From: Methanoculleus chikugoensis
Lineage (GTDB): Archaea; Halobacteriota; Methanomicrobia; Methanomicrobiales; Methanoculleaceae
Direction of reading: 5' to 3'
Length of the DNA: 64,000 nucleotides
Assembly (NCBI RefSeq): GCF_019669965.1
Contig: NZ_AP019781.1
Coordinates: 1,178,001-1,242,000 of the forward strand
Below are positions 1 through 64,000 of the stretch, piece by piece. The position numbers and the translations under genes were made by a program. Every line of letters begins with the position of its first letter. Positions within the stretch are counted from its first letter, which is position 1. Below the pieces are notes generated by a model, which worked only from the letters and a program-made list of their open reading frames with translations, ran no database searches and was not told the DNA's origin.

Positions 1-221
1 AAGGCCGCCGTGACCTCCGTTCCCGGCAGAACCGGGACGAGCGTGCCGTTCTCGTCGAGGTACGAATCGAGAGTCCAGGAGGTTCCGGCAAGCCCGACGA
101 CCGTACCGGGCGTCGACGTGCCCCCCGTGCACCCCGCGACGACGATGCACGCCACGACTATGACGAAGAGCGATGCCGCCGTGAGGATGGTGTTCCTGTT
201 CCTTTGTCTGTTCGGTGCCAT
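1..221 (-). CDS. META-domain (HslJ-like) lipoprotein, N-terminal part
   Basis: This is the N-terminal 73 codons of a gene that runs off the left edge on the minus strand. It starts MAPNRQRNRN, followed by a hydrophobic segment and a lipobox-like VVAGC, so it is probably an exported membrane-anchored lipoprotein. After a short Thr/Pro-rich linker comes LAGTSWTLDSY, the typical opening of a META/HslJ domain (DUF306), a small beta-rich fold found in secreted or envelope proteins and linked to stress tolerance in bacteria. The start at 221 fits a T/A-rich box at 248-254 about 28 bases upstream, which suggests a nearly leaderless transcript. The family call rests on this short piece only; the precise function is unknown. 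Confidence 0.7.
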   Translation of the reverse strand, partial: MAPNRQRNRNTILTAASLFVIVVACIVVAGCTGGTSTPGTVVGLAGTSWTLDSYLDENGTLVPVLPGTEVTAA

Positions 222-247
222 ACACCTGCATATGGGCGGGAATGAGT

Positions 248-254
248 GATAAAT
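248..254 (-). promoter_or_regulatory. Putative TATA box for the META lipoprotein
   Basis: On the minus strand this reads ATTTATC, about 28 bases before the ATG at 221, the usual distance of an archaeal TATA box from a leaderless start. This is pattern matching only. Confidence 0.35.
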
Positions 255-475
255 GAATTGTAGGCTACGAAAAAAATCGAACCTATACATGGCCGGTTTG
301 TCAAACCCGGTGATTATATGGTTTATCTGGGTTCTGTTATGTTATGCCGCCTAATGGCGAGGGGCGAGCTGTCCCGCCGTATTTGGGCGTTGCGGCATCG
401 TTCGCCGGGCACCTTCCTGCATATGCAAGGGTTTTATCCGGGTGGGTCCCATACCGGGTGCGGAAGAAGAGTACT

Positions 476-1222
476 ATGGCAACGTTGATCCTGCTAAGGC
501 ACGGCGAGAGCGCCTGGAACAGGGAGAACCGGTTCACGGGCTGGACCGACATCGACCTCACGCCGCAGGGTATAAAGGAGGCGCATCGCGCGGCTGAACT
601 CCTCGGGGGCGGCGGGTATACGTTCAGCGTCGCCTACACCTCAGTCCTGAAGCGGGCGATCCGGACGCTCTGGATCGTCATGGACGACCTCGACCTTATG
701 TACGTCCCGGTGCACCGTTCCTGGCGGTTAAACGAGAAGAGTTACGGCGCCCTGCAGGGCTTGAACAAGCAGGAGACCGCCGGGAAGTACGGTGCGGAGC
801 AGGTGCACCTCTGGCGACGGGCATACGACGTGCGGCCGCCCCCGCTCGCATGGGACGATCCAAGGCACCCGCGGTTCGACTCCCGCTATGCGGACCTCGA
901 CCCGGAGAGCCTTCCTGCGACCGAGTCCCTGCACGATACGCTCAAGCGCGTGCTCCCCTGCTGGGAGAACTGCATCAAGAGGGACCTTGCGGCAGGCAAA
1001 CCGGTCCTGGTCGCCGCCCACGGCAACAGCCTCCGGGCCCTGGTCAAGCACCTGGACGGGGTCCCCGACGACGAGATCGCGGCCCTCAACATCCCCACCG
1101 GCTATCCTTTAGTCTACGAACTGGGCGGGGACTTAACGGCCGTCCGGCGCTACTACCTTGGCGACCCGGAGGAGGTCGCGGCGGCTGCACGGGGCGTGGC
1201 GCGGCAGGCCGGGCCGGGATAG
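476..1222 (+). CDS. gpmA: 2,3-bisphosphoglycerate-dependent phosphoglycerate mutase
   Basis: This 248-residue protein matches the cofactor-dependent (dPGM) family in length and motifs. It interconverts 3- and 2-phosphoglycerate in the cytoplasm. The phosphohistidine motif [10 protein letters not shown] places the acceptor at His9; [10 protein letters not shown] follows, Glu87 lies in LNEKSYG, and the second histidine is His182 in [10 protein letters not shown]. The start at 476 was chosen because it places [10 protein letters not shown] exactly where the family begins; the reading frame is open further upstream but without family sequence. No strong Shine-Dalgarno is visible. Many archaea use the unrelated cofactor-independent mutase, so a dPGM suggests bacterial ancestry. 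It fits with GAPDH and PEP synthase encoded 2-7 kb downstream. Confidence 0.93.
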
Positions 1223-1627
1223 GTGAGGGTGGTGGCCCCCTCCCGGAGGGGGGGATGCGCATACGTGCGCTCCGGCCTGTGGGAGGGTGCGGTCCCTCAC
1301 GTCTATCTTCCCGTGGAAGACGATGCGAACGCAAGAGGCATGCTCCGTTCCAGAGGTCATGCTAATCCCGAAGGCGTCGAAATGTCATTATCCGGCTGAA
1401 TGTCTGCTCATTTTATCGCCCGTTCATCGCTAATCGGACCAATTGTGCATCTCAATCCTGGAAGTATTGGGTTGAACCCTTCCCGGTTCACTTGCCCCGA
1501 GGCGGCCCGTCTGCAGACCATCATCGGCTTCGCAACGGGTCCATACTACGGTCCAACGATTGTAAAAGTGGGAGAAGTCAGGGAAGTAACGTGGGTTATC
1601 ATTACCCTCCGCCGGGCATCTCTGCAA
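1223..1627. other. Intergenic stretch between gpmA and the HEPN pseudogene
   Basis: About 400 bases without a convincing gene. A GC-rich inverted repeat directly after gpmA is listed separately. The remainder has open frames on both strands but no recognisable protein signature or ribosome binding site. Confidence 0.5.
1235..1253 (+). terminator. GC-rich hairpin after gpmA
   Basis: CCCCCT and AGGGGG can pair around a five-base loop 12 bases after the gpmA stop. There is no T-run behind it, so termination is only a possibility. Confidence 0.3.
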
Positions 1628-2082
1628 TTACGGGGAAGGCGCCTCGAACCCCTGTTTTACAAGGTAGCCGGAGATTGTATCGAAGATCTGCTCCGCATCC
1701 TGCACGGTTCCGTTTGCAGAGGCTTCCCCGTACGTCAGACCATAGTCGGCTGCCTCTCGTGCAGTCTTCGCTCTCCGGAGGTCGGAGACGATTGCAGGAG
1801 AGGCAGGATTCCTCTATCGGTGAACAACTCTTCGATGGCGGCTATAAGGCACTCATGGCTCTTCTCGACGTAACCGGCACTGAAGAGCAGCGATTTGCAG
1901 GCATGAAACATGGAATAGTATGCCTTGATGATGGTCCACTTAAAGTCGGATTCGAGAAGCGATTTCTTTGCCGAGTCGAGATCTCCCTTTGTTTCAGTGA
2001 GCTCCCTCTCGACCGTCGCCCTGTTCGCGGGCCGTTTGACCACACCTCGACGGCTCAAACAATCCTGGAATTTGTATGACAT
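1628..2082 (-). pseudogene. HEPN-domain protein, frameshifted (partner of MNT nucleotidyltransferase)
   Basis: The frame from 2082 encodes a HEPN helical-bundle protein of the UPF0332 type (SYKFQDCLSRR..., AIIKAYYSMFH-like core, SAGYVEKSHECLIAAIEELF). It stays sensible up to GILPLL (about codon 95, near 1797) and then becomes non-family sequence ending at 1735. Shifting frame there recovers IVSDLRRAKTAREAADYG, then LTYGEASANGTVQDAEQ and a C-terminus ending at the TAA at 1628-1630, which is how intact members end. One missing base would give about 151 residues. It is translationally coupled to the upstream nucleotidyltransferase: 3 bases separate the genes, and the GGTGAGGG ribosome site overlaps the upstream stop. 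HEPN/MNT pairs act as toxin-antitoxin systems. Either this copy is inactivated or there is a sequencing error. Confidence 0.8.
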
Positions 2083-2085
2083 CCC

Positions 2086-2751
2086 TCACCCGATAAGAAC
2101 AATACCCTGCTGGATAGTATCGAAGAATGCGGCATCCCTGGTCTTTAATCGATAGGTTTCATCCGGCGTGTTGACGATCGGGGAGAGTTCTCGCGCAAGG
2201 GTGTTCCGGTGCATATGTAAGATCTCCTGGATAGGCTCTTTGTCGAGGGTCTCGACATAGAGGTCGATATCGCTTGCGGGCGTATCCTCCCCTCGCGCAC
2301 AACTTCCGTAGAGGATAACGTTCGTCGTCATACCCCGCAGGTCCCGGATGAGGGGCTGCAGTTCAAGGAGCGTGAACCAGACCTTCATCTGCCGCAGGAG
2401 GGTACTCTCCATATTTGCCTGGTAAAAGGCGAGGTTTCCCACATCTTCGCGGGTGACCAGGCCCATCGTCTCGAGGTCTTTGAGGTTTTTGCTGACGAGC
2501 GAGACATCGCGATGCACTATCCGGGAGATCTCCCGGACATGGAACTTCCTCGTGTAGTCCCTCCCGAGCAGGACGAGGAGGATCAACGACGATCTCCGGA
2601 AGAGCGATCCGTATGCGTCCAGGAAGTCCCAGGGGTGGGGGTTGCCGGGCGGGGTGTTCCCGTCTGCTGCGGGTGTCTCTTCATCCAGGAGCTGCCGGCC
2701 GGGGTTCTCGTTTTGTTGAATATTATTCAACAGATGTTGACTTTCTCTCAT
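2086..2751 (-). CDS. Winged-helix plus MNT-type nucleotidyltransferase (antitoxin-like)
   Basis: This protein of about 221 residues has a helix-turn-helix/winged-helix region around residues 57-105 (FHVREISRIVHRDVSLVSKN). It is followed by a minimal nucleotidyltransferase domain with GSCARGEDTPASDIDLY: the GS motif lies near 149-150 and the metal-binding DxD near 161-163. In HEPN/MNT modules the nucleotidyltransferase modifies or neutralises the HEPN toxin, whose broken gene follows 3 bases downstream. The DNA-binding half suggests autoregulation. The start at 2751 is uncertain: a TATA-like box lies only about 12 bases upstream and a palindrome (2715-2731) falls inside the first codons, so translation may begin further in. 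The frame is open beyond 2751, but without family sequence. Confidence 0.8.
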   Translation of the reverse strand: MRESQHLLNNIQQNENPGRQLLDEETPAADGNTPPGNPHPWDFLDAYGSLFRRSSLILLVLLGRDYTRKFHVREISRIVHRDVSLVSKNLKDLETMGLVTREDVGNLAFYQANMESTLLRQMKVWFTLLELQPLIRDLRGMTTNVILYGSCARGEDTPASDIDLYVETLDKEPIQEILHMHRNTLARELSPIVNTPDETYRLKTRDAAFFDTIQQGIVLIG

Positions 2752-2771
2752 CACTTGTTGAGTATATATCA
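2715..2771 (-). promoter_or_regulatory. TATA box and palindromic operator of the MNT/HEPN pair
   Basis: GTTGAATA-T-TATTCAAC at 2715-2731 is a perfect inverted repeat with 8-base arms. Further TGTTGA copies lie near 2734 and 2756, and a TATATA box lies at 2763-2771. The cluster sits where an autorepressor with a winged helix would bind. Function is inferred from position. Confidence 0.5.
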
Positions 2772-3342
2772 GCAAGGGCACATAAAGGCATCCCGGGGGG
2801 CTCATCATTTGCATGGGCGTACCGGGATGTGGTATTTGTGCAGGAGGTGCTTGCACAGATTGCGCGGAGTCATCCGACCGCACGGTGTCGCCCTCGGAAC
2901 TTCGTTTCCCCGGTATATCGGGTGGCCGGGGACCCCGCTGCGCCTCCCCCGAGCATCGTTACAGTGAACTACCAACGAACTACTAATTTCCACTAAATTA
3001 GTGGTTGAGGGATCTGGTCAGTTGCCGGTCTTTTTCCGGGATCTCCCCGGGCAGAATGTCACCCCAAAGTTCTTCTCCGGCATCCCCCGCCCCTCCCACG
3101 CGGACCGAGGCCGGTCATGGCGATTGCGATGGATGGGACATCCGGAGCACGAGCACCGTCAGGTGCGATATCCGGTGGAGATCCGTGGCCCCGGAAGGCG
3201 ACCATCGCGCCGGCTTTCAGAGGGAGTGTCGGCCTCCGGCGGTGTCGCAGGGTCCGGACGGCGCGAAACCCTGCGGCCGGAAAACCCAAACTGCCCCCGA
3301 ACCGGCGAGTTTCCGCGGCACCATCCCCGGATGAAGGAAGAT
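2752..3342. other. Intergenic region with palindrome and repeat fragment
   Basis: No gene is recognised. CCACTAAATTAGTGG at 2990-3004 is a perfect palindrome with 7-base arms, preceded by two GAACTAC copies. It could be an operator or a hairpin. A fragment of the dispersed repeats lies at 3115-3188 (separate entry). Confidence 0.5.
3115..3188 (+). repeat. Partial copy of dispersed repeat families A and B
   Basis: The segment contains the family B module (GGGACATCCGGAGCACGAG, then CACCGTCAGGTGCG). It runs directly into a family A end (GCGATATCCGGTGGAGATCC). The left side carries a weak ATGGCGATTGCGATGG. It shows that the two families occur joined. Confidence 0.6.
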
Positions 3343-3350
3343 CATATATA
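3343..3350 (+). promoter_or_regulatory. TATA box of the gap operon
   Basis: CATATATA lies about 45 bases before the GAPDH start. Transcription would begin near 3370 and leave a short leader that contains the ribosome site GGGGAAG at 3381-3387. Confidence 0.55.
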
Positions 3351-3391
3351 CCATCCCGCAGAGGGCCACCTGTCTGACAGGGGGAAGTGTC

Positions 3392-4399
3392 ATGAAGAAG
3401 GTTGCCATCAACGGGTTCGGGCGGATTGGGCGGAAAGTTCTCTACAACTACCTGACCGATCCGCCGGAGAAGATCGAGATCGTCGCGGTGAACGATCCAA
3501 ACCCGACGGAAGAACTCGCCTACCTGATGAAGTACGACTCGGTCCACGGGCGGGCGCCGTTCCCGGTCGAGGCCGGCCCGGACCATATCCGGTTCGGGCC
3601 GAAGGATGTGCGGGTGCTGCACGAGAGGGATCCGACCCGCCTCCCGTGGAAGGACCTCGGTGTGGATATGGTGCTCGAGTGCACGGGGCACTTCACGGAG
3701 CGGGCGGGCGCCGCGAAGCACCTGGACGCCGGGGCATCACGGGTCGTCATCAGCGCACCCTCGCCCGACGCCGACCATACGGTCGTGCTCGGGGTCAACG
3801 AGGGTACCTACGACCCCGCAAAGCACACCGTCGTCTCGAACGCGTCCTGCACGACCAATGCGCTCGCGCCGGCGGCGAAGGTCTTGAACGACGCCTTCGG
3901 TGTCGAACGCCTGATGGCGACGGCGATCCACGCCTACACCGCCACCCAGGCACTGGTTGATCGGGCAGCGAAGAAACCGCGCCGTGGACGGGCCGCGGCC
4001 GTCTCGCTCATCCCGACGACGACCGGGGCCGCCGTCGCCACCACCCGGGTTCTGCCCGAACTCACCGGGAAGATGGACGCGATAGCCGTCCGGGCCCCCA
4101 TCCCCGATGGGTCCGTCCTCGATATCGTCGCGGAACTGAAACGCGAGACGTCGGCGGACCAGGTGAACGCCGCGATGAAGAAGGCGGCGGAAGGAAGGAT
4201 GAAGGGATACCTCGCGTATACCCTGGATCCGATTGTATCGGCCGATATCGTCGGAGACCCGCACTCCGGGGTCGTCGACGGGCTCTCCACGAGCGTCGTC
4301 GGCGGGCGGATGGTCAAGGTCCTGGTCTGGTACGACAACGAGTTCGGCTACGCGAAGAGGATGGTCGATATCGCCGCCTACATGGCGTCCCGGGAGTGA
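3392..4399 (+). CDS. gap: Glyceraldehyde-3-phosphate dehydrogenase, bacterial (class I) type
   Basis: The protein has 335 residues and is phosphorylating GAPDH: G3P + NAD(P) + Pi to 1,3-bisphosphoglycerate. The Rossmann start is KVAINGFGRIGRK. The catalytic motif SNASCTTNALAP places the nucleophile at Cys153, with His180 in TAIHAYTATQ; the C-terminal YDNEFGYAKRM is typical. Asp35 in VNDPN at the end of the second strand favours NAD. This is the bacterial/eukaryotic form, not the divergent archaeal class II enzyme that most methanogens carry, so transfer from bacteria is likely. A GGGGAAG ribosome site precedes the ATG. It is first in an apparent operon with the dehydrogenase (4-base gap) and ppsA. 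Confidence 0.95.
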   Translation: MKKVAINGFGRIGRKVLYNYLTDPPEKIEIVAVNDPNPTEELAYLMKYDSVHGRAPFPVEAGPDHIRFGPKDVRVLHERDPTRLPWKDLGVDMVLECTGHFTERAGAAKHLDAGASRVVISAPSPDADHTVVLGVNEGTYDPAKHTVVSNASCTTNALAPAAKVLNDAFGVERLMATAIHAYTATQALVDRAAKKPRRGRAAAVSLIPTTTGAAVATTRVLPELTGKMDAIAVRAPIPDGSVLDIVAELKRETSADQVNAAMKKAAEGRMKGYLAYTLDPIVSADIVGDPHSGVVDGLSTSVVGGRMVKVLVWYDNEFGYAKRMVDIAAYMASRE

Positions 4400-4403
4400 G
4401 GGG

Positions 4404-5459
4404 ATGACTAAATTAGTCTTCTTCGGCCTCGATGAGCATGAACAGGACGTGATCGGGAGGGCGTTCGCCGGGCCGAGCGGTTACGATCTCGCCCTGCACA
4501 CCGAACCGCTCACGATCGAGAACGTATCGGTTGCCCGCGATGCCGACGGCATCGGGGTCTTCGTCATGTCCCGCGTCACCCGCGAGGTCCTCGACCGGTT
4601 GCCGAACCTCAAGATGGTCGCCGCCATGTCCACGGGGTTCGACCATATCGACTCCGTTGCCTGCCGGGAGCGGAACATCGCCGTCTCTAACGTGCCGCAC
4701 TATGGTGAGTCCACGGTGGCGGAGTTCGCGTTCGGGCTCATCCTGGCCCTCGCCCGGCGGTTCAGGCCGACGTTTGAGCGAACGGACCGGGGCGACTTCT
4801 CGCGGGTCGGACTGCAGGGCATGGACCTCGCCGGTAAGACCCTCGGCCTGATCGGGACCGGACGCATCGGGTCGCACCTCGCCCGCATCGCCCACGCGGC
4901 GGGGATGGAGGTGATCGCCTACGACCTGAGGCCGAACCCGGCCCTCACGGAGGAGTACGGCGTCCGCTACATGGACCTTGATGACGTTCTCCGGCAGGCG
5001 GACGTCATCAGCCTGCATGTCCCCTACACGAAGGCGACGCACCACCTGATCGATGCCGGGCGGCTGCGGCTCGTGAAAAATACCGTGCTCCTCGTCAACA
5101 CCTCACGGGGCGGCGTGGTGGATACGGGAGCGGTCGCGGACGCTCTACGCGAGGGCCGGCTCGGGGGAGTCGCGTTCGACACCTTCGAGGGCGAAGAAGT
5201 CTGGATCCAGGAGGAGTTCCAGGGGGCCGGCGAGGCGTCGGAAGACGAACTCCGGGATGCGCTCGAGAGTTTCGGCCTGCTGCACTCCGATAAGGCGATC
5301 CTCACCCCCCATAACGCCTTCAATACGCGGGAGGCGGTCGACCGGATCCTCGATGCAAGCATCGAGAACATCAGGGCGTTCTTTGCCGGGAACCCGCAGA
5401 ACGTCGTCGCCGGGACCTACCGGGTGCCGGCAGAGGCGCCTGCCGGAGGGAGAGCATGA
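4404..5459 (+). CDS. D-2-hydroxyacid dehydrogenase (D-lactate dehydrogenase-like)
   Basis: This 351-residue protein belongs to the NAD-dependent D-isomer-specific 2-hydroxyacid dehydrogenases. Visible motifs are the nucleotide-binding GLIGTGRIGSHLARIA, the arginine-bearing NTSRGGVVDTGAV, a Glu in the region after GVAFDTFEGEE, and the catalytic His in LTPHNAFNT. The extended FEGEE insert resembles fermentative D-lactate dehydrogenases and VanH rather than phosphoglycerate dehydrogenase. It begins 5 bases after the GAPDH stop, with GAGGGG as ribosome site overlapping that stop, and overlaps ppsA by 4 bases. It could therefore reduce pyruvate to lactate or act on another 2-ketoacid next to PEP synthase. 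The true substrate cannot be read from the sequence. Confidence 0.85.
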   Translation: MTKLVFFGLDEHEQDVIGRAFAGPSGYDLALHTEPLTIENVSVARDADGIGVFVMSRVTREVLDRLPNLKMVAAMSTGFDHIDSVACRERNIAVSNVPHYGESTVAEFAFGLILALARRFRPTFERTDRGDFSRVGLQGMDLAGKTLGLIGTGRIGSHLARIAHAAGMEVIAYDLRPNPALTEEYGVRYMDLDDVLRQADVISLHVPYTKATHHLIDAGRLRLVKNTVLLVNTSRGGVVDTGAVADALREGRLGGVAFDTFEGEEVWIQEEFQGAGEASEDELRDALESFGLLHSDKAILTPHNAFNTREAVDRILDASIENIRAFFAGNPQNVVAGTYRVPAEAPAGGRA

Positions 5460-7894
5460 AGCAGGACGCTACCTACATCCGCTGGCTTGCCGACACGAGA
5501 AACGAGGACGTCGGCCTGGTCGGCGGGAAGAACGCATCGCTCGGCGAGATGTACAGCGAACTCACCCAGAAGGGCGTGAAGATCCCCGACGGGTTCGCCG
5601 TGACCGCCGAAGGCTACCGGCACGTCCTTGCATCCGCAGGGATCCTCGACGACCTCAAAGAGGCACTTGCCGGGCTCGACCGCAGCGACGTCGCCGACAT
5701 CGCAAAGCGGGGAAGGCGGGCCCGCGACCTGATCCTTTCGGCAGGGGTCCCCGACGACCTCTGGAATGAGATCCGGACAGCCTACGATATGCTCTGCGAC
5801 GAGTACGGGCCCGACGCCGACGTCGCCGTCCGGTCGAGCGCCACCGCCGAAGACCTCCCGACGGTCTCATTCGCGGGCCAGCAGGAGACCTTCCTGAACA
5901 TCCGCGGCTACCAGGCGCTCCGGGAGGCCTACGTCCGGTGCCTCGCCTCCCTCTTCACCGACCGGGCGATCGCCTACCGGGTGGACAACGGCTTCGACCA
6001 CTTCAAGGTCGCCCTCTCGGTCGGGGTCATAAAGATGGTCCGCTCCGACCTGGCATCGAGCGGGGTCATCTTCACGCTCGACACCGATACCGGTTTCCGG
6101 GATGTGGTCCTCATCACTGGTTCCTATGGCCTCGGCGAGATGATCGTCCAGGGCGCCGTCAACCCCGACGAGTTCTACGTCTTCAAGCCGACCTTCCGGA
6201 AGGGCTACCGGGCGATCGTCAGGAAGAACCTCGGCGAGAAGAGAGTGAAACTGATCTACGGCCACGGGGGGACGAAGGAGGTCACCCGGAGGGTCGATGT
6301 CCCGGAGGCCGACCGGAAGAGGTTCTGTATCGACGACGACGATATCCTGACGCTTGCCGGGTACGCGCTCACGATCGAGGACCATTACTCGGCGAAGGCC
6401 AATAAACCGGTGCCGATGGATATCGAGTGGGCGAAGGACGGCGAGACCGGGGAACTCTTCGTCGTCCAGGCCCGGCCCGAGACGGTGCAGTCGCAGAAGG
6501 CGGGAGACGTCCTCGAGACCTACCGCCTCGACGAGCGGGGGATGGTGCTCGCCGCCGGGAAGAGCATCGGGGATAAGATTGCCGCCGGAAAGGCCCGGAT
6601 CGTCACCGACGTCAGCCGCCTCCCGGAGTTCAAGCCGGGGGAGATCCTGGTCTCCGACACCACGACGCCCGACTGGGAGCCCGTGATGAAGACGGCCGCC
6701 GCCATCGTGACGAACCGGGGCGGGCGAACATCCCACGCCGCGATCGTCAGCCGGGAACTCGGCATCCCTGCCGTCGTCGGGACGGGCGACGCGACCGAGA
6801 AGGTCCCGACGGGCCGGGAGGTGACGGTGAGCTGCGCCGAGGGGGAGGAGGGGTTCATCTACGATCGGGCCCTCCCGTTCCACGTCGAGAAGACCCGGCT
6901 CTCGGACCTGCAGCGGCCCCGGACCGAGGTGATGATGAACCTCGGGAATCCCGATATGGCCTTTGGGCTCGCTATGCTCCCGAACGACGGCATCGGACTC
7001 GCCCGGATGGAGTTCATCATCAGCAGTTACATCAAAGTCCACCCGATGGCGCTCGTCCACCCCGACCGGGTCACGGACGATTCCGTCCGGCAATCGATCG
7101 CGGACCTCACCTACGGCTACCCGGACGGGGAGGAATACTTCGTCGAGCGGCTCGCGGAGGGCGTCGGGACGATCGCCGCGGCGTTCTACCCGAACCCCGT
7201 CGTCGTCCGGACGAGCGACTTCAAGACGAACGAGTACGCGAGCCTTCTCGGCGGTGCTTACTTCGAGCCCGAGGAAGCAAACCCGATGCTCGGGTTCCGC
7301 GGCGCTTCCCGCTACTACGACGAGCGCTACCGGGAAGGGTTCAGCCTCGAGTGCCGGGCGCTGAAGCGGGTCAGAGAGGAGATGGGCCTGACGAACCTGA
7401 TCATCATGATCCCCTTCTGCCGCCGGGTGGAGGAGGCAAAGCGGGTCATCGAGGAGCTCGCGAAGAACGATCTGCGCCGGGGCGAGAACGGTCTCCAGGT
7501 CTACCAGATGTGCGAGGTGCCGAGCAACGTCGTCGAGATAGATGCATTCAGCGAGTACTTCGACGGGTTCTCGATCGGCTCAAACGACCTGACCCAGCTC
7601 GTCCTCGGCATCGACCGCGACTCGGCGGTCGTGGGCGGGGCCTTCGACGAGCGCGACCCGGCGGTCAAACGGATGGTCGCTATGGCCGTCGAGGGGTGCC
7701 GGCGGAACGGACGGCACAGCGGACTCTGCGGCGAGGCGCCGAGCACCTACCCGGAGTTCGCCGACTTCCTGGTAGAGCAGGGGATCGACTCGATATCGGT
7801 CGAGCCCGATGCGATCCTGAAGATCACCCTCCGTGTGGCCGAGGTCGAGGAGCGGCTTTCAGCGGCAAAGAGGATGGCCCCGTTGCCCCGGTGA
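5456..7894 (+). CDS. ppsA: Phosphoenolpyruvate synthase (pyruvate, water dikinase)
   Basis: The protein has 812 residues and makes PEP from pyruvate and ATP (products AMP and Pi), the entry to gluconeogenesis in methanogens. Domain order is standard. The N-terminal ATP-grasp domain includes VGGKNASLGEM and DVAVRSSATAEDLP. The central phosphohistidine domain has GGRTSHAAIVSRELG. The C-terminal PEP-binding barrel has LGFRGASRYYD, SIGSNDLTQLVLGIDRD and the cysteine-bearing SGLCGEAPS. The ATG overlaps the upstream stop (ATGA), so translation is coupled. With GAPDH and the nearby phosphoglycerate mutase it covers the lower part of the pathway. Confidence 0.95.
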   Translation: MKQDATYIRWLADTRNEDVGLVGGKNASLGEMYSELTQKGVKIPDGFAVTAEGYRHVLASAGILDDLKEALAGLDRSDVADIAKRGRRARDLILSAGVPDDLWNEIRTAYDMLCDEYGPDADVAVRSSATAEDLPTVSFAGQQETFLNIRGYQALREAYVRCLASLFTDRAIAYRVDNGFDHFKVALSVGVIKMVRSDLASSGVIFTLDTDTGFRDVVLITGSYGLGEMIVQGAVNPDEFYVFKPTFRKGYRAIVRKNLGEKRVKLIYGHGGTKEVTRRVDVPEADRKRFCIDDDDILTLAGYALTIEDHYSAKANKPVPMDIEWAKDGETGELFVVQARPETVQSQKAGDVLETYRLDERGMVLAAGKSIGDKIAAGKARIVTDVSRLPEFKPGEILVSDTTTPDWEPVMKTAAAIVTNRGGRTSHAAIVSRELGIPAVVGTGDATEKVPTGREVTVSCAEGEEGFIYDRALPFHVEKTRLSDLQRPRTEVMMNLGNPDMAFGLAMLPNDGIGLARMEFIISSYIKVHPMALVHPDRVTDDSVRQSIADLTYGYPDGEEYFVERLAEGVGTIAAAFYPNPVVVRTSDFKTNEYASLLGGAYFEPEEANPMLGFRGASRYYDERYREGFSLECRALKRVREEMGLTNLIIMIPFCRRVEEAKRVIEELAKNDLRRGENGLQVYQMCEVPSNVVEIDAFSEYFDGFSIGSNDLTQLVLGIDRDSAVVGGAFDERDPAVKRMVAMAVEGCRRNGRHSGLCGEAPSTYPEFADFLVEQGIDSISVEPDAILKITLRVAEVEERLSAAKRMAPLPR

Positions 7895-7904
7895 GGGATC
7901 TCCC

Positions 7905-10352
7905 TCACCGGACAAACGGTATACTGCCGCGGTCGATGAGGCGGTAGGCGTAGACCTTTATCGGGTCCGTGATCACGAGCGCCCAGACGAGCGCGTAGAC
8001 CCAGATGAAGACCGCAAGCGGCCAGCCGATGGGCGTTATGATGAATCCGTAGACGGTGATCAGGGTCGCGACTGTCTGCGTGACGATAACCGCCCCGAGC
8101 AGGACCGGGGCGGGCCGGACGGACCAGAACGGGCCCCGGGTGCGGGCGACGAAGACGGTGAGGTGGCCGGCGACCGCGAGTTTGAGGAAGACGAGCGACC
8201 GGATGACGTCCAGGGGGAGGTTGAACGGTCCCTGCGCGATGGCAAGCAGGGTAAAGGAGGATACGACGCCCACAAACCCGATGATCGTCGAGAGCGTGAG
8301 GATCTCGCGCATCTTCCACCGTTCGGGCGACCGGGAGTAGAGGACGTTGTCCCAGGCGATGGTCATGATCGGGATGTCGTTTAAGAGGGCAAGGAGGACG
8401 ATCATCAGGGCGGTGATCGGGAAGAACCCGAAGATCAGGATCGAGAGAGTGATGAAGAAGAGGACGCGGATGGTTTCGGCGATCCGGTAGGTGACGTAGT
8501 GGCTCATGCGCTGAAAGATCATCCGGCTCTCTTTGATCGCGTCGATGATCACTGAGAGGCCCGGTTTTGTAAGGACGATCGCGGCCGCCGACTTCGCTGC
8601 ATCCGTTGCTCCCGCGACGGCGATCCCGACGTCAGCCTTTTTGAGCGCGGGGGCGTCGTTCACGCCGTCTCCGGTCATGCCGACGATGTGCCCCCGCGAC
8701 TGGAGGAGGGAGACGATCCGGTATTTGTGTTCGGGGAAGACCTCGGCAAACCCGGCCGCTTCTTCGACGATCTCCGCGGCTTTCGGGTCGCTCTCCTTTA
8801 CGAAGGCATCGGCGGTGGTGATCTCCGTCCGGAGGCCCACCTCCCGGGCGACCTCCCGGGCGATCGCGGTGTGGTCGCCGGTGACCATCTTGACGTCGAG
8901 CCCCATATCCGCCGCCGTTTTGATGGTTGCCGCGGAGTCGTCGCGGGGCGGGTCGTGGAGGCCGAGGACGCCGGCGTATACCCAGGTGTTGGGGGCGTCG
9001 CTCCTTGCGACGCCGAGCATCCGGTAACCTTTCTTCGCGAAGGTTTCGGAGAGGCGGTCGACCCTCTCCCGGAGATCCTTTCTCTCGCCGGCGAGGGCGA
9101 GGATCACCTGCGGCGCACCCTTTGCGACCGAGAACTCGCGGCCGTCGCCGCCCCGGACCGTGGCCTCGGTACGCTTTATCACCGCATCGAAGGGCTTGAA
9201 GCCAGTGACGGTGAAAGCGGAAAGCCGTTCTTTGAGGTCCTGCGCCTCCTCTGACTCGATGATCGCGACGTCGATGGGGTCCCGGTCCTCTTCGCGGGAC
9301 GCGAGGAGGGCGGCAAGCAGGACGTCGTCCTTCCCGAACCCTTCAAACGGGACGACATCGGCGAGGGTGAGCCTGTTCTCCGTGATTGTCCCGGTCTTGT
9401 CGGTGCAGAGGACGTCCACCCCGGCCATCTCCTCGATGGCGACGAGTCTGCTGACGATGGCTTCCTTCCGCGCAAGCGCCGTCGCCCCCACGGCCATGGT
9501 GATCGAGAGGACGGCCGGCATCGCCGCGGGGATGGCCGCCACGACCAGGACGAGCGCGAACTGGAGGGTTTCGAGGAGACTCTCCTGCCGGATGATCGAG
9601 ACGATGAAGACCACGGTGACGAGGGCGACCGCGAGCACGATCAGGTAATCGCCGATCCTGACGACGGCCTTCCGGAAGTGGCTGACCGTCGCCGCCTCCC
9701 CGGCGAGACGGGCGGTCCGGCCGAAGAAGGTCTTCTCCCCTGTTGCCACCACGAGCGCGGTCATCTCCCCCTGTTTGACGGTGGAGCCGGAGTAGGCTAT
9801 ATCCGATACGTGCTTCTCGACCGGCATCGACTCCCCGGTGAGCGCGGACTCGTCGGCCGAGAGGAAGTCACCTTCGACGAGTTTGATATCGGCAGGCACG
9901 ACATCCCCATACCTGACCCGGACGATATCGCCGGGAACGAGGTCCCGTGCGGCGATCGTCTGCCACCGGCCGTCGCGGAGCACCCTTGCCTCGAGCGCGA
10001 GCCTCTTTTTCAGCATGGCGATGGCGTTTCCGGCCTGGCGCTCCTGCCAGAAACCGACGACCGCGTTCACGAGGAGGAGGAGGAGGATGATCGCGAAGTC
10101 CTCCCAGCGCCCTATGACGGCGGAGATGACGAGCGCCGCCTCGACCATCCACGCTATGGGGCCCCAGAAGTAGTGCAGGAACTTTTTGACCGCGCTCTCT
10201 TCCTTCTCGGGGATCTCGTTGTAGCCGTACTTCCGGATCCGGTCCCCTGCCTCGGACCCGGACAGGCCGTCCCGCCGGGAGGATAGAACCCGGTAGAGGT
10301 CGTCGACGGCCATGCCCCGGGCCTCGTCGGTGCCGATCACCTGACGCTCCAT
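7905..10352 (-). CDS. Plasma-membrane P-type (P3A) H+-ATPase
   Basis: The protein has 815 residues and resembles plant, fungal and archaeal proton-pumping P3A ATPases. The N-terminus (GLSGSEAGDRIRKYGYNEIP) leads into the first membrane pair. The actuator motif LTGESMPVEK, the M4 motif AAIPAAMPAVLS and the phosphorylation site CTDKTGTITENRLT follow, then the hinge MTGDGVNDAPALKKADVG and a C-terminal block of membrane helices. The PAAMPAV sequence in M4 and the lack of heavy-metal domains argue for H+ rather than Cu or Ca transport. It stands convergent to ppsA (10-base gap) and divergent from the phosphorylase gene. Methanogens rarely depend on such pumps; a role in pH homeostasis is an inference. 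Confidence 0.9.
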   Translation of the reverse strand: MERQVIGTDEARGMAVDDLYRVLSSRRDGLSGSEAGDRIRKYGYNEIPEKEESAVKKFLHYFWGPIAWMVEAALVISAVIGRWEDFAIILLLLLVNAVVGFWQERQAGNAIAMLKKRLALEARVLRDGRWQTIAARDLVPGDIVRVRYGDVVPADIKLVEGDFLSADESALTGESMPVEKHVSDIAYSGSTVKQGEMTALVVATGEKTFFGRTARLAGEAATVSHFRKAVVRIGDYLIVLAVALVTVVFIVSIIRQESLLETLQFALVLVVAAIPAAMPAVLSITMAVGATALARKEAIVSRLVAIEEMAGVDVLCTDKTGTITENRLTLADVVPFEGFGKDDVLLAALLASREEDRDPIDVAIIESEEAQDLKERLSAFTVTGFKPFDAVIKRTEATVRGGDGREFSVAKGAPQVILALAGERKDLRERVDRLSETFAKKGYRMLGVARSDAPNTWVYAGVLGLHDPPRDDSAATIKTAADMGLDVKMVTGDHTAIAREVAREVGLRTEITTADAFVKESDPKAAEIVEEAAGFAEVFPEHKYRIVSLLQSRGHIVGMTGDGVNDAPALKKADVGIAVAGATDAAKSAAAIVLTKPGLSVIIDAIKESRMIFQRMSHYVTYRIAETIRVLFFITLSILIFGFFPITALMIVLLALLNDIPIMTIAWDNVLYSRSPERWKMREILTLSTIIGFVGVVSSFTLLAIAQGPFNLPLDVIRSLVFLKLAVAGHLTVFVARTRGPFWSVRPAPVLLGAVIVTQTVATLITVYGFIITPIGWPLAVFIWVYALVWALVITDPIKVYAYRLIDRGSIPFVR

Positions 10353-10383
10353 GGCTCTTCCGCCCGCCCCTCTCTACCGGATC

Positions 10384-10390
10384 GTATATA
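10384..10390 (+). promoter_or_regulatory. TATA box of the phosphorylase gene
   Basis: GTATATA lies 38 bases before the ATG at 10422 and 62 before the ATG at 10446. Transcription is expected near 10412, so both starts remain possible. Confidence 0.5.
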
Positions 10391-10421
10391 GGTGCCGCTG
10401 TCCGGGCACAGGCAGGTTCAT

Positions 10422-12218
10422 ATGGAGCAGAGGGAATGCAGGGCCATGGCGGCGAGGGACCCTGTCTGCGGGATGCCGGTGGACCCGGCAACGGCAACGT
10501 ATTCAGTGGATATTCGGGGCGGGACCTACTACTTCTCGAACAAACTCTGCAGGGATACGTTCGTCGAGGGGGAGAAGATCGCCTACTTCTCGATGGAGAT
10601 CGGTCTCGAGAGCGATATACCGACCTACAGCGGCGGTCTTGGGGTGCTTGCCGGGGACGTCATCCGTTCGAGCGCCGACCTCTTCATCCCGATGGTCGCG
10701 GTGACGCTCGTCAACCGGAAAGGCTACGTGCGGCAGCGGCTGACCCCGGAGGGCGATCAGGTCGACCTTCCGGACGAGTGGGAGCCGCGGGGGCACATGC
10801 GGGAACTCCCCGAGCGGGTGACGGTGCGGATCGGGGATGCGAACGTCGCGATCAGGGCCTGGATCTACGACTACTGGAGCCCTGTTGGCGGCCTCGTGCC
10901 GGTCTTCTTCCTCGATACCGACCTCCCGGAGAACACGCCGGATGACCGGGGGATAACCGATTGCCTCTACGGCGGCGACCAGGAGTACCGGTTCAAACAG
11001 GCGATCGTGCTCGGGATCGGCGGGGCCCGGATGCTCGCGGCACAGGAGATCAGGGTCGGCAAGTACCATATCAACGAGAGCCACTCGAGCCTCCTCACCC
11101 TCGAGCTCCTCAGGCGCCCGGGTATGGACGAAGAGAAGGTGCAGACACACTGTATCTTTACCACCCATACCCCGGTGGCGACGGCGTTCGAGACGTTCCC
11201 GCGTGAGATGGCGGTTCGCCTGCTCAGGGGGGAGGTCCCGCCGGAGTTGCTCGGGCAGTACGTCGGGGACAACGGGCTTGCGCTCGCGACCCTTGCGTTC
11301 CGCCTGAGCAGGTACGTCAACGGCGTGACGACGGCGCACATGAACTTCTCGCAACGGCTCTTTCCGGCCTTTCACATCCGTGCGGTGACGAACGGCGTTC
11401 ACCCGCACACGTGGACGTCGGGACCGTTCCGGGATCTTTACGACCGCTACATCACCGGCTGGGCGCAGGAGCCGGAGCTGCTCGTCAGGGTCGACAAGAT
11501 CCCGCACGAGGATATCAGGCACGCCCACCGACAGGCTAAGCAGACCCTGGTGGACTACGTCAGGGAGAAGAACGGCGTCGACCTGGACCCTTCCGCCCTC
11601 ACGATCGGGTTTGCCCGGCGGGCGGCGGCCTACAAGCGGGCAGCCCTGCTCTTCTCGGACCTTGAGAAACTGCGGGAGGCCGGCAGGCGGGGGACGATCC
11701 AGCTCGTCTTTTCCGGGAAGGCCCATCCGGCCGACGCGGCCGGCAGGCAGGAGATCCGCCGGGTCCACGACGCCATGCACGACCTTGAGGGGGAGGTGAC
11801 GGGCGTCTACCTCGAGAACTACTCGATGGATATTGCGGGCCTGATGACCGCGGGGGTGGACGTCTGGCTGAACACGCCCCTCCCACCCTACGAAGCGAGC
11901 GGCACGAGCGGCATGAAGGCCGCCTTGAACGGCGTGGTCAACTTCAGCGTTCTCGACGGGTGGTGGATCGAGGGCTGGATCGAGGGGACGACGGGGTGGG
12001 CGATCGGCCCCGGACCCGGTGCCCCGGTGAGCGAGGCCGAACGGCGGGCCCGGGAACTCCAGGACCTTTACAGCAAACTCGAGTACCTGATCATCCCCAC
12101 CTACTACCTCCGGAAGGACGAGTGGGCGACGATCATGCGGAGCTCGATCGCGAAGATAGCCTATTACTTCAACACGCACCGGATGATGCGTCGCTACGCG
12201 ACGGAGGCGTATCTCTAA
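10422..12218 (+). CDS. glgP: Alpha-glucan (glycogen) phosphorylase with N-terminal YHS domain
   Basis: This protein of about 598 residues joins two domains. Residues 9-45 form a YHS metal-binding domain (DPVCGMPVDP, then YYFSNKLCRDTF), usually found on copper ATPases and oxygenases. The rest is a short GT35 alpha-glucan phosphorylase, which releases glucose-1-phosphate from glycogen or maltodextrin. Visible parts are IAYFSMEIGLESDIPTYSGG, KYHINESHSSLL, FTTHTPVATAFETF and the PLP-lysine region EASGTSGMKAALNG. Other starts are 10446 (MAARDPVCGM) and an upstream open frame. No canonical ribosome site decides between them. With MalQ about 0.7 kb downstream on the other strand, a polyglucan storage role is likely. 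The YHS fusion on a phosphorylase is odd and may confer metal or redox sensing. Confidence 0.88.
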   Translation: MEQRECRAMAARDPVCGMPVDPATATYSVDIRGGTYYFSNKLCRDTFVEGEKIAYFSMEIGLESDIPTYSGGLGVLAGDVIRSSADLFIPMVAVTLVNRKGYVRQRLTPEGDQVDLPDEWEPRGHMRELPERVTVRIGDANVAIRAWIYDYWSPVGGLVPVFFLDTDLPENTPDDRGITDCLYGGDQEYRFKQAIVLGIGGARMLAAQEIRVGKYHINESHSSLLTLELLRRPGMDEEKVQTHCIFTTHTPVATAFETFPREMAVRLLRGEVPPELLGQYVGDNGLALATLAFRLSRYVNGVTTAHMNFSQRLFPAFHIRAVTNGVHPHTWTSGPFRDLYDRYITGWAQEPELLVRVDKIPHEDIRHAHRQAKQTLVDYVREKNGVDLDPSALTIGFARRAAAYKRAALLFSDLEKLREAGRRGTIQLVFSGKAHPADAAGRQEIRRVHDAMHDLEGEVTGVYLENYSMDIAGLMTAGVDVWLNTPLPPYEASGTSGMKAALNGVVNFSVLDGWWIEGWIEGTTGWAIGPGPGAPVSEAERRARELQDLYSKLEYLIIPTYYLRKDEWATIMRSSIAKIAYYFNTHRMMRRYATEAYL

Positions 12219-12264
12219 AGGGGCCGGGGCCGAAAGGGGGCGGATCTTCTGCCCGAACGGCTCG

Positions 12265-12344
12265 TGTAACGGAGATGTTACGAGATCCTCGGAGATGTAA
12301 CAGCATTGTAACAATCTTGACTATGCTGTAACAAAACTGTAACA
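12265..12344 (+). promoter_or_regulatory. Array of TGTAACA boxes
   Basis: TGTAAC(A) occurs at 12265, 12296, 12307, 12327 and 12338 on the plus strand. One inverted copy (TGTTAC) lies at 12276. Centre-to-centre distances of about 11, 20 and 31 bases keep several copies on the same helical face. The array lies just before the 65-residue gene at 12375 and ends next to a TTAAAT element. It looks like a multi-site operator for an oligomeric regulator. Confidence 0.6.
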
Positions 12345-12374
12345 ATTAAATCCCGGCCCGAAAAAGATCCCTCT

Positions 12375-12572
12375 ATGTCCAGAGTCGTCCGGGTCGACGA
12401 GGAGGCGCTGGAGGTCGCCCTCAAGTATGGGAAGAACCTCTCGCTCGGGATCATGAAGATGGAAGAGATGATCGCAAAGCAGGAGAAGGCGAAGCGTGAC
12501 TACACCGCCATCGAGGAGATGGTCCGCCGGACGATCCGCGAGGAACTCGAGGGGCTGACTTCCAGATATTGA
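12375..12572 (+). CDS. Small protein, possible ribbon-helix-helix regulator
   Basis: This 65-residue charged protein begins MSRVVRVDEEALEVALKYGK. That could form the beta strand and first helix of a ribbon-helix-helix or antitoxin-like DNA-binding fold. The rest (KMEEMIAKQEKAKRDYTAIE) is predicted to be a long helix or coiled coil. No toxin-like partner is adjacent. It lies 30 bases behind the TGTAACA array, so self-regulation through those boxes is an attractive guess. There is no clear Shine-Dalgarno, in keeping with a short or absent leader. Codon use matches the neighbouring genes. The fold call is weak; it is best treated as a conserved-looking hypothetical. Confidence 0.6.
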   Translation: MSRVVRVDEEALEVALKYGKNLSLGIMKMEEMIAKQEKAKRDYTAIEEMVRRTIREELEGLTSRY

Positions 12573-12709
12573 TCCAGATGGCGGCCTCAAAAGCAACCCG
12601 GTAGAAGGGGTGCTCCTGCTCTTTGACTTCTGGACTCCGGAGAGACCATCAAGTAGGTCGTGTTGTCCCAGAACATGGAAACTAGCGTGTTTCCGAGAGT
12701 GCCCGATAC

Positions 12710-12890
12710 ACTGGACCATGGGGATATCGCCACTGGGGGAGGCGGCTCGCGGGGAGGGGGCATGCCCTCTCCCCTGTCTACACCTCATATGAGGATGGTT
12801 GTAACCCCACCCCTCCCGGCCTCCGGCCTCCTCCCCCGCCCCTGAGGGGCGGGGGCAGTGCGTGGCGATATCCGATGGAGATCCGTGCTC
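12710..12890. repeat. Dispersed repeat family A, copy 1
   Basis: The ends are inverted: GGGATATCGCCACTGGGGG on the left (12721) and GGCAGTGCGTGGCGATATCC on the right (to 12873), with GATGGAGATCCGTG beyond. The interior carries CCCGGCCTCCGGCCTCCTCC and a GCCCCTGAGGGGC hairpin, shared with the copy at 45.7 kb. It lies between convergent genes (the 65-residue gene and malQ). No coding signal was found. Confidence 0.75.
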
Positions 12891-12954
12891 TGGAGCAACT
12901 CTGGGCAAGGCTATCTAGAGGATCATCCAGCGTTAAGGTTCCAGGACCACCGAC

Positions 12955-14454
12955 TCACCCCCGCCCGGTGAGTTCCGTGAGTTCCCGGAGCCACTCGAAC
13001 GGCGCACCGGCGAACTCCTCCGGCGTCATCCGCCACTCCCAGTTCCCTGTGGTGGTCGAGGGGTAGTTCATCCGTGCCGCGGCGCCGAGGCCGAGAACGT
13101 CCTGCATGGGAACGATACATGCCCGGGCGACCGATGTCATCCCGAGCCGGACGAACTCCCGGTGGACAGAGTCCGCCCTCACCTCCCGCCCGGCGTAGGC
13201 GAAGAACCGCTCTTTATCCTCATCCGTCGCCTCCTCCTCAAACCATCCCCGTGCCGTGTTGTTGTCGTGCGTCCCCGTGTAGCAGATGAGGTTATGGACG
13301 TAGTTGTGCGGGATGTGGGCGCTTCCTGCGATCCCCTCGCCGAACGCGAAGAGGAGGATCTTCATCCCTGGGAAGTCGAACCGGTCGAGGAGGGCCTGGA
13401 CGGCGGGGGTGTTCGCCCCCAGGTCTTCGGCGACGATGGCAAAGCAGGGGTGCTTTCGGACGAGCGCCTCGAAAAAGCCGGCTCCCGGCCCGTCGACCCA
13501 GGTCCCGTGCTCCGCCGTCGGATCGCCCGCCGGGATCTCGTAGTAGTCGGCGAACGCCCGGAAGTGGTCGATCCGGAAGAGGTCGTAGAGTTCGCCGGAC
13601 CGGGCGAGCCTGCCCGCCCACCAGTTGTACCCCCGTTTTCGGAGTGCGGCCCAGTCGTAGACCGGGTTCCCCCAGAGTTGCCCCGTCTTGCTGAAGATAT
13701 CGGGCGGCACCCCCGCCACCACGGTCGGGCGGAGGTCTTCGTCCAGTTTGAAGATCCCGGGGTTCGCCCAGACGTCGACGCTGTCGTAGGCGACGTAGAT
13801 CGGGATATCGCCGATGACCTGGATGCCGTGGTCGGTGCAGTACCGGCGGAGGGCCGACCACTGCCGGGCGGCGATGTACTGGAGGAACTTCTCCTTTCGT
13901 ATCTGGTCGTCGAGCAGTTCGCGCATCTCCTTGAGGGCTTCCGGTTCCCGGGCCCGGATCTCGTCCGGCCACCGGGTCCACGCCTGCCCGCGGAAATGGT
14001 CTTTTAACGCGACGAAGAGCGCGTGGTCGTCGAGCCACCATCCCGCCCCGTCGCAGAACGCTTCGAACCTGCGATCCGGCCCGGAGTAGCGGAACCGCTC
14101 GTATGCAGCCGCAAACAGCCGCTCGTGGTACCACACGGCCGCCTCGTAGGCCGCCCGCCCGTCCGGAAAACCGGGCGCCGGCTCCAGTTCGCTCTTCCTG
14201 AGGTAGCCTTCCCGGATAAGCATCTCCGGGCTGATGAGGAGGGTGTTTGCGGCGAACGCCGACGGGCTCGAATAGGGGGAGTGGGCGTACGCCGCCTCTG
14301 TCGGGTTGAGCGGCAGGATCTGCCAGTAGTGCTGCCGTGCCCGCTCAAGCGCCTCGACGAACCGGTATGCCGCCGGGCCGAAGTCCCCGATGCCGTACGG
14401 CGACGGCAGGGACGTGATATGCAGGAGTATGCCGCTTCCCCGTGTCTGAATCAT
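12955..14454 (-). CDS. malQ: 4-alpha-glucanotransferase (amylomaltase, GH77)
   Basis: The protein has 499 residues, the usual GH77 length. It transfers maltodextrin segments and releases glucose, working with the phosphorylase encoded nearby. The start MIQTRGSGILLHITSLPSPYG is typical of MalQ. The barrel contains the nucleophile in LFRIDHFRAFADYYEIP, the acid/base Glu in IVAEDLG and the third acidic residue in YTGTHDNNT. WGNPVYDW and GNWEWRM, which line the sugar site, are present. The start at 14454 was chosen over an open upstream extension because homology begins there. It is convergent with the 65-residue gene, and a family A repeat separates the two. Confidence 0.95.
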   Translation of the reverse strand: MIQTRGSGILLHITSLPSPYGIGDFGPAAYRFVEALERARQHYWQILPLNPTEAAYAHSPYSSPSAFAANTLLISPEMLIREGYLRKSELEPAPGFPDGRAAYEAAVWYHERLFAAAYERFRYSGPDRRFEAFCDGAGWWLDDHALFVALKDHFRGQAWTRWPDEIRAREPEALKEMRELLDDQIRKEKFLQYIAARQWSALRRYCTDHGIQVIGDIPIYVAYDSVDVWANPGIFKLDEDLRPTVVAGVPPDIFSKTGQLWGNPVYDWAALRKRGYNWWAGRLARSGELYDLFRIDHFRAFADYYEIPAGDPTAEHGTWVDGPGAGFFEALVRKHPCFAIVAEDLGANTPAVQALLDRFDFPGMKILLFAFGEGIAGSAHIPHNYVHNLICYTGTHDNNTARGWFEEEATDEDKERFFAYAGREVRADSVHREFVRLGMTSVARACIVPMQDVLGLGAAARMNYPSTTTGNWEWRMTPEEFAGAPFEWLRELTELTGRG

Positions 14455-14581
14455 ACGTCTTCTCCCGATAACTCGCCCTTCTGGGGCGGCCCCAACGTAT
14501 AGTCTTATCCCGCACCGGTGAGGGGTACGGTCAAATAGACCCCGCTCCATAGGAGCCGGAAAGGAGGTGATTGAGACGGCG

Positions 14582-14779
14582 TTGCCAACCGCCATGACCA
14601 CGTCCCGCGTTCACGAGTACCTCCGCGACGCCCCTTACCCGGCGACCCGGCAGAGCCTGGTCGCCTACGCCCGCGAGGCAGGTGCACCGGGCGACATCCT
14701 GCGGGCGCTCGCACGGTTGCCGGAGAGGCGGTATACGAGCCCGGACGTCGTGACCGAGACCATCGGGATGCTGATGTGA
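14582..14779 (+). CDS. DUF2795-like small protein
   Basis: This small protein of 61-70 residues contains VHEYLRDAPYPATRQSLVAY, followed by LRALARLPERRYTSPDVV. That pattern is found in DUF2795 proteins, which are thought to be small helical adaptor or DNA-binding proteins. A strong ribosome site (GGAGGTGA, 14563-14570) lies ahead. GTG at 14567 would overlap it, and ATG at 14594 is rather far, so TTG at 14582 gives the best spacing. It sits between divergent malQ and convergent TIGR04255 genes. No specific function can be given. Confidence 0.7.
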   Translation: MPTAMTTSRVHEYLRDAPYPATRQSLVAYAREAGAPGDILRALARLPERRYTSPDVVTETIGMLM

Positions 14780-14791
14780 GGGTCCGGGATA

Positions 14792-15565
14792 TCACCGTGC
14801 CGCTGCGGTCGCCGTCGCCTCCTCCCGGACGGTGAAGAGGTCGCGAAGAGTCTCCTTGATGCAGGCCTCGAAGATCTCCCGCACGTGGGTATGGGCGATC
14901 TCGAGCCAGTCGGCAACCCCGTCCGGCGGAATGTTCTGGCCTTCCGTCAGGTAGTAGTCGATGTTTAAGAGGAACGCGTTGTGCTCCGTCGATTCGGGGA
15001 CGGCGTCGGTGAGTTCCACCCGGCAGTTGTCGCGGTTGTCGTGGAACGAGAACTCGCACCCGGTGATGAACCCCGCCGGCACCCGCGGGAGTTCCGGCGG
15101 GAGGGCGGGGTAGAAGGCGAAGTAGTCCGAGAGCGCCACCTCCCGCTCTGGGATCTCGATGAAGTTGACGTAGCGCAGGTTCATGGTGCCGATGGCGTCG
15201 GTGCCGATGACCTCCCGGAACCGGTCGAACGCGCCGTGAATCCGCTCCGAAAAGGCCTCCCAGTGGACGTAGGGTTTCTGGCAGCTCACCGAGAGCAGGC
15301 GGGGCCCGACCTGGACGGCGCAGCCTTCGTCCTCGGCAAGAAAGATCGAGCGTTCGCCGACCAGGAGTTCTTCGCGGAGTCCTTCAGGGCCGAGGAGCAT
15401 CACCACCTCGCGCACGTAGCGCTGGTCGCGTTTCGGGTAGGCGTCTTTTAAGTGACCATACAGCATGCCGGGGTAGGTCAGGTCCCAGGGGGTGTCCTCG
15501 GGGAACCGGAACTCGCATATCACTTCGGCGGCGGGCGGGTTGACGTACTTCCGTACTTCTGCCAT
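14792..15565 (-). CDS. TIGR04255 family protein
   Basis: This protein of 257 residues opens MAEVRKYVNPPAAEVICEFR and includes LLSVSCQKPYVHWEAFSERI and TMNLRYVNFIEIP. These are features of the sporadically distributed TIGR04255 family. Members average about 250 residues, often lie near defence or mobile genes, and have no established function. It is soluble, with no signal peptide or membrane helix. The gene stands alone, 12 bases convergent with the DUF2795-like gene. G+C matches its surroundings, so recent transfer is not obvious. Confidence 0.75.
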   Translation of the reverse strand: MAEVRKYVNPPAAEVICEFRFPEDTPWDLTYPGMLYGHLKDAYPKRDQRYVREVVMLLGPEGLREELLVGERSIFLAEDEGCAVQVGPRLLSVSCQKPYVHWEAFSERIHGAFDRFREVIGTDAIGTMNLRYVNFIEIPEREVALSDYFAFYPALPPELPRVPAGFITGCEFSFHDNRDNCRVELTDAVPESTEHNAFLLNIDYYLTEGQNIPPDGVADWLEIAHTHVREIFEACIKETLRDLFTVREEATATAAAR

Positions 15566-15679
15566 ATTCTTCTCCCTCAGGGGGTGTTGGATGGAAGGAG
15601 ACTATTTTAAGGTGACTGCTGCCGGGCATTTGCCGGAACCCGCACGAGGTTTATCTTCCGCGGTCGCTATCCGGGTGTG

Positions 15680-16246
15680 ATGGGCGAAACGTTCCGCCAG
15701 ACTGTCCACCTGCTCATGGGTCTCCTCGGCGCGGCGGTGATCCTCCGCCTGGACGACCGGGGAGCATTCGTCTTCGTGAGCGCCGCTCTCGTCATCCAGT
15801 TCCTCCTCTGCGACGCCTTCACCCGCGGTTACGACGTCCCGGTTCTCTCGCGGGTGATGGACGAGTCGGAGCGTACCGGGAAGGTGCCGCTCAAGGGCGG
15901 GATCGCCTACGCCGCCGGAGCACTCTTCTGCCTCGCGGTCTTCGGGAGGGGGTACACTGCGGTCGGCCTCGTCACGGTCGGAGTGCTCGACAGCGTTTCA
16001 ACGCTCATCGGGCTGCGCTTCGGGCGACATACCCTCGTCGGGAAGAAATCGCTCGAGGGGACGATTGCCGGGGCAGCCGCGGCCGCGCTTGCCCTCTGCT
16101 TCCTGATCCCCTGGTGGGCGGCCGCGGTTGTGGCGGGGGTCGCCGGCATCATCGAGGCCTGCTTCCCGCTCGACGACAACGTGGCGATTCAGGTGGGGGC
16201 GTGCGTGATGCTGGCGGCGGTGGGAGTCGGGGTGGGGTTTGTTTGA
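15680..16246 (+). CDS. Dolichol/polyprenol kinase-like membrane protein
   Basis: This integral membrane protein of 188 residues has roughly six hydrophobic segments. The signature LVGKKSLEGTIAGAAAA and the acidic VGVLDSVSTLIG are characteristic of the CTP-dependent dolichol kinase / phosphatidate cytidylyltransferase superfamily (SEC59-like). Archaeal members probably phosphorylate polyprenols or related isoprenoid alcohols. A GTG directly precedes the ATG, and a TTTATC box lies about 30 bases upstream, so the message is probably nearly leaderless. Its 3' end faces a family A repeat. The substrate is inferred from the family only. Confidence 0.75.
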   Translation: MGETFRQTVHLLMGLLGAAVILRLDDRGAFVFVSAALVIQFLLCDAFTRGYDVPVLSRVMDESERTGKVPLKGGIAYAAGALFCLAVFGRGYTAVGLVTVGVLDSVSTLIGLRFGRHTLVGKKSLEGTIAGAAAAALALCFLIPWWAAAVVAGVAGIIEACFPLDDNVAIQVGACVMLAAVGVGVGFV

Positions 16247-16361
16247 GGAGGGTCTTTAGTGTGCATGGGGTCGTGCGGGAACCGAACCTGGGAAAAGCGA
16301 GGTTGTTTGACTGCGGCTGGCAGAATTGGCCGGGGCGATAAAAAGCCTGGTACAGGGGACC

Positions 16362-16701
16362 GTGGGCATATCGCCTCTGGGGGAGTGCGACTGGCCGAAG
16401 GTGCGACGTTCCGGAGAACGACTGTCCGTAGGATGTGATGGGCCGCTGGGCTGGAGTTTGAGAAGACCGGAGGTCTTCGAGGCGTGAGCGATAGCGAACG
16501 TAAGCACCGTTAGGTGCGAGGAACGGAGCTGGAGCACCGGTAGGAACGACGTTCCATGGGAACGGAGTTCGAGCACCGGAGGTGCGAGGTGCGGGGGCAG
16601 GAACACGAGAAGAACGAAGTTCTTTGAGGGGACAAGGGAGGGGGGCGCGCCCCCCTCCCCGTCAGCCCCACCCCGCGTGGCGATATCCACTGGAAAGCCG
16701 T
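16362..16701. repeat. Dispersed repeat family A, copy 2, with embedded family B modules
   Basis: The left end reads GGGCATATCGCCTCTGGGGG and the right end GCGTGGCGATATCCACTGG with AAGCCGTA. Inside are several family B modules (for example GTGCGACTGGCCG, and GAACGGAGTTCGAGCACCGG). A long GC-rich inverted repeat (GGGAGGGGGGCGCGCCCCCC) lies near 16636. The copy separates two convergent genes. Confidence 0.7.
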
Positions 16702-16791
16702 AGGTGAGCAGGCGTGATGAGAAAGAAGGAGCATGGTTCCCCGAGGCCCACCGGTTGGGCCCTTACGGGGCGGGAAACCCGCCTCTCTTCC

Positions 16792-17160
16792 TCAGTGCTT
16801 CACACCCCGCTTCTTGAGTTCCTCCGACTTCTTCTTCGAGCACTCTTCGCACCGGAACTCGGGCGCAGGGTCGTTCGATTTGTCGTAGTTCTTCGCCCGG
16901 ACGAGGCGGTAGCCCCGGGCGACTTTCCCGCAGTCCACGCACTTGACCTCTTCCCTGACCTCCCACTGGGCGGCGAGCGTCTCGGAGGTGAAGATGAACC
17001 GGTCGACCCAGAAGAAGATGAGGCCGCCGATGAGGTTCGCGATGATGGTGGCGGTAAGCGCCCCGAGGTCCGTGAGCAGGTAGAGCACGCCGGCGAGGAT
17101 CGGCGTCGAGAGCTGCCACCGGATGAGATAAAGCCCGTATCGCTTAAGATTTACTCCCAC
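16792..17160 (-). CDS. Membrane protein with C-terminal zinc ribbon
   Basis: The protein has 122 residues. Residues 17-52 form two membrane helices (TPILAGVLYLLTDLGALTAT, then IIANLIGGLIFFWVDRFIF), reminiscent of half a GtrA-like protein. The soluble C-terminus has a C-x2-C ... C-x2-C zinc ribbon (CVDCGK ... FRCEECS) and a basic tail (KKKSEELKKRGVK). Such proteins are common conserved hypotheticals in methanogens. No catalytic motif is visible. It has no operon partner: repeat copies A2 and B1 flank it. Confidence 0.7.
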   Translation of the reverse strand: MGVNLKRYGLYLIRWQLSTPILAGVLYLLTDLGALTATIIANLIGGLIFFWVDRFIFTSETLAAQWEVREEVKCVDCGKVARGYRLVRAKNYDKSNDPAPEFRCEECSKKKSEELKKRGVKH

Positions 17161-17214
17161 ATCTAGACCTTGGCGGGCGACCTCATAAAACCGGGGTCGG
17201 CATCAGTACCTCGC

Positions 17215-17460
17215 TAACGATCTTGAGGAAGTTCCCGGGAGATCAAACCACCGATCGTTCTTCGCACCCTCGGTGCTCATGCTCTTGTCGTTCCGACAGT
17301 CGCACTTCGCGTCCTTCGCGGCTCGAAACCTACGGCTTCTCAAACTCCTTCCCCAAAGGGGAAGTCGTTCTTCGCGTGAGCTGACCGGAATGGGCAACAA
17401 TACGGTCTCACGCGAAGAGCGACGGATGGGACATCCGGAGCTTGAGAAACCCGAAGCCGC
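17215..17460. repeat. Dispersed repeat family B, long copy 1
   Basis: It contains CTTCGCGTCCTTCGCGG-type sequence and a stretch with CTTCCCCAAAGGGGAAGTCG (a self-complementary hairpin). TTCTTCGCGTGAGCTGAC and the module GCGACGGATGGGACATCCGG AGCTTGAGAAACCC follow. About 80 bases match the copy at 55.84 kb nearly exactly. Short open frames across it are not credible genes. Confidence 0.75.
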
Positions 17461-17501
17461 GAATGCCGGTGCCCGATGCTGCTGACTCCGCGTTTAAGGC
17501 G

Positions 17502-18455
17502 TCAGCCGAGCACCAGGATCCGGCGGGTCAGGCTCTTGTGCACCCGCTGCTCGTGCTCCTGCAGGACGGTGAAGTGTTGGGCGGCGATCGGCGTGATGTC
17601 GCGGTGCGTGACGACGACCGCGCGCCTCCCGGGCCGGAGGATGCGCCGGATCTCCGCAAGCGATCCGTCGTAGAGCTCGTCCATGCTCTCGGCGCGGATT
17701 CTGACCGACTGGCCGTAGGGGAGGTCGGTCACGACCGAATCAAGCGCCCCGTCGCAGATCGGGACCGCCGTAGCGTCGGCGATCAGCACATCGGACCCCG
17801 GGAGGTTCTGCCGGTAGCCGTCGACCATCGCGGGGTCGAAGTCGCTCCCGAGGATCCGGACGCCGATCTCCCGGGCTTCGAGCAGGATCCCGCCGGTGCC
17901 GCAGAAGGGATCATAGACCCGTTCCCCCGGGTGGACCAGGGAGATGTTCACGAGCGCCCGGGCCATCCGGGGCATCATCACGCCGGGGTGGAAGAACGGC
18001 CGGCGCATGGGGTTCCGGGCATCGAACCCGCCCCGGTCGATCCGGAGGATGACGCGGCCGAAGTAGCAGCGGTCTTCCGAGACGACGGCGCGGTATTCCT
18101 CGACCGGGTCGCGGAGCGAGACCGGGCCGGCGATCAGGGTTCCGATCAGCCGCTCCAGGTCGAGACGCTCGATATCCATCCTGCTCCCCTGGATCATCTT
18201 CCCCCGGCCGACGAACGGTTTTTCGGTCGTGATCGCGAGGTCGCGGAGGAGATCCGCAAACGCCGCCCTTGTGGGTTCGCACTCCCCGAGGTACTCCATC
18301 ACCACATGCGTCAGGGCGAGGCGCCCGGCGGCCAGGGGGTCGGGGCACTCGGCGACCGCGACCTGGGCCCGCCGGTCGAGGACGGTTCCCACGCACTCCA
18401 GTTCCGCGACGGGAAGGTCGGGATGCTCGCCGGAGAGTTCGAAGAGCAGCTTCAT
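17502..18455 (-). CDS. trmG10: tRNA (guanine(10)-N2)-dimethyltransferase
   Basis: The protein has 317 residues and methylates the exocyclic amine of G10 in tRNA using S-adenosylmethionine, an archaeal modification. The N-terminal half is THUMP-like. The C-terminal Rossmann methyltransferase has the SAM-binding YDPFCGTGGILLEA, an acidic loop ILGSDFDPAMV and the amino-methyltransferase motif VTDLPYGQS (D-L-P-Y, typical of N2-guanine methylation). Length and motif order match TrmG10/Trm11. It is monocistronic, with repeat sequence on both sides. Confidence 0.88.
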   Translation of the reverse strand: MKLLFELSGEHPDLPVAELECVGTVLDRRAQVAVAECPDPLAAGRLALTHVVMEYLGECEPTRAAFADLLRDLAITTEKPFVGRGKMIQGSRMDIERLDLERLIGTLIAGPVSLRDPVEEYRAVVSEDRCYFGRVILRIDRGGFDARNPMRRPFFHPGVMMPRMARALVNISLVHPGERVYDPFCGTGGILLEAREIGVRILGSDFDPAMVDGYRQNLPGSDVLIADATAVPICDGALDSVVTDLPYGQSVRIRAESMDELYDGSLAEIRRILRPGRRAVVVTHRDITPIAAQHFTVLQEHEQRVHKSLTRRILVLG

Positions 18456-18625
18456 TCCTATGGTATTGGGCCGGGAGGGGGATAAAACGGGGGGATGGGG
18501 GAAGCAGAGGTCTTAACATCGGTAGCCGAAAGACTGGTCAGGATGGCCCGACTGTTGCGGTTGCAGTTGGGCGCAATATGAAGCCTCGCTGTGCGTGAGT
18601 TCAGGCCATGAGGTTTAATCCCCTG

Positions 18626-18912
18626 GCACGGATTTCGAGGGATATCGCCACGCACTGCCCCCGCCCCGAGGTGTGGGGTGCGACGGGCCGTAGGGCCGGA
18701 GCATGAGCACCGTTAGGTGCGAATGAGGAGGCCGGAGGCCGGGCGGGGTGGGGGCTACGGGCAGCCCCTCCCCTGTCTCCGAGGTCAACCTAGTGGATTC
18801 TGGATCTGACTAAGAGACTGTTCCCTTCGCCCCCCCACCGCCCGCGCTTCGCGCTCCTCCCGCCCCCGGAGGGGGCGGGCAGTGCGCGGCGATATCCAGT
18901 GGGAATCCGTGC
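18626..18912. repeat. Dispersed repeat family A, copy 3 (best terminal inverted repeats)
   Basis: The left arm is GCACGGATTTCGAGGGATAT continuing CGCCACGCACTGCCCCCGCC. The right arm, reversed, is GCACGGATTCCCACTGGATA continuing TCGCCGCGCACTGCCCGCCC. The arms are about 40 bases long with few mismatches. The interior has a family B module at 18680-18725. The structure resembles a 287-bp non-autonomous mobile element. Confidence 0.8.
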
Positions 18913-19030
18913 ATGGGTTGGTGCGGGTAACCCCTCTTGGACGTCAGTATTCGCGCTTCCGACGCTCGAATCATAGCCTGCCCACCAACCCGGGTCACAT
19001 CAGACCACTATAAAAAAGCCAAACCGCCAA

Positions 19031-19170
19031 AGTGAGAGGCTCCCCCTCCTCCACCGACGCTTTCATCTTGTCGCCGCCGCCCCGGAAGAAGCCCTTACCC
19101 TTCTTCGCGGAGGGTTCGGGATCCTCCCCCTCCAGGCGGTCGGGCACGACGATCCGCACCCGCGCAACCA
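19031..19170 (-). pseudogene. Decayed copy of the dnaJ 3' end
   Basis: The plus strand reads the same as the 3' end of dnaJ near 21.42-21.58 kb, with small changes and two internal deletions. Shared blocks include CTTTCATCTTGTCG, GGAAGAAGCCCTT and a run of about 30 bases starting AGGCGGTCGGGCACGACGAT. It has no 5' part and cannot be translated as DnaJ. Same orientation and a distance of 2.4 kb from the real dnaJ suggest the intervening methyltransferase/Fic segment was inserted at the end of dnaJ or created with a duplication. Confidence 0.8.
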
Positions 19171-19276
19171 TACCGCCGTGCTTCGAGCGGCCGGACGCTA
19201 TCAGGGTCGAGAGTCTTGCAGATCCGGTTTTCCGGGACTTGAGATCCGGCGAATTCTCGGGATCACGGAAATGTGG

Positions 19277-20044
19277 TCATATCTTCTTCCCGATATAAAA
19301 AACATATCCGTAATACCGTTTGTATTTTGAATACAGATCTGCTTCGCGCCTCATGAATGCAATCATATCCTCAACGGTTTTATTTCCCGCATATTTCTTC
19401 AAGAATTCCTCTTGCCGTGCTTTCTGCGGAACGAAATAATTGTCTATCCAGCACCGTTCAGGCAGCGTAAATGCGGCAACAGGAACATAACCTGCTTTTT
19501 GCATGATGGAGATGTTATGCGCTATCGTGCTGATTTCAGGAACCGCGTCCAACCACCACTTCTCAATCTCGGCGGGGCGTTCATCGGTATACCATGACTC
19601 GTACGTTACGGCGACATACCCATCTTTTTTGAGGAAGCGTCTCCAGTGATTCAAGCCCCGTTCAAAACCGATATTGGCGATAGCCCCCTCAGACCATATC
19701 AGATCAAATTCGTCGTCCTGAAACGGCAGATTATCCATCGACCCGACAATTCCTTTCACCCTGTCCTGCAAACCGAGTTTGGCGGCTGTTGCGTTGAGTT
19801 TATCAATCGAGCCGGCGTAAAGGTCGAGGGCGGTGATGGCTGCTTCTGTATTTTGTGCCAGAACCATTGTTTGAAAGCCTGTGCCGCAGCCTAAATCGGC
19901 AATTTTTGTTTTGTTTGAAAGGTTTCCGATAAAACCCAATGCCCTGATGGTTTCTTCGGGGCTGCCGGGTCCCTGCCGTTCAAGCTCTGTAAAAAATTCA
20001 TTGATGAGGGCAAAATCAATTTCGTGGATTGTTGTTTCTTCCAT
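19277..20044 (-). CDS. Class I SAM-dependent methyltransferase
   Basis: This protein of 255 residues has a methyltransferase-11/25 type core: IADLGCGTGFQTMVLAQN (SAM motif I), TALDLYAGSIDKL (acidic motif II) and DLIWSEGAIANIGFERGL (motif post I-III). It is a small-molecule methyltransferase of unknown substrate; the family includes UbiE-like and arsenite-type enzymes, but no arsenic cysteines stand out. The ribosome site AAGGAG and the ATG at 20044 are clear. The gene is visibly AT-richer than the genome and follows a truncated reading frame in the same orientation, so it probably came from a bacterium (Firmicutes-like codon use, an impression). It lies between the decayed dnaJ copy and the Fic gene. 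Confidence 0.85.
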   Translation of the reverse strand: MEETTIHEIDFALINEFFTELERQGPGSPEETIRALGFIGNLSNKTKIADLGCGTGFQTMVLAQNTEAAITALDLYAGSIDKLNATAAKLGLQDRVKGIVGSMDNLPFQDDEFDLIWSEGAIANIGFERGLNHWRRFLKKDGYVAVTYESWYTDERPAEIEKWWLDAVPEISTIAHNISIMQKAGYVPVAAFTLPERCWIDNYFVPQKARQEEFLKKYAGNKTVEDMIAFMRREADLYSKYKRYYGYVFYIGKKI

Positions 20045-20065
20045 GTCATACTCCTTAACTTCTAA

Positions 20066-20176
20066 TTACACCTTAACGATTTTTGCCATGCCTTTACGCT
20101 TCCGCTCCTCTGCCGCAAGGTAACTTTCAGCGTCCTCAGCATAAGCGTTTTCAGCCTTTAATGCTTGATAAGACCG
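20066..20176 (-). pseudogene. Truncated C-terminal remnant upstream of the methyltransferase
   Basis: A 36-codon open frame without a start ends at the TAA at 20066-20068, just before the methyltransferase. It encodes a charged helical tail (YQALKAENAYAEDAESYLAA, then EERKRKGMAKIVKV). Its AT-rich composition and close spacing suggest the end of a donor-operon gene that was cut by the transfer event. The family is not recognised. Confidence 0.5.
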
Positions 20177-20283
20177 TCAACGCTCTGATGATTAATCCCC
20201 GCTTTCAATGAAGGCGATTACAGCGCAACCTGGTTAACCCTGCAGTAACCTTTTCTTCTCTCAAGACTGAGATCAACAAAGCC

Positions 20284-21312
20284 ATGCCGGAACTGACGGT
20301 AAAGACAATCAAGGGCAATAAATACCTCTACATCAGAGATAAAGTTAAAGTTAACTCAAAATCGCTGCCGCTTCAGATATACATCGGAAGGCTCGAAACG
20401 GTAGCCCGAGAGGACGTTTTATCAAAACTCTCCGTTCTCCATACTCTCAGGTTAACAACATACCTCGATTACCGGCTGGAGCATTACTCCTTCACGGCCC
20501 TCGACAGAACCCGGGCCGTCGATCTCGAAACTCTTCATTACTTCTACGGACTTTTCAAGGAACTCTACCCCGATGAGAGCGAGCGTTATGTGGATGCAAT
20601 GTATCTCAGATATGTTCAGGGCACGACGGCGATCGAGGGGAATACCATCAGTCTCCGGGAAGCGCAGGAACTCCTGGAACATAACATCTCTCCGGCCGGA
20701 AAGAAGATGGATGAGGTGTACGAGATCCTCAATTTCATCAACCTCCGAAGATACCTCGAAGGGTATTCCGGGGATATAACTGAGAAGCTCATCAGGAAGA
20801 TCCACGAGATACTGATGAATGAGGTCCTCCGGGACCCGGGAGACTATCGGAACATCCAGGTAGGCATCGAGCGGGTGGACTATGAACCACCTCCCGCGAT
20901 CCTCGTCCCTGAGGAGATGGGTGCTCTCATCGGGTGGTACCGGCAGAATAAACGGCACCTGAATCCGTTCGAACTCGCCGTAGTACTCCACACAAAATTT
21001 GAGATGATCCATCCGTTCATCGATGGAAACGGAAGGGTTGGACGGGCGTTGATAAATTTAGTCCTGGAACGATCCGGTTATCCAACGCTCTACCTGGGAT
21101 TGGAACACCGGTCGGCCTACCTGAACGCGTTCGTGAAGGCAGATGACGGAGATTATGCCCCGATCATCGAGACGCTGTATACCATCTACAGAGAGCAGCA
21201 CGGGCGAATCGCAGATGCGGTCGGGCAGAAATTTTCCGACGGAAACAGCAGGATCCGGGAGGAAAACGCCAGGCTCGTCCGGCAGTTCGCTGAACTGAAG
21301 AAAAAAGTCTGA
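20284..21312 (+). CDS. Fic-domain protein (AMP-transferase family)
   Basis: The protein has 342 residues. The Fic core holds the complete active motif HPFIDGNGRVGR at 243-254, with the catalytic His243, so it should be able to transfer AMP or another nucleotide part from NTPs to protein hydroxyls. The autoinhibitory motif TTAIEGN at 114-120 (Glu118) lies N-terminal, as in class II Fic proteins. The N-terminal 80 residues form a small domain of unknown role (MPELTVKTIKGNKYLYIRDK). The C-terminus (SRIREENARLVRQFAELKKK) is a possible coiled coil or winged helix. It stands between the foreign methyltransferase and dnaJ. No cognate antitoxin gene is visible; the inhibitory helix is built in. Confidence 0.92.
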   Translation: MPELTVKTIKGNKYLYIRDKVKVNSKSLPLQIYIGRLETVAREDVLSKLSVLHTLRLTTYLDYRLEHYSFTALDRTRAVDLETLHYFYGLFKELYPDESERYVDAMYLRYVQGTTAIEGNTISLREAQELLEHNISPAGKKMDEVYEILNFINLRRYLEGYSGDITEKLIRKIHEILMNEVLRDPGDYRNIQVGIERVDYEPPPAILVPEEMGALIGWYRQNKRHLNPFELAVVLHTKFEMIHPFIDGNGRVGRALINLVLERSGYPTLYLGLEHRSAYLNAFVKADDGDYAPIIETLYTIYREQHGRIADAVGQKFSDGNSRIREENARLVRQFAELKKKV

Positions 21313-21426
21313 TGTCCGATCGAGCAGCCGCCCGGAGTGCAGGAACGACGGCCCGGGTTCAGATCCCGGCCGGGGCTCACACCAAAAGAGTTCAGAAGCC
21401 AGATCGACGAAGTGAGGGACTCCCTC

Positions 21427-22575
21427 TCACTTCACCGACTCTTTCATCTTGTCGACGACGTCCTGGAAGAAGCCCTTGCCCTTCTTCGCGCCCTTCGCGG
21501 AGGGTTTGTGCCCCTCGATCTCGAGCAGGCGCAGATAGAGTTCGCGCTCCTCCTCCGTCAGGCGGTCGGGCACGACGATCCGCACCCGCACCAGCATGTC
21601 GCCGGGCTTCGTCTGCCACCGGACGCCCTCGCCCGGGATCTTCAGCCCGGTATTGTGCTGCACGCCCGGCGGGACATTGAGGACGACCGTGCGCCCGTCG
21701 ATCGTCTGCACCTCGACCTCGGAGCCCAGCACCGCCTGGGCCGGGGTGACATCGACCGCCGTCTCCAGGTCGTCGCCCCGCCGGGTGAACGACCGGTGCG
21801 GCGCGACGCTGATCTCGATATAGAGGTCTCCCGGCGGCGCACCGTAATCCCCGGCGTCGCCGTAGCCCTCCATCCGGAGGCGCATCCCCGTATCCACGCC
21901 CGGCGGGATCCTGACCTTCACCGTCTGCCGGGCACGCCGGTGCCCCGTTCCGCCGCAGGCCTTGCACCGGGTCTCGGGGACCCTCCCCCGGCCGCCGCAG
22001 GCGGTGCAGGGCGTCATCCGGACGAAGTTCCCGAAGATGGACTGGCTCATCTGCCGCATCTGGCCGCTGCCGCCACAGGTCGGGCAGGTGGTGGTCTTCT
22101 TCGTCTCGCTCCCCGAGCCGTCGCACTCCGGACAGGGTTCGACGTGGTCGACGCCGACCTCCTTCTCCGTCCCGAGCGCCGCCTCCTCGAGCGTGATGCG
22201 CATCTTCATCAGGAGGTCGGCACCGGGGCGCGGGCCGGCACGCTGCCTGCCCCCGCCGCCGAAGAAAGTCTCGAAGATATCCCCGAACCCGGAGAAGTCG
22301 GCGCTGAAGCCGCCCGAGTATCCGCCGCCGGCGTACGAGCCCTTCGACGCGCTGCTGTACGCCTCGTGCCCCATATTGTCGTACTGGGCGCGTTTCTGCG
22401 TATCCGAGAGGACGCTGTAGGCCTCGTTGATCTTCTTGAACTTCTCCTCGGCCCCCTCCTCCTTGCAGACGTCGGGGTGGTATTTTCGGGCCAGGCTCCG
22501 GTAGGCTTTCTTGATCTCCGCGTCATTGGCGCTCTGCGAGACACCGAGGATATCATAGTAGCTGTCCGGACCCAT
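21427..22575 (-). CDS. dnaJ: Chaperone DnaJ (Hsp40)
   Basis: The protein has 382 residues and is a type I J-protein that delivers clients to DnaK and stimulates its ATPase. The J domain (residues 5-70) carries HPD at 33-35. A Gly/Phe-rich linker, four CxxCxGxG zinc repeats ([32 protein letters not shown]) and the C-terminal substrate-binding domains follow. The ATG at 22575 has GAGGT close upstream. A GTG at 22584 overlapping the dnaK stop is an alternative start. The last gene of grpE-dnaK-dnaJ, its 3' end is duplicated in decayed form at 19.03-19.17 kb. Confidence 0.96.
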
Positions 22576-22580
22576 CGACC

Positions 22581-24407
22581 TCACTCTTTGACTTCGTAAT
22601 CGGCATCGACGACGTTATCGCCCTTCTTTGCGGTCTCTTCCGCCTTCTGCTGCTGGGCGGCCGCCTGTGCCTGCTGGTACATCTTCGTCGTCAGCGCATA
22701 TACCGCTTCGGTCAGGGCATCCATCTTCTGCTTGATCGCCTCGAGGTCGTCGCCCTCGAGCGCCTTCTTGAGGTCGGCGATCGCGCTCTCGATCTTCTCC
22801 TTGTCCGCGGCCTCGACCGACTCGCCTGCGTCCTTCATCGCCCGCTCGGCGGTGAAGATCGCGGTGTCGGCGGTGTTCCTGAGTTCGATCTCCTCGCGAT
22901 TCTTCTGGTCCTCCTCCTCGAACTTCTTTGCGTCGTCCATCATCCGCTGGATCTCGGCTTCGGACGGGCGGGAGTCCTGCGGCTTGATGGTGATCGACTG
23001 CTCGTTCCCCGTGCCGAGGTCTTTCGCCGAGACGTGGACGATGCCGTTTGCGTCGATATCGAACGTGACCTCGATCTGCGGGATGCCCCGGGGTGCGGGC
23101 GGGATGCCCGTGAGCTGGAACCGCCCGAGCGTGAAGTTGTCCTTTGCGAGCGCCCGCTCGCCCTGCATCACGTGGATCTCGACCGAGGTCTGGCCGTCGG
23201 CGGCGGTCGAGAAGATCTGGCTCTTCCGCGTCGGGATGGTGGTGTTGCGCTCGATAAGCTTCGTCGCGATGCCGCCGAGCGTCTCGATGCCGAGCGAGAG
23301 CGGGGTCACGTCGAGGAGCAGGACGTCCTTCGTCTCGCCGGTCAGCACCCCTGCCTGGATGGCGGCGCCGAGGGCTACGCACTCGTCGGGGTTGATGCCT
23401 TTGTCGGGCTCCTTCTTGAGAACCTTCTTTATGGTCTCCTGCACGAGCGGGACACGGGTCGACCCGCCGACGAGGAGAACGTGGTCGATATCGTCGGCGC
23501 TCAGTTTGGCGTCGGAGAGCGCCTGCTTCACCGGCCCGAGGGTCGAGTCGACGAGGTCGGCGATCAGGCTCTCAAACTTCGCCCGGGAGAGATCGGTGTC
23601 GAGGAACTTGGGCCCGCTCTCCGTCGTGGTGATGTAGGGAAGGTTGATGTTGGTCTTCTGGACGGTGGAGAGTTCGATCTTCGCGTTCTCGGCTGCGTCG
23701 CGCAGCCGCTGCATCGCGACCGGGTCGTTCTGGAGGTTGACGCCCTCCTTCTTCCTGAACTCCTCGACCAGGTAGTCGACGACCCTCTTATCGAAGTCGT
23801 CGCCGCCGAGGCGGTTGTTGCCTGCGGTCGCCTTGACCTCGAAGACGCCGTCGCCGAGCTGGAGGATCGAGACATCGAACGTGCCGCCGCCGAGATCGTA
23901 GACGAGCACCGTGGAGTCGCCTTCCTTGTCGATGCCGTAGGCGAGCGCGCTCGCGGTCGGTTCGTTGATGATCCGGAGCACCTCGAGGCCGGCGATCGTC
24001 CCTGCGTCCTTCGTTGCCTGCCGCTGGGCGTCGTTGAAGTAGGCCGGCACCGTGATGACGGCTTTCGCGATCTTCTCGCCGAGGTACTCCTCCGCGTCCA
24101 GTTTCATCTTCTGGAGGATCATCGCGGAGATCTCCTGCGGGGTGTACGACTTGTCCCCGATGGTGACCTTCTCGTTCGTGCCCATCTTCCGCTTGATCGA
24201 CTGGATGGTGCGGTTCGGGTTCGTGATCGCCTGCCGTTTCGCGACGTTGCCGACCAGCCGCTCGCCCTCCTTGGAGAACGCTACGACCGACGGAGTGGTC
24301 CTGCCGCCCTCGGCGTTGGCGATGACCGTTGCCCGCCCGCCTTCCATGATTGCCATGCACGAGTTGGTTGTTCCAAGATCGATACCCAGAACTTTTTCCG
24401 AAACCAT
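22581..24407 (-). CDS. dnaK: Chaperone DnaK (Hsp70)
   Basis: The protein has 608 residues. The ATPase domain begins [19 protein letters not shown], with phosphate motif [20 protein letters not shown] and [13 protein letters not shown]. The substrate-binding domain contains [17 protein letters not shown], and the lid ends in a Gln/Ala-rich tail finishing [10 protein letters not shown]. The start at 24407 has an ideal GGAGGAAT site and lies 4 bases after grpE. The full bacterial-type chaperone set is known in many mesophilic methanogens, where it was acquired from bacteria. Confidence 0.97.
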
Positions 24408-24411
24408 TCTG

Positions 24412-24921
24412 TTATTCCTCCTTTCCTTTAGATACGACGACTTTTGCGCATCTGATGATCTTATCCTGCATACAGTATCCACGGACGGCCTCGTCGATCA
24501 CGGTGCCCTCCTTCGCATCCGAAGGAACGTAGGCGATCGCCTCGTGCCGTTCGGGGTCGAAAGGAAGGTTCCGGCATTCGATGGGCGCAATACCGTGCCG
24601 CTCGAGGATGGTCATGAAGAGTTTCCTGATCTGTTCCACCCCTTCCGTGAGGCCTGCACCCTCGGCTTTCTCAGCCCGCTCGAAGTTGTCCACGACCTCG
24701 AGCAACTCCACCGCGAAGTTCTCGATGGCGAACGTCGTACGGGCGTCGAGTTCCCGGGCCATCCTTTTGCGGTAGTTGTCGAAATCTGCTGCAAGACGCA
24801 GATAACGACTGTTCAGGTCGTCATATGCCTTCTGCAGCTCTTCAAGCGCCGGAGATGCTGCATCCGCCTCGTTTGCGAGATTCTGGTGCTTCTCGTTTGG
24901 TTCGGATGTATTCCCCTTCAT
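24412..24921 (-). CDS. grpE: Nucleotide exchange factor GrpE
   Basis: The protein has 169 residues. A long N-terminal coiled coil ([20 protein letters not shown]) leads into the GrpE core with [15 protein letters not shown] and the beta domain [15 protein letters not shown]. It releases ADP from DnaK. It is the first gene of the minus-strand operon grpE-dnaK-dnaJ. Short spacings of 4 bases or less between the genes support one transcript. A TATA box lies about 65 bases upstream. No CIRCE-like heat-shock operator was seen. Confidence 0.95.
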
Positions 24922-24983
24922 ACGCCTAACCTGCTTTAAAACGATGTAATGGAGTTGTTCGATTATTTATTGCAATGTGGTTC

Positions 24984-24991
24984 TATATAAT
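24984..24991 (-). promoter_or_regulatory. TATA box of the grpE-dnaK-dnaJ operon
   Basis: On the minus strand the box reads TTATATAG, 63-70 bases before the grpE ATG. It predicts a leader of about 35-40 bases. Confidence 0.55.
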
Positions 24992-25190
24992 CTTAACTGA
25001 ACCTGCAGCTATCCGCCTCCGGTAAGATGCCGGATTTTCGATTGGAGATTCATTCGGCGGAATTATCCCTCCGGTATCCGGATTCGCGCGAGGTGCGACG
25101 TTCTCCGCTCACGTCATGCAGACGCACCCCGTGAGCGGGCCTGCCGTCTTTCCGCCGGGGGAAACGCGGCCGGTTCTGCAGGCAGCGCCA

Positions 25191-25198
25191 GATATATC
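25191..25198 (+). promoter_or_regulatory. TATA box of purH
   Basis: GATATATC lies 25-32 bases before the purH ATG, which implies a leaderless or nearly leaderless transcript. Confidence 0.55.
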
Positions 25199-25222
25199 TC
25201 TCTACCCCTCGTATGTGTATCC

Positions 25223-26707
25223 ATGAAGTGGGCACTGCTGTCTGTCTGGGACAAGGCAGGCATCGTCGATCTCGCAAAGGTGCTTGTCGAGCACGATTAC
25301 GGGCTCCTGAGCTCCGGCGGCACCGGGGCCGCGCTCGCGGAGGCGGGGATTCCGTTCACCGACGTCTCGACATACACAGGCTCTCCCGAGATGATGCACG
25401 GTCGGGTCAAGACCCTCCACCCGAAGATCCACGGGGGCATCCTCGGCCGCCGGGGGATCGACGACGCCGTGATGCAGGAGCACGGGATCGAGCCGATCGA
25501 CCTCGTGGTGGTGAACCTCTACCCCTTCGAGGCGATGAGGGATGCGGGGCTCGGCATCGATGAGATCATCGAGTACATCGATATAGGGGGTCCGGCGATG
25601 GTGCGGGCGGCGGCGAAGAACCATAAGTACGTCGCGGTCGTCATGGACCCCGGCGACTACGGGATGGTCGCGGACGCCGTCCGGCGGGGCGGGTTCTCCC
25701 CCGAAGAACGTCTGAACCTCGCTGCGAAGGCGTTTGCACGGACAGCCGCCTACGATGCCGCGATCGCGAACTACCTCACCGGCATCGACCGGCCGTTCCC
25801 CGACGTCCTCACCCTCCAGTTCAGGAACGGCAGGACGCTCCGCTACGGCGAGAACCCCCACCAGGCGGCCGCGGTCTACGGCGATGCGGGCATCGCGGGA
25901 GAAGAGCCGCTCCAGGGCAAACAGATGTCCTACAACAACTACCTCGACGTCGACGCCGCGGTCGGCCTGCTCCGCGAGTTCGAGGAATGCGCCGTGGTCA
26001 TCGTGAAGCACAACAACCCCTGCGGCGTGGCGACCGGCGAGAACCTCCTCGATACCTACATCGCCGCCCGGGAGGTCGATCCGGTCTCGGCCTACGGGTC
26101 GATCGTCGCGATGAACCGCGAGGTGGGAGCGGACGTCGCCCGCGAACTCGTCGGGACATTCGTCGAGGTCGTCGTCGCTCCGTCCTACACGCCGGAGGCG
26201 CTTGAGATCATGAAGGCGAAGGAGAACATGCGGGTGCTCCGGCTGCCCGAACCGGTGGTGCAGGACGCGGTCCGGAGCATCGACGGCGGCGTCCTGGTCC
26301 AGCGGACGGAGCCGTTCCGCGAGGACTGGCAGGTCGTGAGCGAGCGGGAGCCCACCGCCCACGAGATGCGGGCGATGCAGCTTGCCATGAAGGTCTGCCG
26401 GCACACGAAGAGCAACGCCATCATCTTTGCGAACGAAACGGAGGTCATCGGGATCGGCGCCGGGCAGATGAACCGGGTCGAGTCGGCGGAGATCGCGGTC
26501 AGGAAGGCCAGGAAACCCCTTGCCGGGTCGGCGGTCGCGTCGGACGCCTTCCTGCCGTTCCCCGACACGATGGAGGTTGCGGCGGCGGCGGGCGCGACGG
26601 CGCTCGTCCAGCCGGGCGGCTCAATCCGGGATCAGGAGGTCATCGAGGCGGCGAACCGGCTCAACATCGCGATGATCTTCACCGGGGTGCGGCACTTCCG
26701 GCACTGA
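25223..26707 (+). CDS. purH: Bifunctional AICAR formyltransferase / IMP cyclohydrolase
   Basis: The protein has 494 residues and catalyses the last two steps of IMP synthesis. The N-terminal cyclohydrolase (MGS-like) domain shows LLSSGGTGAALAEAGIPFTD, GRVKTLHPKIHGGIL and IDIGGPAMVRAAAKNH. The C-terminal transformylase domain has LRYGENPHQAA, the active-site IVKHNNPCGVATG and SDAFLPFPDTMEVAAAAG. Many archaea use the unrelated PurP and PurO enzymes, so the bacterial-type PurH is informative about purine synthesis in this lineage. The start follows a TATA box at leaderless distance. Confidence 0.96.
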   Translation: MKWALLSVWDKAGIVDLAKVLVEHDYGLLSSGGTGAALAEAGIPFTDVSTYTGSPEMMHGRVKTLHPKIHGGILGRRGIDDAVMQEHGIEPIDLVVVNLYPFEAMRDAGLGIDEIIEYIDIGGPAMVRAAAKNHKYVAVVMDPGDYGMVADAVRRGGFSPEERLNLAAKAFARTAAYDAAIANYLTGIDRPFPDVLTLQFRNGRTLRYGENPHQAAAVYGDAGIAGEEPLQGKQMSYNNYLDVDAAVGLLREFEECAVVIVKHNNPCGVATGENLLDTYIAAREVDPVSAYGSIVAMNREVGADVARELVGTFVEVVVAPSYTPEALEIMKAKENMRVLRLPEPVVQDAVRSIDGGVLVQRTEPFREDWQVVSEREPTAHEMRAMQLAMKVCRHTKSNAIIFANETEVIGIGAGQMNRVESAEIAVRKARKPLAGSAVASDAFLPFPDTMEVAAAAGATALVQPGGSIRDQEVIEAANRLNIAMIFTGVRHFRH

Positions 26708-26741
26708 AACTCTTTTTTTCCGCATTCCGGCCGGACTCATC

Positions 26742-27185
26742 ATGAAGATCGAACTGCTCCGGGAAGATAAGAGACGGTTCCTTGACCTTCTGCTCGAAGG
26801 CGACGAGCAGGAGTCGATGATCGATGTCTACCTCGACCGCGGGGATATGTTTGTTCTCTATGACCGGGATCCGGTGAGTGTCTGCGTGGTGACGTGCGAA
26901 GGCGACGGCGTCTACGAACTGAAGAACATAGCCACGTACGAGGAGTTCCGGGGCCGGGGCTACGGCAGGCGGCTGATCGAGTACATCCTCGACCACTACC
27001 GGGGCAGGTGCCGCACGATGCTCGTCGGCACGGGCGATTCCCCCCGCATCCTCCGGTTCTACGAGCGGTGCGGGTTTACCGTCTCCCATCGCGTCGAGAA
27101 CTTCTTTATCGACCATTACGACCATCCTATCTTCGACTGCGGCGAACGGCTCGTCGATATGGTCTACCTGAGACGGGATCTTTGA
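26742..27185 (+). CDS. GNAT family N-acetyltransferase
   Basis: The protein has 147 residues and a GNAT fold. The acetyl-CoA pyrophosphate loop is EEFRGRGYGRRLIEYIL (Q/RxxGxG/A type) near residues 66-82. The following strand and helix are TMLVGTGDSPRILRFYERCG, where the FYERCGF pattern is common in small GNATs. It lies 34 bases after purH and could be co-transcribed, though a T-rich stretch (CTTTTTTTCC) sits between them. The substrate is unknown. Confidence 0.85.
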   Translation: MKIELLREDKRRFLDLLLEGDEQESMIDVYLDRGDMFVLYDRDPVSVCVVTCEGDGVYELKNIATYEEFRGRGYGRRLIEYILDHYRGRCRTMLVGTGDSPRILRFYERCGFTVSHRVENFFIDHYDHPIFDCGERLVDMVYLRRDL

Positions 27186-27315
27186 CCATTCGGGGCTTTA
27201 TCGGGCCCTGGTCTGGGTGCGGGCAGGGTATCGGAACGGCAAACCGGCTCAAAAACGTGACTGTTCAAAACGTTTATACGGCCCACCGCCCCTCCACGGC
27301 CGAAGGTGGTGTGGT

Positions 27316-28008
27316 ATGGACTACGGCAATCTCATCTCAAGAGCATTCGGCTACACGAAAGAGGCCCTCTGGGGCGAATGGGGGCGGTGGCTCCTCCTCG
27401 TCCTCCTCTCGCTCGTCCAGACGTTCACGCTCTTTTTGGTCCCACTCTACAACGGCTACATCGTCCGGGTGCTCGCCGGCCGGCGGCCCGCTCCCGAGGT
27501 CGACGACTGGGGCAGGCTCTTTCTCGACGGGTGGAAGTTGAACATCATCAATCTTATCTACCTGATCCCGGTCATCGTGGCCCTGGCCGTCTTCGGCGGG
27601 GTTGCGGTTCTCTCCGCCGTAGCGGCGAGAGGGCTCGACAACCCGGACGTATGGGCCTCGGCCGTCGCCGCCGCCGTCACCGGGATCGCGATTGCCGCCC
27701 TCGTCTGGATCGTCATATCGTTCGTCTCCCTCCTCGCGGTCGTGCGGTTCGCCCACACGGGAAGCCTCCTCCAGGCGTTCAACATCGGGGCGATCCTCTC
27801 GCAGATCAGCTGGATCGGGTGGGGCGCCTGGATCGCCGCGGTCGTCATCCTCATCCTCATCGGCCTCGTGTATACGGCCGCGACCGCCCTCATCACCTCG
27901 CTGCCTGTCCTCGGGTGGATCGCCAACCTCTTCATCGGGGTCGTCTACGGCATCTTCCGCGCCCGTTACCTCGCGGTGGCTTATGAAAGTGTTCCGGCAC
28001 GGGGGTAA
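27316..28008 (+). CDS. DUF4013 membrane protein, paralogue 1
   Basis: This protein of 230 residues opens MDYGNLISRAFGYTKEALWG and has about six hydrophobic segments, the DUF4013 pattern. Conserved points shared with the paralogues downstream are GYIVRVLAGRRPAPEVDDWG, LFLDGWKLNIINLIYLIP, FAHTGSLLQAFNIGAIL and a C-terminal FRARYLAVAYESVPA. A TTTATACG box lies about 45 bases upstream and GGTGGTG precedes the ATG. The function of DUF4013 is not known. The repeated gene suggests dosage or variation in an envelope component. Confidence 0.85.
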   Translation: MDYGNLISRAFGYTKEALWGEWGRWLLLVLLSLVQTFTLFLVPLYNGYIVRVLAGRRPAPEVDDWGRLFLDGWKLNIINLIYLIPVIVALAVFGGVAVLSAVAARGLDNPDVWASAVAAAVTGIAIAALVWIVISFVSLLAVVRFAHTGSLLQAFNIGAILSQISWIGWGAWIAAVVILILIGLVYTAATALITSLPVLGWIANLFIGVVYGIFRARYLAVAYESVPARG

Positions 28009-28017
28009 GGTCTCACG

Positions 28018-28027
28018 CTTTTTTTTT
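28018..28027 (+). terminator. T-run terminator after DUF4013 paralogue 1
   Basis: CTTTTTTTTT lies 10-20 bases after the stop codon, the typical archaeal intrinsic terminator form without a required hairpin. Confidence 0.5.
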
Positions 28028-28111
28028 GAAGCGACCATCAGTATTCCTTTGACAGGAGGAGATGCCCCTTCGGCAGGAGGACTACGCCATTTGGCGTTTA
28101 CATGAAAATAG

Positions 28112-28456
28112 TTAGACGTTAATGAATTTGGATGCATCCTCGCCGGCATTAATCCGTTTGGCAGAGACGTATGCATCGACCATTCCGATAAGCCACCAGA
28201 GCGGAACCAACAGAAAGCCGATCAATATCATCAGAGATGCCACACAGAGTACGCCGACGACAAAGTATGCTATGCCTTTGCCAAACTGTCCGTTATACAC
28301 CTGACCCAATCCCCAGATGAAGAAGGACAATACCACAGCAATGACCGGACTTCTTCTGTTAATTACTATTTCTTTAAGTCGGACTCCACAATTAGGACAG
28401 ATCTCAGCATTCGGACTGATCAACTCTTTTCCACACTCCTGACAGTAATTTGCCAT
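28112..28456 (-). CDS. Zinc-ribbon membrane protein (TM2-like)
   Basis: The protein has 114 residues. A double zinc ribbon opens it (MANYCQECGKELI, then AEICPNCGVRLKE). Two or three hydrophobic segments resembling a TM2 domain follow (VIAVVLSFFIWGLGQVYNGQ, then FGKGIAYFVVGVL). It is AT-richer than the neighbours and sits in opposite orientation inside the DUF4013 tandem array, so it looks like an insertion. The start at 28456 was chosen where the zinc ribbon begins; the frame extends 12 codons further without support. No function is known beyond the domain names. Confidence 0.75.
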   Translation of the reverse strand: MANYCQECGKELISPNAEICPNCGVRLKEIVINRRSPVIAVVLSFFIWGLGQVYNGQFGKGIAYFVVGVLCVASLMILIGFLLVPLWWLIGMVDAYVSAKRINAGEDASKFINV

Positions 28457-28615
28457 AGCGTCCCTCGTAATTCCAGAATTGAGCGTATCCATATTTATGT
28501 AGTCCTATTTTTTCTCCTGACATCTATAAGTACCTTCAAAATATCTGGCGGTCGGGCTCCCGTTTCCGGCGGGAGGGGCCGGTATGCAGACCCCTCTTCT
28601 TTTCGTGTGCCGTCC

Positions 28616-28675
28616 GACATCTTCCGCGCCCGCTATCTCGCCGCGGCCTACGAGAGCGCTCCGGCGCCTGGGTGA
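28616..28675 (+). pseudogene. 3' remnant of a fifth DUF4013 gene
   Basis: The reading frame encodes IFRARYLAAAYESAPAPG before a TGA. This is almost identical to the C-termini of the intact paralogues (FRARYLAVAYESVPARG; ARYMTLIYESAQAPA). The preceding 150 bases do not encode the rest, so only the tail survives. It shows the tandem array once held at least five copies. Confidence 0.75.
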
Positions 28676-28857
28676 GGAGATACCCCGGTGCCTGCCGGTA
28701 CCGCGCTGCCCCGGATCGGGAAACCGTTCTCAGTCGGAATTACTTCATTCGTATCGAAATGATCGCTCAGTTTCAGCAAAAGGAGGCTGTAGATTGAGCA
28801 ATTATGGCAACTCTTTTATACCATCTTATCTCACAGTAAATCGTGGGTGAGACACCT

Positions 28858-29508
28858 ATGGATTATGGAAACATGCTGAGCGATTCGTTCAGCTATGCAA
28901 AAGACGCAGTCTGGGGCAAGTGGGTCCAGTGGATCCTGCTCGCCATCAGCACGATCATATTCCCGCTCATCATGGGATATATGGTCCGGATTTACAGCGG
29001 TGTGAAGCCGGCTCCCGAGCCGGGGAACTGGGTGGGCATGTTCGTCGACGGCCTGAAACTCCTCATCATCGGCATCATCTACGCCATCCCGCTCTTCATC
29101 ATCATGGCTATCTTCATGGTACCGGCGTTCATGGCAGCCAACGGCGGAGATCCCATGCTCGCCCTCGGGTCGCTGGGCATCGGCCTCCTGCTCGTGCTTG
29201 TCGTCGGGATCCTCATATCGCTGATCTCGGCGATCGGTATCATCAGGTTCGCAAAGAAGGACAGCATGGGCCAGGCGTTTGCCTTCGGCGCCATCCTCGA
29301 GCACATCGGAAAGATCGGCTGGGGGAGCTACATCATTGCCATCATCGTCCTCGTGGTTGCCGGGGTTGTCTTCGGTTTCATCGCTGGCATCCTGGGCATG
29401 ATCCCGATCCTCGGCTGGCTGATCATGCTCTTCCTGTACCCCGTCTGGTACATCTTTGCGGCCCGGTACATGACGCTGATCTACGAGAGCGCTCAGGCAC
29501 CGGCCTGA
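28858..29508 (+). CDS. DUF4013 membrane protein, paralogue 2
   Basis: The protein has 216 residues and starts MDYGNMLSDSFSYAKDAVWG, with the family landmarks YSGVKPAPEPGNWVGMFVDG, FAKKDSMGQAFAFGAILEHI and AARYMTLIYESAQAPA. It is rich in Ile/Met/Gly membrane segments. The ribosome region GGGTGAGACACCT before the ATG is shared with the next paralogue. A TTTTATACC box lies about 45 bases upstream, so it has its own promoter. In sequence it pairs with paralogue 4 (both lead with AKDA.WG and IIFPL/F in the first helix). Confidence 0.85.
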   Translation: MDYGNMLSDSFSYAKDAVWGKWVQWILLAISTIIFPLIMGYMVRIYSGVKPAPEPGNWVGMFVDGLKLLIIGIIYAIPLFIIMAIFMVPAFMAANGGDPMLALGSLGIGLLLVLVVGILISLISAIGIIRFAKKDSMGQAFAFGAILEHIGKIGWGSYIIAIIVLVVAGVVFGFIAGILGMIPILGWLIMLFLYPVWYIFAARYMTLIYESAQAPA

Positions 29509-29720
29509 ACCCCACTTTCTTTTCATAACGCCGCCCGGAGAGGTTCCGGGAGCCCCGGGCACGGCATACATCATGGCCGTTCCTGAAACCCGGCTTTATA
29601 TATGCCGCGCCGCTCCGGTCCCTGTCGAACTGTTCTGTGCCGGAATTAGACGATTTTTACGGGTCAAATTATCCCTTTTCTGGAAAGGGATACAGTACTG
29701 TTTGAATTTAGACCAATACC

Positions 29721-29729
29721 TTTATATAA
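29721..29729 (+). promoter_or_regulatory. TATA box of DUF4013 paralogue 3
   Basis: TTTATATAA lies about 37 bases before the ATG, in an AT-rich tract that stands out from the GC-rich surroundings. Confidence 0.6.
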
Positions 29730-29762
29730 AAAATTCTCAAATTTAACAAAGGTGGTACACCT

Positions 29763-30446
29763 ATGGACTACGGTAATGTGATCTCCAACTCGTTTGAGTA
29801 TACCAAGGAGGCCCTGGTCGGAAAGTGGATGCAGTGGGTCATCCTGGCCGTCATGGCGCTCGTGCAGACCTTCACGGTCTCCCTGATCCCGCTGCTTTCG
29901 GGCTACGTCGTGCGGGTGCTCGCCGGCAACACACCGGCCCCCGAGATCGACGGGTGGGGCAAGCTCTTCGTCGACGGATGGAAGATGAACATCATCGGGC
30001 TGGTCTACATGATCCCGGCGATCCTGATCTTCCTCGTCCTCGGCGGCCTCAGCATCATTGCAGGAATGGCAACGACCGACCCGGCTGCGGCCGGCGCCGC
30101 GATCCTCGGTGCAATGGCAGGAGCCTTCCTCGCCTTCCTCGTCGCGATCGTCATGGCGTTCATCGCCCTGTTCGCCGTTCTGCGGTTCGCCCACACCGAC
30201 AGCGTCGGTGAGGCGTTCAACTTCAAAGCCATCTTTGCGCAGATCGGTGCGCTTGGCTGGGGAACCTGGATCATCGCGGTCATCATCCTCCTCGTCATCG
30301 CGCTGGTCTACGGCTTCGTGGTCGGCATTCTCGGTGCGATACCCCTCCTCGGATGGCTCATTGCACTCTTCCTCAACGCGGCGTTCGCCATCTTCTACGC
30401 CCGCTACCTCGCGCAGGTCTACGAGGAAGCCCCTGCCTCCGCGTAA
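29763..30446 (+). CDS. DUF4013 membrane protein, paralogue 3
   Basis: The protein has 227 residues and opens MDYGNVISNSFEYTKEALVG. Landmarks are LLSGYVVRVLAGNTPAPEID, LFVDGWKMNIIGLVYMIP, FAHTDSVGEAFNFKAIFAQI and ARYLAQVYEEAPASA. It is closest to paralogue 1 (YTKEAL, GYxVRVLAG). The ribosome site GGTGGTACACCT is strong. With about six membrane segments it probably sits in the cytoplasmic membrane; its role is unknown. Confidence 0.85.
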   Translation: MDYGNVISNSFEYTKEALVGKWMQWVILAVMALVQTFTVSLIPLLSGYVVRVLAGNTPAPEIDGWGKLFVDGWKMNIIGLVYMIPAILIFLVLGGLSIIAGMATTDPAAAGAAILGAMAGAFLAFLVAIVMAFIALFAVLRFAHTDSVGEAFNFKAIFAQIGALGWGTWIIAVIILLVIALVYGFVVGILGAIPLLGWLIALFLNAAFAIFYARYLAQVYEEAPASA

Positions 30447-30620
30447 TCGCTCAACCAACCCCTCCCTTTTTCTCCGGTCCCGCACCTGTTTGCACCCGGT
30501 CGACGATACCGTCTTTGCCCCGTCGACAGAATCTCCGGAGCGCACGGGGTTCTCCCCGGATAAAAGCAGCGTGTTTATCCCTGATCCGGGTAATGCTTAT
30601 CCGAACATGCGGTGATACAC

Positions 30621-31298
30621 ATGGGTGTCGTCCGATTAATCAGCGAGTCCTTCGATTATGCGAAGGACGCTATCTGGGGCAGGTGGGTCCGCTGGCTCCT
30701 CCTGCTCGTCAGCACGATCATATTCCCGTTCATGTACGGCTACACGGTGCGGGTCATGAGCGGCATGAAGCCCGCCCCGGAACTCGAAGGCTGGATCGGG
30801 CTTTTTGTCGACGGCATCAAACTGATCGTCATCACGATCGTCTACGCGATCCCGCTCATGATCCTCACGGTCCTTCCCTTCCTGATGTACTTCATCCCGG
30901 TCTCAGCGACGGTAACCCCGGCAGGATCCGGTCCCGAACCGCTCATCAGCCCGGAGATGGCCATCTTCGTAGCCCTCGCCATCCTCGTCATCTTCATCCT
31001 TGCAGCCATCATCATCGGGATCCTCTCGACGTTCGCGGCGGTCAGGTTCGCCCGGACGGGGAAGATGCGCGAGGCCTTCAGGGTCGGCACCCTCGTCCGC
31101 CACGTCGGCAGGGTCGGGTGGATCCGCTCCTTCATCGCCCTCCTCGTCATGGGCATCGTGATAACGATCGCACAGTTTGTGCTTGCCCTGATTCCGCTCG
31201 TCGGGCCGATCCTTGTCTTCCTGCTCATGCCGGCGTTCATCATCTTCTCCGCCCGCTACGTCGCCCTCCTCTACGAGAGCGCCCCGGCGCAGGCGTAA
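30621..31298 (+). CDS. DUF4013 membrane protein, paralogue 4
   Basis: The protein has 225 residues and starts MGVVRLISESFDYAKDAIWG, lacking the MDYGN opening of the other three. It keeps GYTVRVMSGMKPAPELEGW, LFVDGIKLIVITIVYAIPL, FARTGKMREAFRVGTLV and the C-terminal SARYVALLYESAPAQA. A loop with VTPAGSGPEPLIS between helices is specific to this copy. GGTGATACAC precedes the start. Divergence from the others indicates that the tandem array is old and not a recent amplification. Confidence 0.83.
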   Translation: MGVVRLISESFDYAKDAIWGRWVRWLLLLVSTIIFPFMYGYTVRVMSGMKPAPELEGWIGLFVDGIKLIVITIVYAIPLMILTVLPFLMYFIPVSATVTPAGSGPEPLISPEMAIFVALAILVIFILAAIIIGILSTFAAVRFARTGKMREAFRVGTLVRHVGRVGWIRSFIALLVMGIVITIAQFVLALIPLVGPILVFLLMPAFIIFSARYVALLYESAPAQA

Positions 31299-31319
31299 AC
31301 TCCTCTTCTTTTTCGGTTC

Positions 31320-31480
31320 GCGGCTTCGCGTGAACTGCCAGTAGGGGATGACGATGAAATCTCGCGCGAAGACGCGAAGCGCGACTGCCGAAGGGCAGGA
31401 GCATGAGAAGCCATCAGGCTTCGAAGGGGCGTCACCCAACCTGTCAACCGATCTTCGCGTCCTTCGCGGCAACGCGAGAG
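31320..31480. repeat. Dispersed repeat family B, copy between DUF4013 array and leuA
   Basis: It shows GGCTTCGCGTGAACTG, GCGCGACTGCCGAAGGGC, AGGAGCATGAGAAGCC with ATCAGGCTTCGAAGGGG, and CTTCGCGTCCTTCGCGGC. The same words occur at 55.8-56.4 kb. It fills much of the 390-base gap before leuA, and no gene is seen there. Confidence 0.7.
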
Positions 31481-31644
31481 TTAACGGTGTATGGCAGATA
31501 GGGATCCAAACCCCGTCACCAGGATCCCCATGGACCTCGCCCCTTTGCGGCTCCTGCCCGGTTGGCCATGAAGCCGGGAATATGACTTTCAGGGTTTTTT
31601 TCACAGAACCTTTGCCCTGCACCAGGTTCCTCGAATGCCCAACG

Positions 31645-31653
31645 TTTAAATAT
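31645..31653 (+). promoter_or_regulatory. TATA box of the leuA/ilv operon
   Basis: TTTAAATAT lies about 40 bases before the GTG start, and GGTGA at 31676-31680 can serve as ribosome site. Confidence 0.5.
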
Positions 31654-31691
31654 CCTCGCCGCCAATTTCCTGACGGTGAATTGCACTATGT

Positions 31692-33203
31692 GTGATTGTT
31701 TTATTTGCTGAATCGATCCGCTTTTTTGACACAACTCTACGGGACGGCGAACAGACACCGGGTGTCTCGCTCACGCCGGCCGAGAAACTTGAGATCGCAA
31801 CGCACCTCGCCGACGTCGGCGTCCACGTGATTGAAGCAGGATCAGCCGCCGCATCCGCGGGAGAACGCGAATCGATCCGCGCCATCGCCGACGCCGGGCT
31901 CGCCGCCGAGTGCTGCACCTACGTCCGGGCGCTTCCCGGGGACATCGACCTCGCCGCCGATGCCGGTGCCGACTCCGTCCACCTCGTCGTCCCGGTGAGT
32001 GACCTCCACATCGCGAAGAAACTCCGTAAGACCCGCGAGGAGGTCTCCGGTATGGCCTGGAGCGCCGTCGAGTACGCGAAAGAGCGCGGCCTCATCGTTG
32101 AACTCTCGGGAGAAGACGCGTCCCGTGCCGACCAGGATTTCCTCGCGACGGTCTTCCGGGAAGGGGTCGAGCGGGGAGCCGACCGTCTCTGCTTCTGCGA
32201 CACCGTCGGGCTCCTCACCCCCGAGCGTGCGGCCGCGATCATCCCGCCGCTCCTCTTCGCCCCGCTCTCGATCCACTGCCACGACGACCTCGGGTTCGGG
32301 CTTGCAACCACCGTCGCCGCCCTCCGGGCGGGGGCGACCTGCGCCCACGTCACCGTCAACGGCCTCGGGGAGCGGGCGGGGAACACCTCCCTCGAAGAAC
32401 TGGTGATGGCGCTCGAGGTGCTCTACGGGGTCGACACCGGGATCAGGACCGAAGAACTCTATCCCCTCTCGACCCACGTCGCCCGGCTGACCGGGGTTCC
32501 GCTCGCGACCAACAAACCGATCGTCGGCGAGATGGCCTTCACCCACGAGAGCGGGATCCACGCCCACGGGGTGATGCGGGACGCAAGCACCTACGAGCCG
32601 CTCCAGCCCGAGAGGGTGGGGCGACGGCGCCGCATCGTTCTCGGGAAGCACTCGGGGTCGGCGGCGGTCGAGGCCGCGCTCCATGATATGGGCTACGCCC
32701 CGAACGCTGCGCAGCTCGCAGAGATCGTTGCCCGGATCAAACGCCTCGGGGATGCCGGGATGCGGATAACCGACGCCGACATCATGGCGATAACCGATAC
32801 CGTCATGGAGATCGAGTTTACGCCCTGCATCGAACTGCGCCAGTTCACCATCGTCTCGGGGAGCAACGCGATGCCGACCGCCTCGGTGACGATGCTCGTC
32901 CATGGCGACGAGGTCACCGGTGCCGCAGTCGGGACCGGGCCGGTGGATGCGGCGATCCGCGCGCTCCAGCGGTCGGTCGCGGACGTCGGGAGCGTGAGGC
33001 TCGACGAATACAGCGTGGATGCCATAACCGGCGGCACCGACGCCCTCGTCGACGTATCGGTGAAGCTCAGCAAGGACGGAAAGACCGTGACCTCGCGTGG
33101 CGCCCGGACCGACATCATCATGGCCAGCGTCGAAGCAGTTATCGCCGGGATGAACAGATTACTCAGGGAAGAGCATGAAGACCGGAGCAAAGACTCTGAT
33201 TGA
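31692..33203 (+). CDS. 2-isopropylmalate synthase / citramalate synthase family
   Basis: The protein has 503 residues. It condenses acetyl-CoA with a 2-ketoacid. The HMGL-like barrel opens [19 protein letters not shown], has [27 protein letters not shown] with the metal-binding histidines, and [10 protein letters not shown], then LGKHSG. The last 120 residues form a LeuA-type regulatory domain, so feedback inhibition by leucine or isoleucine is likely. LeuA and CimA cannot be separated with certainty; the link to ilvB and ilvN suits either. The GTG start follows a TATA box, and the 3' end overlaps ilvB by 29 bases, so translation is coupled. Confidence 0.9.
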
Positions 33204-34851
33204 AGCGCTGCAGCGTGAAGGGGTGGATACCATATTCGGCTACCCCGGCGGCGTGGTGTTGCCGATCTACGATGAACTCTACGATTCGTCGATCCGGCAC
33301 ATACTGGTAAGGCATGAGCAGGCGGCGGCGCACGCGGCCGACGGCTACGCGCGCGCGAGCGGCCGCGTAGGGGTATGCCTTGCCACCTCCGGCCCCGGCG
33401 CGTGCAATCTGGTCACGGGGATCGCGACGGCCTACATGGACTCCATCCCGGTCGTGGCGCTCACCGGCCAGGTGCCGACCGGTCTTCTCGGGAACGACGC
33501 CTTCCAGGAGTCGGACATCACCGGGATCACGATGCCGGTGACGAAGCACAACTACCTGGTCAAAGACGCCGCCGACCTCGACCGCGTCGTCCAGGAGGCG
33601 TTCTACATCGCGCGGACCGGTCGGCCCGGCCCGGTGCTGATCGATCTCCCCAAAGACGTCAGCACGGGCCAGGTGCTTGAGGGAACGCCCGTCCCCGGGA
33701 CGGTCTCTCTCCGGGGCTACCAGCCCACCTACCAGGGGCACGTCCGCCAGATCGATAAGGCGCTCGATCTGATCGCGGGGGCAGAGCGCCCGCTCGTCTA
33801 CGCCGGCGGCGGGGTGGTTCTCTCGGAGGCCTCGGCCGAACTCCTGGAGTTCGTGGAGACGGCCGCCGTCCCGGTGACGACGACCCTGATGGGCCTCGGC
33901 GCCGTCCCCGGCGACCACCCCCTCAATCTCGGGATGCTCGGGATGCACGGCACCCAGTCCGCAAACTACGCGGTGACGGAGTGCGACCTCCTGATCGCCG
34001 TCGGCGTCCGGTTCGACGACCGGGTGACGGGCAAGATCGAGACGTTCGCCCCGAACGCCGCGGTCATCCATATCGATATCGACCCGGCGGAGATCGGGAA
34101 GAACAAGAAGGTCGACGTCCCGATCGTGGGCGACGTGAAGGCCGTTCTCCAGGCGCTCCTCCGGCGGATGCAGAAGCGCGGCGATACGGCGAACTGGGTC
34201 GCCCGGACCGGTGCCTGGAAGGCGCAGTACCCGCTTCGCTACCGCGACGACGACCGTCTCCGCCCGCAGTACGTCGTGGAGCAGCTCTCCGATCTCCTGA
34301 AAGGCGAGGGGATCGTCGTGAGCGAGGTCGGCCAGAACCAGATGTGGACCGCGCTCTACTACTGCTTCAGGAAACCCCGGACCTGGATCACCTCCGGGGG
34401 TCTCGGGACGATGGGCTACGGGTTCCCGGCGGCCATCGGCGCCCACTACGCCCGGCCGGATATGCCGGTCGTCGACGTCGCCGGCGATGGGAGTTTCCAG
34501 ATGAACATCCAGGAGCTCGGGACAGTGGCGCAGTACCAGATCCCGGTCAAGGTCGTCATCCTGAACAACATGTACCTCGGCATGGTGCGGCAGTGGCAGG
34601 AACTCTTCTACGACCGCCGCTACTCCTACACGGAGTTGCCGCCGGTGGACTTCGTGAAGATCGCGAATGCTTACAGGATCGAGGGGATCACGGTCGAGGA
34701 GAAGGCCGGCGTCCGGGAGGCGCTCGAGACCGCGCTCGCCACCGACGGGCCGTTCGTCCTGGACTTCCGGGTCGAGCGGGAGGAGAACGTCTTCCCCATG
34801 GTCCCGGCCGGTGCTGCCATCAACGAGATGATCGGGGTGCGCCAGCCATGA
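33175..34851 (+). CDS. ilvB: Acetolactate synthase, large (catalytic) subunit
   Basis: The protein has 558 residues and is ThDP-dependent acetohydroxyacid synthase. The ThDP-activating glutamate lies in [20 protein letters not shown]. The FAD/central domain has [20 protein letters not shown] and VYAGGGV. The C-terminal ThDP motif is [20 protein letters not shown] through ILNN, with [10 protein letters not shown] after it. It is the first committed enzyme for valine, leucine and isoleucine synthesis. It begins inside the end of the synthase gene upstream and overlaps ilvN by 4 bases. Confidence 0.96.
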
Positions 34852-35351
34852 AACCGCACACGGTGAGCGTTCTCGTCGAGAACCGGGCCGGCGTCCTGAG
34901 CCGGGTCGCCGGGATGTTCTCGCGGCGGGGGTTCAACATCGAGAGCCTGGCCGTCGGGCCGTGCGAGGAGCCGAACATGAGCCGGATCACCATCGTGGTG
35001 AACGGCGACGACGGCGTGATCGAGCAGGTGATGAAGCAGACCAACAAACTCATCGACGTTATCAAGGTCTCGGACCTGACGGAACGGGAGAGCGTGGAGC
35101 GGGAACTCGCCCTCATCAAGGTCGCCGCCGAGACCGGACCGTCTCGCGCCGAGATTCTCCAGATCGCGGACATCTTCCGGGCACAGGTCGTGGACGTCGG
35201 GTCGAAGACCCTGGTCCTCCAGGTGACCGGGGATACGGAGAAGATCGACGCGCTGGAGAAACTCCTGCGCCAGTATGGCATCAAGGAACTCGTCCGCACA
35301 GGGAAGATTGCTCTTCTCCGTGGGGCGAAGACCGTGAAAAGTTCAAAATAA
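34848..35351 (+). CDS. ilvN: Acetolactate synthase, small (regulatory) subunit
   Basis: The protein has 167 residues. An N-terminal ACT domain ([20 protein letters not shown], then [12 protein letters not shown]) binds valine for feedback control. A second ferredoxin-like domain ([20 protein letters not shown]) completes the usual IlvN/IlvH architecture. ATGA overlap with ilvB makes a 1:1 coupled expression likely. The length is standard. It ends the three-gene operon; a T-run follows the stop (TATTTTTGG). Confidence 0.95.
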
Positions 35352-35415
35352 CTATTTTTGGTCCAGTGCGTCCGTCACGCCATCAGGCCGATCTCCCTGC
35401 CTCTCCGGCGATCGT

Positions 35416-35423
35416 GTTATATG
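35416..35423 (+). promoter_or_regulatory. TATA box of the symporter operon
   Basis: GTTATATG lies 26-33 bases before the small ORF start at 35449, a leaderless spacing. Confidence 0.5.
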
Positions 35424-35448
35424 CTAACACGCCACACACTAACACAGC

Positions 35449-35556
35449 ATGTTCTTCGGATTACCTTTCCATACGGGACTCGTCGTGGGCGGTACGATCC
35501 TGATTGTCGTCGTACTGCTCGCCCTCTGGGGCCTCCGGTTCAGGGAGGCCGCTTGA
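35449..35556 (+). CDS. Symporter small accessory protein (35 residues)
   Basis: A 35-residue single-pass membrane peptide begins MFFGLPFHTGLVVGGTILIV and continues VVLLALWGLRFREAA. Its TGA is directly followed by the ATG of the sodium/solute symporter, so the two are co-translated. Small one-helix subunits directly ahead of SSS-family transporters are known as symporter small accessory proteins, and are needed for activity in some systems. A TATA box at leaderless distance supports the start. Gene finders often miss it because of its size. Confidence 0.75.
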   Translation: MFFGLPFHTGLVVGGTILIVVVLLALWGLRFREAA

Positions 35557-37143
35557 ATGGCGGACCTCGCAACGCTCGCCGTGATCGTGCTCTACTTCGT
35601 GGTGCTCATCGGCATCGGGAGTTGGGCCTCAAAGAAGATCAAGAACACCGAGGACTACATCGTCGCGGGCAGATCGCTCGGGTTCTGGGTCTTTACGATC
35701 CTGATCGTCTGTTCCATCTGTAGCGGGATGAGCCTCCTCGGCGTCAGCGGCTTTGGGTACACGTCGGGCTGGCCGGGGATATGGGAGCAGATCTTCGTGC
35801 CCCTCGCGGCCTCGTTCTGTATCATCTTCTTCGGGGTGAAACTCCACACCCTCGGGAGAGAACGGGGCTACCTGACCGTTCAGGACTACCTCGCGGACCG
35901 GTTCGAGAGCCCGCGGGCGGTCCGGGCGCTTGCCGCGGTCTCGGGCATCGTCGTCTCGCTGATCTACCTCGTCGGGCAGTATGCCGCGATCAGCATCGTG
36001 CTTGTCTGGCTCTTCGGTATCCCGCACTGGCAGGCGCTCCTCATCTCCGGGGTCATCATCACGGCCTATACGGTCGTCGGGGGGCTCTACGCCGTATCGT
36101 GGACGGGCCTCTTTCAGGGCGGCATTCTGATCTTCGGCGTCCTCCTGATGGCGCCGCCGGTCATCATGAGCGCCGGCGGTCTGGCCCACATCAATACCGT
36201 CATCGCCGGGATCGACCCGAACTTCGTCGAGCCCTGGTTCCCGAGCCCGGCCTACGCGGCGTATGCCTACACGACGCCGGAGTTCCTCTTCTCGTTCGGG
36301 ATCCTCCTGATGGTCGGCCTCGCCTGCGCACCGCACGTCGTCAGCAACGTCCTGGCAGTCAAGGAGAAACGCTACTTCAAGTGGGCGCCGCTCCTCGCGT
36401 TCGTCATCTACGCGGTCGTGATGTTCCTCGTCAAGTTCACCGGGTTTGCCGTGCGGTCGCTCGTCGAGGAGGGGAGGATCGTCCTCCCCGACGCCGTGAA
36501 CGCCCAGGACTTCGCCTTCATCGCGGGCGTCGAGTACGCGATGCCGAACGTGGCGTTGTGGGCGCTCTTCGCGGTCATCGTCCTCGCGGCGGTGATGTCG
36601 ACGACCGATCGGCTGATGCTCACGGTCGGCACGTCGTTCGCGTGGGACGTCTACAAGAACATCCTCCGTCCCTCGGCGACCGATAAAGAGGTGCTCCTCG
36701 TCTCGAAGGTCGCGATCGTCCTCGCGGCCGGCGGGACGCTCCTGCTCGCCGTCAACCCGCCGCCGATGCTCGCGTGGCTGATCTGGATGGGCATCGGGGT
36801 GATGCTCGCGACGTTCGCGGTTCCGCTGCTTGCCGGGCTCTACTGGCGCGGTGCGACGGGACAGGGAGCGATCGCGAGCATGCTGGTCGGGCTCGTTGCG
36901 TCCGCTGTCTTCGGCTACTGGCACCAGTTCGTGGCGCCCCTTCCCATGCACTTCAGCATCTACGCGCTCGGGATCTCGATCCTCACCATGGTTGTCGTCA
37001 GCCTCATGACCACCCGGAACTCCGACGACGTGCTCGACAGCACCCGGACCGGCTGGTTCATCCAGTCGCCTCCCCTCCCTTCACCGGCCTCGAGCCCCGG
37101 AGAGACCCTGTTTGTCGACCGGGAATCGCCCCGCCGGCAGTGA
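35557..37143 (+). CDS. Sodium:solute symporter (SSS family)
   Basis: The protein has 528 residues and 12-13 predicted membrane helices. The N-terminus MADLATLAVIVLYFVVLIGI is followed by the SSS signature around EDYIVAGRSLGFWVF and the Na+-binding region VCSICSGMSLLGVSGFGYTS. VVGGLYAVSWTGLFQGGILI and MSTTDRLMLTVGTSFAWDVY are conserved in monocarboxylate, proline or pantothenate transporters. The substrate cannot be assigned; acetate or another short monocarboxylate would suit a hydrogenotrophic methanogen that needs acetate for biosynthesis. The small accessory gene abuts its start. Confidence 0.9.
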   Translation: MADLATLAVIVLYFVVLIGIGSWASKKIKNTEDYIVAGRSLGFWVFTILIVCSICSGMSLLGVSGFGYTSGWPGIWEQIFVPLAASFCIIFFGVKLHTLGRERGYLTVQDYLADRFESPRAVRALAAVSGIVVSLIYLVGQYAAISIVLVWLFGIPHWQALLISGVIITAYTVVGGLYAVSWTGLFQGGILIFGVLLMAPPVIMSAGGLAHINTVIAGIDPNFVEPWFPSPAYAAYAYTTPEFLFSFGILLMVGLACAPHVVSNVLAVKEKRYFKWAPLLAFVIYAVVMFLVKFTGFAVRSLVEEGRIVLPDAVNAQDFAFIAGVEYAMPNVALWALFAVIVLAAVMSTTDRLMLTVGTSFAWDVYKNILRPSATDKEVLLVSKVAIVLAAGGTLLLAVNPPPMLAWLIWMGIGVMLATFAVPLLAGLYWRGATGQGAIASMLVGLVASAVFGYWHQFVAPLPMHFSIYALGISILTMVVVSLMTTRNSDDVLDSTRTGWFIQSPPLPSPASSPGETLFVDRESPRRQ

Positions 37144-37275
37144 CGGCGGAGCGCTCCCGCCATTTCTTTTTTGCGCCTCTGCACCAGAGTCCGCCCGCCT
37201 CTCTTCGCAAAGTCCATATCCATATGAGCGAACACTTAGACTGCCGACACAACCGGTGGATTGTTAGAGGTTGCC

Positions 37276-38067
37276 ATGAAGACCGTCATCTACTATTTTA
37301 CCGGCACGGGCAACTCCCTTGCCGCTGCAAAGAAGGTCGCCGGATCCCTTGGGGATACGGAGATCGTCCCGATAGCGGCGTTCCGGAGTACCGCGGGTAA
37401 GATCACCCCCGCTGCCGAACGGGTCGGGATCCTCTGCCCGGTCTATTTCTCCGGGCTCCCGGCGATGGTGGCTTCGTTTGCGGAGCGTCTCGACCTCGCC
37501 CCGGCAGGCTACGTCTTCGCTATCGTCACGCACGGCGGTGGCGGAGGCTCCGCGGCGCTCCGGCAGCTCGACGGAATCCTGAGGGAGAAGGCCGGAAGGG
37601 GGCTCGACGCGGGGTTTGCGGTCAGTATGCCGGGCAACTACATCCTGATGTACGGCTCGCCCGCGGGAGAGAAGCGGGACCGGATGCTTGCTGTGGCGGA
37701 CGCGGAGCTCGCGGCGATCGCAGGCCGGATCGGGAAGGGGGAGAGGCCGAAACTCCCGCATGCGCCTCTGACACGCCTCATCAGGGCCGTCATGTATCCC
37801 CGGTTCCGCTCCCGCGTCCACGGGGAAGACCGCAGGTTCACAGTGACGGAGAGGTGCACATCCTGCGGCATCTGTGCGAGCATCTGCCCGGCGGAGAACA
37901 TCGAGATGGTCGACGGCCGGCCGGTCTGGAACCACCGGTGCGAACTCTGCTGCGGGTGCATCCACCTCTGCCCGGTTGAGGCCATCCAGGCCGGCAAGGC
38001 TACCGAGGGGAGGCAGCGCTACCGGAACCCGTCGGTCGAGATCGTCGAGCTGGAACGCCGGCCATGA
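37276..38067 (+). CDS. EFR1-type flavodoxin-ferredoxin protein 1
   Basis: The protein has 263 residues and two modules. The N-terminal flavodoxin-like domain starts MKTVIYYFTGTGNSLAAAKK with the FMN-binding TGTGNS loop. The C-terminal double 4Fe-4S ferredoxin has CTSCGICASICPAENI and CELCCGCIHLCPVEAI. Such EFR1 family proteins shuttle electrons in anaerobes, with unclear partners. It overlaps its paralogue by 4 bases (ATGA), so both are made together. The NapH-like protein behind the pair may pass electrons to or from the membrane. Confidence 0.88.
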   Translation: MKTVIYYFTGTGNSLAAAKKVAGSLGDTEIVPIAAFRSTAGKITPAAERVGILCPVYFSGLPAMVASFAERLDLAPAGYVFAIVTHGGGGGSAALRQLDGILREKAGRGLDAGFAVSMPGNYILMYGSPAGEKRDRMLAVADAELAAIAGRIGKGERPKLPHAPLTRLIRAVMYPRFRSRVHGEDRRFTVTERCTSCGICASICPAENIEMVDGRPVWNHRCELCCGCIHLCPVEAIQAGKATEGRQRYRNPSVEIVELERRP

Positions 38068-38939
38068 AGACCGTCATCTACTACTTCACCGGGACCGGTA
38101 ACTCCCTTGCAGCGGCAGGGAAGATCGCCGGGGCTCTCGGGGAGACCGAACTCGTCCCGATCGCATCGCTCGCGGATACCCCGGGTGCGATCACCCCCGA
38201 CGCCGACCGGGTCGGGATCGTCTGCCCGGTCTACGACTTCGGGGTGCCGCTCATGGTCGCCGGGTTCGCGGAACGTCTCGACCTTTCGCGAGCGAAGTAC
38301 ACCTTCGCGGTCGTCACGATGGGCGGCATGGGCGTCTCGGCGCTCCACCAGGTGGACGGGATCCTCCGTGAACGGCAGGGCCGTGGGCTCGATGCCGCGT
38401 TTACGGTCAGGATGCCTGCCAACTTCCCGCCGCTCTTCCGGCCGCAGGAAGGCAGGGCGCTCGACAACGTCCTTGTTGCGGGAGATATACGGCTCGCCGG
38501 GATCGCGGAGGCGATCGGGAGCGGCCGGCTGGTCTCCCCGGGGTTTGCGCCCGTCTCCAGGCTCGTGAGAGCCCTGACCTACTGGCAGTTCCCGGCGAGC
38601 GCCCGCGGTGCGGCCGACGTCTTCTCCGTATCGGACGCCTGCACCGGCTGCGGCACCTGTGCAAAGGTCTGCCCGGCGGGCAACCTCACCTTCGTCGACG
38701 GCCGCCCGGCGTGGGGCCGGAAGTGCGAGATCTGCTGCGCCTGCCTCCATTTCTGCCCGACCGAGGCGATCCAGCTCAACGTGATGCTCGGGACCGAGGG
38801 CCGGGGGCGCTACCGGCACCCGGATCTCACGGTTGCGGATATGGAGGCGCAGCGGGGGCAAAACGTGCCGGCTCCGGATACTCCGGCCGTGCAGGGACGG
38901 TTGCCGGGAACCCGGGGTGAGCGCCCGGGGGAAGTATAA
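38064..38939 (+). CDS. EFR1-type flavodoxin-ferredoxin protein 2
   Basis: The protein has 291 residues and is a paralogue of the preceding gene over its whole length. It has MKTVIYYFTGTGNSLAAAGK, then the clusters CTGCGTCAKVCPAGNL and CEICCACLHFCPTEAI. A C-terminal extension of about 30 residues (QNVPAPDTPAVQGRLPGTRG) is specific to this copy. The pair probably arose by tandem duplication and could form a heterodimer or use different partners. Confidence 0.87.
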   Translation: MKTVIYYFTGTGNSLAAAGKIAGALGETELVPIASLADTPGAITPDADRVGIVCPVYDFGVPLMVAGFAERLDLSRAKYTFAVVTMGGMGVSALHQVDGILRERQGRGLDAAFTVRMPANFPPLFRPQEGRALDNVLVAGDIRLAGIAEAIGSGRLVSPGFAPVSRLVRALTYWQFPASARGAADVFSVSDACTGCGTCAKVCPAGNLTFVDGRPAWGRKCEICCACLHFCPTEAIQLNVMLGTEGRGRYRHPDLTVADMEAQRGQNVPAPDTPAVQGRLPGTRGERPGEV

Positions 38940-38973
38940 TCATCAATAAATATCAGAATAGAACCTGATCGAA

Positions 38974-39723
38974 GTGACAGAAACCACTCTTTCACAAAAT
39001 CCGCGACTCTCGCGCCAGAAGATCAGGAAAGCGCTGCTCATCGTCTCGTTTCTCCTCCTTCCGGCCACGCTCTTCTACATCTCGCCCATCGTCATCCTGA
39101 TGGGGGCGGCCGAAGGTATAGCCACCGGCAGCCTGCTCCTCTTTGCCGCGCTCGCTGTTCTCTCGCTCGGCGTCTCCCGCCTCTGGTGCGGCTGGCTCTG
39201 CCCGATGGGGGCGTGGCAGGAGATCTGTTCGCCCGTCATGAAGCGCACCGTCAAGGACGACCGGCGCAACCTGGTCAAGTACGGCGTCACGGTGCTCTGG
39301 CTTGCGCTGATTGCGTACCTCTTCATCGGTGCCGGCGGTATCCTCGCGGTCGATCCCTTCTACGGCACGGTGAACGGGCTCTCGATCACGTCCTTCGAGA
39401 CCCTGGTGATCGCGGGGTTCATCTTCCTCGCGATCTTCGCTGCCGCATACTTCATGGGCCGTCGCGGCTTCTGCCGCGTCCTCTGCCCGATAGCCACCCT
39501 GATGATCGTCGGCCGGAAGATAAGGAACGCCGTCGGCTGGCCCGCCCTGCAGCTCGCGGCCGTATCCGGCCGCTGCATCGACTGTGAGAGATGCTCGAAG
39601 GCGTGCCCGATGGGTCTCGACGTCCACGGCATGGTCAGGGAAGGGCAGATGGAGAGCACCGAGTGCATCCTCTGCGGCGAATGCGTCGACACCTGCCCGG
39701 AGGGGGCCGTCAGGTACGCGTAG
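38974..39723 (+). CDS. NapH-like membrane polyferredoxin
   Basis: The protein has 249 residues, about four to five membrane helices and four cysteine groups. Two CxxxCP motifs sit at the membrane (CGWLCPMGAWQE and CRVLCPIATLM), and two 4Fe-4S clusters follow at the C-terminus (CIDCERCSKACPMGLD, CILCGECVDTCPEGAV). The order matches NapH/NosR/RdxA-type electron-transfer proteins that exchange electrons with the quinone or methanophenazine side of the membrane. Methanomicrobiales lack methanophenazine, so the partner is open. The GTG start is preceded by an AATAAATA box at about 30 bases. Confidence 0.85.
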   Translation: MTETTLSQNPRLSRQKIRKALLIVSFLLLPATLFYISPIVILMGAAEGIATGSLLLFAALAVLSLGVSRLWCGWLCPMGAWQEICSPVMKRTVKDDRRNLVKYGVTVLWLALIAYLFIGAGGILAVDPFYGTVNGLSITSFETLVIAGFIFLAIFAAAYFMGRRGFCRVLCPIATLMIVGRKIRNAVGWPALQLAAVSGRCIDCERCSKACPMGLDVHGMVREGQMESTECILCGECVDTCPEGAVRYA

Positions 39724-39728
39724 AGATC

Positions 39729-40304
39729 ATGATCGCCGATACAATCTCGTCCGTCATCCGGAACATCTCGTCGGGAAGAACGCTCGTCGCGTCGTTCGCC
39801 TTCTTCGCCGTCTCGGCGGTCCTGATCAACGGCCGGCCGTTCGGCCTTTCCGCGCTCGCAGAGATCACGGGCGGCGCCGGGATCCTCGACATGGAGTTCA
39901 CCTACACGCCGGTGCAGGCGTACGCGATGCTTGCGGCGCTCGGGGACGCCGGGCGGGCGTTCTACCTGGCGCGGATCGTGCCGCTCGACCTCGTCTTCCC
40001 GCTGGCATATACGCTCTTTTATGCGGTTGCGATATCCTGGCTCCTCTCCCGGTGGCTCCCGGCAGGCAGCCCCTGGATGCGCCTCAACCTCGTCCCGCTC
40101 GTTGCGGGCATCGCCGACTACTGCGAGAACATCGGGGTCATCGCGATGCTCCTCGCCTACCCGGCGGAGCTCTACGGGGTTGCGGCGATTACCGCCGTGA
40201 TCTCGCCGATCAAGTTCACGTTCATCGCGGTCAGCGCGCTGCTCGTTCTCGCTGCAGCTGCCGGATGGGCCGCGAGCGCCATACGAGAACGGGCCGCCGC
40301 GTAA
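39729..40304 (+). CDS. Polytopic membrane protein, unknown
   Basis: The protein has 191 residues with about five hydrophobic segments (LVASFAFFAVSAVLI; FPLAYTLFYAVAISWLL; LVPLVAGIADYCENIGVIAM; FIAVSALLVLAAAAGW). Its start lies 5 bases after the NapH-like gene, so it is probably in the same operon. No cofactor motif is visible. The conserved-looking ADYCENIG and FTYTPVQAYAML could mark a small family of methanogen membrane proteins. Its function is not known. Confidence 0.7.
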   Translation: MIADTISSVIRNISSGRTLVASFAFFAVSAVLINGRPFGLSALAEITGGAGILDMEFTYTPVQAYAMLAALGDAGRAFYLARIVPLDLVFPLAYTLFYAVAISWLLSRWLPAGSPWMRLNLVPLVAGIADYCENIGVIAMLLAYPAELYGVAAITAVISPIKFTFIAVSALLVLAAAAGWAASAIRERAAA

Positions 40305-40349
40305 CCCCCTCTTCCCATAAGGTATATCCGCCCGTCTGCTTCAGATCCG

Positions 40350-40358
40350 TATATAAAA
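40350..40358 (+). promoter_or_regulatory. TATA box of the two-domain flavoprotein gene
   Basis: TATATAAAA lies about 18-26 bases before the ATG, close to leaderless distance. Confidence 0.45.
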
Positions 40359-40375
40359 TATGAGCAGGCAAGATC

Positions 40376-41770
40376 ATGCAGATCGCTGTCATTTCCGGGA
40401 GCCCCAAGGGCGAGATGAGCGTCACCCTGCAGTATGTCCGGTTCCTCGAGGAGGCATTTCCGGAGCACACCTTCTCCGTGGTGCATGCAGGGCGGGATAT
40501 CAGGTCGATTGAGCGCCAGGAAGAGGCGTGGGAGGGGCTGCTCGCCACGGTAACGGCGTCCGACGGCGTGCTCTGGGCAACCCCGGTCTACGTCATGCTG
40601 GTTCCGGCCCAGTTGAAGCGGTTCATCGAACTGGTCGGCGAGCGGAACGCGACTGACGCGTTTTCCGGCAAGTACGCCGCCTGCCTCACCACATCCATCC
40701 GCTACTTCGACCACACCGCCCACGCCTACCTGCACGGGATCTGCGACGACCTTGAGATGCGCTACGTCGGTTTTTGCTCGGCTCACATGGAGGATCTCCG
40801 GAACGAGGTGTTCCAGGAGCAGCTCGTCCTCTTCTTCTCCGACTTCCTGGAAGCAACAGCAGAACGGCGCCCGGTTCAGCGTGCGTTTCCGCCGCTGCCC
40901 GCTCCTTCCTCCCCCTACGCCCGAAAGACCCCGCCGGCCGCGGTCGATACCCGCGGAAAACGGGTGGTCATCCTCCACGATGCAGAACCCGGTTCCGGCC
41001 TCGCGGCGATGGTCGACGGGCTCGCGGCGTGTTACGGGAGTTCGGCCCGGGTCGCCCACATCCGGGACGCCGGGATGAAAGGCGCCTGTCTCGGGTGCTG
41101 CCGGTGCGCCCTCGACAACACCTGCGTCTACGACGACGGCTTCCGGGCGTTCTGGGAGGAGTATGTCGTCCCGGCGGATATCCTGGTCATGGCCGGAACC
41201 GTCCGCGACCGTTTCCTCTCGGCCGCCTGGAAGCAGTTCTTCGACCGGAGTTTCTTCAACGGGCATATACCGGCGTTCAAGGGGAAACAGGTCGCGTACC
41301 TGGTAGATGGGCCGCTCGGCCATCTCGCGACCCTCCGGGAGGTTCTCACCGGCCTCGCGGTGATGGAAGGAGCCAACCTTGCCGGGATCGTTACCGGCGA
41401 GCCGGGGAGCGAGATCGACGCCGCCCTGCACGCTCTCGCCGAACGCTCCGTGAGGCTCTCCGAGCGGGGGTACGTCGCACCGGTCACCTTCCCCGCCGTC
41501 GCCGGCCACAAGGTCTTCCGGGACGAGATCTGGGGAGGGATGCGGGCGATCTTCAAGGCGGACGACCGGTACTACCGGCAGCACGGGCTCTACGACTTCC
41601 CCACCCGTGATTACGCCCGGAGGATCGGCGTCCGGGCGACCTCTCTTGTGATGACCATCCCCTCCGTCCGGCGGGATGTGGTGAAGAACATGCCCTCCCA
41701 CATGATCCAGCCGCTCAAGAAGGCGATTGAGTCGAGCCGGGTTCTCGCAGAGAGGAAGGCGGAGCGGTAG
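40376..41770 (+). CDS. Two-domain flavodoxin-fold protein (iron-sulfur flavoprotein-like)
   Basis: This protein of 464 residues contains two NADPH-FMN-reductase-like domains in tandem. The first opens MQIAVISGSPKGEMSVTLQY and has ATPVYVMLVPAQLKRFIELV. The second starts around residue 200 (GKRVVILHDAEPGSGLAAMV) and carries the cysteine-rich loop GACLGCCRCALDNTCVYDD, which in methanogen iron-sulfur flavoproteins holds a 4Fe-4S cluster. Isf is normally a single-domain homodimer, so this fusion would be a covalent pseudo-dimer in which only one half has the cluster loop. The C-terminal 80 residues form an extension. A redox role is likely; the substrate is unknown. Confidence 0.8.
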   Translation: MQIAVISGSPKGEMSVTLQYVRFLEEAFPEHTFSVVHAGRDIRSIERQEEAWEGLLATVTASDGVLWATPVYVMLVPAQLKRFIELVGERNATDAFSGKYAACLTTSIRYFDHTAHAYLHGICDDLEMRYVGFCSAHMEDLRNEVFQEQLVLFFSDFLEATAERRPVQRAFPPLPAPSSPYARKTPPAAVDTRGKRVVILHDAEPGSGLAAMVDGLAACYGSSARVAHIRDAGMKGACLGCCRCALDNTCVYDDGFRAFWEEYVVPADILVMAGTVRDRFLSAAWKQFFDRSFFNGHIPAFKGKQVAYLVDGPLGHLATLREVLTGLAVMEGANLAGIVTGEPGSEIDAALHALAERSVRLSERGYVAPVTFPAVAGHKVFRDEIWGGMRAIFKADDRYYRQHGLYDFPTRDYARRIGVRATSLVMTIPSVRRDVVKNMPSHMIQPLKKAIESSRVLAERKAER

Positions 41771-41847
41771 CGCACTCTGCGTTCCCTGCCCGGGAACTCC
41801 CGCAATTTGCTCCAATATGCGCCGTCCTCGGGGAAACGGATGGTCAA

Positions 41848-41857
41848 CCATATATGG
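41848..41857 (+). promoter_or_regulatory. TATA box of the glycan locus
   Basis: CCATATATGG, a perfect palindrome, lies 23-32 bases before the GTG at 41880. It predicts leaderless transcription. Confidence 0.55.
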
Positions 41858-41879
41858 TTTCGGCATAAACAGTATAAGC

Positions 41880-43193
41880 GTGAAAACGGCGGTACTGGGT
41901 GGCGGTCTCACCGGGATAACGCTCGCTCGCCTGCTCCACGAACGGGGCGACGACGTGACCGTTCTTGAACAGGGTGAGAGGATCGGGGGACTCTGCCGCT
42001 CGCGGACGGAAGCGGGGTTTACGTTCGATGCCGGGGGCTCGCACATCATCTTCTCCCGCGATACGGAAGTCCTTTCCTTCATGCTCTCGGTTCTCGGCGA
42101 GAACGCCGACCGGCGGACGCGGAACACGAAGATCCTCTACAAAGGCCGCTACGTCAAATATCCCTTCGAGAACGGCCTGTATCAACTCCCTGACGAAGAC
42201 CGCTTCTTTTGCATCAACGAGTTCGTCAAGAACCTCATCGCCGTCGAGAAAGGCGAGGTTCTACCGCCGACGAACTTTGCCGAGTGGATCACCTACACCT
42301 TCGGCCGGGGCATCGCCGAGTGCTACATGCTCCCCTACAACGAGAAGATCTGGAACTACCCGGCCGACCGGATGTCGCACCACTGGGTGGAGGGGCGCAT
42401 TCCCCGCCCGCCGGTCGAGGATATCATCAAGTCGGCCATCGGCATCGAGACCGAGGGCTACGTCCACCAGGCGGTCTTCTCCTACCCGGTGACGGGCGGG
42501 ATCGAGGCGCTTGTCGGGGCGATCGCGGAACCGGTCGTTCCGTCCGTCCGGACAGGGTTCCGTGTCGCCTCCGTCCGCGAGGAGGGGGGCGGTTTTGTCG
42601 TCAGCGACGGCCAAAAGACCGTCCATGCGGACCGGGTGATCTCGACCATCCCGCTCCAGAACCTGCTCCCCTGCCTCTCTGATGTCCCTGCCGAGGTGCA
42701 GGCGGCCTGCGACGCCCTCCGCTACAACTCGCTCTGCTCGGTCTTCATCGGCCTTGCCGGGGAGGTTCCCGACATCTCGTGGCTCTATGTCCCCGACGAG
42801 AAGACCGGCCTCTTCAACCGGATCTCGTTCCCCTCGAACTACAGCAGCAAGGTCGCCCCCCCCGATCACTCCTCGATCCTCGCCGAGATCACCTACAACG
42901 ACGGGGACGCGGTCTCCCGGATGTCGGATGCCGAGATCGTCGAGCATACCGTGGCGTCGCTCGTCGCCGCCGGGTTCATCCCTTCACGGGACGACGTCGT
43001 CTATACCGGCGTTGCGCGGGAGAAGTTCGCGTACGTCGTCTACGATATCGAATACCAGAAGAACATCGCAATCGTCCGCGAGTTCTGCCGGGAACGCGGC
43101 ATCGACCTCGTCGGGCGGTTCTCGCAGTTCGAGTACCTCAATATGGACGGCTGCATCAGGAGCGCGATCGAGTTCGTGAAGGGATACCCATGA
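41880..43193 (+). CDS. FAD-dependent UGM/protoporphyrinogen-oxidase-like protein
   Basis: The protein has 437 residues. The dinucleotide-binding N-terminus is KTAVLGGGLTGITLARLLHE, followed by EQGERIGGLCRSRTEAGFTF and DAGGSHIIFSRD. The middle has LPYNEKIWNYPADRMSHHWV. These features are shared by UDP-galactopyranose mutase and amine-oxidase relatives found in polysaccharide loci. It starts with GTG at leaderless distance from a TATA box and overlaps the GT4 gene by 4 bases. A role in making a sugar precursor for the two glycosyltransferases is inferred; porphyrin oxidation is the less likely alternative given the neighbours. Confidence 0.8.
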   Translation: MKTAVLGGGLTGITLARLLHERGDDVTVLEQGERIGGLCRSRTEAGFTFDAGGSHIIFSRDTEVLSFMLSVLGENADRRTRNTKILYKGRYVKYPFENGLYQLPDEDRFFCINEFVKNLIAVEKGEVLPPTNFAEWITYTFGRGIAECYMLPYNEKIWNYPADRMSHHWVEGRIPRPPVEDIIKSAIGIETEGYVHQAVFSYPVTGGIEALVGAIAEPVVPSVRTGFRVASVREEGGGFVVSDGQKTVHADRVISTIPLQNLLPCLSDVPAEVQAACDALRYNSLCSVFIGLAGEVPDISWLYVPDEKTGLFNRISFPSNYSSKVAPPDHSSILAEITYNDGDAVSRMSDAEIVEHTVASLVAAGFIPSRDDVVYTGVAREKFAYVVYDIEYQKNIAIVREFCRERGIDLVGRFSQFEYLNMDGCIRSAIEFVKGYP

Positions 43194-44167
43194 AACTCAA
43201 CTTCTTCGTCGAGGACATGCTCTTCTTCAAGTACATCGGGTGCGCCACTCTGGCGAAGATGCTCTATAATGCACTCACCCGGGAAGAGTCCTGCCCGGAG
43301 ATCGCCTGGAACGCCCGTGGCCGCGACTTCGATCTCGTCCACTACCACACCTTCGGCCCCCTTGCCCTGACGAACAAGAAGTACAGTCTCGGCGTCAAGG
43401 TGCTCACGGCTCACTCGACCCCCCGCCTCAACACCGGGAACGTCGCCTTCTCCGAGACGGTCAACCATTTCTACCCGAATATTTACGGGAGTTTCGACCA
43501 TATCATCACCATCTCGCCCCTCTGTGACCGGGAGGTTCACGAGATCGCCCCGGACGTCGAGACCACCCTCATCCCGAACGGCGTGAACCGGGAGAAGTTC
43601 CAGCCGAACCCGGAGAAGCGGGCGGCATTCAGGGAGAAGTACGGTATCGGGGAGGACGAGTGGGTGGTGCTCACCGTCGCCCAGCAGACGCCGCGGAAAG
43701 GCATCTACGACTTTCTCGACCTCTCGCACAAACATCCGGACACCCGTTTCGTCTGGGTCGGCGGGTTCCCCTACGGGCGGCTCTCCCAGGACTACAGCAT
43801 GATCGAGGAGCAGAAAAGCCGTTCCGGGAAGAACGTCCTCTTCACGGGTTTTGTCGACGACATCACCGCCGCCTACTGCAGCGCCGATCTCTTCTTCATC
43901 CCCTCCTTCGCAGAGGGGCTCCCGATGGTCGCCCTGGAGGCGTTCGCGACCGGCCTGCCGGTCGTCGCCCGGAGGATCCCTGAGTTCACCGGGAATTTCA
44001 GGGATACCGCCCTGTACTTCGACGACATCGAGGAGGCCGGGGTGCTGCTCGAGGACCGGGGTCTGCTCGGGCGGCATGCGGCGCTCTCCCGGCCGTTCAC
44101 GGAGGAGTTCGATATCAGGACGATTGCGAACCGCCACATCGACCTGTACCAGAAACTGGCCGGGTAG
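43190..44167 (+). CDS. Glycosyltransferase family 4
   Basis: The protein has 325 residues with a GT-B fold. The C-terminal donor domain shows VLTVAQQTPRKGIYDFLDLS and the E-x7-E signature in FIPSFAEGLPMVALEAFATG LPVV. The N-terminal acceptor domain is short (MKLNFFVEDMLFFKYIGCAT ... DLVHYHTFGPLALT). It overlaps the flavoprotein gene by 4 bases (ATGA). It likely adds a sugar from a nucleotide donor to a lipid or glycan in the cytoplasm. The donor cannot be told. Confidence 0.88.
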   Translation: MKLNFFVEDMLFFKYIGCATLAKMLYNALTREESCPEIAWNARGRDFDLVHYHTFGPLALTNKKYSLGVKVLTAHSTPRLNTGNVAFSETVNHFYPNIYGSFDHIITISPLCDREVHEIAPDVETTLIPNGVNREKFQPNPEKRAAFREKYGIGEDEWVVLTVAQQTPRKGIYDFLDLSHKHPDTRFVWVGGFPYGRLSQDYSMIEEQKSRSGKNVLFTGFVDDITAAYCSADLFFIPSFAEGLPMVALEAFATGLPVVARRIPEFTGNFRDTALYFDDIEEAGVLLEDRGLLGRHAALSRPFTEEFDIRTIANRHIDLYQKLAG

Positions 44168-44323
44168 TGCCGGGTTCACCCTGAGGGGCAGTGTATGCGC
44201 CCATCGGGCCGTCGCGGCGCTTCCCGGCGGCCGATCCTCTTCTCCGGTTATGGTGGCAGGGAGATGCGGCATCACGCTTATAGCAGCACGGCATCAACAA
44301 CTATACCGGGAGTTGATCGAGGG

Positions 44324-45022
44324 ATGATCTCCGTAGTCGTGCCGACTTACAACGAAGAGCAGAACATCGAGCGCTGCCTTGCGTCGCTCGCAGACCAGAC
44401 GGTGCCGCGGGATACCTACGAGATCATCGTCGTCGACGGAGACTCGAAGGACAGGACCCGGGAACTGGCCGAACCCCTCGCGGATCAGGTCTTCATCCAG
44501 ACGAGCAAGCGGGTGGGCGGAGCCCGGAACGACGGAGCGATGGCGGCGAAGGGCGATATCGTCGCCACGACGGATGCCGACTGCATCCTCCCCCGGGACT
44601 GGGTGGAGCGGATCGGGAGGAACTTCGCGGAGCGGGATATCGTGCAGCTCTACGGCACGGTCTACCCGATCGAGGACAGTTTCAGGAACCGGCTCTCTCT
44701 TCTCGGTGCAAACACCTTCTCGCGCCTGGGCTACCACACCCGGACGATCTACTTCACGCTCGGGTGCAACACGGCCTTCGACCGGGAGGTGTTCGTCCGG
44801 GCGGGGATGTACCGCTGCATCGATGCCGGGGACGATCTCGAGATCGCGCAACGGATGCGCAAACTCGGGAAGGTCTACCTGGACCCCCGCCTGAAGGTCG
44901 GGTTCTCGATGCGGCGCTACCAGCAGTTCGGGACGCTCAAGTCGCTCTGGGAATGGTTCTACATCGTTCTTCGCGGCGGCGAGGCCGGCGGCGCCACCTA
45001 CTCGCAACGGGAGTACAAGTAG
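44324..45022 (+). CDS. Glycosyltransferase family 2
   Basis: The protein has 232 residues with a GT-A fold. It opens MISVVVPTYNEEQNIERCLA, contains the nucleotide-binding EIIVVDGDSKDRTRELA, the D-x-D region ATTDADCILPRDW and the late acidic motif GDDLEIAQRM. The short length and single soluble domain resemble monofunctional sugar transferases of lipid or N-glycan pathways. The ribosome site GAGGG precedes the ATG. The 150 bases between it and the GT4 gene hold no gene. Confidence 0.88.
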   Translation: MISVVVPTYNEEQNIERCLASLADQTVPRDTYEIIVVDGDSKDRTRELAEPLADQVFIQTSKRVGGARNDGAMAAKGDIVATTDADCILPRDWVERIGRNFAERDIVQLYGTVYPIEDSFRNRLSLLGANTFSRLGYHTRTIYFTLGCNTAFDREVFVRAGMYRCIDAGDDLEIAQRMRKLGKVYLDPRLKVGFSMRRYQQFGTLKSLWEWFYIVLRGGEAGGATYSQREYK

Positions 45023-45026
45023 CGCT

Positions 45027-45452
45027 ATGAAGGAGGCTGCCCCCGTCCCGGAAGCCTATGCCGATGTGGTGCGCCGGTCCGACGCCTGCCCATTTGCACG
45101 CCGCCTCGGGATGAGGGTGACGGCGATCGAGGGCGATCGCGTCCGGGTCTCCATGCCGACCGCGGGGATGGAGAACGGTCACGGCACGACTCACGGCGGG
45201 GCGATCTTCGCCCTCGCGGACCAAGCCTTCGGTATCGCCGGGAACCTGAGCGGGGAGGACCAGATAGGGCTCTCGGCGTATATCCAGTACCTCTCCGTGC
45301 CTGCAGGAGCGACGCTCGAAGCGGTCGCCCGCAAGGTCTCTGAGACGGAGAAGACGTCGCTCTATGCCGTCGAGGTCTACTCGGGCGACCGGATGGTCGC
45401 CTCGTTCGAGGGCGTGGGGTTCAAGATCGGGGTTCCGGCGCAGAAAGAGTGA
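45027..45452 (+). CDS. PaaI-type hotdog thioesterase
   Basis: The protein has 141 residues. The hotdog-fold signature NGHGTTHGGAIFALADQAFG contains the HGG and the acidic residue used by PaaI/phenylacetyl-CoA thioesterase-like enzymes. ARRLGMRVTAIEGDRVRVSM is the usual N-terminal strand pair. It hydrolyses an acyl- or aryl-CoA thioester; an acyl-CoA synthetase is encoded 11 kb downstream, but no direct link is visible. It begins 4 bases after the GT2 stop, so co-transcription is possible. Confidence 0.85.
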   Translation: MKEAAPVPEAYADVVRRSDACPFARRLGMRVTAIEGDRVRVSMPTAGMENGHGTTHGGAIFALADQAFGIAGNLSGEDQIGLSAYIQYLSVPAGATLEAVARKVSETEKTSLYAVEVYSGDRMVASFEGVGFKIGVPAQKE

Positions 45453-45610
45453 AGGGGGGTTGGTGCCGATTTAGCGGTGCCTGCCCTGCATCCGGCCATG
45501 AGCCTATTTTTCTAAACAGTGGCATGAGCGTAAGCCCGATACCGTGGACATGGGGCTGCGCACCTCGAAGCCTCAACGCTTTTCGTGCTCCGATCCTGTC
45601 GCGCAACGAA

Positions 45611-45791
45611 CCACGGATTTCGTGGGGATATCGCCATTGGGGGTGGGGCCGACGGGGAGGGGGGAGCATCCCCCCTCCCCTGTCTCTACCTCGTAAGGCT
45701 AACCTGTAACCCCCACCCCGCCCGGCCTTCGGCCTCCTCCCCCGCCCCTGGGGGCGGGGGCAGTCATGGCGATAGCCACTGGAAAGCCGTG
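45611..45791. repeat. Dispersed repeat family A, copy 4
   Basis: The left end is CACGGATTTCGTGGGGATAT followed by CGCCATTGGGGG. The right end, reversed, is CACGGCTTTCCAGTGGCTAT followed by CGCCATGACTGCC. The interior shares CCCGGCCTTCGGCCTCCTCC with copy 1. It lies between the 3' ends of convergent genes; the rest of the 420-base gap shows no gene. Confidence 0.78.
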
Positions 45792-45871
45792 TACGGACTT
45801 TACGAAGTTAAATGCCACATAGTAGCGCTGCGAGTTAAAACCCGGGCCTCCTGGCAGTCAGAAGAAATCCC

Positions 45872-46366
45872 CTACCACACCGTCTGGCACTGCCCGCCCC
45901 CGCGCTTCGCGAAGTACTGCTGGTGGTACTCCTCGGCCCGCCAGAACGTCCCCGCGGGCTCGATCGCGGTGACGATGGGGCGGCGGAACCTTTCCGAGCG
46001 TTCCATCTCCTCCTTCGACGCCCGGGCCTCCGCTTCCTGCTCGGGGGTGTGGTAAAAGATCACCGACCGGTACTGCGTCCCGATATCGGGCCCCTGCCGG
46101 TTCGGGGTGGTCGGATCGTGGGCGTCCCAGAACGTGTCGAGGAGCATCCGGTACGAGACCTTCTCCGGGTCGTAGGTCACCTGCACGACCTCGGCGTGCC
46201 CGGTTCTGCCGGTGCAGACCTCGGGGTAGGTCGGGTTCTCGGCGGTGCCGCCCATGAATCCCACCGCGGTATCCACGACGCCCGGGACGCGCCGGAACGC
46301 CTCCTCGACGCCCCAGAAACACCCCGCGCCGAAGGTGGCAAGTTCGAGGTTCTTCTCCGGTGTCAT
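45872..46366 (-). CDS. msrA: Peptide methionine sulfoxide reductase A
   Basis: The protein has 164 residues. The catalytic cysteine lies in [20 protein letters not shown] (GCFWG). [20 protein letters not shown] and [12 protein letters not shown] are standard MsrA strands, and a recycling cysteine near the C-terminus (GGGQCQTVW) allows thioredoxin regeneration. It reduces methionine-S-sulfoxide in proteins and protects against oxygen stress. The gene is single and is convergent with the thioesterase across repeat A4. Confidence 0.95.
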
Positions 46367-46453
46367 GACGGTTCCGTTTTTTGGCGGGTCTGTGGAAAAA
46401 GGTATCGACCCCTCCGGGCATACCCTTATCTGGGGTAGAGGGTACGTATTCTC

Positions 46454-47005
46454 ATGGTCGTTGAATCAGACGCCGTAGAGATAGTCGCCCGGCTGATGGC
46501 GCTCTCTGCCCGCACCGCCCCGAAGGCCCGGGGCAGCGACGTCATCAAGACGATGATCGTCACGGGCAGGGAGAAGGAGCAGCTCGCCGGGGCGATGCGG
46601 GAGTACGGCGAGAAGCACGACGCGGGTTTCTTCATCAGGGACGCGGGGAACGTCGCGGCAAGCGACGCCTGTCTCCTCATCGGCTCGCTCTTCGCCGACG
46701 CCGTGGGCCTCGACTGCGGCGGGTGCGGCTACGCTACATGCGCGGAGATGCTCGACGCCCAGCGCGGGACAACCCCGCCGGCCACCCCGTTCCGGGGGCC
46801 GAACTGCATCGTCCGAATGGCGGATCTCGGGATCGCCGTCGGTTCCGCGGCGAAGACCGCGAGCATCCACAACGTCGACAACCGGGTCATGTATACCGTC
46901 GGCGTCGGGGCGCTCTCGCTCGGGTGGCTGGACGGCTGCGGGGTAGCCTACGGTATCCCGCTCCGGGCATCGGGAAAGGATATCTTCTTTGACCGTACAC
47001 GCTAA
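46454..47005 (+). CDS. DUF2148 ferredoxin-domain protein
   Basis: The protein has 183 residues. The cysteine-rich centre [16 protein letters not shown] with a preceding [16 protein letters not shown] and a later [20 protein letters not shown] is the DUF2148 pattern, described as a ferredoxin-like domain in methanogens. No membrane segment is present. The gene ends just before the GHMP gene, and an open frame of the latter overlaps it, so the two may be coupled. The function is not known. Confidence 0.85.
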
Positions 47006-47018
47006 CCGGGTTATCAGC

Positions 47019-48101
47019 ATGCCTGTTATGAAGATCCGGGGCGGGGATCTCGACCTCGTCGAGTACGAGTTCACCTCCTTCTCCCCCGGCGAGAATATCC
47101 GGCCGTGCGGCCTCAAAAAGGACTACCCGCTCGCGCCGGTCTCCGGCACCGTCGTCGCCCGCGCTCCGGCGAGGATCCACCTCACCGTGCTTGACATGAA
47201 CCGGTTCTCCCCCGACCGCCCCGGGGGAGGCGGGATCGGGTTCGCCATCGGGGTCTACTGCACCGCCGAGGTCGAGTGCACGCCTTCAGGGCTCGAGATC
47301 GACTACACCCGCGAACCGATCCTCCGGCACTTCGCGGAGGCGTTCCGGCAGGTCGTCGGGTATACGGGCGGCTTTAAGATCCGTGCCCGCGACCACCAGT
47401 ACGAGCACGTCGGGCTCGGGTCGACGAGCACCATCCTGATCGCGGCTGCGAACGCCCTCAACGCCGCCGTGGGCTCGCCGCTGACGAGCGACCAGCTCCG
47501 CCTCCTCCTCGGCTGCAACTTCGTCGAGGAGACGGTGGCCGGGAACGTCGCGTTCGGGTTCGAGACCGGCGTCGGCCCCGCGGCGAGCAGCCACGGCGGC
47601 ATGGTGGTGATGGGCGACGACCTGGCGCTCATCTACCGGCACGCCTTCGCCGAGGGTAAAAACGTCTACATCGCCATCCCGTCCTCCGATATCTCGTCGG
47701 CGGGGGAGAAGGAGTTCGACCTCCTGATGAACAAGGCCCGGACGCTCGATTACCGCGACCGCGAGCTGAAGTCCTACCTCGTCCTGATGGATCTCATCCC
47801 TGCGCTGGAACGCGGCGACCTCCGGAAAGCCGGCGACGTCATCTGGGAGATCGAGTTCCGGGGCTCCAAACGCGCCGAGGTGGAGCACCACGGGTTCGAG
47901 ATCTACCGCTACATGGCGGCGCTCCGGGACGCCGGCCTTGAGTTCGTCGGGATGAGTTCGGTCGGCCCGTCGATCGCGGTCATCACGGACCGCCCGGAGG
48001 AGGAGGTGGCCGGGATCCTTGAGAAGGCAGGGCTCCGGGTCGCTATCGCTACGACGGTCGATAACGAGGGGTTGAAGATCCGGGTGGAAGAGAGGGTGTG
48101 A
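47019..48101 (+). CDS. GHMP-superfamily enzyme, beta-RFAP synthase-like
   Basis: The protein has 360 residues. Its core has APARIHLTVLDMNRFSPDRP, GGGIGFAIGVYCTAEV and the glycine loop YEHVGLGSTSTILIAAANAL. This arrangement is typical of the archaeal GHMP group that includes beta-ribofuranosylaminobenzene 5'-phosphate synthase, the first committed enzyme of methanopterin synthesis. An N-terminal extension of about 50 residues (RGGDLDLVEYEFTSFSPGEN) is longer than the classic synthase. It may therefore be a lineage-specific version or a sister kinase. The ATG at 47019 is favoured; 47028 is also possible, and a TTG at 46989 would overlap the DUF2148 gene. Confidence 0.7.
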   Translation: MPVMKIRGGDLDLVEYEFTSFSPGENIRPCGLKKDYPLAPVSGTVVARAPARIHLTVLDMNRFSPDRPGGGGIGFAIGVYCTAEVECTPSGLEIDYTREPILRHFAEAFRQVVGYTGGFKIRARDHQYEHVGLGSTSTILIAAANALNAAVGSPLTSDQLRLLLGCNFVEETVAGNVAFGFETGVGPAASSHGGMVVMGDDLALIYRHAFAEGKNVYIAIPSSDISSAGEKEFDLLMNKARTLDYRDRELKSYLVLMDLIPALERGDLRKAGDVIWEIEFRGSKRAEVEHHGFEIYRYMAALRDAGLEFVGMSSVGPSIAVITDRPEEEVAGILEKAGLRVAIATTVDNEGLKIRVEERV

Positions 48102-48535
48102 GGCCGGCTACCCAGACTCAACATCTCTTCTTTAAGATATTACAAGCAGATCGGGGTCCCTTGGGCCATGGGAAGACACGCGTGCAGCATGTGCTCCATT
48201 TACGCTGACTGCTAAGATGCATGCCTTTAGCCCAAATTCCTGATCACTCATAACGATGTGGAGAATAATAAAGTATTATCTGCGTTTGATCGCTATTTAG
48301 GTGAGAAATAATTAGTATTCTGAAATACCGAATCTCGTTATGTGCCAGGTACAACACACAACGGGTAAAATACATTTCTCAATGAAATTTACTCCGTTCG
48401 AAATTTAAGTCTAAATCCAGTCAATTTTTGTGAGCCTCGTTATGAATGGGCGCAGCTGCAGGAAAAGGAGTATTGTTATCCGTACTGTCGTATCCCGTCA
48501 TTGCCGGCATATACATCTGGGTAGCGTAACGAAAG
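48102..48535. other. AT-rich intergenic region before the IS256 element
   Basis: About 430 bases of composition unlike the surrounding GC-rich DNA. Apart from a possible small ORF at 48446-48529 no gene, tRNA or repeat is recognised. It is probably non-conserved sequence accumulated next to the insertion. Confidence 0.5.
48446..48529 (+). CDS. Candidate 27-residue membrane peptide
   Basis: An ATG at 48446 opens MGAAAGKGVLLSVLSYPVIA and continues GIYIWVA before TAA. It is a small hydrophobic peptide with one potential membrane helix. It ends 6 bases before the left inverted repeat of the IS element, so it could instead be the start of a membrane gene cut by that insertion. No good ribosome site is visible. 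It is reported as a possibility only. Confidence 0.25.
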   Translation: MGAAAGKGVLLSVLSYPVIAGIYIWVA

Positions 48536-49760
48536 TTCTGTAAAATTGAATTGGCCCTGGATCCAACCTAGATTTGGACAAAGGAGAAACAGGGCCATGG
48601 ATCCCTTAGCGTTAATCGAAGATTATCTTTCCGATCAGGAGAACGGCATGAAGACGCTCATCACCTGGTTCCTCAACCAGGTGATGCTCGCAGAGGCCCT
48701 CCAGCAGGCAGGAGCCGCCCAGTACGAACGCACCGATGCGCGGAAAGCGCATCGAAACGGTTACAAGGACCGATCCCTCAAGACCCGATACGGGGAGACG
48801 ATCCTCCGGAAACCGCAGTTCCGGGAGTTCCCGTTCGAGACACAGGTCTTCGGGCGCTATGCCCGGGTGGAGAAAGCTCTGGTGAACGCAATTGTCGAAT
48901 CCTACCTCCAGGGAGTTTCGACGAGAAAGATCCAGGAGATCGTCAGTCATCTGGGGATCGACCAGCTCTCCCCGGCTTCGGTCTCCCGGATGGCCAAGAA
49001 CCTCGACGACCAGGTGCAGGCATTCTTCCTGCGGCCGATCGAACAGGCTATCCCATACCTCTTCGTGGATGCCTCCTACTACAAAATCCGGGACGGAGCA
49101 CGATACGTCACCAAAGCGGTCCTGGTGGTCGCCGGCGTCCGGGATGACGGCTACCGGGAGATCCTGGGCGCAAGAATCACGGATTGTGAGAACGAAGAAT
49201 TCTGGTCAGGAATGTTCGAGGAGCTCAACGAACGGGGACTCACCGGGGTTCAACTGGTCGTCTCGGATGGGCATACCGGCATCCAGAAGGCGGCTGAAGC
49301 CGCCTTCCTCGGTGCATCCTGGCAGATGTGTCAGGTTCATTGTACCCGAGCTGTCTTGAGGAATATTCCTCGGAAACACCAGAAAGAGGTTGTAGAAGGC
49401 CTGAAGGAGGCCTATGGAAGTGAACAAAGGCTTCAAGATCTCGCTGATGACCTGAATGCCAGGGGGTACCGGAAAGCAGCCAACACCATCGAACGATTCC
49501 TCCCCGGGCTTATGAGTTACACGGCATTCCCAAAACCGCACGGGAAACGGCTCAGAACGACGAACATGGTGGAGCGGGTCAATAGGGAACTGAAACGGAG
49601 AACCAAGGTTGTAGGCGTGTTCCCGAACGAGGAATCCCTTCTCCGGCTGGTCGGATCTATCCTGATGGACATCAACGAGGAGTGGGTCACCGGCAGAAGG
49701 TATTTGACGATGGAGAAGGAATGATCAGACAAGGAGACAGGGCTCAGGCAAATTACAGAA
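48536..49760 (+). mobile_element. IS256-family insertion sequence
   Basis: The imperfect terminal inverted repeats start TTCTGTAAAATTG at 48536 and, reversed from 49760, TTCTGTAATTTGCC. Both reach GCCCTG about 20 bases in. The element is 1,225 bp with a single intact transposase. No target-site duplication of 8 bases is obvious at the ends (AACGAAAG and GATCTGAG), which may mean deletion or an old insertion. Confidence 0.8.
48597..49724 (+). CDS. IS256-family transposase
   Basis: The protein has 375 residues and is a full-length mutator-type DDE transposase. Acidic residues lie in YLFVDASYYKIRDGA and QLVVSDGHTGIQKAAEAA, and the catalytic Glu in TNMVERVNRELKRRTKVVG. The C/H motif between them is WQMCQVHCTRA. 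The ribosome site GGAGAAACAGGGCC overlaps the left-end inverted repeat tail. The gene is intact, so the element may still be active. Confidence 0.93.
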   Translation: MDPLALIEDYLSDQENGMKTLITWFLNQVMLAEALQQAGAAQYERTDARKAHRNGYKDRSLKTRYGETILRKPQFREFPFETQVFGRYARVEKALVNAIVESYLQGVSTRKIQEIVSHLGIDQLSPASVSRMAKNLDDQVQAFFLRPIEQAIPYLFVDASYYKIRDGARYVTKAVLVVAGVRDDGYREILGARITDCENEEFWSGMFEELNERGLTGVQLVVSDGHTGIQKAAEAAFLGASWQMCQVHCTRAVLRNIPRKHQKEVVEGLKEAYGSEQRLQDLADDLNARGYRKAANTIERFLPGLMSYTAFPKPHGKRLRTTNMVERVNRELKRRTKVVGVFPNEESLLRLVGSILMDINEEWVTGRRYLTMEKE

Positions 49761-49840
49761 GATCTGAGACGTTACCTACATCTGACGATCCAGCGCTCTT
49801 CTATAAACAGCCTTATCATCATCTTGATTTAAAGAAAAAT

Positions 49841-51568
49841 ATGTACAATTCAAAAACAGGCGCCATACTGGCTCTTCTGTTCGTGGTGTTCATCACTGCA
49901 GCAGGCTGTACTGCTCCCGGCTCCCAGCCCCCTGAAGAAGGAGAACCGGATTATCCAATAGATTCTCTGGTCCTGACAACAGTTGACAGAACTGTTCTTC
50001 CCGTCCCCGTCCCTTCGACGTCGCCTGCCCTGCATCCGGATCAGGTCGCGAACTTTTCAGAGTATGGATATGGGGTCTGGGAGTTTGGCGAGGGGCTGGA
50101 CTATGAGAAGAGACTGGACCTCATGCCGGATGGATACACCCCTGGATCTGATACCAATGCAGAGAAACTTTTGACCTTCTTTGCCATGAGCGATATCCAT
50201 ATCACCGACAAAGAGTCTCCTGCTCAAGTGGTCTATTATGGCTATAAATGGGGTGTAATTTCTGGATACTCTCCGGCCATGCTGTATACCACCCATGTCC
50301 TCGACGCAGCGGTCCAGACGGTGAACGCCCTTCACAAAGAGGATCCATTCGACTTCGGCATATTCCTTGGTGACGCAATCAACAGCGGCCAATACAACGA
50401 ACTGCAATGGTATATCGATGTGCTCGACGGCAGGATGGTCAACCCCGATTCGGGTGACAGGGACGATCCAATCCCCGGCCCTCTCAACGATTACCAGGAC
50501 CAGTACAAAGCGGCAGGGCTTGATGAATCGATCAGATGGTATCAGGTTCTCGGCAATCACGATCATTTCTGGATGGGTCTCTTCCCTCCGGATGATCACG
50601 TCAACAGTGCCTTGACCGGCACCGCCGTACTCGAATTAGGTAATATCTTCTCCGACCCGCGCCAGTTGAAGAGCCGTGGCTTCTATATGGGAGCAATCGA
50701 TGGTCGGACACCCTATGGTGACATTATCGGTGCAGGCCCTGTCACCGACTTCCCTGATGGTTCCCCAACAGTCCCGGCCGATCAAAATCGCAGTTTCCTC
50801 TCAAGAACAGAGTGGAACGGTGAGTTTTTAGACTCCTCTTCAAGCCCTAAAGGACATGGATTCAACCAGTCCGATAGAACAACGGGATTTGCCTGTTACT
50901 CATTCGAACCGAGATCGGATGTTCCGATAAAGGTCATTGTGCTTGATGATACCCAGAGGGACGATGATCCCGGTGAAGGCAGCTCCGGGTTTGGTTCTAT
51001 CGATCAGGAACGCTACGACTGGCTGGTACAGGAACTCGAGAGTGGTCAGGCTGAAGGAAAGCTCATGATCATCGCAGCACACATCCCGATAGTCATCCAG
51101 GAGGATGAAGCCGGTCTGAGTTCGTTAATGAAATGGAGTCAGTACGCCGCGGTATCTGATGTTGATCTGATAGCCAAACTTCAGACCTATCCAAATCTCA
51201 TGGCATGGATCTCGGGGCATCGTCACCAAAATACCGTGATCCCTATCAAATCTCCGGATGTCGACCGCCCTGAACTCGGTTTCTGGCAGGTTGAAACCGC
51301 ATCACTGCGGGAGTTCCCCCAGCAGTTCCGGATCTTCGAGGTCGTCTATAACGGCGACAATACCGTCTCAATCTTTACGACCAATGTTGATCCGGCGGTC
51401 AGAGACGGATCGCCCGCTGCCCAATCGCGGTCGTATGCTATCGCAGCCCAACAGATATTCCAATCTCCCGTAGAGATGAAACCGAGCGGTGCATATAACG
51501 CAGAACTTGTTCTCCAGTTGACCCCGGAGATGCAGGAGATACTTCAGAAGACTGGAAGAGATCTCTAG
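49841..51568 (+). CDS. Lipoprotein metallophosphoesterase (TIGR03768 family)
   Basis: The protein has 575 residues. The N-terminus is a lipoprotein signal with lipobox (LLFVVFITAAGCTAPGS), so it is exported and membrane-anchored. The calcineurin-like fold shows AMSDIHITD (metal Asp and His), FLGDAINSGQYN, VLGNHDHFW and AHIPIVIQ, then ISGHRHQN. These agree with the TIGR03768 metallophosphoesterases; the substrate is unknown. The gene has a moderate G+C and its own TCTATAAAC box about 40 bases upstream, only 40 bases beyond the IS element. The promoter therefore seems spared by the insertion. Confidence 0.88.
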   Translation: MYNSKTGAILALLFVVFITAAGCTAPGSQPPEEGEPDYPIDSLVLTTVDRTVLPVPVPSTSPALHPDQVANFSEYGYGVWEFGEGLDYEKRLDLMPDGYTPGSDTNAEKLLTFFAMSDIHITDKESPAQVVYYGYKWGVISGYSPAMLYTTHVLDAAVQTVNALHKEDPFDFGIFLGDAINSGQYNELQWYIDVLDGRMVNPDSGDRDDPIPGPLNDYQDQYKAAGLDESIRWYQVLGNHDHFWMGLFPPDDHVNSALTGTAVLELGNIFSDPRQLKSRGFYMGAIDGRTPYGDIIGAGPVTDFPDGSPTVPADQNRSFLSRTEWNGEFLDSSSSPKGHGFNQSDRTTGFACYSFEPRSDVPIKVIVLDDTQRDDDPGEGSSGFGSIDQERYDWLVQELESGQAEGKLMIIAAHIPIVIQEDEAGLSSLMKWSQYAAVSDVDLIAKLQTYPNLMAWISGHRHQNTVIPIKSPDVDRPELGFWQVETASLREFPQQFRIFEVVYNGDNTVSIFTTNVDPAVRDGSPAAQSRSYAIAAQQIFQSPVEMKPSGAYNAELVLQLTPEMQEILQKTGRDL

Positions 51569-51697
51569 GCAGGCGATCGCACTTTTACCGGGCCCGGTCT
51601 ACCGGTGAGCCCTGACCTGCCACCCTTTTTCTCATACCGATCGAGCTGATTCCTCTTCCCAGATTCGAGATCTCTCACAGCCGGGGCCTTCCCCTGC

Positions 51698-53203
51698 TCA
51701 GATACTGTTCTTCCGGTAATCGTACTCCCCGCTCGCGATCCGCGCCATGACGGTCTCGCCGATGGCTGCGAGCCGGCCCTCCTCGAAATATCCTGATCTA
51801 ACGCTCGCCCCCCCGATCGCCGAGAGGAGATGCACCCTCGCCCTCGCGACGCCGAAGAGCCGGGCGACCGGGCCTCTCGTTATCCGGACCATCTGCACCC
51901 TGTCGTAGTTCATCACGACGGTCTCGCGGTCGACGGCGCCGTTCACGAACGTGAAGAGGTCGCTATCCGTGCCGAACTCCGTGATCCGGTAAGAGACGTA
52001 TGCCGCGTAGAGTATCGTGAGGATGGCGGCTGCCGTCGCGAGCGGCAGCGCGTACGGGCGCACCGTGCCGGCGATCCCGGTCAGGGCCGCCGTCGCGCGG
52101 TAGACGTAGATCGACGGATAGACCATCGCCAGAGCGAGCGCGAGAGAGGCTATAGCGGCCCGGACCAGGAGCACGCCTCTCGCGCCCGCGGGCTGCCGCT
52201 CCCGGTCTCCATCATACACGAACTCCGGCACCAGCTCTTCGAGAAGTCTCTGCTGCGCCGCATCGTCCTTCAAGAGGCAGAGGACGGGGCGGAGGCTCTC
52301 CCCGCTCCCGGACGCGAGCCCTACCACCTCCACCTCGATGCACGACCGGTGCAGGAGCCGGGCGATAAGAGTCCGCTTTACCCGGACGGCGTTGATCCGT
52401 GAGACGTCAAACGACGTCTTATACGTCCGGATCAGGCCGTGCTCCAGGTATATCGTGTCGCCCCGGCGGTATACCCGGTAGTTGTAGTAATGGGATATCA
52501 GCGAGACCGACGGCGCCAGCTGGACGACAACGAACATCAGCAGGGAGACCAGTGCTCTCCCGTCCACCCCTGTCCCCGCGGAGAGATACAACTGGAAGAC
52601 TGAGTAGGCCAGGAACGCAAAACCCGATACCGTCTGGTAGGTCGAGACGCTGAAGAGGCCGTGGACGATCACGTCCGCCGGGGAGAACGTGGCCGGGGGT
52701 TCGGCCGGCTCTTCTTCCGGGACGGGTTCGCCGCCGTACAGCCGCTCCGCCATCCCCGCCCGTATCCTCTCCGCCGCATCCTGCCGGAACGTCAGGACGG
52801 CTTCCGGCACCGTGGCACCGCTGCCCGAGTTGATGTTGACGAGCAGCCTCGACGTCCCGAAGACCCTGTTCAGAACGCCCCGGTTTATATTGACCGACGC
52901 CACTTTCGCGTAGGGGAGCGTCTTCTTCATCTTGAAGAGGGTGTTCCTCTCCACCACCACGCCCGTCTCGTCGAACCGGACGGTCGTCCGGCTCCATTGC
53001 CGGTAGTTGAAGAGCACCAGCCCGATGAAGAGAATCGCGAACACGGCCGGTACGGCACCCCTGCCGAGCTGCGTGGCGAGGACGGCCAGCACCACGATTG
53101 CGGAGAGCGAGCGCTCCACGATGATGCTCGGGTGGCACCGGATCGTCTCGCCATGACGAGTTGGGGTGTCCGCAGCCGTATCGCTGCTGCACTCGTCGGT
53201 CAT
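51698..53203 (-). CDS. Membrane protein with PH (YdbT-like) domains
   Basis: The protein has 501 residues and consists of membrane-helix pairs that alternate with bacterial PH domains (bPH2). The first domain is FNYRQWSRTTVRFDETGVVV, then NTLFKMKKTLPYAKVASVNI; a second repeat begins at YNYRVYRRGDTIYLEHGLIR, and a third at YVSYRITEFGTDSDLFTFVN. Two or three repeats are typical of the YdbT/YvdB group. It is paired with the smaller YdbS-like gene by a 4-base overlap. The pair acts in the membrane in an unknown way. Confidence 0.82.
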   Translation of the reverse strand: MTDECSSDTAADTPTRHGETIRCHPSIIVERSLSAIVVLAVLATQLGRGAVPAVFAILFIGLVLFNYRQWSRTTVRFDETGVVVERNTLFKMKKTLPYAKVASVNINRGVLNRVFGTSRLLVNINSGSGATVPEAVLTFRQDAAERIRAGMAERLYGGEPVPEEEPAEPPATFSPADVIVHGLFSVSTYQTVSGFAFLAYSVFQLYLSAGTGVDGRALVSLLMFVVVQLAPSVSLISHYYNYRVYRRGDTIYLEHGLIRTYKTSFDVSRINAVRVKRTLIARLLHRSCIEVEVVGLASGSGESLRPVLCLLKDDAAQQRLLEELVPEFVYDGDRERQPAGARGVLLVRAAIASLALALAMVYPSIYVYRATAALTGIAGTVRPYALPLATAAAILTILYAAYVSYRITEFGTDSDLFTFVNGAVDRETVVMNYDRVQMVRITRGPVARLFGVARARVHLLSAIGGASVRSGYFEEGRLAAIGETVMARIASGEYDYRKNSI

Positions 53204-53787
53204 TCGTCTGCAGCCCCCGGCCGGGGGCCCGGGGTCGTCGGCATCCTGTCCCGGAGCATCCTCCCGATCAGGTTGTTGAGCCGGTCGGCCACCTTCTCAG
53301 CCTCGTCAAGTTCCAGGTACCTGAGGGTCGCCTCGCCTCCTGCCGTGGTTATGGTGACGTCCGCGAGGCCGAGCAGGTTGTTGATCGGCCCTCTCGCGAT
53401 CTCCACCTGGTGCACCCGCTCGATCGGTACCAGGGTATGGCGGATGAACACGATCCCGCAGCGCACATCAACCCGGTCTTCGGTGATCCGGTAGCGGTAC
53501 CGGGCGTAGAAGACCGGCGGAGCCACGGCTATGTAGACCAGGACGAGCCCCAGGACGACCAGGAAGCCGTACCCGATAAGATCGTAGTAGGGGCCCAGGA
53601 ACCCCTGCGCGTAGGTCCTTGTGAGGAAATAAGCCGCGAGCAGGACCGCATACCCTATGGCGTAGTCGATGTACATCGAGAGCATGCACTTCCGGTTCAG
53701 CCGCCGACATCCGTCCGTGCCCGTTCCGGGTTCCGGCGCTCCCCCGTCGGCCGGAGTCTGCCTGCTCACCGGGCCGGGAAACGACAT
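53200..53787 (-). CDS. Membrane protein with PH domain (YdbS-like)
   Basis: The protein has 195 residues. Two membrane helices (YIDYAIGYAVLLAAYFLT and GYGFLVVLGLVLVYIAVA) precede one bPH2 domain with YRYRITEDRVDVRCGIVFIR and the conserved HTLVPIERVHQVEIARGP, then NLLGLADVTITTAGG. This matches YdbS. It overlaps the larger YdbT-like gene by 4 bases (ATGA), so the two form one unit. The start ATG at 53787 was preferred to a TTG six bases upstream. Confidence 0.82.
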   Translation of the reverse strand: MSFPGPVSRQTPADGGAPEPGTGTDGCRRLNRKCMLSMYIDYAIGYAVLLAAYFLTRTYAQGFLGPYYDLIGYGFLVVLGLVLVYIAVAPPVFYARYRYRITEDRVDVRCGIVFIRHTLVPIERVHQVEIARGPINNLLGLADVTITTAGGEATLRYLELDEAEKVADRLNNLIGRMLRDRMPTTPGPRPGAADE

Positions 53788-53902
53788 GGTCAATCGTTGC
53801 CGTTCCGCTCACGTTAACCTATTGTCCCGGACGGCTTGCATCCCTGCGCCGCCGGGCAAATTTTGCCGGAAACTCTCCGGCGAAAAAAGATATCGGCCGA
53901 CG

Positions 53903-55084
53903 TTAGAAGTCGGTCATGATTCTGAACTGATCGATCTCTTCGGTGCTCAGTTCCTGGAGGAACTCTTCGGCCGCGTGCTGGATGTTCTTGCTCGCGGTGA
54001 TGGCGCGGCCGACGACCAGGATGTCCGCGCCCGCCTTGAGCGCGTCCTTCACGACGGGCTGCCGGATGCCGCCCGCCGTCGCGACCAGCAGCCGCTCGCC
54101 GCCGGCCTTCTTGATCGCCGGGATATCTCCCCAGGCGTAGTCGGTATCCTCGATGTCGATGCCCCGGTGGAGTTCCACGACGTCCGGCTTGACCTTCAAC
54201 TGCTCGATGACGGCGACGGGGTTCTCGACGTTGAGCATATCCACGACCGTGTAGATCCCGGTCTTCCGGGTATCCTCGATCGCCTTCTCGATCGTCGAGA
54301 TGGGCGCGAGGCCGGAGATCACGACGGCGTCGGCGCCGGCGTCGGCGGTCATGCGGGCCTCGAGGTTCCCGGTGTCGAGGGTTTTGAGGTCCGCAACGAT
54401 GAACGCGTTCGGCCGGATCTCGCGGATCTCGGAGATGATCGAGAGCCCGAACTTCTTGATCAGGGGCGTGCCCGCCTCGATGATCAGGTGGTCGTTCTGG
54501 GGCAGCGACTCGAGGACCTTCCGCATGTGGTTCCTGTCGACGAGGTCCATCGCGACCTGGAGGTAGGGCGGGTCCCAGAGCCGCTGGACCTTGAAGCCCA
54601 TGACCGCGTGGGCGGCCCGGTCCTTCTCATGCAGGAGCGTCTCGACGTCGGGGAACCGGTCGAGCGCCCGGCGGAGCGCGAGTTTCACCGCGCCGTAGTT
54701 GAACCGGTAGATCTTGTTGTAGTCCTCTGCAGCGGGGTCGAGGTAGACGCTCGCCATGATGACGGTGTCCTCGATGTCGATCCCCTCAAAGACGCCTTCC
54801 TCGACCGAGTCCGCGACGGCCTTCGCCACCGCGGCCTGGACGGGCCCGAACATCTGGTTCACCTGGTACCCTTTCTTCATGGTGACCTTCGGGATGATCA
54901 GCGTCGAGGGTTTCGCCGGCAGGTTCGGCCTGACGACCGCGAGGAGCGGCGTGTGCCCCTTCGAAAGCTGCGAGATCGAGTTCGCGAACGCCTGTCCTAC
55001 CGCGCCCTCTTTGTTTCCCATTATCAGATCTATGTGCGCAAGTTCTGCGCCGTCTCCAACCAATGCTTCACCGATGAGATACAT
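53903..55084 (-). CDS. fae-hps: Fused formaldehyde-activating enzyme and 3-hexulose-6-phosphate synthase
   Basis: The protein has 393 residues. The N-terminal Fae domain (residues 1-160) has the catalytic His17 in VGDGAELAHIDLIMGNKEG and joins formaldehyde to tetrahydromethanopterin. The C-terminal Hps domain (about 165-393) is a TIM barrel with ADLKTLDTGNLEARMTADAG and ELHRGIDIE. It interconverts ribulose-5-phosphate plus formaldehyde with hexulose-6-phosphate. In methanogens the fusion works mainly in reverse, making ribose phosphates and trapping the released formaldehyde. The start has GAGGG upstream. It is single and divergent from the DUF421 gene. Confidence 0.96.
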   Translation of the reverse strand: MYLIGEALVGDGAELAHIDLIMGNKEGAVGQAFANSISQLSKGHTPLLAVVRPNLPAKPSTLIIPKVTMKKGYQVNQMFGPVQAAVAKAVADSVEEGVFEGIDIEDTVIMASVYLDPAAEDYNKIYRFNYGAVKLALRRALDRFPDVETLLHEKDRAAHAVMGFKVQRLWDPPYLQVAMDLVDRNHMRKVLESLPQNDHLIIEAGTPLIKKFGLSIISEIREIRPNAFIVADLKTLDTGNLEARMTADAGADAVVISGLAPISTIEKAIEDTRKTGIYTVVDMLNVENPVAVIEQLKVKPDVVELHRGIDIEDTDYAWGDIPAIKKAGGERLLVATAGGIRQPVVKDALKAGADILVVGRAITASKNIQHAAEEFLQELSTEEIDQFRIMTDF

Positions 55085-55248
55085 ATGGATGCCCTCAGAT
55101 AGTGCTGAAATATTGGTGAGGCAGGTTTAAAGACCTCCCGGTCAGGGCGATACTGTTATGTGCGGGAGATCCGGTTCAGGAGACCGGGCGAGGACGTCTC
55201 CCGCAAAACAGGGGAAGGTATAACCCGGTCACGGTTCACTCACGCCCG

Positions 55249-55819
55249 ATGTCGGAACCTTTCGTCCTCCAGACGCCGCTCGTCGAACTCGCCCTCCGGG
55301 CGGCGGTGATCTATTTCTTCCTCCTGCTTGTCATGCGGGTCATCGGCAGGCACGAGTTCGGGCAGCTGACGCCCTTTGACCTGATCCTCCTGCTCATCAT
55401 ATCCGAGAGCATCTCGCAGGCGATCACCGCGGGCGACGACTCGCTCCTTGCAGGGCTCGTCAGCGCGTCGACGCTCCTCGGTCTCTCGGTGCTCGTCTCC
55501 ATCGGGCAGTATAAGAGCATGCGGATCCGCAAGATCGTCTCTCCGGAAGCCCTGAAGGTGATCGAGAACGGCAGGGTCATCGAAAAAAATCTCCGGCGGG
55601 AGTTGATGACGCACGACGACCTCATCGAGCGGCTCGCACTCTTCGAGTGCTCGAGCTCCGGACGTCCCGTCCATCGCACTCCGGGCACGGGGCATCGATG
55701 GGGTCGAGAAGGTGCGGGTGGCCTACATCGAGAGCGACGGCGACATATCGGCGCTCACCTACCGGGAGACCGACCGGCACAGGGCCGCGGCCGCAGAGGA
55801 GGAGAAGAAGACTGAGTGA
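55249..55819 (+). pseudogene. DUF421 (YetF-like) gene disrupted by a 40-bp repeat insertion
   Basis: The gene codes for a DUF421/YetF membrane protein: PFVLQTPLVELALRAAVIYF, MRVIGRHEFGQLTPFDLILL, and SISQAITAGDDSLLAG. It is disrupted at 55636-55681: an extra 40 bases bearing the family B repeat, bordered by a direct GCACTC, shift the frame. Removing them gives DDLIERLALRARGIDGVEKV and a normal end RVAYIESDGDISALTYRETD, terminating at the TGA at 55817. As it stands, translation would read non-family residues to a stop at 55815. The function of DUF421 is unknown, though spore and membrane roles are reported in bacteria. Confidence 0.8.
55636..55681 (-). repeat. Family B module inserted in DUF421, with 6-base direct repeats
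   Basis: GCACTC occurs at 55636-55641 and again at 55676-55681. The 40 bases from one to the other, on the minus strand, read GTGCGATGGACGGGACGTCC and then GGAGCTCGAGCACTCGAA. This matches family B elsewhere (GTGCGACGGATGG, TCCGGAGCATGAG). Excising one unit restores the DUF421 reading frame exactly, so this is an insertion of the module itself. Confidence 0.8.
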
Positions 55820-55827
55820 CCTGCTCT

Positions 55828-56400
55828 GCAGGACATCTTCGCGTCCTTCGCGGCGCGAAGCCTACGGCTTCTCAGACTCCTTCCCCAAAGGGGAAGTCGT
55901 TCTTCGCGTGAGTTGACAGTTTATGAGTAATGACACGGCCTCACGCGAAGTGCGACGGATGGAATGTCCGGAGCATGAGAAGCCATCTGGCTTCGAAGGG
56001 GAGTTACTCACAACCAAACGGTTCTTCGCGGCTTCGCGTGAGGTAACTGGTGCAGATAACGATACAGTCTCACGCGAAGGACGCGAAGCCGCGAAGAACG
56101 ACAGGCCGAAGGGCCGGAGTTCGAGCACCGTCAGGCGCGAAGTGCGACGCTCCGTAGGAACGGAGCTTGAGAAACCCGGAGGGTTTCGAAGTGCGACTGG
56201 CTGAAGGGCAGGAGCATGAACACCGTAGGCGTGAAGCCGCGAAGAACGACAGGCCGAAGGGCCGGAGTTCGAGCACCGTCAGGCGCGAAGTGCGACGCTC
56301 CGTAGGAACGGAGCTTGAGAAACCCGGAGGGTTTCGAAGTGCGACTGGCTGAAGGGCAGGAGCATGAACACCGTAGGCGTGAAGCCGCGAAGGAGAAGTT
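55828..56400. repeat. Family B repeat cluster with 148-bp tandem duplication
   Basis: The left part (55840-55920) is nearly identical to 17.31-17.40 kb, including the CTTCCCCAAAGGGGAAG hairpin. From 56085 a unit starting GAAGCCGCGAAGAACGACAG recurs at 56233 and partially at 56381, an exact period of 148 bases. Each unit holds GCGAAGTGCGACGCTCCG, CTTGAGAAACCCGGAGGG and GGCAGGAGCATGAACACC. Because 148 is not a multiple of three, the apparent short ORFs are not conserved by frame. The cluster lies between DUF421 and the tRNA-Trp 3' end. Confidence 0.85.
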
Positions 56401-56441
56401 CCAGAGATACCCTGCGGTATCCGGTGAAGATCATAAGAATG

Positions 56442-56594
56442 TGGGGTCGGTGAGATTTGAACTCACGATCGACGGGTCTCTCCGACATGCATCAGTGCTC
56501 CAACGGGTCATCATCCGTTAGTCAGGAGACCCATTGTTCATCACGTGCAAAGACCGCTGGAGCCCGTCGCCATTCCGGGCTTGGCCACGACCCC
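56442..56594 (-). tRNA. tRNA-Trp (CCA) with 79-nt intron
   Basis: On the minus strand the acceptor GGGGTCG pairs with CGACCCC, followed by discriminator A. The D arm GCCA/TGGC, anticodon stem ACGGG/CCCGT with loop C-U-CCA-G-A, and T arm GTGAG-TTCAAAT-CTCAC are all intact. Exon 1 is 56557-56594 and exon 2 is 56442-56477, giving 74 nt after splicing between positions 37 and 38. Archaeal tRNA-Trp commonly carries a large intron at this place. No CCA is encoded. The gene lies between the repeat cluster and the divergent acyl-CoA synthetase gene; a TTATACTG box at 56624-56631 (minus strand) is its likely promoter. Confidence 0.93.
56478..56556 (-). ncRNA. C/D-box guide RNA inside the tRNA-Trp intron
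   Basis: In the intron the order is box C GTGATGA (56538-56544), D' CTGA (56522-56525), C' ATGATGA (56508-56514) and D CTGA (56492-56495). Upstream of box D, TGGAGC can pair with GCUCCA of the anticodon loop; the fifth base before D faces C34. Upstream of D', GGGTCTC pairs with GAGACCC; the fifth base faces C39. This is the known archaeal arrangement in which the intron guides 2'-O-methylation of positions 34 and 39 of its own tRNA. Confidence 0.88.
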
Positions 56595-56657
56595 TCTGTC
56601 CTCTATATCTTTGACGGCCATGCAGTATAAGGATTACGCTCGGTAAGAACCATTAAT

Positions 56658-56665
56658 CATATAAC
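56658..56665 (+). promoter_or_regulatory. TATA box of the acyl-CoA synthetase gene
   Basis: CATATAAC lies 25-32 bases before the ATG at 56690, suggesting a leaderless message. A second TTATATAG at 56681-56688 is too close to the start to serve it. Confidence 0.5.
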
Positions 56666-56689
56666 CGTCACAGAACCCATTTATATAGA

Positions 56690-58390
56690 ATGGTTGAGGG
56701 CAGTTACGCGTGTGGGAACTCGCAGATACCCCTGCTTGGCATCACCATCGGTGAAATGCTGAACCGAATCGCAGCGGCGCATCCGGAGAGCGATGCGCTC
56801 GTTTCCGTCCACCAGAATATCCGCTGGACGTATGCGGAGTTTCTTGAGCGCGTCGACACCCTGGCGCGTGCCCTGATGGCGCTCGACGTGGAACGCGGGG
56901 ACCGGGTCGCCATATGGGCGCTGAACTACGCGGAGTGGGTGCTCACCCAGTTCGCCACCGCAAAGATCGGCGCCATCATGGTGAACATCAACCCGGCCTA
57001 CCGGACCTACGAGTTCGATTACGCCATGAAGCAGTCGGAGGTCCAGACGCTCCTCATCCAGGGGCGGTTCAAGACCTCCGACTACGTCGGGATGTTCTAC
57101 GAGTCCTGCCCGGAGGCGTTCGAGGCGAAACCTGGCCGGATCAACAGCGACAAGTTCCCGTTCTTAAAGAACGTCGTCTTCCTCGGCGACATTCCCTACA
57201 ACGGGATGTACACCTGGGACGACCTCATGGCGAAGGCCGACCTCATCAGCCCCGGCGAGCTCCGGGAGCGGGAGGCGTCGCTCGACTTCGACGACGCGGT
57301 CAACATCCAGTACACCAGCGGGACGACCGGGTTCCCGAAGGGCGTCGTCCTGACCCACCACAACGTCCTGAACAACGGGTTCATCATCGGCGAGGGGATG
57401 AAGTTCACTCACGAGGATCGGCTCTGCATCCCGGTGCCGTTCTACCACTGCTTCGGCATGGTGCTCTCGAACATGGCCGCCGTCACCCACGGGACCGCGA
57501 TGGTGCTGCCGGCACCGGTCTTCAACGCCGAATCGGTCCTCAAGACCGTGCAGGACGAGAAGTGCACGGCGCTCCATGGGGTGCCGACGATGTTCATCGC
57601 GGAACTCGCCCACCCGGACTTCCCGAAGTACCGGCTTGATACGCTCCGCACCGGGATCATGGCCGGGTCGCCCTGCCCGACCGAGGTGATGCGGGAGGTC
57701 AACAGGAAGATGAACATGTCCGAGATTGTGATCGTCTACGGGCAGACGGAGACCTCCCCCGGCGTCACGATGACGACGACCGCCGATCCCCTGGAGCGGC
57801 GGGTCTCGACGGTGGGGAAGCCCTTCCCCCACACCGAGATCAAGATCATCGACCCGCACACGAAGAGGATCGTCCCCCGCGGGGAGACCGGCGAGATATG
57901 CGCCCGGGGCTACTGCGTGATGCGGTGCTACTACAACAACCCGAACGCCACCCGGGCGACGATCGACGAGAACGGCTGGAACCACACCGGCGATCTCGGG
58001 ACGATGGACGAGGAGGACTACGTCAAGATCGTCGGCCGCCTGAAGGATATGGTGATCCGCGGCGGGGAGAACATCTACCCGCGCGAGATCGAGGAGTTCC
58101 TTCATACCCACCCGAAAATTGCCGACGCCTACGTGATCGGTGTCCCGGACCGGAAGTACGGCGAGGAGCTGATGGCCTGGGTCAAGACCGACAACGGTGC
58201 GGTCCTCACGGAGGATGAGGTGAAGGAGTACTGCCGCGGGAGGATCGCGCACTTCAAGATCCCGCGCTACGTCAAGTTCGTCGACGACTTCCCGATGACG
58301 GTCTCGGGCAAGATCATGAAGTTCAAGATGTGCGAGATGGCGATCGAGGAGCTCGGCCTCGAGAGCGAGTCGAAGATCGAGACGGCGTAA
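56690..58390 (+). CDS. AMP-forming acyl-CoA synthetase
   Basis: The protein has 566 residues and belongs to the ANL superfamily. The AMP-binding signature is [36 protein letters not shown] is the A5 region, [20 protein letters not shown] the A7-A8 hinge, and [13 protein letters not shown] holds the A10 catalytic lysine. It activates a carboxylic acid as acyl-AMP and makes the CoA thioester; sequence feel is of a medium- or long-chain fatty acid ligase. The start at 56690 keeps [16 protein letters not shown], where the family begins, and matches a leaderless TATA spacing. Fatty-acid ligases are unusual in archaea that have ether lipids, so its substrate may be an aromatic or branched acid. Confidence 0.9.
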
Positions 58391-58403
58391 CCTGCCCCCG
58401 CCG

Positions 58404-58440
58404 CCCGGGTTCGAGCCCCGGGAGGGCGCACTCTTTTTCT
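58404..58440 (+). terminator. Hairpin and T-run after the acyl-CoA synthetase
   Basis: CCCGGG-TTCGAGC-CCCGGG (58404-58422) forms a six-pair stem, and CTCTTTTTCT follows at 58431. It resembles a tRNA T-arm but no other tRNA part is present, so it is taken as a terminator. Confidence 0.5.
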
Positions 58441-58486
58441 GGCCGGACGGCAATTCTGCAGGCCCAACCGCGCAGGAGGGCACACC

Positions 58487-59005
58487 ATGATCATCAGGCA
58501 GGAGAGCAGGGACGACTACGATTCCATCTATCACCTGGTAACAACCGCCTTCGGGGCGGCCGGAGCCGGGGACGACAGCGAGCAGAACCTGGTGGCTACT
58601 CTCCGGAAGAGCGAGAGATACGTTCCGGAACTCGCGCTGGTGGCCGAGGAGGACGGGAAGGTCGTCGGGCATATCATGCTGACCCGGACCTACGTGACGA
58701 ACGGCGGCCCCCGGTTCGAGGGGCTCCTCCTCGTTCCGGTTGCGGTGATGGCCGAGTACCGCGGCCGGGGTATCGGGACGGAACTGATATCGACGGCCCT
58801 GAGGCGGGCGACCGGCATGGGGTTCAAAGCGGTCTTCCTGGCCGGGGACCCGGAGTATTACTGCAGGTTCGGGTTCGTGCCGACGATACGCTACGGTATC
58901 CGGTCTTCAATCGATATCCCCGGCGAGATGGTCGGGCATATCATGGTCTGCGAACTGGTGCCGGGCGCCCTCGACGGTGTCTCCGGCGTCGTGGAACTCT
59001 GTTAG
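58487..59005 (+). CDS. GNAT N-acetyltransferase (YhbS-like)
   Basis: The protein has 172 residues. The N-terminus MIIRQESRDDYDSIYHLVTT, a middle VVGHIMLTRTYV and the CoA loop VMAEYRGRGIGTELISTALR are characteristic of the YhbS group of GNATs. FLAGDPEYYCRFGFVP near the C-terminus is also typical. A GGAGGG ribosome site lies upstream. It follows the acyl-CoA synthetase by about 100 bases, with a terminator between, so it is probably a separate unit. The substrate is unknown. Confidence 0.9.
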   Translation: MIIRQESRDDYDSIYHLVTTAFGAAGAGDDSEQNLVATLRKSERYVPELALVAEEDGKVVGHIMLTRTYVTNGGPRFEGLLLVPVAVMAEYRGRGIGTELISTALRRATGMGFKAVFLAGDPEYYCRFGFVPTIRYGIRSSIDIPGEMVGHIMVCELVPGALDGVSGVVELC

Positions 59006-59039
59006 TTCCTATGCGCCGCTTTTTCCGCAAAAAAAAAGT

Positions 59040-60347
59040 TCAGGAGGACTCTTCCGCCCGCGCGACGAGCGACCGGGCGGTCATTGCGGCCTCCCGGACG
59101 ATCTCCTCTTCCCCCGGGACCTCCCGCTCGTGCATCAGGATCCTCCCCTGGCAGAGGACGGTCATGACCGTGCCGCCGTTGCAGGCGTAGACGGCGTTCG
59201 AATCGGGGTGGAAGAGCGGGGTGTTGCAGACCGCACGGGCGTCGAGGAGGACGATGTCGGCCGGTGCGCCGACGGTCAGGGTGCCGGGGCCGGTGCCGAG
59301 CGCCCGGGCGCCCGCCGCGGTCGCCATCGCGATCGCCTCGCCGGCAGGCAGAAGGGTCGGCGAGTTCCAGGCGAACTTCTGGAGGAGGGCTGCGAACTTC
59401 ATCTCCTCCATGAGATCCAGGTTGTTGTTCGAGGAGCAGCCGTCGGTTCCGAGGGCGACGTTCGCCCCGTACTGTCTCAGCCAGTGGTAGGGCATCGCCC
59501 GGTTGACGGCGAGTTTCATGTTGCTCGCCGGGTTGTGGGAGGCGGTGACGCCGCGCTCTGCAAGGAGCCGGCACTCTGCCTCGTCGAGCCAGCAGCAGTG
59601 CGCGGCGACCGTCCGGGGGGTGAGGCAGCCGCATTCGTCGAGGAGGTATGCGGGGCGTTTGCCGAACCGGGCGACGCAGTCGACGACCTCCTTCTCGGTC
59701 TCGGAGAGGTGGACGTGGATGCCGATCTCCTGCTCTTCTGCGAAGGCGGCGCACCAGGTGAGCCCTTCGGGGGAGACGGTGTAGACGGAGTGGGGGCCGA
59801 CGGCCGCCCGGATCCGCGGGTTATCGAGCGATGTTATGTGGGCGACGAGGGCCTCCGTCGCTTTGATCTCGGCCTCCCGCTTCTCCTCCATCCCGAGGTC
59901 GATGAACCCGTAGGCGAACGTCGCCCGCATGCCCATCTCGTCGGCCGCGGCGGCCGCCCGGTCCATGAAGAAGTACATGTCGTTGAACGCGACGGTGCCG
60001 CTCTTGATCATCTCCAGGCACGCGAGTCTGGTGCCGGCGTAGACGTCGTCGCCGGTGAGGTGGGCCTCGAGCGGCCAGATCTTCTGCGAGAGCCAGTCCT
60101 GCAGGATCATGTCGTCGGCGTAGCCGCGTAGCAGGCTCATCGCGGCGTGGGTATGGGTGTTCACGAGGCCGGGGACGGCGACCCGGTCGGAGCCGTCGAT
60201 GATGATCTCGGCGTCGATGGTCTTTCTGGCGTCCTTCCCGATCGCGGCGATCGCGCCGGTCTCATCGACCGCGATATCGACGGTCGCTCCGTCGACGGTG
60301 ACCCCGGCGATCAGGACGGATCCTCTGGCGGTGAATATCTCGTTCAT
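59040..60347 (-). CDS. dadD: 5'-deoxyadenosine / methylthioadenosine / SAH deaminase
   Basis: The protein has 435 residues and belongs to the amidohydrolase superfamily (MtaD/SsnA/TrzF type). Metal ligands show in VPGLVNTHTHAAMSLLRGYA, IHVHLSETEKEV, VAAHCCWL and LGTDGCSSNNNLD. It removes ammonia from 5'-deoxyadenosine, S-adenosylhomocysteine and methylthioadenosine, the route by which methanogens recycle products of radical-SAM reactions. It overlaps the phosphorylase gene by 4 bases, so the two are coupled. The stop is followed on the minus strand by a T-run (complement of the A-run at 59029-59037). Confidence 0.93.
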   Translation of the reverse strand: MNEIFTARGSVLIAGVTVDGATVDIAVDETGAIAAIGKDARKTIDAEIIIDGSDRVAVPGLVNTHTHAAMSLLRGYADDMILQDWLSQKIWPLEAHLTGDDVYAGTRLACLEMIKSGTVAFNDMYFFMDRAAAAADEMGMRATFAYGFIDLGMEEKREAEIKATEALVAHITSLDNPRIRAAVGPHSVYTVSPEGLTWCAAFAEEQEIGIHVHLSETEKEVVDCVARFGKRPAYLLDECGCLTPRTVAAHCCWLDEAECRLLAERGVTASHNPASNMKLAVNRAMPYHWLRQYGANVALGTDGCSSNNNLDLMEEMKFAALLQKFAWNSPTLLPAGEAIAMATAAGARALGTGPGTLTVGAPADIVLLDARAVCNTPLFHPDSNAVYACNGGTVMTVLCQGRILMHEREVPGEEEIVREAAMTARSLVARAEESS

Positions 60348-61015
60348 GCAAATCTCTCCACGATATTCTCAAGAATCTTCTCGGTTCTGCGGCAGTTCGC
60401 CCGCGAGGTCGCGAGGATGTGCTCGTAGGTCAGGGTCTCTTCCCCGAGACCGTTTGCGTAGTTGTCCACGGTGCAGACGGCGGCAAACCGCATCCCGAGT
60501 TCGAGGGCGAGCGTCGCTTCGCTTGCAACCGTCATGCCGACGATATCCGCCACGCGGGCAAGCGCTTCGACCTCGGCGACCGTCTCGATCCGCGGCCCCC
60601 GGGTCTGGGCGTAGACCCCGCCCGTCCGTGCGTCCGGTACCAGTTCGGCCAGGGTGCGGACGAGATCCGCGTCCAGTTCCGGCCGGACGTGATCGATCGA
60701 GCACTCGTGGATGGACGGGATGTCGGTGACGCTCAGATAATCGGTAGGGATGACGATCGAGCCCGGCGGGATCTCCTGCTTCAGGGACCCGGCGGAGCCG
60801 AACGCGACGATCTCATCCACCCCGAGGACGGCGAGCGCGGCGAGGCACGCACGGTAGTTGATCCGGTGCGGGGGGAGGTTGTGCTGGTGGCGCAGGAGGA
60901 GCGCGAAGGCCCCGGTGTGCACCTCCGCCTTTCCGTAGGGGGTGGCGACGGTCGTCTTCTCGAGCGCCGGCAGGTCGGCGAAGAGGAGGCTCGTGCCCCC
61001 GATGATCCCGAGCAC
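60344..61015 (-). CDS. Methylthioadenosine/methylthioinosine phosphorylase family
   Basis: The protein has 223 residues. It starts with GTG (VLGIIGGTSLLFADLPALEK) after the ribosome site GAGAGGATC. The PNP/MTAP fold has HQHNLPPHRINYRACLAALA, VDEIVAFGSAGSLKQEIPPG and GMTVASEATLALELGMRFAA. In methanogens this type splits methylthioinosine or deoxyinosine, so the inosine produced by the deaminase encoded next to it is the likely substrate. ATGA coupling to dadD supports a two-step salvage unit. Adenine-specific MTA phosphorylase is the alternative. Confidence 0.88.
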   Translation of the reverse strand: MLGIIGGTSLLFADLPALEKTTVATPYGKAEVHTGAFALLLRHQHNLPPHRINYRACLAALAVLGVDEIVAFGSAGSLKQEIPPGSIVIPTDYLSVTDIPSIHECSIDHVRPELDADLVRTLAELVPDARTGGVYAQTRGPRIETVAEVEALARVADIVGMTVASEATLALELGMRFAAVCTVDNYANGLGEETLTYEHILATSRANCRRTEKILENIVERFA

Positions 61016-61160
61016 TAGATCCTCTCCCCTACAGCGGCATACGCTTCTCCGTACGACATTCTCCTTAGAGTGTAGACCTCCCAGCAAAAAAGACTCACCG
61101 TTCCGGTGCCGCCGGATCGGTTCAATAAGGATTTACGCCATCGCGACAACCGGAATATCC

Positions 61161-62288
61161 ATGGGGCGGTTTCAGGTGGTCGGCGAGGACGCCATCAAGA
61201 ACGGTGAGTGCACGGACATCTACTTCCGGCGGGTCGTGGAGGTGATGGAGCGGGACGGCATCAACCCGCACGTCGCGATGGAGGTGACGGCGGCGGCGCT
61301 CCCGGACCCGTGGGGTGTCTTCTGCGGGCTTGACGACGTCATCAACCTGCTCGAAGACCTCCCGGTGGACGTGGACGCAATGCCGGAGGGTTCGGTCTTC
61401 TCCAGAAACGAGCCGGTGCTCCGGATATCCGGGCGCTACCGGGACTTCGCGGTCTACGAGACCGCCATCCTCGGGTTCCTCTGCCACGCCTCGGGGGTGG
61501 CGTCGGCGGCGGCGCATATCCGGCTCGCCGCGGGCGGCCGGCCGGTCTTCTCCTTCGGGTCGCGCCGCCAGCACCCGGCGATCGCGGCGATGATCGAGCG
61601 GGCGGCCTGGATCGGCGGGGCGGACGCTGCGAGCAACACCTGTGCGCCGGACGGGATCCCGCTCGCGGGGACGATGCCGCACGCGTTCATCATGTGCTAC
61701 CCGGAGCAGGAGGACGCCTGGCTCGCGTTTGCGCAGGGCGCGGGCCCGGAGGTGCCGCGGATCATGCTCGCCGACACCTTCTCCGACGAGGCGGACGAGG
61801 CGGTCCGGGCGGCGGCATGCGGGGCGACGGCCGTGCGGCTGGACACGCCGCGGTCGCGCCGGGGCGACATGCGGGCGATCATCGAGGAGGTGCGCTGGGA
61901 GCTCGACGTCAACGGTTACCCGGACGTGAAGATCTTCCTCTCGGGCGGGCTTACGCGCGCGGAGGTCGCCGCCTACCGCGACGTCGCCGACGCCTTCGGC
62001 GTCGGGGGCGCGATCGCGAACGCCCCGGTGATCGACTTCGCGATGGACATCGTGGAGATGAAGGGCCGGCCCTACGCGAAGCGCGGGAAGCGGAGCAGTA
62101 CAAAGCAGGTCTACGACCTCCCCGGCGGTCGGCGCCTCGTGCTCCCCGCCCGCACCCCGGCGCCGAAGGGCGCGGTGCCGCTCCTCGCGCCCTGCATCAA
62201 GAACGGCGTCGCCCTCGTGCGCCCGAAGATGGAGGATGCGCGGGAACGGGTGCTCTCGCGGCTTTCAACCCTTGCCGGGGAGGATTAG
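61161..62288 (+). CDS. Nicotinate phosphoribosyltransferase-like enzyme
   Basis: The protein has 375 residues. It shows the NAPRT fold: YETAILGFLCHASGVASAAA, then FSFGSRRQHPAIAAMIERAA with the phosphate-contacting SRR, DTFSDEADEAVRAAA and IFLSGGLTRAEVAAYRDVAD. The enzyme makes nicotinate mononucleotide (NAD salvage) from nicotinate and PRPP. The N-terminus starts MGRFQVVGEDAIKNGECTDI, short as in archaeal NAPRTs, and the C-terminus is a Cys/Lys-rich zinc-like knuckle region. The ATG at 61161 was chosen over a long open upstream frame that overlaps the divergent phosphorylase gene. Confidence 0.9.
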   Translation: MGRFQVVGEDAIKNGECTDIYFRRVVEVMERDGINPHVAMEVTAAALPDPWGVFCGLDDVINLLEDLPVDVDAMPEGSVFSRNEPVLRISGRYRDFAVYETAILGFLCHASGVASAAAHIRLAAGGRPVFSFGSRRQHPAIAAMIERAAWIGGADAASNTCAPDGIPLAGTMPHAFIMCYPEQEDAWLAFAQGAGPEVPRIMLADTFSDEADEAVRAAACGATAVRLDTPRSRRGDMRAIIEEVRWELDVNGYPDVKIFLSGGLTRAEVAAYRDVADAFGVGGAIANAPVIDFAMDIVEMKGRPYAKRGKRSSTKQVYDLPGGRRLVLPARTPAPKGAVPLLAPCIKNGVALVRPKMEDARERVLSRLSTLAGED

Positions 62289-62345
62289 GGGGCGGCCCGC
62301 CCCAATCCTTATTATGTGATCGCGATCAACATTGTAGGGTAACAG

Positions 62346-62417
62346 GGGCCGATAGATCAGGGGTAGATCGCTTCCTTGGCATGGAAGAGGCCGCGGGTTC
62401 AATTCCCGCTCGGTCCA
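62346..62417 (+). tRNA. tRNA-Ala (GGC)
   Basis: The 72-nt gene folds completely: acceptor GGGCCGA with TCGGTCC, D arm GATC/GATC, anticodon stem CTTCC/GGAAG with loop TT-GGC-AT, and T arm GCGGG-TTCAATT-CCCGC. The G3:U70 pair is the alanine identity element. No CCA is encoded. A CTTATTATG box lies about 30 bases upstream, and a T-run follows within 10 bases. The 3' end marks the start of an AT-rich, foreign-looking stretch. Confidence 0.95.
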
Positions 62418-62877
62418 TGTTGTTTTTTTGGGATGTTGTTTTCGCGGAGTGAGTTCTATAGATTGCGTCTTTTGTTGATGTGCAGGGATTTCTGCTGGCC
62501 GGCGTTGATGCGGTTTTTTTAGGTAGGCGTGGATTTCCGGAGAAGAGTGGTGTGCAGGCGTCGCCGGATACGTTTTTCGTGAGGTTCGTTTGGTATTTTC
62601 TCTCTCTGATTATTCCCTTTCAAGCGTACGTAAACTTGCATTTTTGTACGTACACTCCAGCGATCACGCGTGGGCGGCAGGAGGCCTTAGGGAGGTAGTA
62701 ACATTCATGAGAGGTAAGGGTGTGTCATGATACACTCTGTCTGGTTTTCTGGGAATTCTCTATAACACCAGGTTTTGGCTTCATATTACAGCGGAAATGG
62801 TTCTCTGATGGCCTTTACCCCTTAAAAGTAAAAACAAAACCTTAATGGGAAGTGCTTATTACAATACTCCTTGCCGT
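62418..62877. other. AT-rich stretch after tRNA-Ala
   Basis: About 460 bases with much lower G+C than the genome. A T-run terminator for tRNA-Ala (TTGTTTTTTTGG) begins it. A 72-codon open frame at 62480-62698 lacks a good start and family sequence and is not called. No integrase, repeat of the tRNA end or promoter array is visible inside this window. Confidence 0.5.
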
Positions 62878-64000
62878 ATGCCAGAAGAAGTTAAAATCAC
62901 CACAGACGGTATCATTACTGCCTTGAGCAAATTAAATTTTACTGATAAGAATTTCCCCAAAGCAGTGGCCGAATATATTTGGAATGGCTTTGATGCTCGT
63001 GCGTCCATAGTTGAGATCGACTATGAATTTAGCGCAGGGGGGTTACGAAGGCTTGTTGTCAGGGACAATGGTCATGGAATTCCCCAGGATCAACTCAATC
63101 TTAAATTTCAACCCATTTTTGAATCGGATAAGCTCAAAGACGACAGCAATAACCGAAACACATCACAGTACCATGGGAAAAATGGATTGGGTAGGTTGAC
63201 GTTTGCTACTTTCGCACAAAGAGCTCGATGGGAAACGGTGTACCAGCAAGGGGAGAAGACATACTCATATTCTATTGAAATATTAGGTAGCAGGCTTGAA
63301 TTATTCTCGGGATTGGATGAAATGCCCGAAGAATCCAATAAACAATCAGGCACAATGGTGACATTTTCTGACTTTAAAGAATACAATCACAATAAATATG
63401 GGAAAAACGTAGGGGAAACTGAATTATTAGATTATTTGAAGCGGGAATTTTGCTGGTTCTTGGAGCTGAATAAGTATAAGGGCTATAAACTAATTGTTAA
63501 TGGCGAAGAGTTAGATTATAGTCCACTTATAGAAGATGAAGAAAACTTTACATTAACAGGGAAACGACAAGGAGAAAAGTTTTCCATACGTTATGTTAGA
63601 TGGAAAATACCCCTAAATCAAGAATATTCAAGGTATTACTATTTAGATCATAATTACACCGAACTCCATAAAGAGTACACGACACTGAATAAGAAGGGAG
63701 ATAAGTTTTATCACAGCGTTTTCATCGCAAGTAAATACTTCAGTGACTTTAAATTCGACTCCACGGAAGATCAAGAGAATATCACTGGATTTGGGCGCTC
63801 GGATGAGACGTTCAAGCAATTAACTGATCAACTACATGGATACTTACGAAGAAAAAGGAAGCCATTTTTACGAAAACACGCCAAGCAAGTCATCGCAGAA
63901 TTTGAGAGAGAAGGTATCATCGTAAAAAAAGATGCAGATTCCTTTCAGTTAATCCAGATAGAAGATCTGGAAGAAGTTATCCGAGAAATATATACTACCC
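62878..64000 (+). CDS. GHKL (Hsp90-like) ATPase, 3' end beyond the window
   Basis: At least 374 codons are open from the ATG at 62878 to the window edge. The ATP-binding Bergerat fold is clear: N-box AVAEYIWNGFDARASIVEID, G1 motif LVVRDNGHGIP and G2 motif QYHGKNGLGRLTFATFAQRA. The rest (YSIEILGSRLELFSGLDEM, RREKRKPFLRKH-like basic part) is unfamiliar. Proteins with this head and a helical C-terminus occur in MORC-, MutL- and Hsp90-like groups and in several defence operons. The strong AT-richness and the position just after a tRNA gene point to acquired DNA. No partner genes are visible. Confidence 0.85.
   Translation, partial: MPEEVKITTDGIITALSKLNFTDKNFPKAVAEYIWNGFDARASIVEIDYEFSAGGLRRLVVRDNGHGIPQDQLNLKFQPIFESDKLKDDSNNRNTSQYHGKNGLGRLTFATFAQRARWETVYQQGEKTYSYSIEILGSRLELFSGLDEMPEESNKQSGTMVTFSDFKEYNHNKYGKNVGETELLDYLKREFCWFLELNKYKGYKLIVNGEELDYSPLIEDEENFTLTGKRQGEKFSIRYVRWKIPLNQEYSRYYYLDHNYTELHKEYTTLNKKGDKFYHSVFIASKYFSDFKFDSTEDQENITGFGRSDETFKQLTDQLHGYLRRKRKPFLRKHAKQVIAEFEREGIIVKKDADSFQLIQIEDLEEVIREIYTT

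Follow-up and report, generated by a model that had tools for sequence, protein, structure and literature searches.

A recurrent insertion site may well lie directly behind dnaJ in Methanoculleus, at which cargo units brought their own dnaJ 3' end while the body of the resident gene was kept. We give this reading about an even chance. It is based on a window of 64,000 nt from the Methanoculleus chikugoensis genome (G000) and on comparison with the dnaJ loci of its congeners.

In the window, the functional dnaJ is located at 21427-22584 on the minus strand (385-aa ORF, 82-97% identical to congener orthologues). Its stop codon occupies 21427-21429 and its 3' end borders the insert. Self-comparison reveals a second, decayed dnaJ 3' end on the same strand at 19016-19198, on the distal boundary of the insert, which spans the last ~185 coding nt of dnaJ and ~30 nt downstream and which, according to the allele alignment, represents a short form with 9 nt deleted. 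Its proximal counterpart, delimited by self-comparison and congener alignment, comprises the dnaJ 3' end and the terminator region (21385-21626, minus strand). The two copies align in one block of 95 bp (84.2% identity, E 2e-21) and another of 80 bp (81%, E 3e-13), with small internal deletions between them. A decayed 140-bp copy in the same orientation, 2.4 kb from the real dnaJ end, had been described in the initial annotation of this DNA. It is borne out, the copy being slightly longer than assumed, with 2.4 kb from the real end (21427) to the copy and ~2.2 kb lying between. The window therefore combines an intact target, a 3' fragment in the same orientation and cargo between the two, as expected for an element integrated at a gene 3' end.

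The insert has a GC content of 44-57% as compared to 64-72% on both sides. An AT-rich methyltransferase, a truncated remnant and a Fic gene had been reported between the dnaJ ends, and all three are found there at low GC. The fic gene (20284-21312, plus strand) matches Pfam PF02661 with an E-value of 1e-23, and both the FIC motif HPFIDGNGRVGR and an N-terminal TTAIEGN are intact. The latter, positioned nearer the N-terminus of Fic, is what we take to be the class II inhibitory motif, which points to a class II Fic under autoinhibition. Orthologues with 85-94% identity are present at the same locus in eight congeners and fragments in two more. Relatives at 68-71% occur in G002, G013, G022, G029 and G034, all at other loci. 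In G029 and G002 (L113, L115) the 71% relative adjoins a fragment (residues 50-83) of the orthologue of the window gene at 14792-15565, another instance of cargo next to part of a gene from the neighbourhood.

The methyltransferase gene (mt; 19277-20044, minus strand, low GC) encodes a class I SAM-dependent enzyme as judged by family match and homologue comparison. It is preceded by a truncated leader (20045-20190, minus strand), which flank comparison identifies as the 3' remainder of an ORF otherwise lost; relatives of this leader stand upstream of mt in other genomes as well, to differing lengths. The mt gene is 75-92% identical to genes of Methanosarcina, Methanolobus, Firmicutes, Synergistaceae, Bacteroidetes and others. 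Based on these similarities we regard it as a clear case of cross-domain transfer, seemingly a frequent one involving archaea and several bacterial phyla. In three bacterial genomes mt is preceded by a TetR-type regulator, named from its sequence and not from a family search. A fixed mobile cassette around mt was considered and rejected, because the shared mt flanks stop at different points in each genome.

On the far side of the insert lies a TIGR01177-type methyltransferase gene, here termed trm (17502-18455, minus strand; NCBIfam TIGR01177, 4.7e-69, under the curated cut-off). In G005, G010, G012, G019, G023, G030 and G033 the gap between dnaJ and trm measures 170-640 bp and holds neither fic nor mt, and the adjacency extends to two further genera of this family (G035, G036). 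As downstream neighbour of dnaJ, trm is ancestral. The DNA fetched behind dnaJ (6-17 kb) in G011, G029, G024 and G022 (L052, L048, L049, L055) lacks trm and shows differing neighbours; the 3' side of dnaJ seems to be a frequent rearrangement point.

The distal flank of the window insert (18908-19015, minus strand) corresponds to the DNA directly behind dnaJ in G033, an empty site, and to the proximal flank of G016, with 70% identity across 140-147 nt counted outward from the dnaJ end. The best case is provided by the distal flank of G016, which matches G007 at 92% over 161 nt. Further matches connect the distal flanks of G031 with G026, of G008 with G014, and of G001 with both G028 and G007. 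Carriers thus show at least three distal flank types, each with a matching empty site elsewhere. The empty site which the initial annotation had proposed to look for consequently exists, as other Methanoculleus join dnaJ straight to the DNA that follows the remnant, and in none of the relatives compared were two full dnaJ genes found at the locus. A dispersed extragenic repeat with units of ~80-130 bp, of which the genome holds dozens of copies, is located at 18627-18920.

Pieces of the dnaJ 3' end are found in five congeners besides the window genome (G001, G008, G009, G016, G031). G031 retains 63 nt. The copy of G016 was found across contigs, two ends of which share 99 identical overlapping bases; it probably lies ~12 kb behind dnaJ, an insertion sequence at the join lowering the certainty. 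In a self-comparison of 37 dnaJ loci (562 kb), partial 3'-end copies were seen for dnaJ alone (G000, G001, G008, G009), all other repeats having been sorted, by position and length only, into internal modules, paralogues and dispersed repeats.

Among the five congeners, G009 has a different cargo. It shows the order dnaJ, hxlB-like gene, dnaJ-end copy, 11,180-bp insert, fic, whereby the hxlB-like gene reaches no more than 48% identity with other members of the genus and the copy of the dnaJ 3' end measures 142 bp at 89% identity. In the 11,180-bp insert, genes for tubulin-like, GTPase-like and PEGA proteins follow one another (L047:4169-12981). Of 231 genomes from the order, 33 have tubulin-like genes related to the one in G009. 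A four-gene island with an SPFH/zinc-ribbon protein was found in only two of 231 Methanomicrobiales genomes (G015, G016), in both between dnaJ and trm; the two islands share 5.4 kb at 87% identity, the G015 assembly containing duplicated stretches and Ns. Moreover, G008 has an Avs2 defence gene in the interval from its dnaJ remnant to trm (L056:11514-16145; PADLOC, 1700 bits). Since several different cargoes (fic-mt, hxlB, the tubulin/PEGA island, the SPFH four-gene island and Avs2) occupy the one interval between dnaJ and trm, we consider it a recurrent cargo site.

The 11.2-kb insert of G009 has an exact 13-bp repeat, GCTCCGGCCGGGA, at both ends; the edges of the window insert are a long decayed repeat of 81-84% identity. 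The flanks of the G009 insert, when joined, yield the sequence that is uninterrupted in G008 and in the window, where the site is unoccupied. They align between the dnaJ terminator and fic to an attachment-like core resembling a tRNA T-arm (21353-21384, unstranded). A 27-nt stretch of it beside fic (21353-21379) resembles the T-arm and acceptor of tRNA-Arg with 3 mismatches, and there is no other such site in the genome. A tRNA gene as target was rejected, as ARAGORN predicts none at the site and Rfam gives no tRNA match, the likeness being confined to these T-arm-like 27 nt.

The fic-side end of the G009 insert carries a decayed tyrosine integrase (tblastn, best match E 1e-19, residues 28-192 of ~420). 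No integrase is encoded by the window ORFs at 19.0-21.4 kb, i.e. within the element, and a PF00589 search in 35 congeners found none adjoining dnaJ. The sole tyrosine recombinase detected in the window genome is located at 869 kb, 330 kb away, and is of a type found once in nearly every congener. Viral contigs contained no relative of mt or fic and only distant matches to dnaJ (26-47%), and no Methanoculleus-like dnaJ end was found in the plasmid, phage and viral sequences searched.

The origin of the two dnaJ ends can be addressed by their alleles. Functional dnaJ occurs in two alleles, a long one and one that lacks 9 nt close to its 3' end. G000, G001, G008 and G016 each combine a short remnant with a long functional gene, such that the remnant carries the host's own allele in none of the four informative genomes, as opposed to what a local duplication would leave. 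The 9-nt difference sits in a repetitive stretch and may have multiple origins, but in the 11 empty-type dnaJ ends that were compared the allele is coupled to the flank type. The short allele of the window remnant is common to other carriers. Compared in 60-nt windows, the window dnaJ itself and its counterpart in G014, the sister species, are 93-100% identical until ~25 nt ahead of the stop codon. From the short remnant next to a long functional gene, together with the similarity to G014, it follows that the remnant most likely travelled with the insert and that the resident dnaJ stayed native and was not rebuilt. The crossover is most likely to have occurred near or just after the dnaJ stop codon. 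The initial annotation had an element entering the 3' end of dnaJ and rebuilding the gene. The entry is supported by empty sites and recurrent cargo, but the rebuilding is not supported, the gene body matching that of G014.

In the mechanism we favour, a site of a few hundred bases behind dnaJ would have been used repeatedly in Methanoculleus. Incoming DNA would have borne its own dnaJ 3' end, from about -185 to +75, and would have recombined somewhere between the final tens of bases of dnaJ and a point ~75 bp beyond the gene, a stretch that includes the attachment-like core GTGTGAGCCCCGGCCGGGA. After the crossover the resident dnaJ body would stand beside the cargo, in the window fic and the methyltransferase, and the carried copy would come to lie distally, abutting the resident flank, to decay thereafter. 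The agent would probably be a tyrosine recombinase, either the element's own or one acting in trans. A circular intermediate would be involved, and the fic-mt unit may have entered more than once. That one and the same mt-remnant junction is followed by differing flanks in G000, G001, G016 and G031 speaks for this mechanism. Some findings speak against it, among them the missing integrase in the window insert and the failure to find a Methanoculleus-like dnaJ end in the plasmid, phage and viral sequences. The 13-bp repeat sits at the core behind dnaJ and not at the edges of the dnaJ-copy unit. Furthermore, the mt tree splits roughly along host clades, which is also expected from one old entry, and the shared dnaJ segment of ~260 bp is enough for ordinary homologous recombination.

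Homologous recombination alone is the first rival to be weighed, and we judge it unlikely. The DNA, circular or concatenated and stemming from a related archaeon, would have brought a dnaJ 3' fragment linked with fic and mt and would have entered by a single crossover in the ~260 bp, with no dedicated recombinase or site. Apart from the sufficient length of the segment, most islands being without integrase is in line with such an entry. The dnaJ 3' haplotypes, comprising allele and flank, switch as a block between sister species, e.g. G030/G033 and G026/G028. Since dnaJ 3' ends can be seen to have been swapped as blocks from species to species, a contribution by homologous exchange is very probable. 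However, random homologous entry predicts less than is seen, namely two unrelated cargoes with the dnaJ end on the same side and additional islands at this core, with a 13-bp repeat and the remains of an integrase.

A bolder reading, which we put forward tentatively and think rather unlikely, would see the fic-mt and hxlB units as two members of a group of tiny integrase-less mobile units. Each would consist of cargo plus the copied 3' end of a core gene (dnaJ) and would enter matching sites of other species via the carried end, by a recombinase in trans or by homologous recombination.

Quite unlikely in our estimation is one ancestral insertion at the level of the genus, followed by vertical descent with some exchange and by many losses, in which recombination between the dnaJ ends would restore a clean empty site. 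The junction of mt and remnant is indeed identical in four species (G000, G001, G016, G031), the flanks beyond it differing, the divergence of mt and fic broadly resembles that of host genes, and the mt tree is compatible with the host clades. Yet a single event hardly accounts for the three or more distal flank types with their empty sites elsewhere, nor for fic of G003 and G027 being 99.5% identical in species that are not sisters, and the hxlB insert of G009 requires a second event.

A local duplication of the dnaJ end with subsequent decay and an unrelated insertion of fic and mt, close to the old dnaJ duplication that the initial annotation had named as its alternative, would explain why a short host-gene copy adjoins its gene and why a useless copy decays, but is very improbable because the remnant lacks the host's own allele in 4 of 4 informative genomes, no other gene-end duplicate was recognised in 562 kb, and empty sites and differing cargoes are found.

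Recurrent insertion behind dnaJ, as favoured here, has partial counterparts in known systems. In Escherichia coli, phage 21 and e14 sit at the housekeeping gene icd and carry ~160-220 bp from its 3' end. They replace the icd end, whereas at dnaJ the resident body is native. In the accessible part of a survey of Thaumarchaeota, 14 of 68 precisely mapped integrated elements reside in the 3'-distal part of protein-coding genes (PMC6563490). As with our insert, this is 3' gene-end insertion in archaea verified by empty sites in relatives. In contrast, the thaumarchaeal elements are larger and have short att repeats, while the dnaJ insert is 2.4 kb in size with a fragment of ~185 coding nt and no integrase, and dnaJ is not among the targets given in that part of the survey (PMC6563490). 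Archaeal att sites are there stated as 29-69 bp in crenarchaea (PMC6563490), so that the ~260-bp shared dnaJ segment is longer than usual, which counts against our favoured explanation.

The gene-plus-fragment signature is standard for islands (PMC4383910). Islander tRNA-gene islands likewise show an intact target, a 3' fragment in the same orientation downstream and the island in between (PMC4383910). Islander, however, needs an integrase gene and a tRNA target, as opposed to a protein gene and no integrase here, and its fragment is the displaced resident, whereas the dnaJ fragment seems to be the incoming copy (PMC4383910). The defence-island hotspots of E. coli, as far as the accessible part of that study describes them, resemble the dnaJ locus in having varying cargoes, Avs2 included, in one core-gene interval; the dnaJ islands differ in being small and decayed and in carrying a piece of the neighbouring core gene (PMC10121019).

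None of the papers listed in the literature searches has dnaJ as an insertion target, judged by title and abstract. Insertion at 3' gene ends is already known, and dnaJ as the target appears to be new. Unusual is the combination of a carried gene end at the far side and an intact resident dnaJ. The locus shows repeated insertion beside a core chaperone gene in a genus of methanogens, with an anatomy in which the entry of DNA is recorded, and offers a testable case of cargo moving with a piece of its target gene. With Avs2, Fic, tubulin/GTPase and SPFH islands present, it is also a place to seek new archaeal defence or conflict genes. Elsewhere in the window, a 163-bp direct repeat with 99% identity is located at 56082-56392, its copies being offset by 148 bp.
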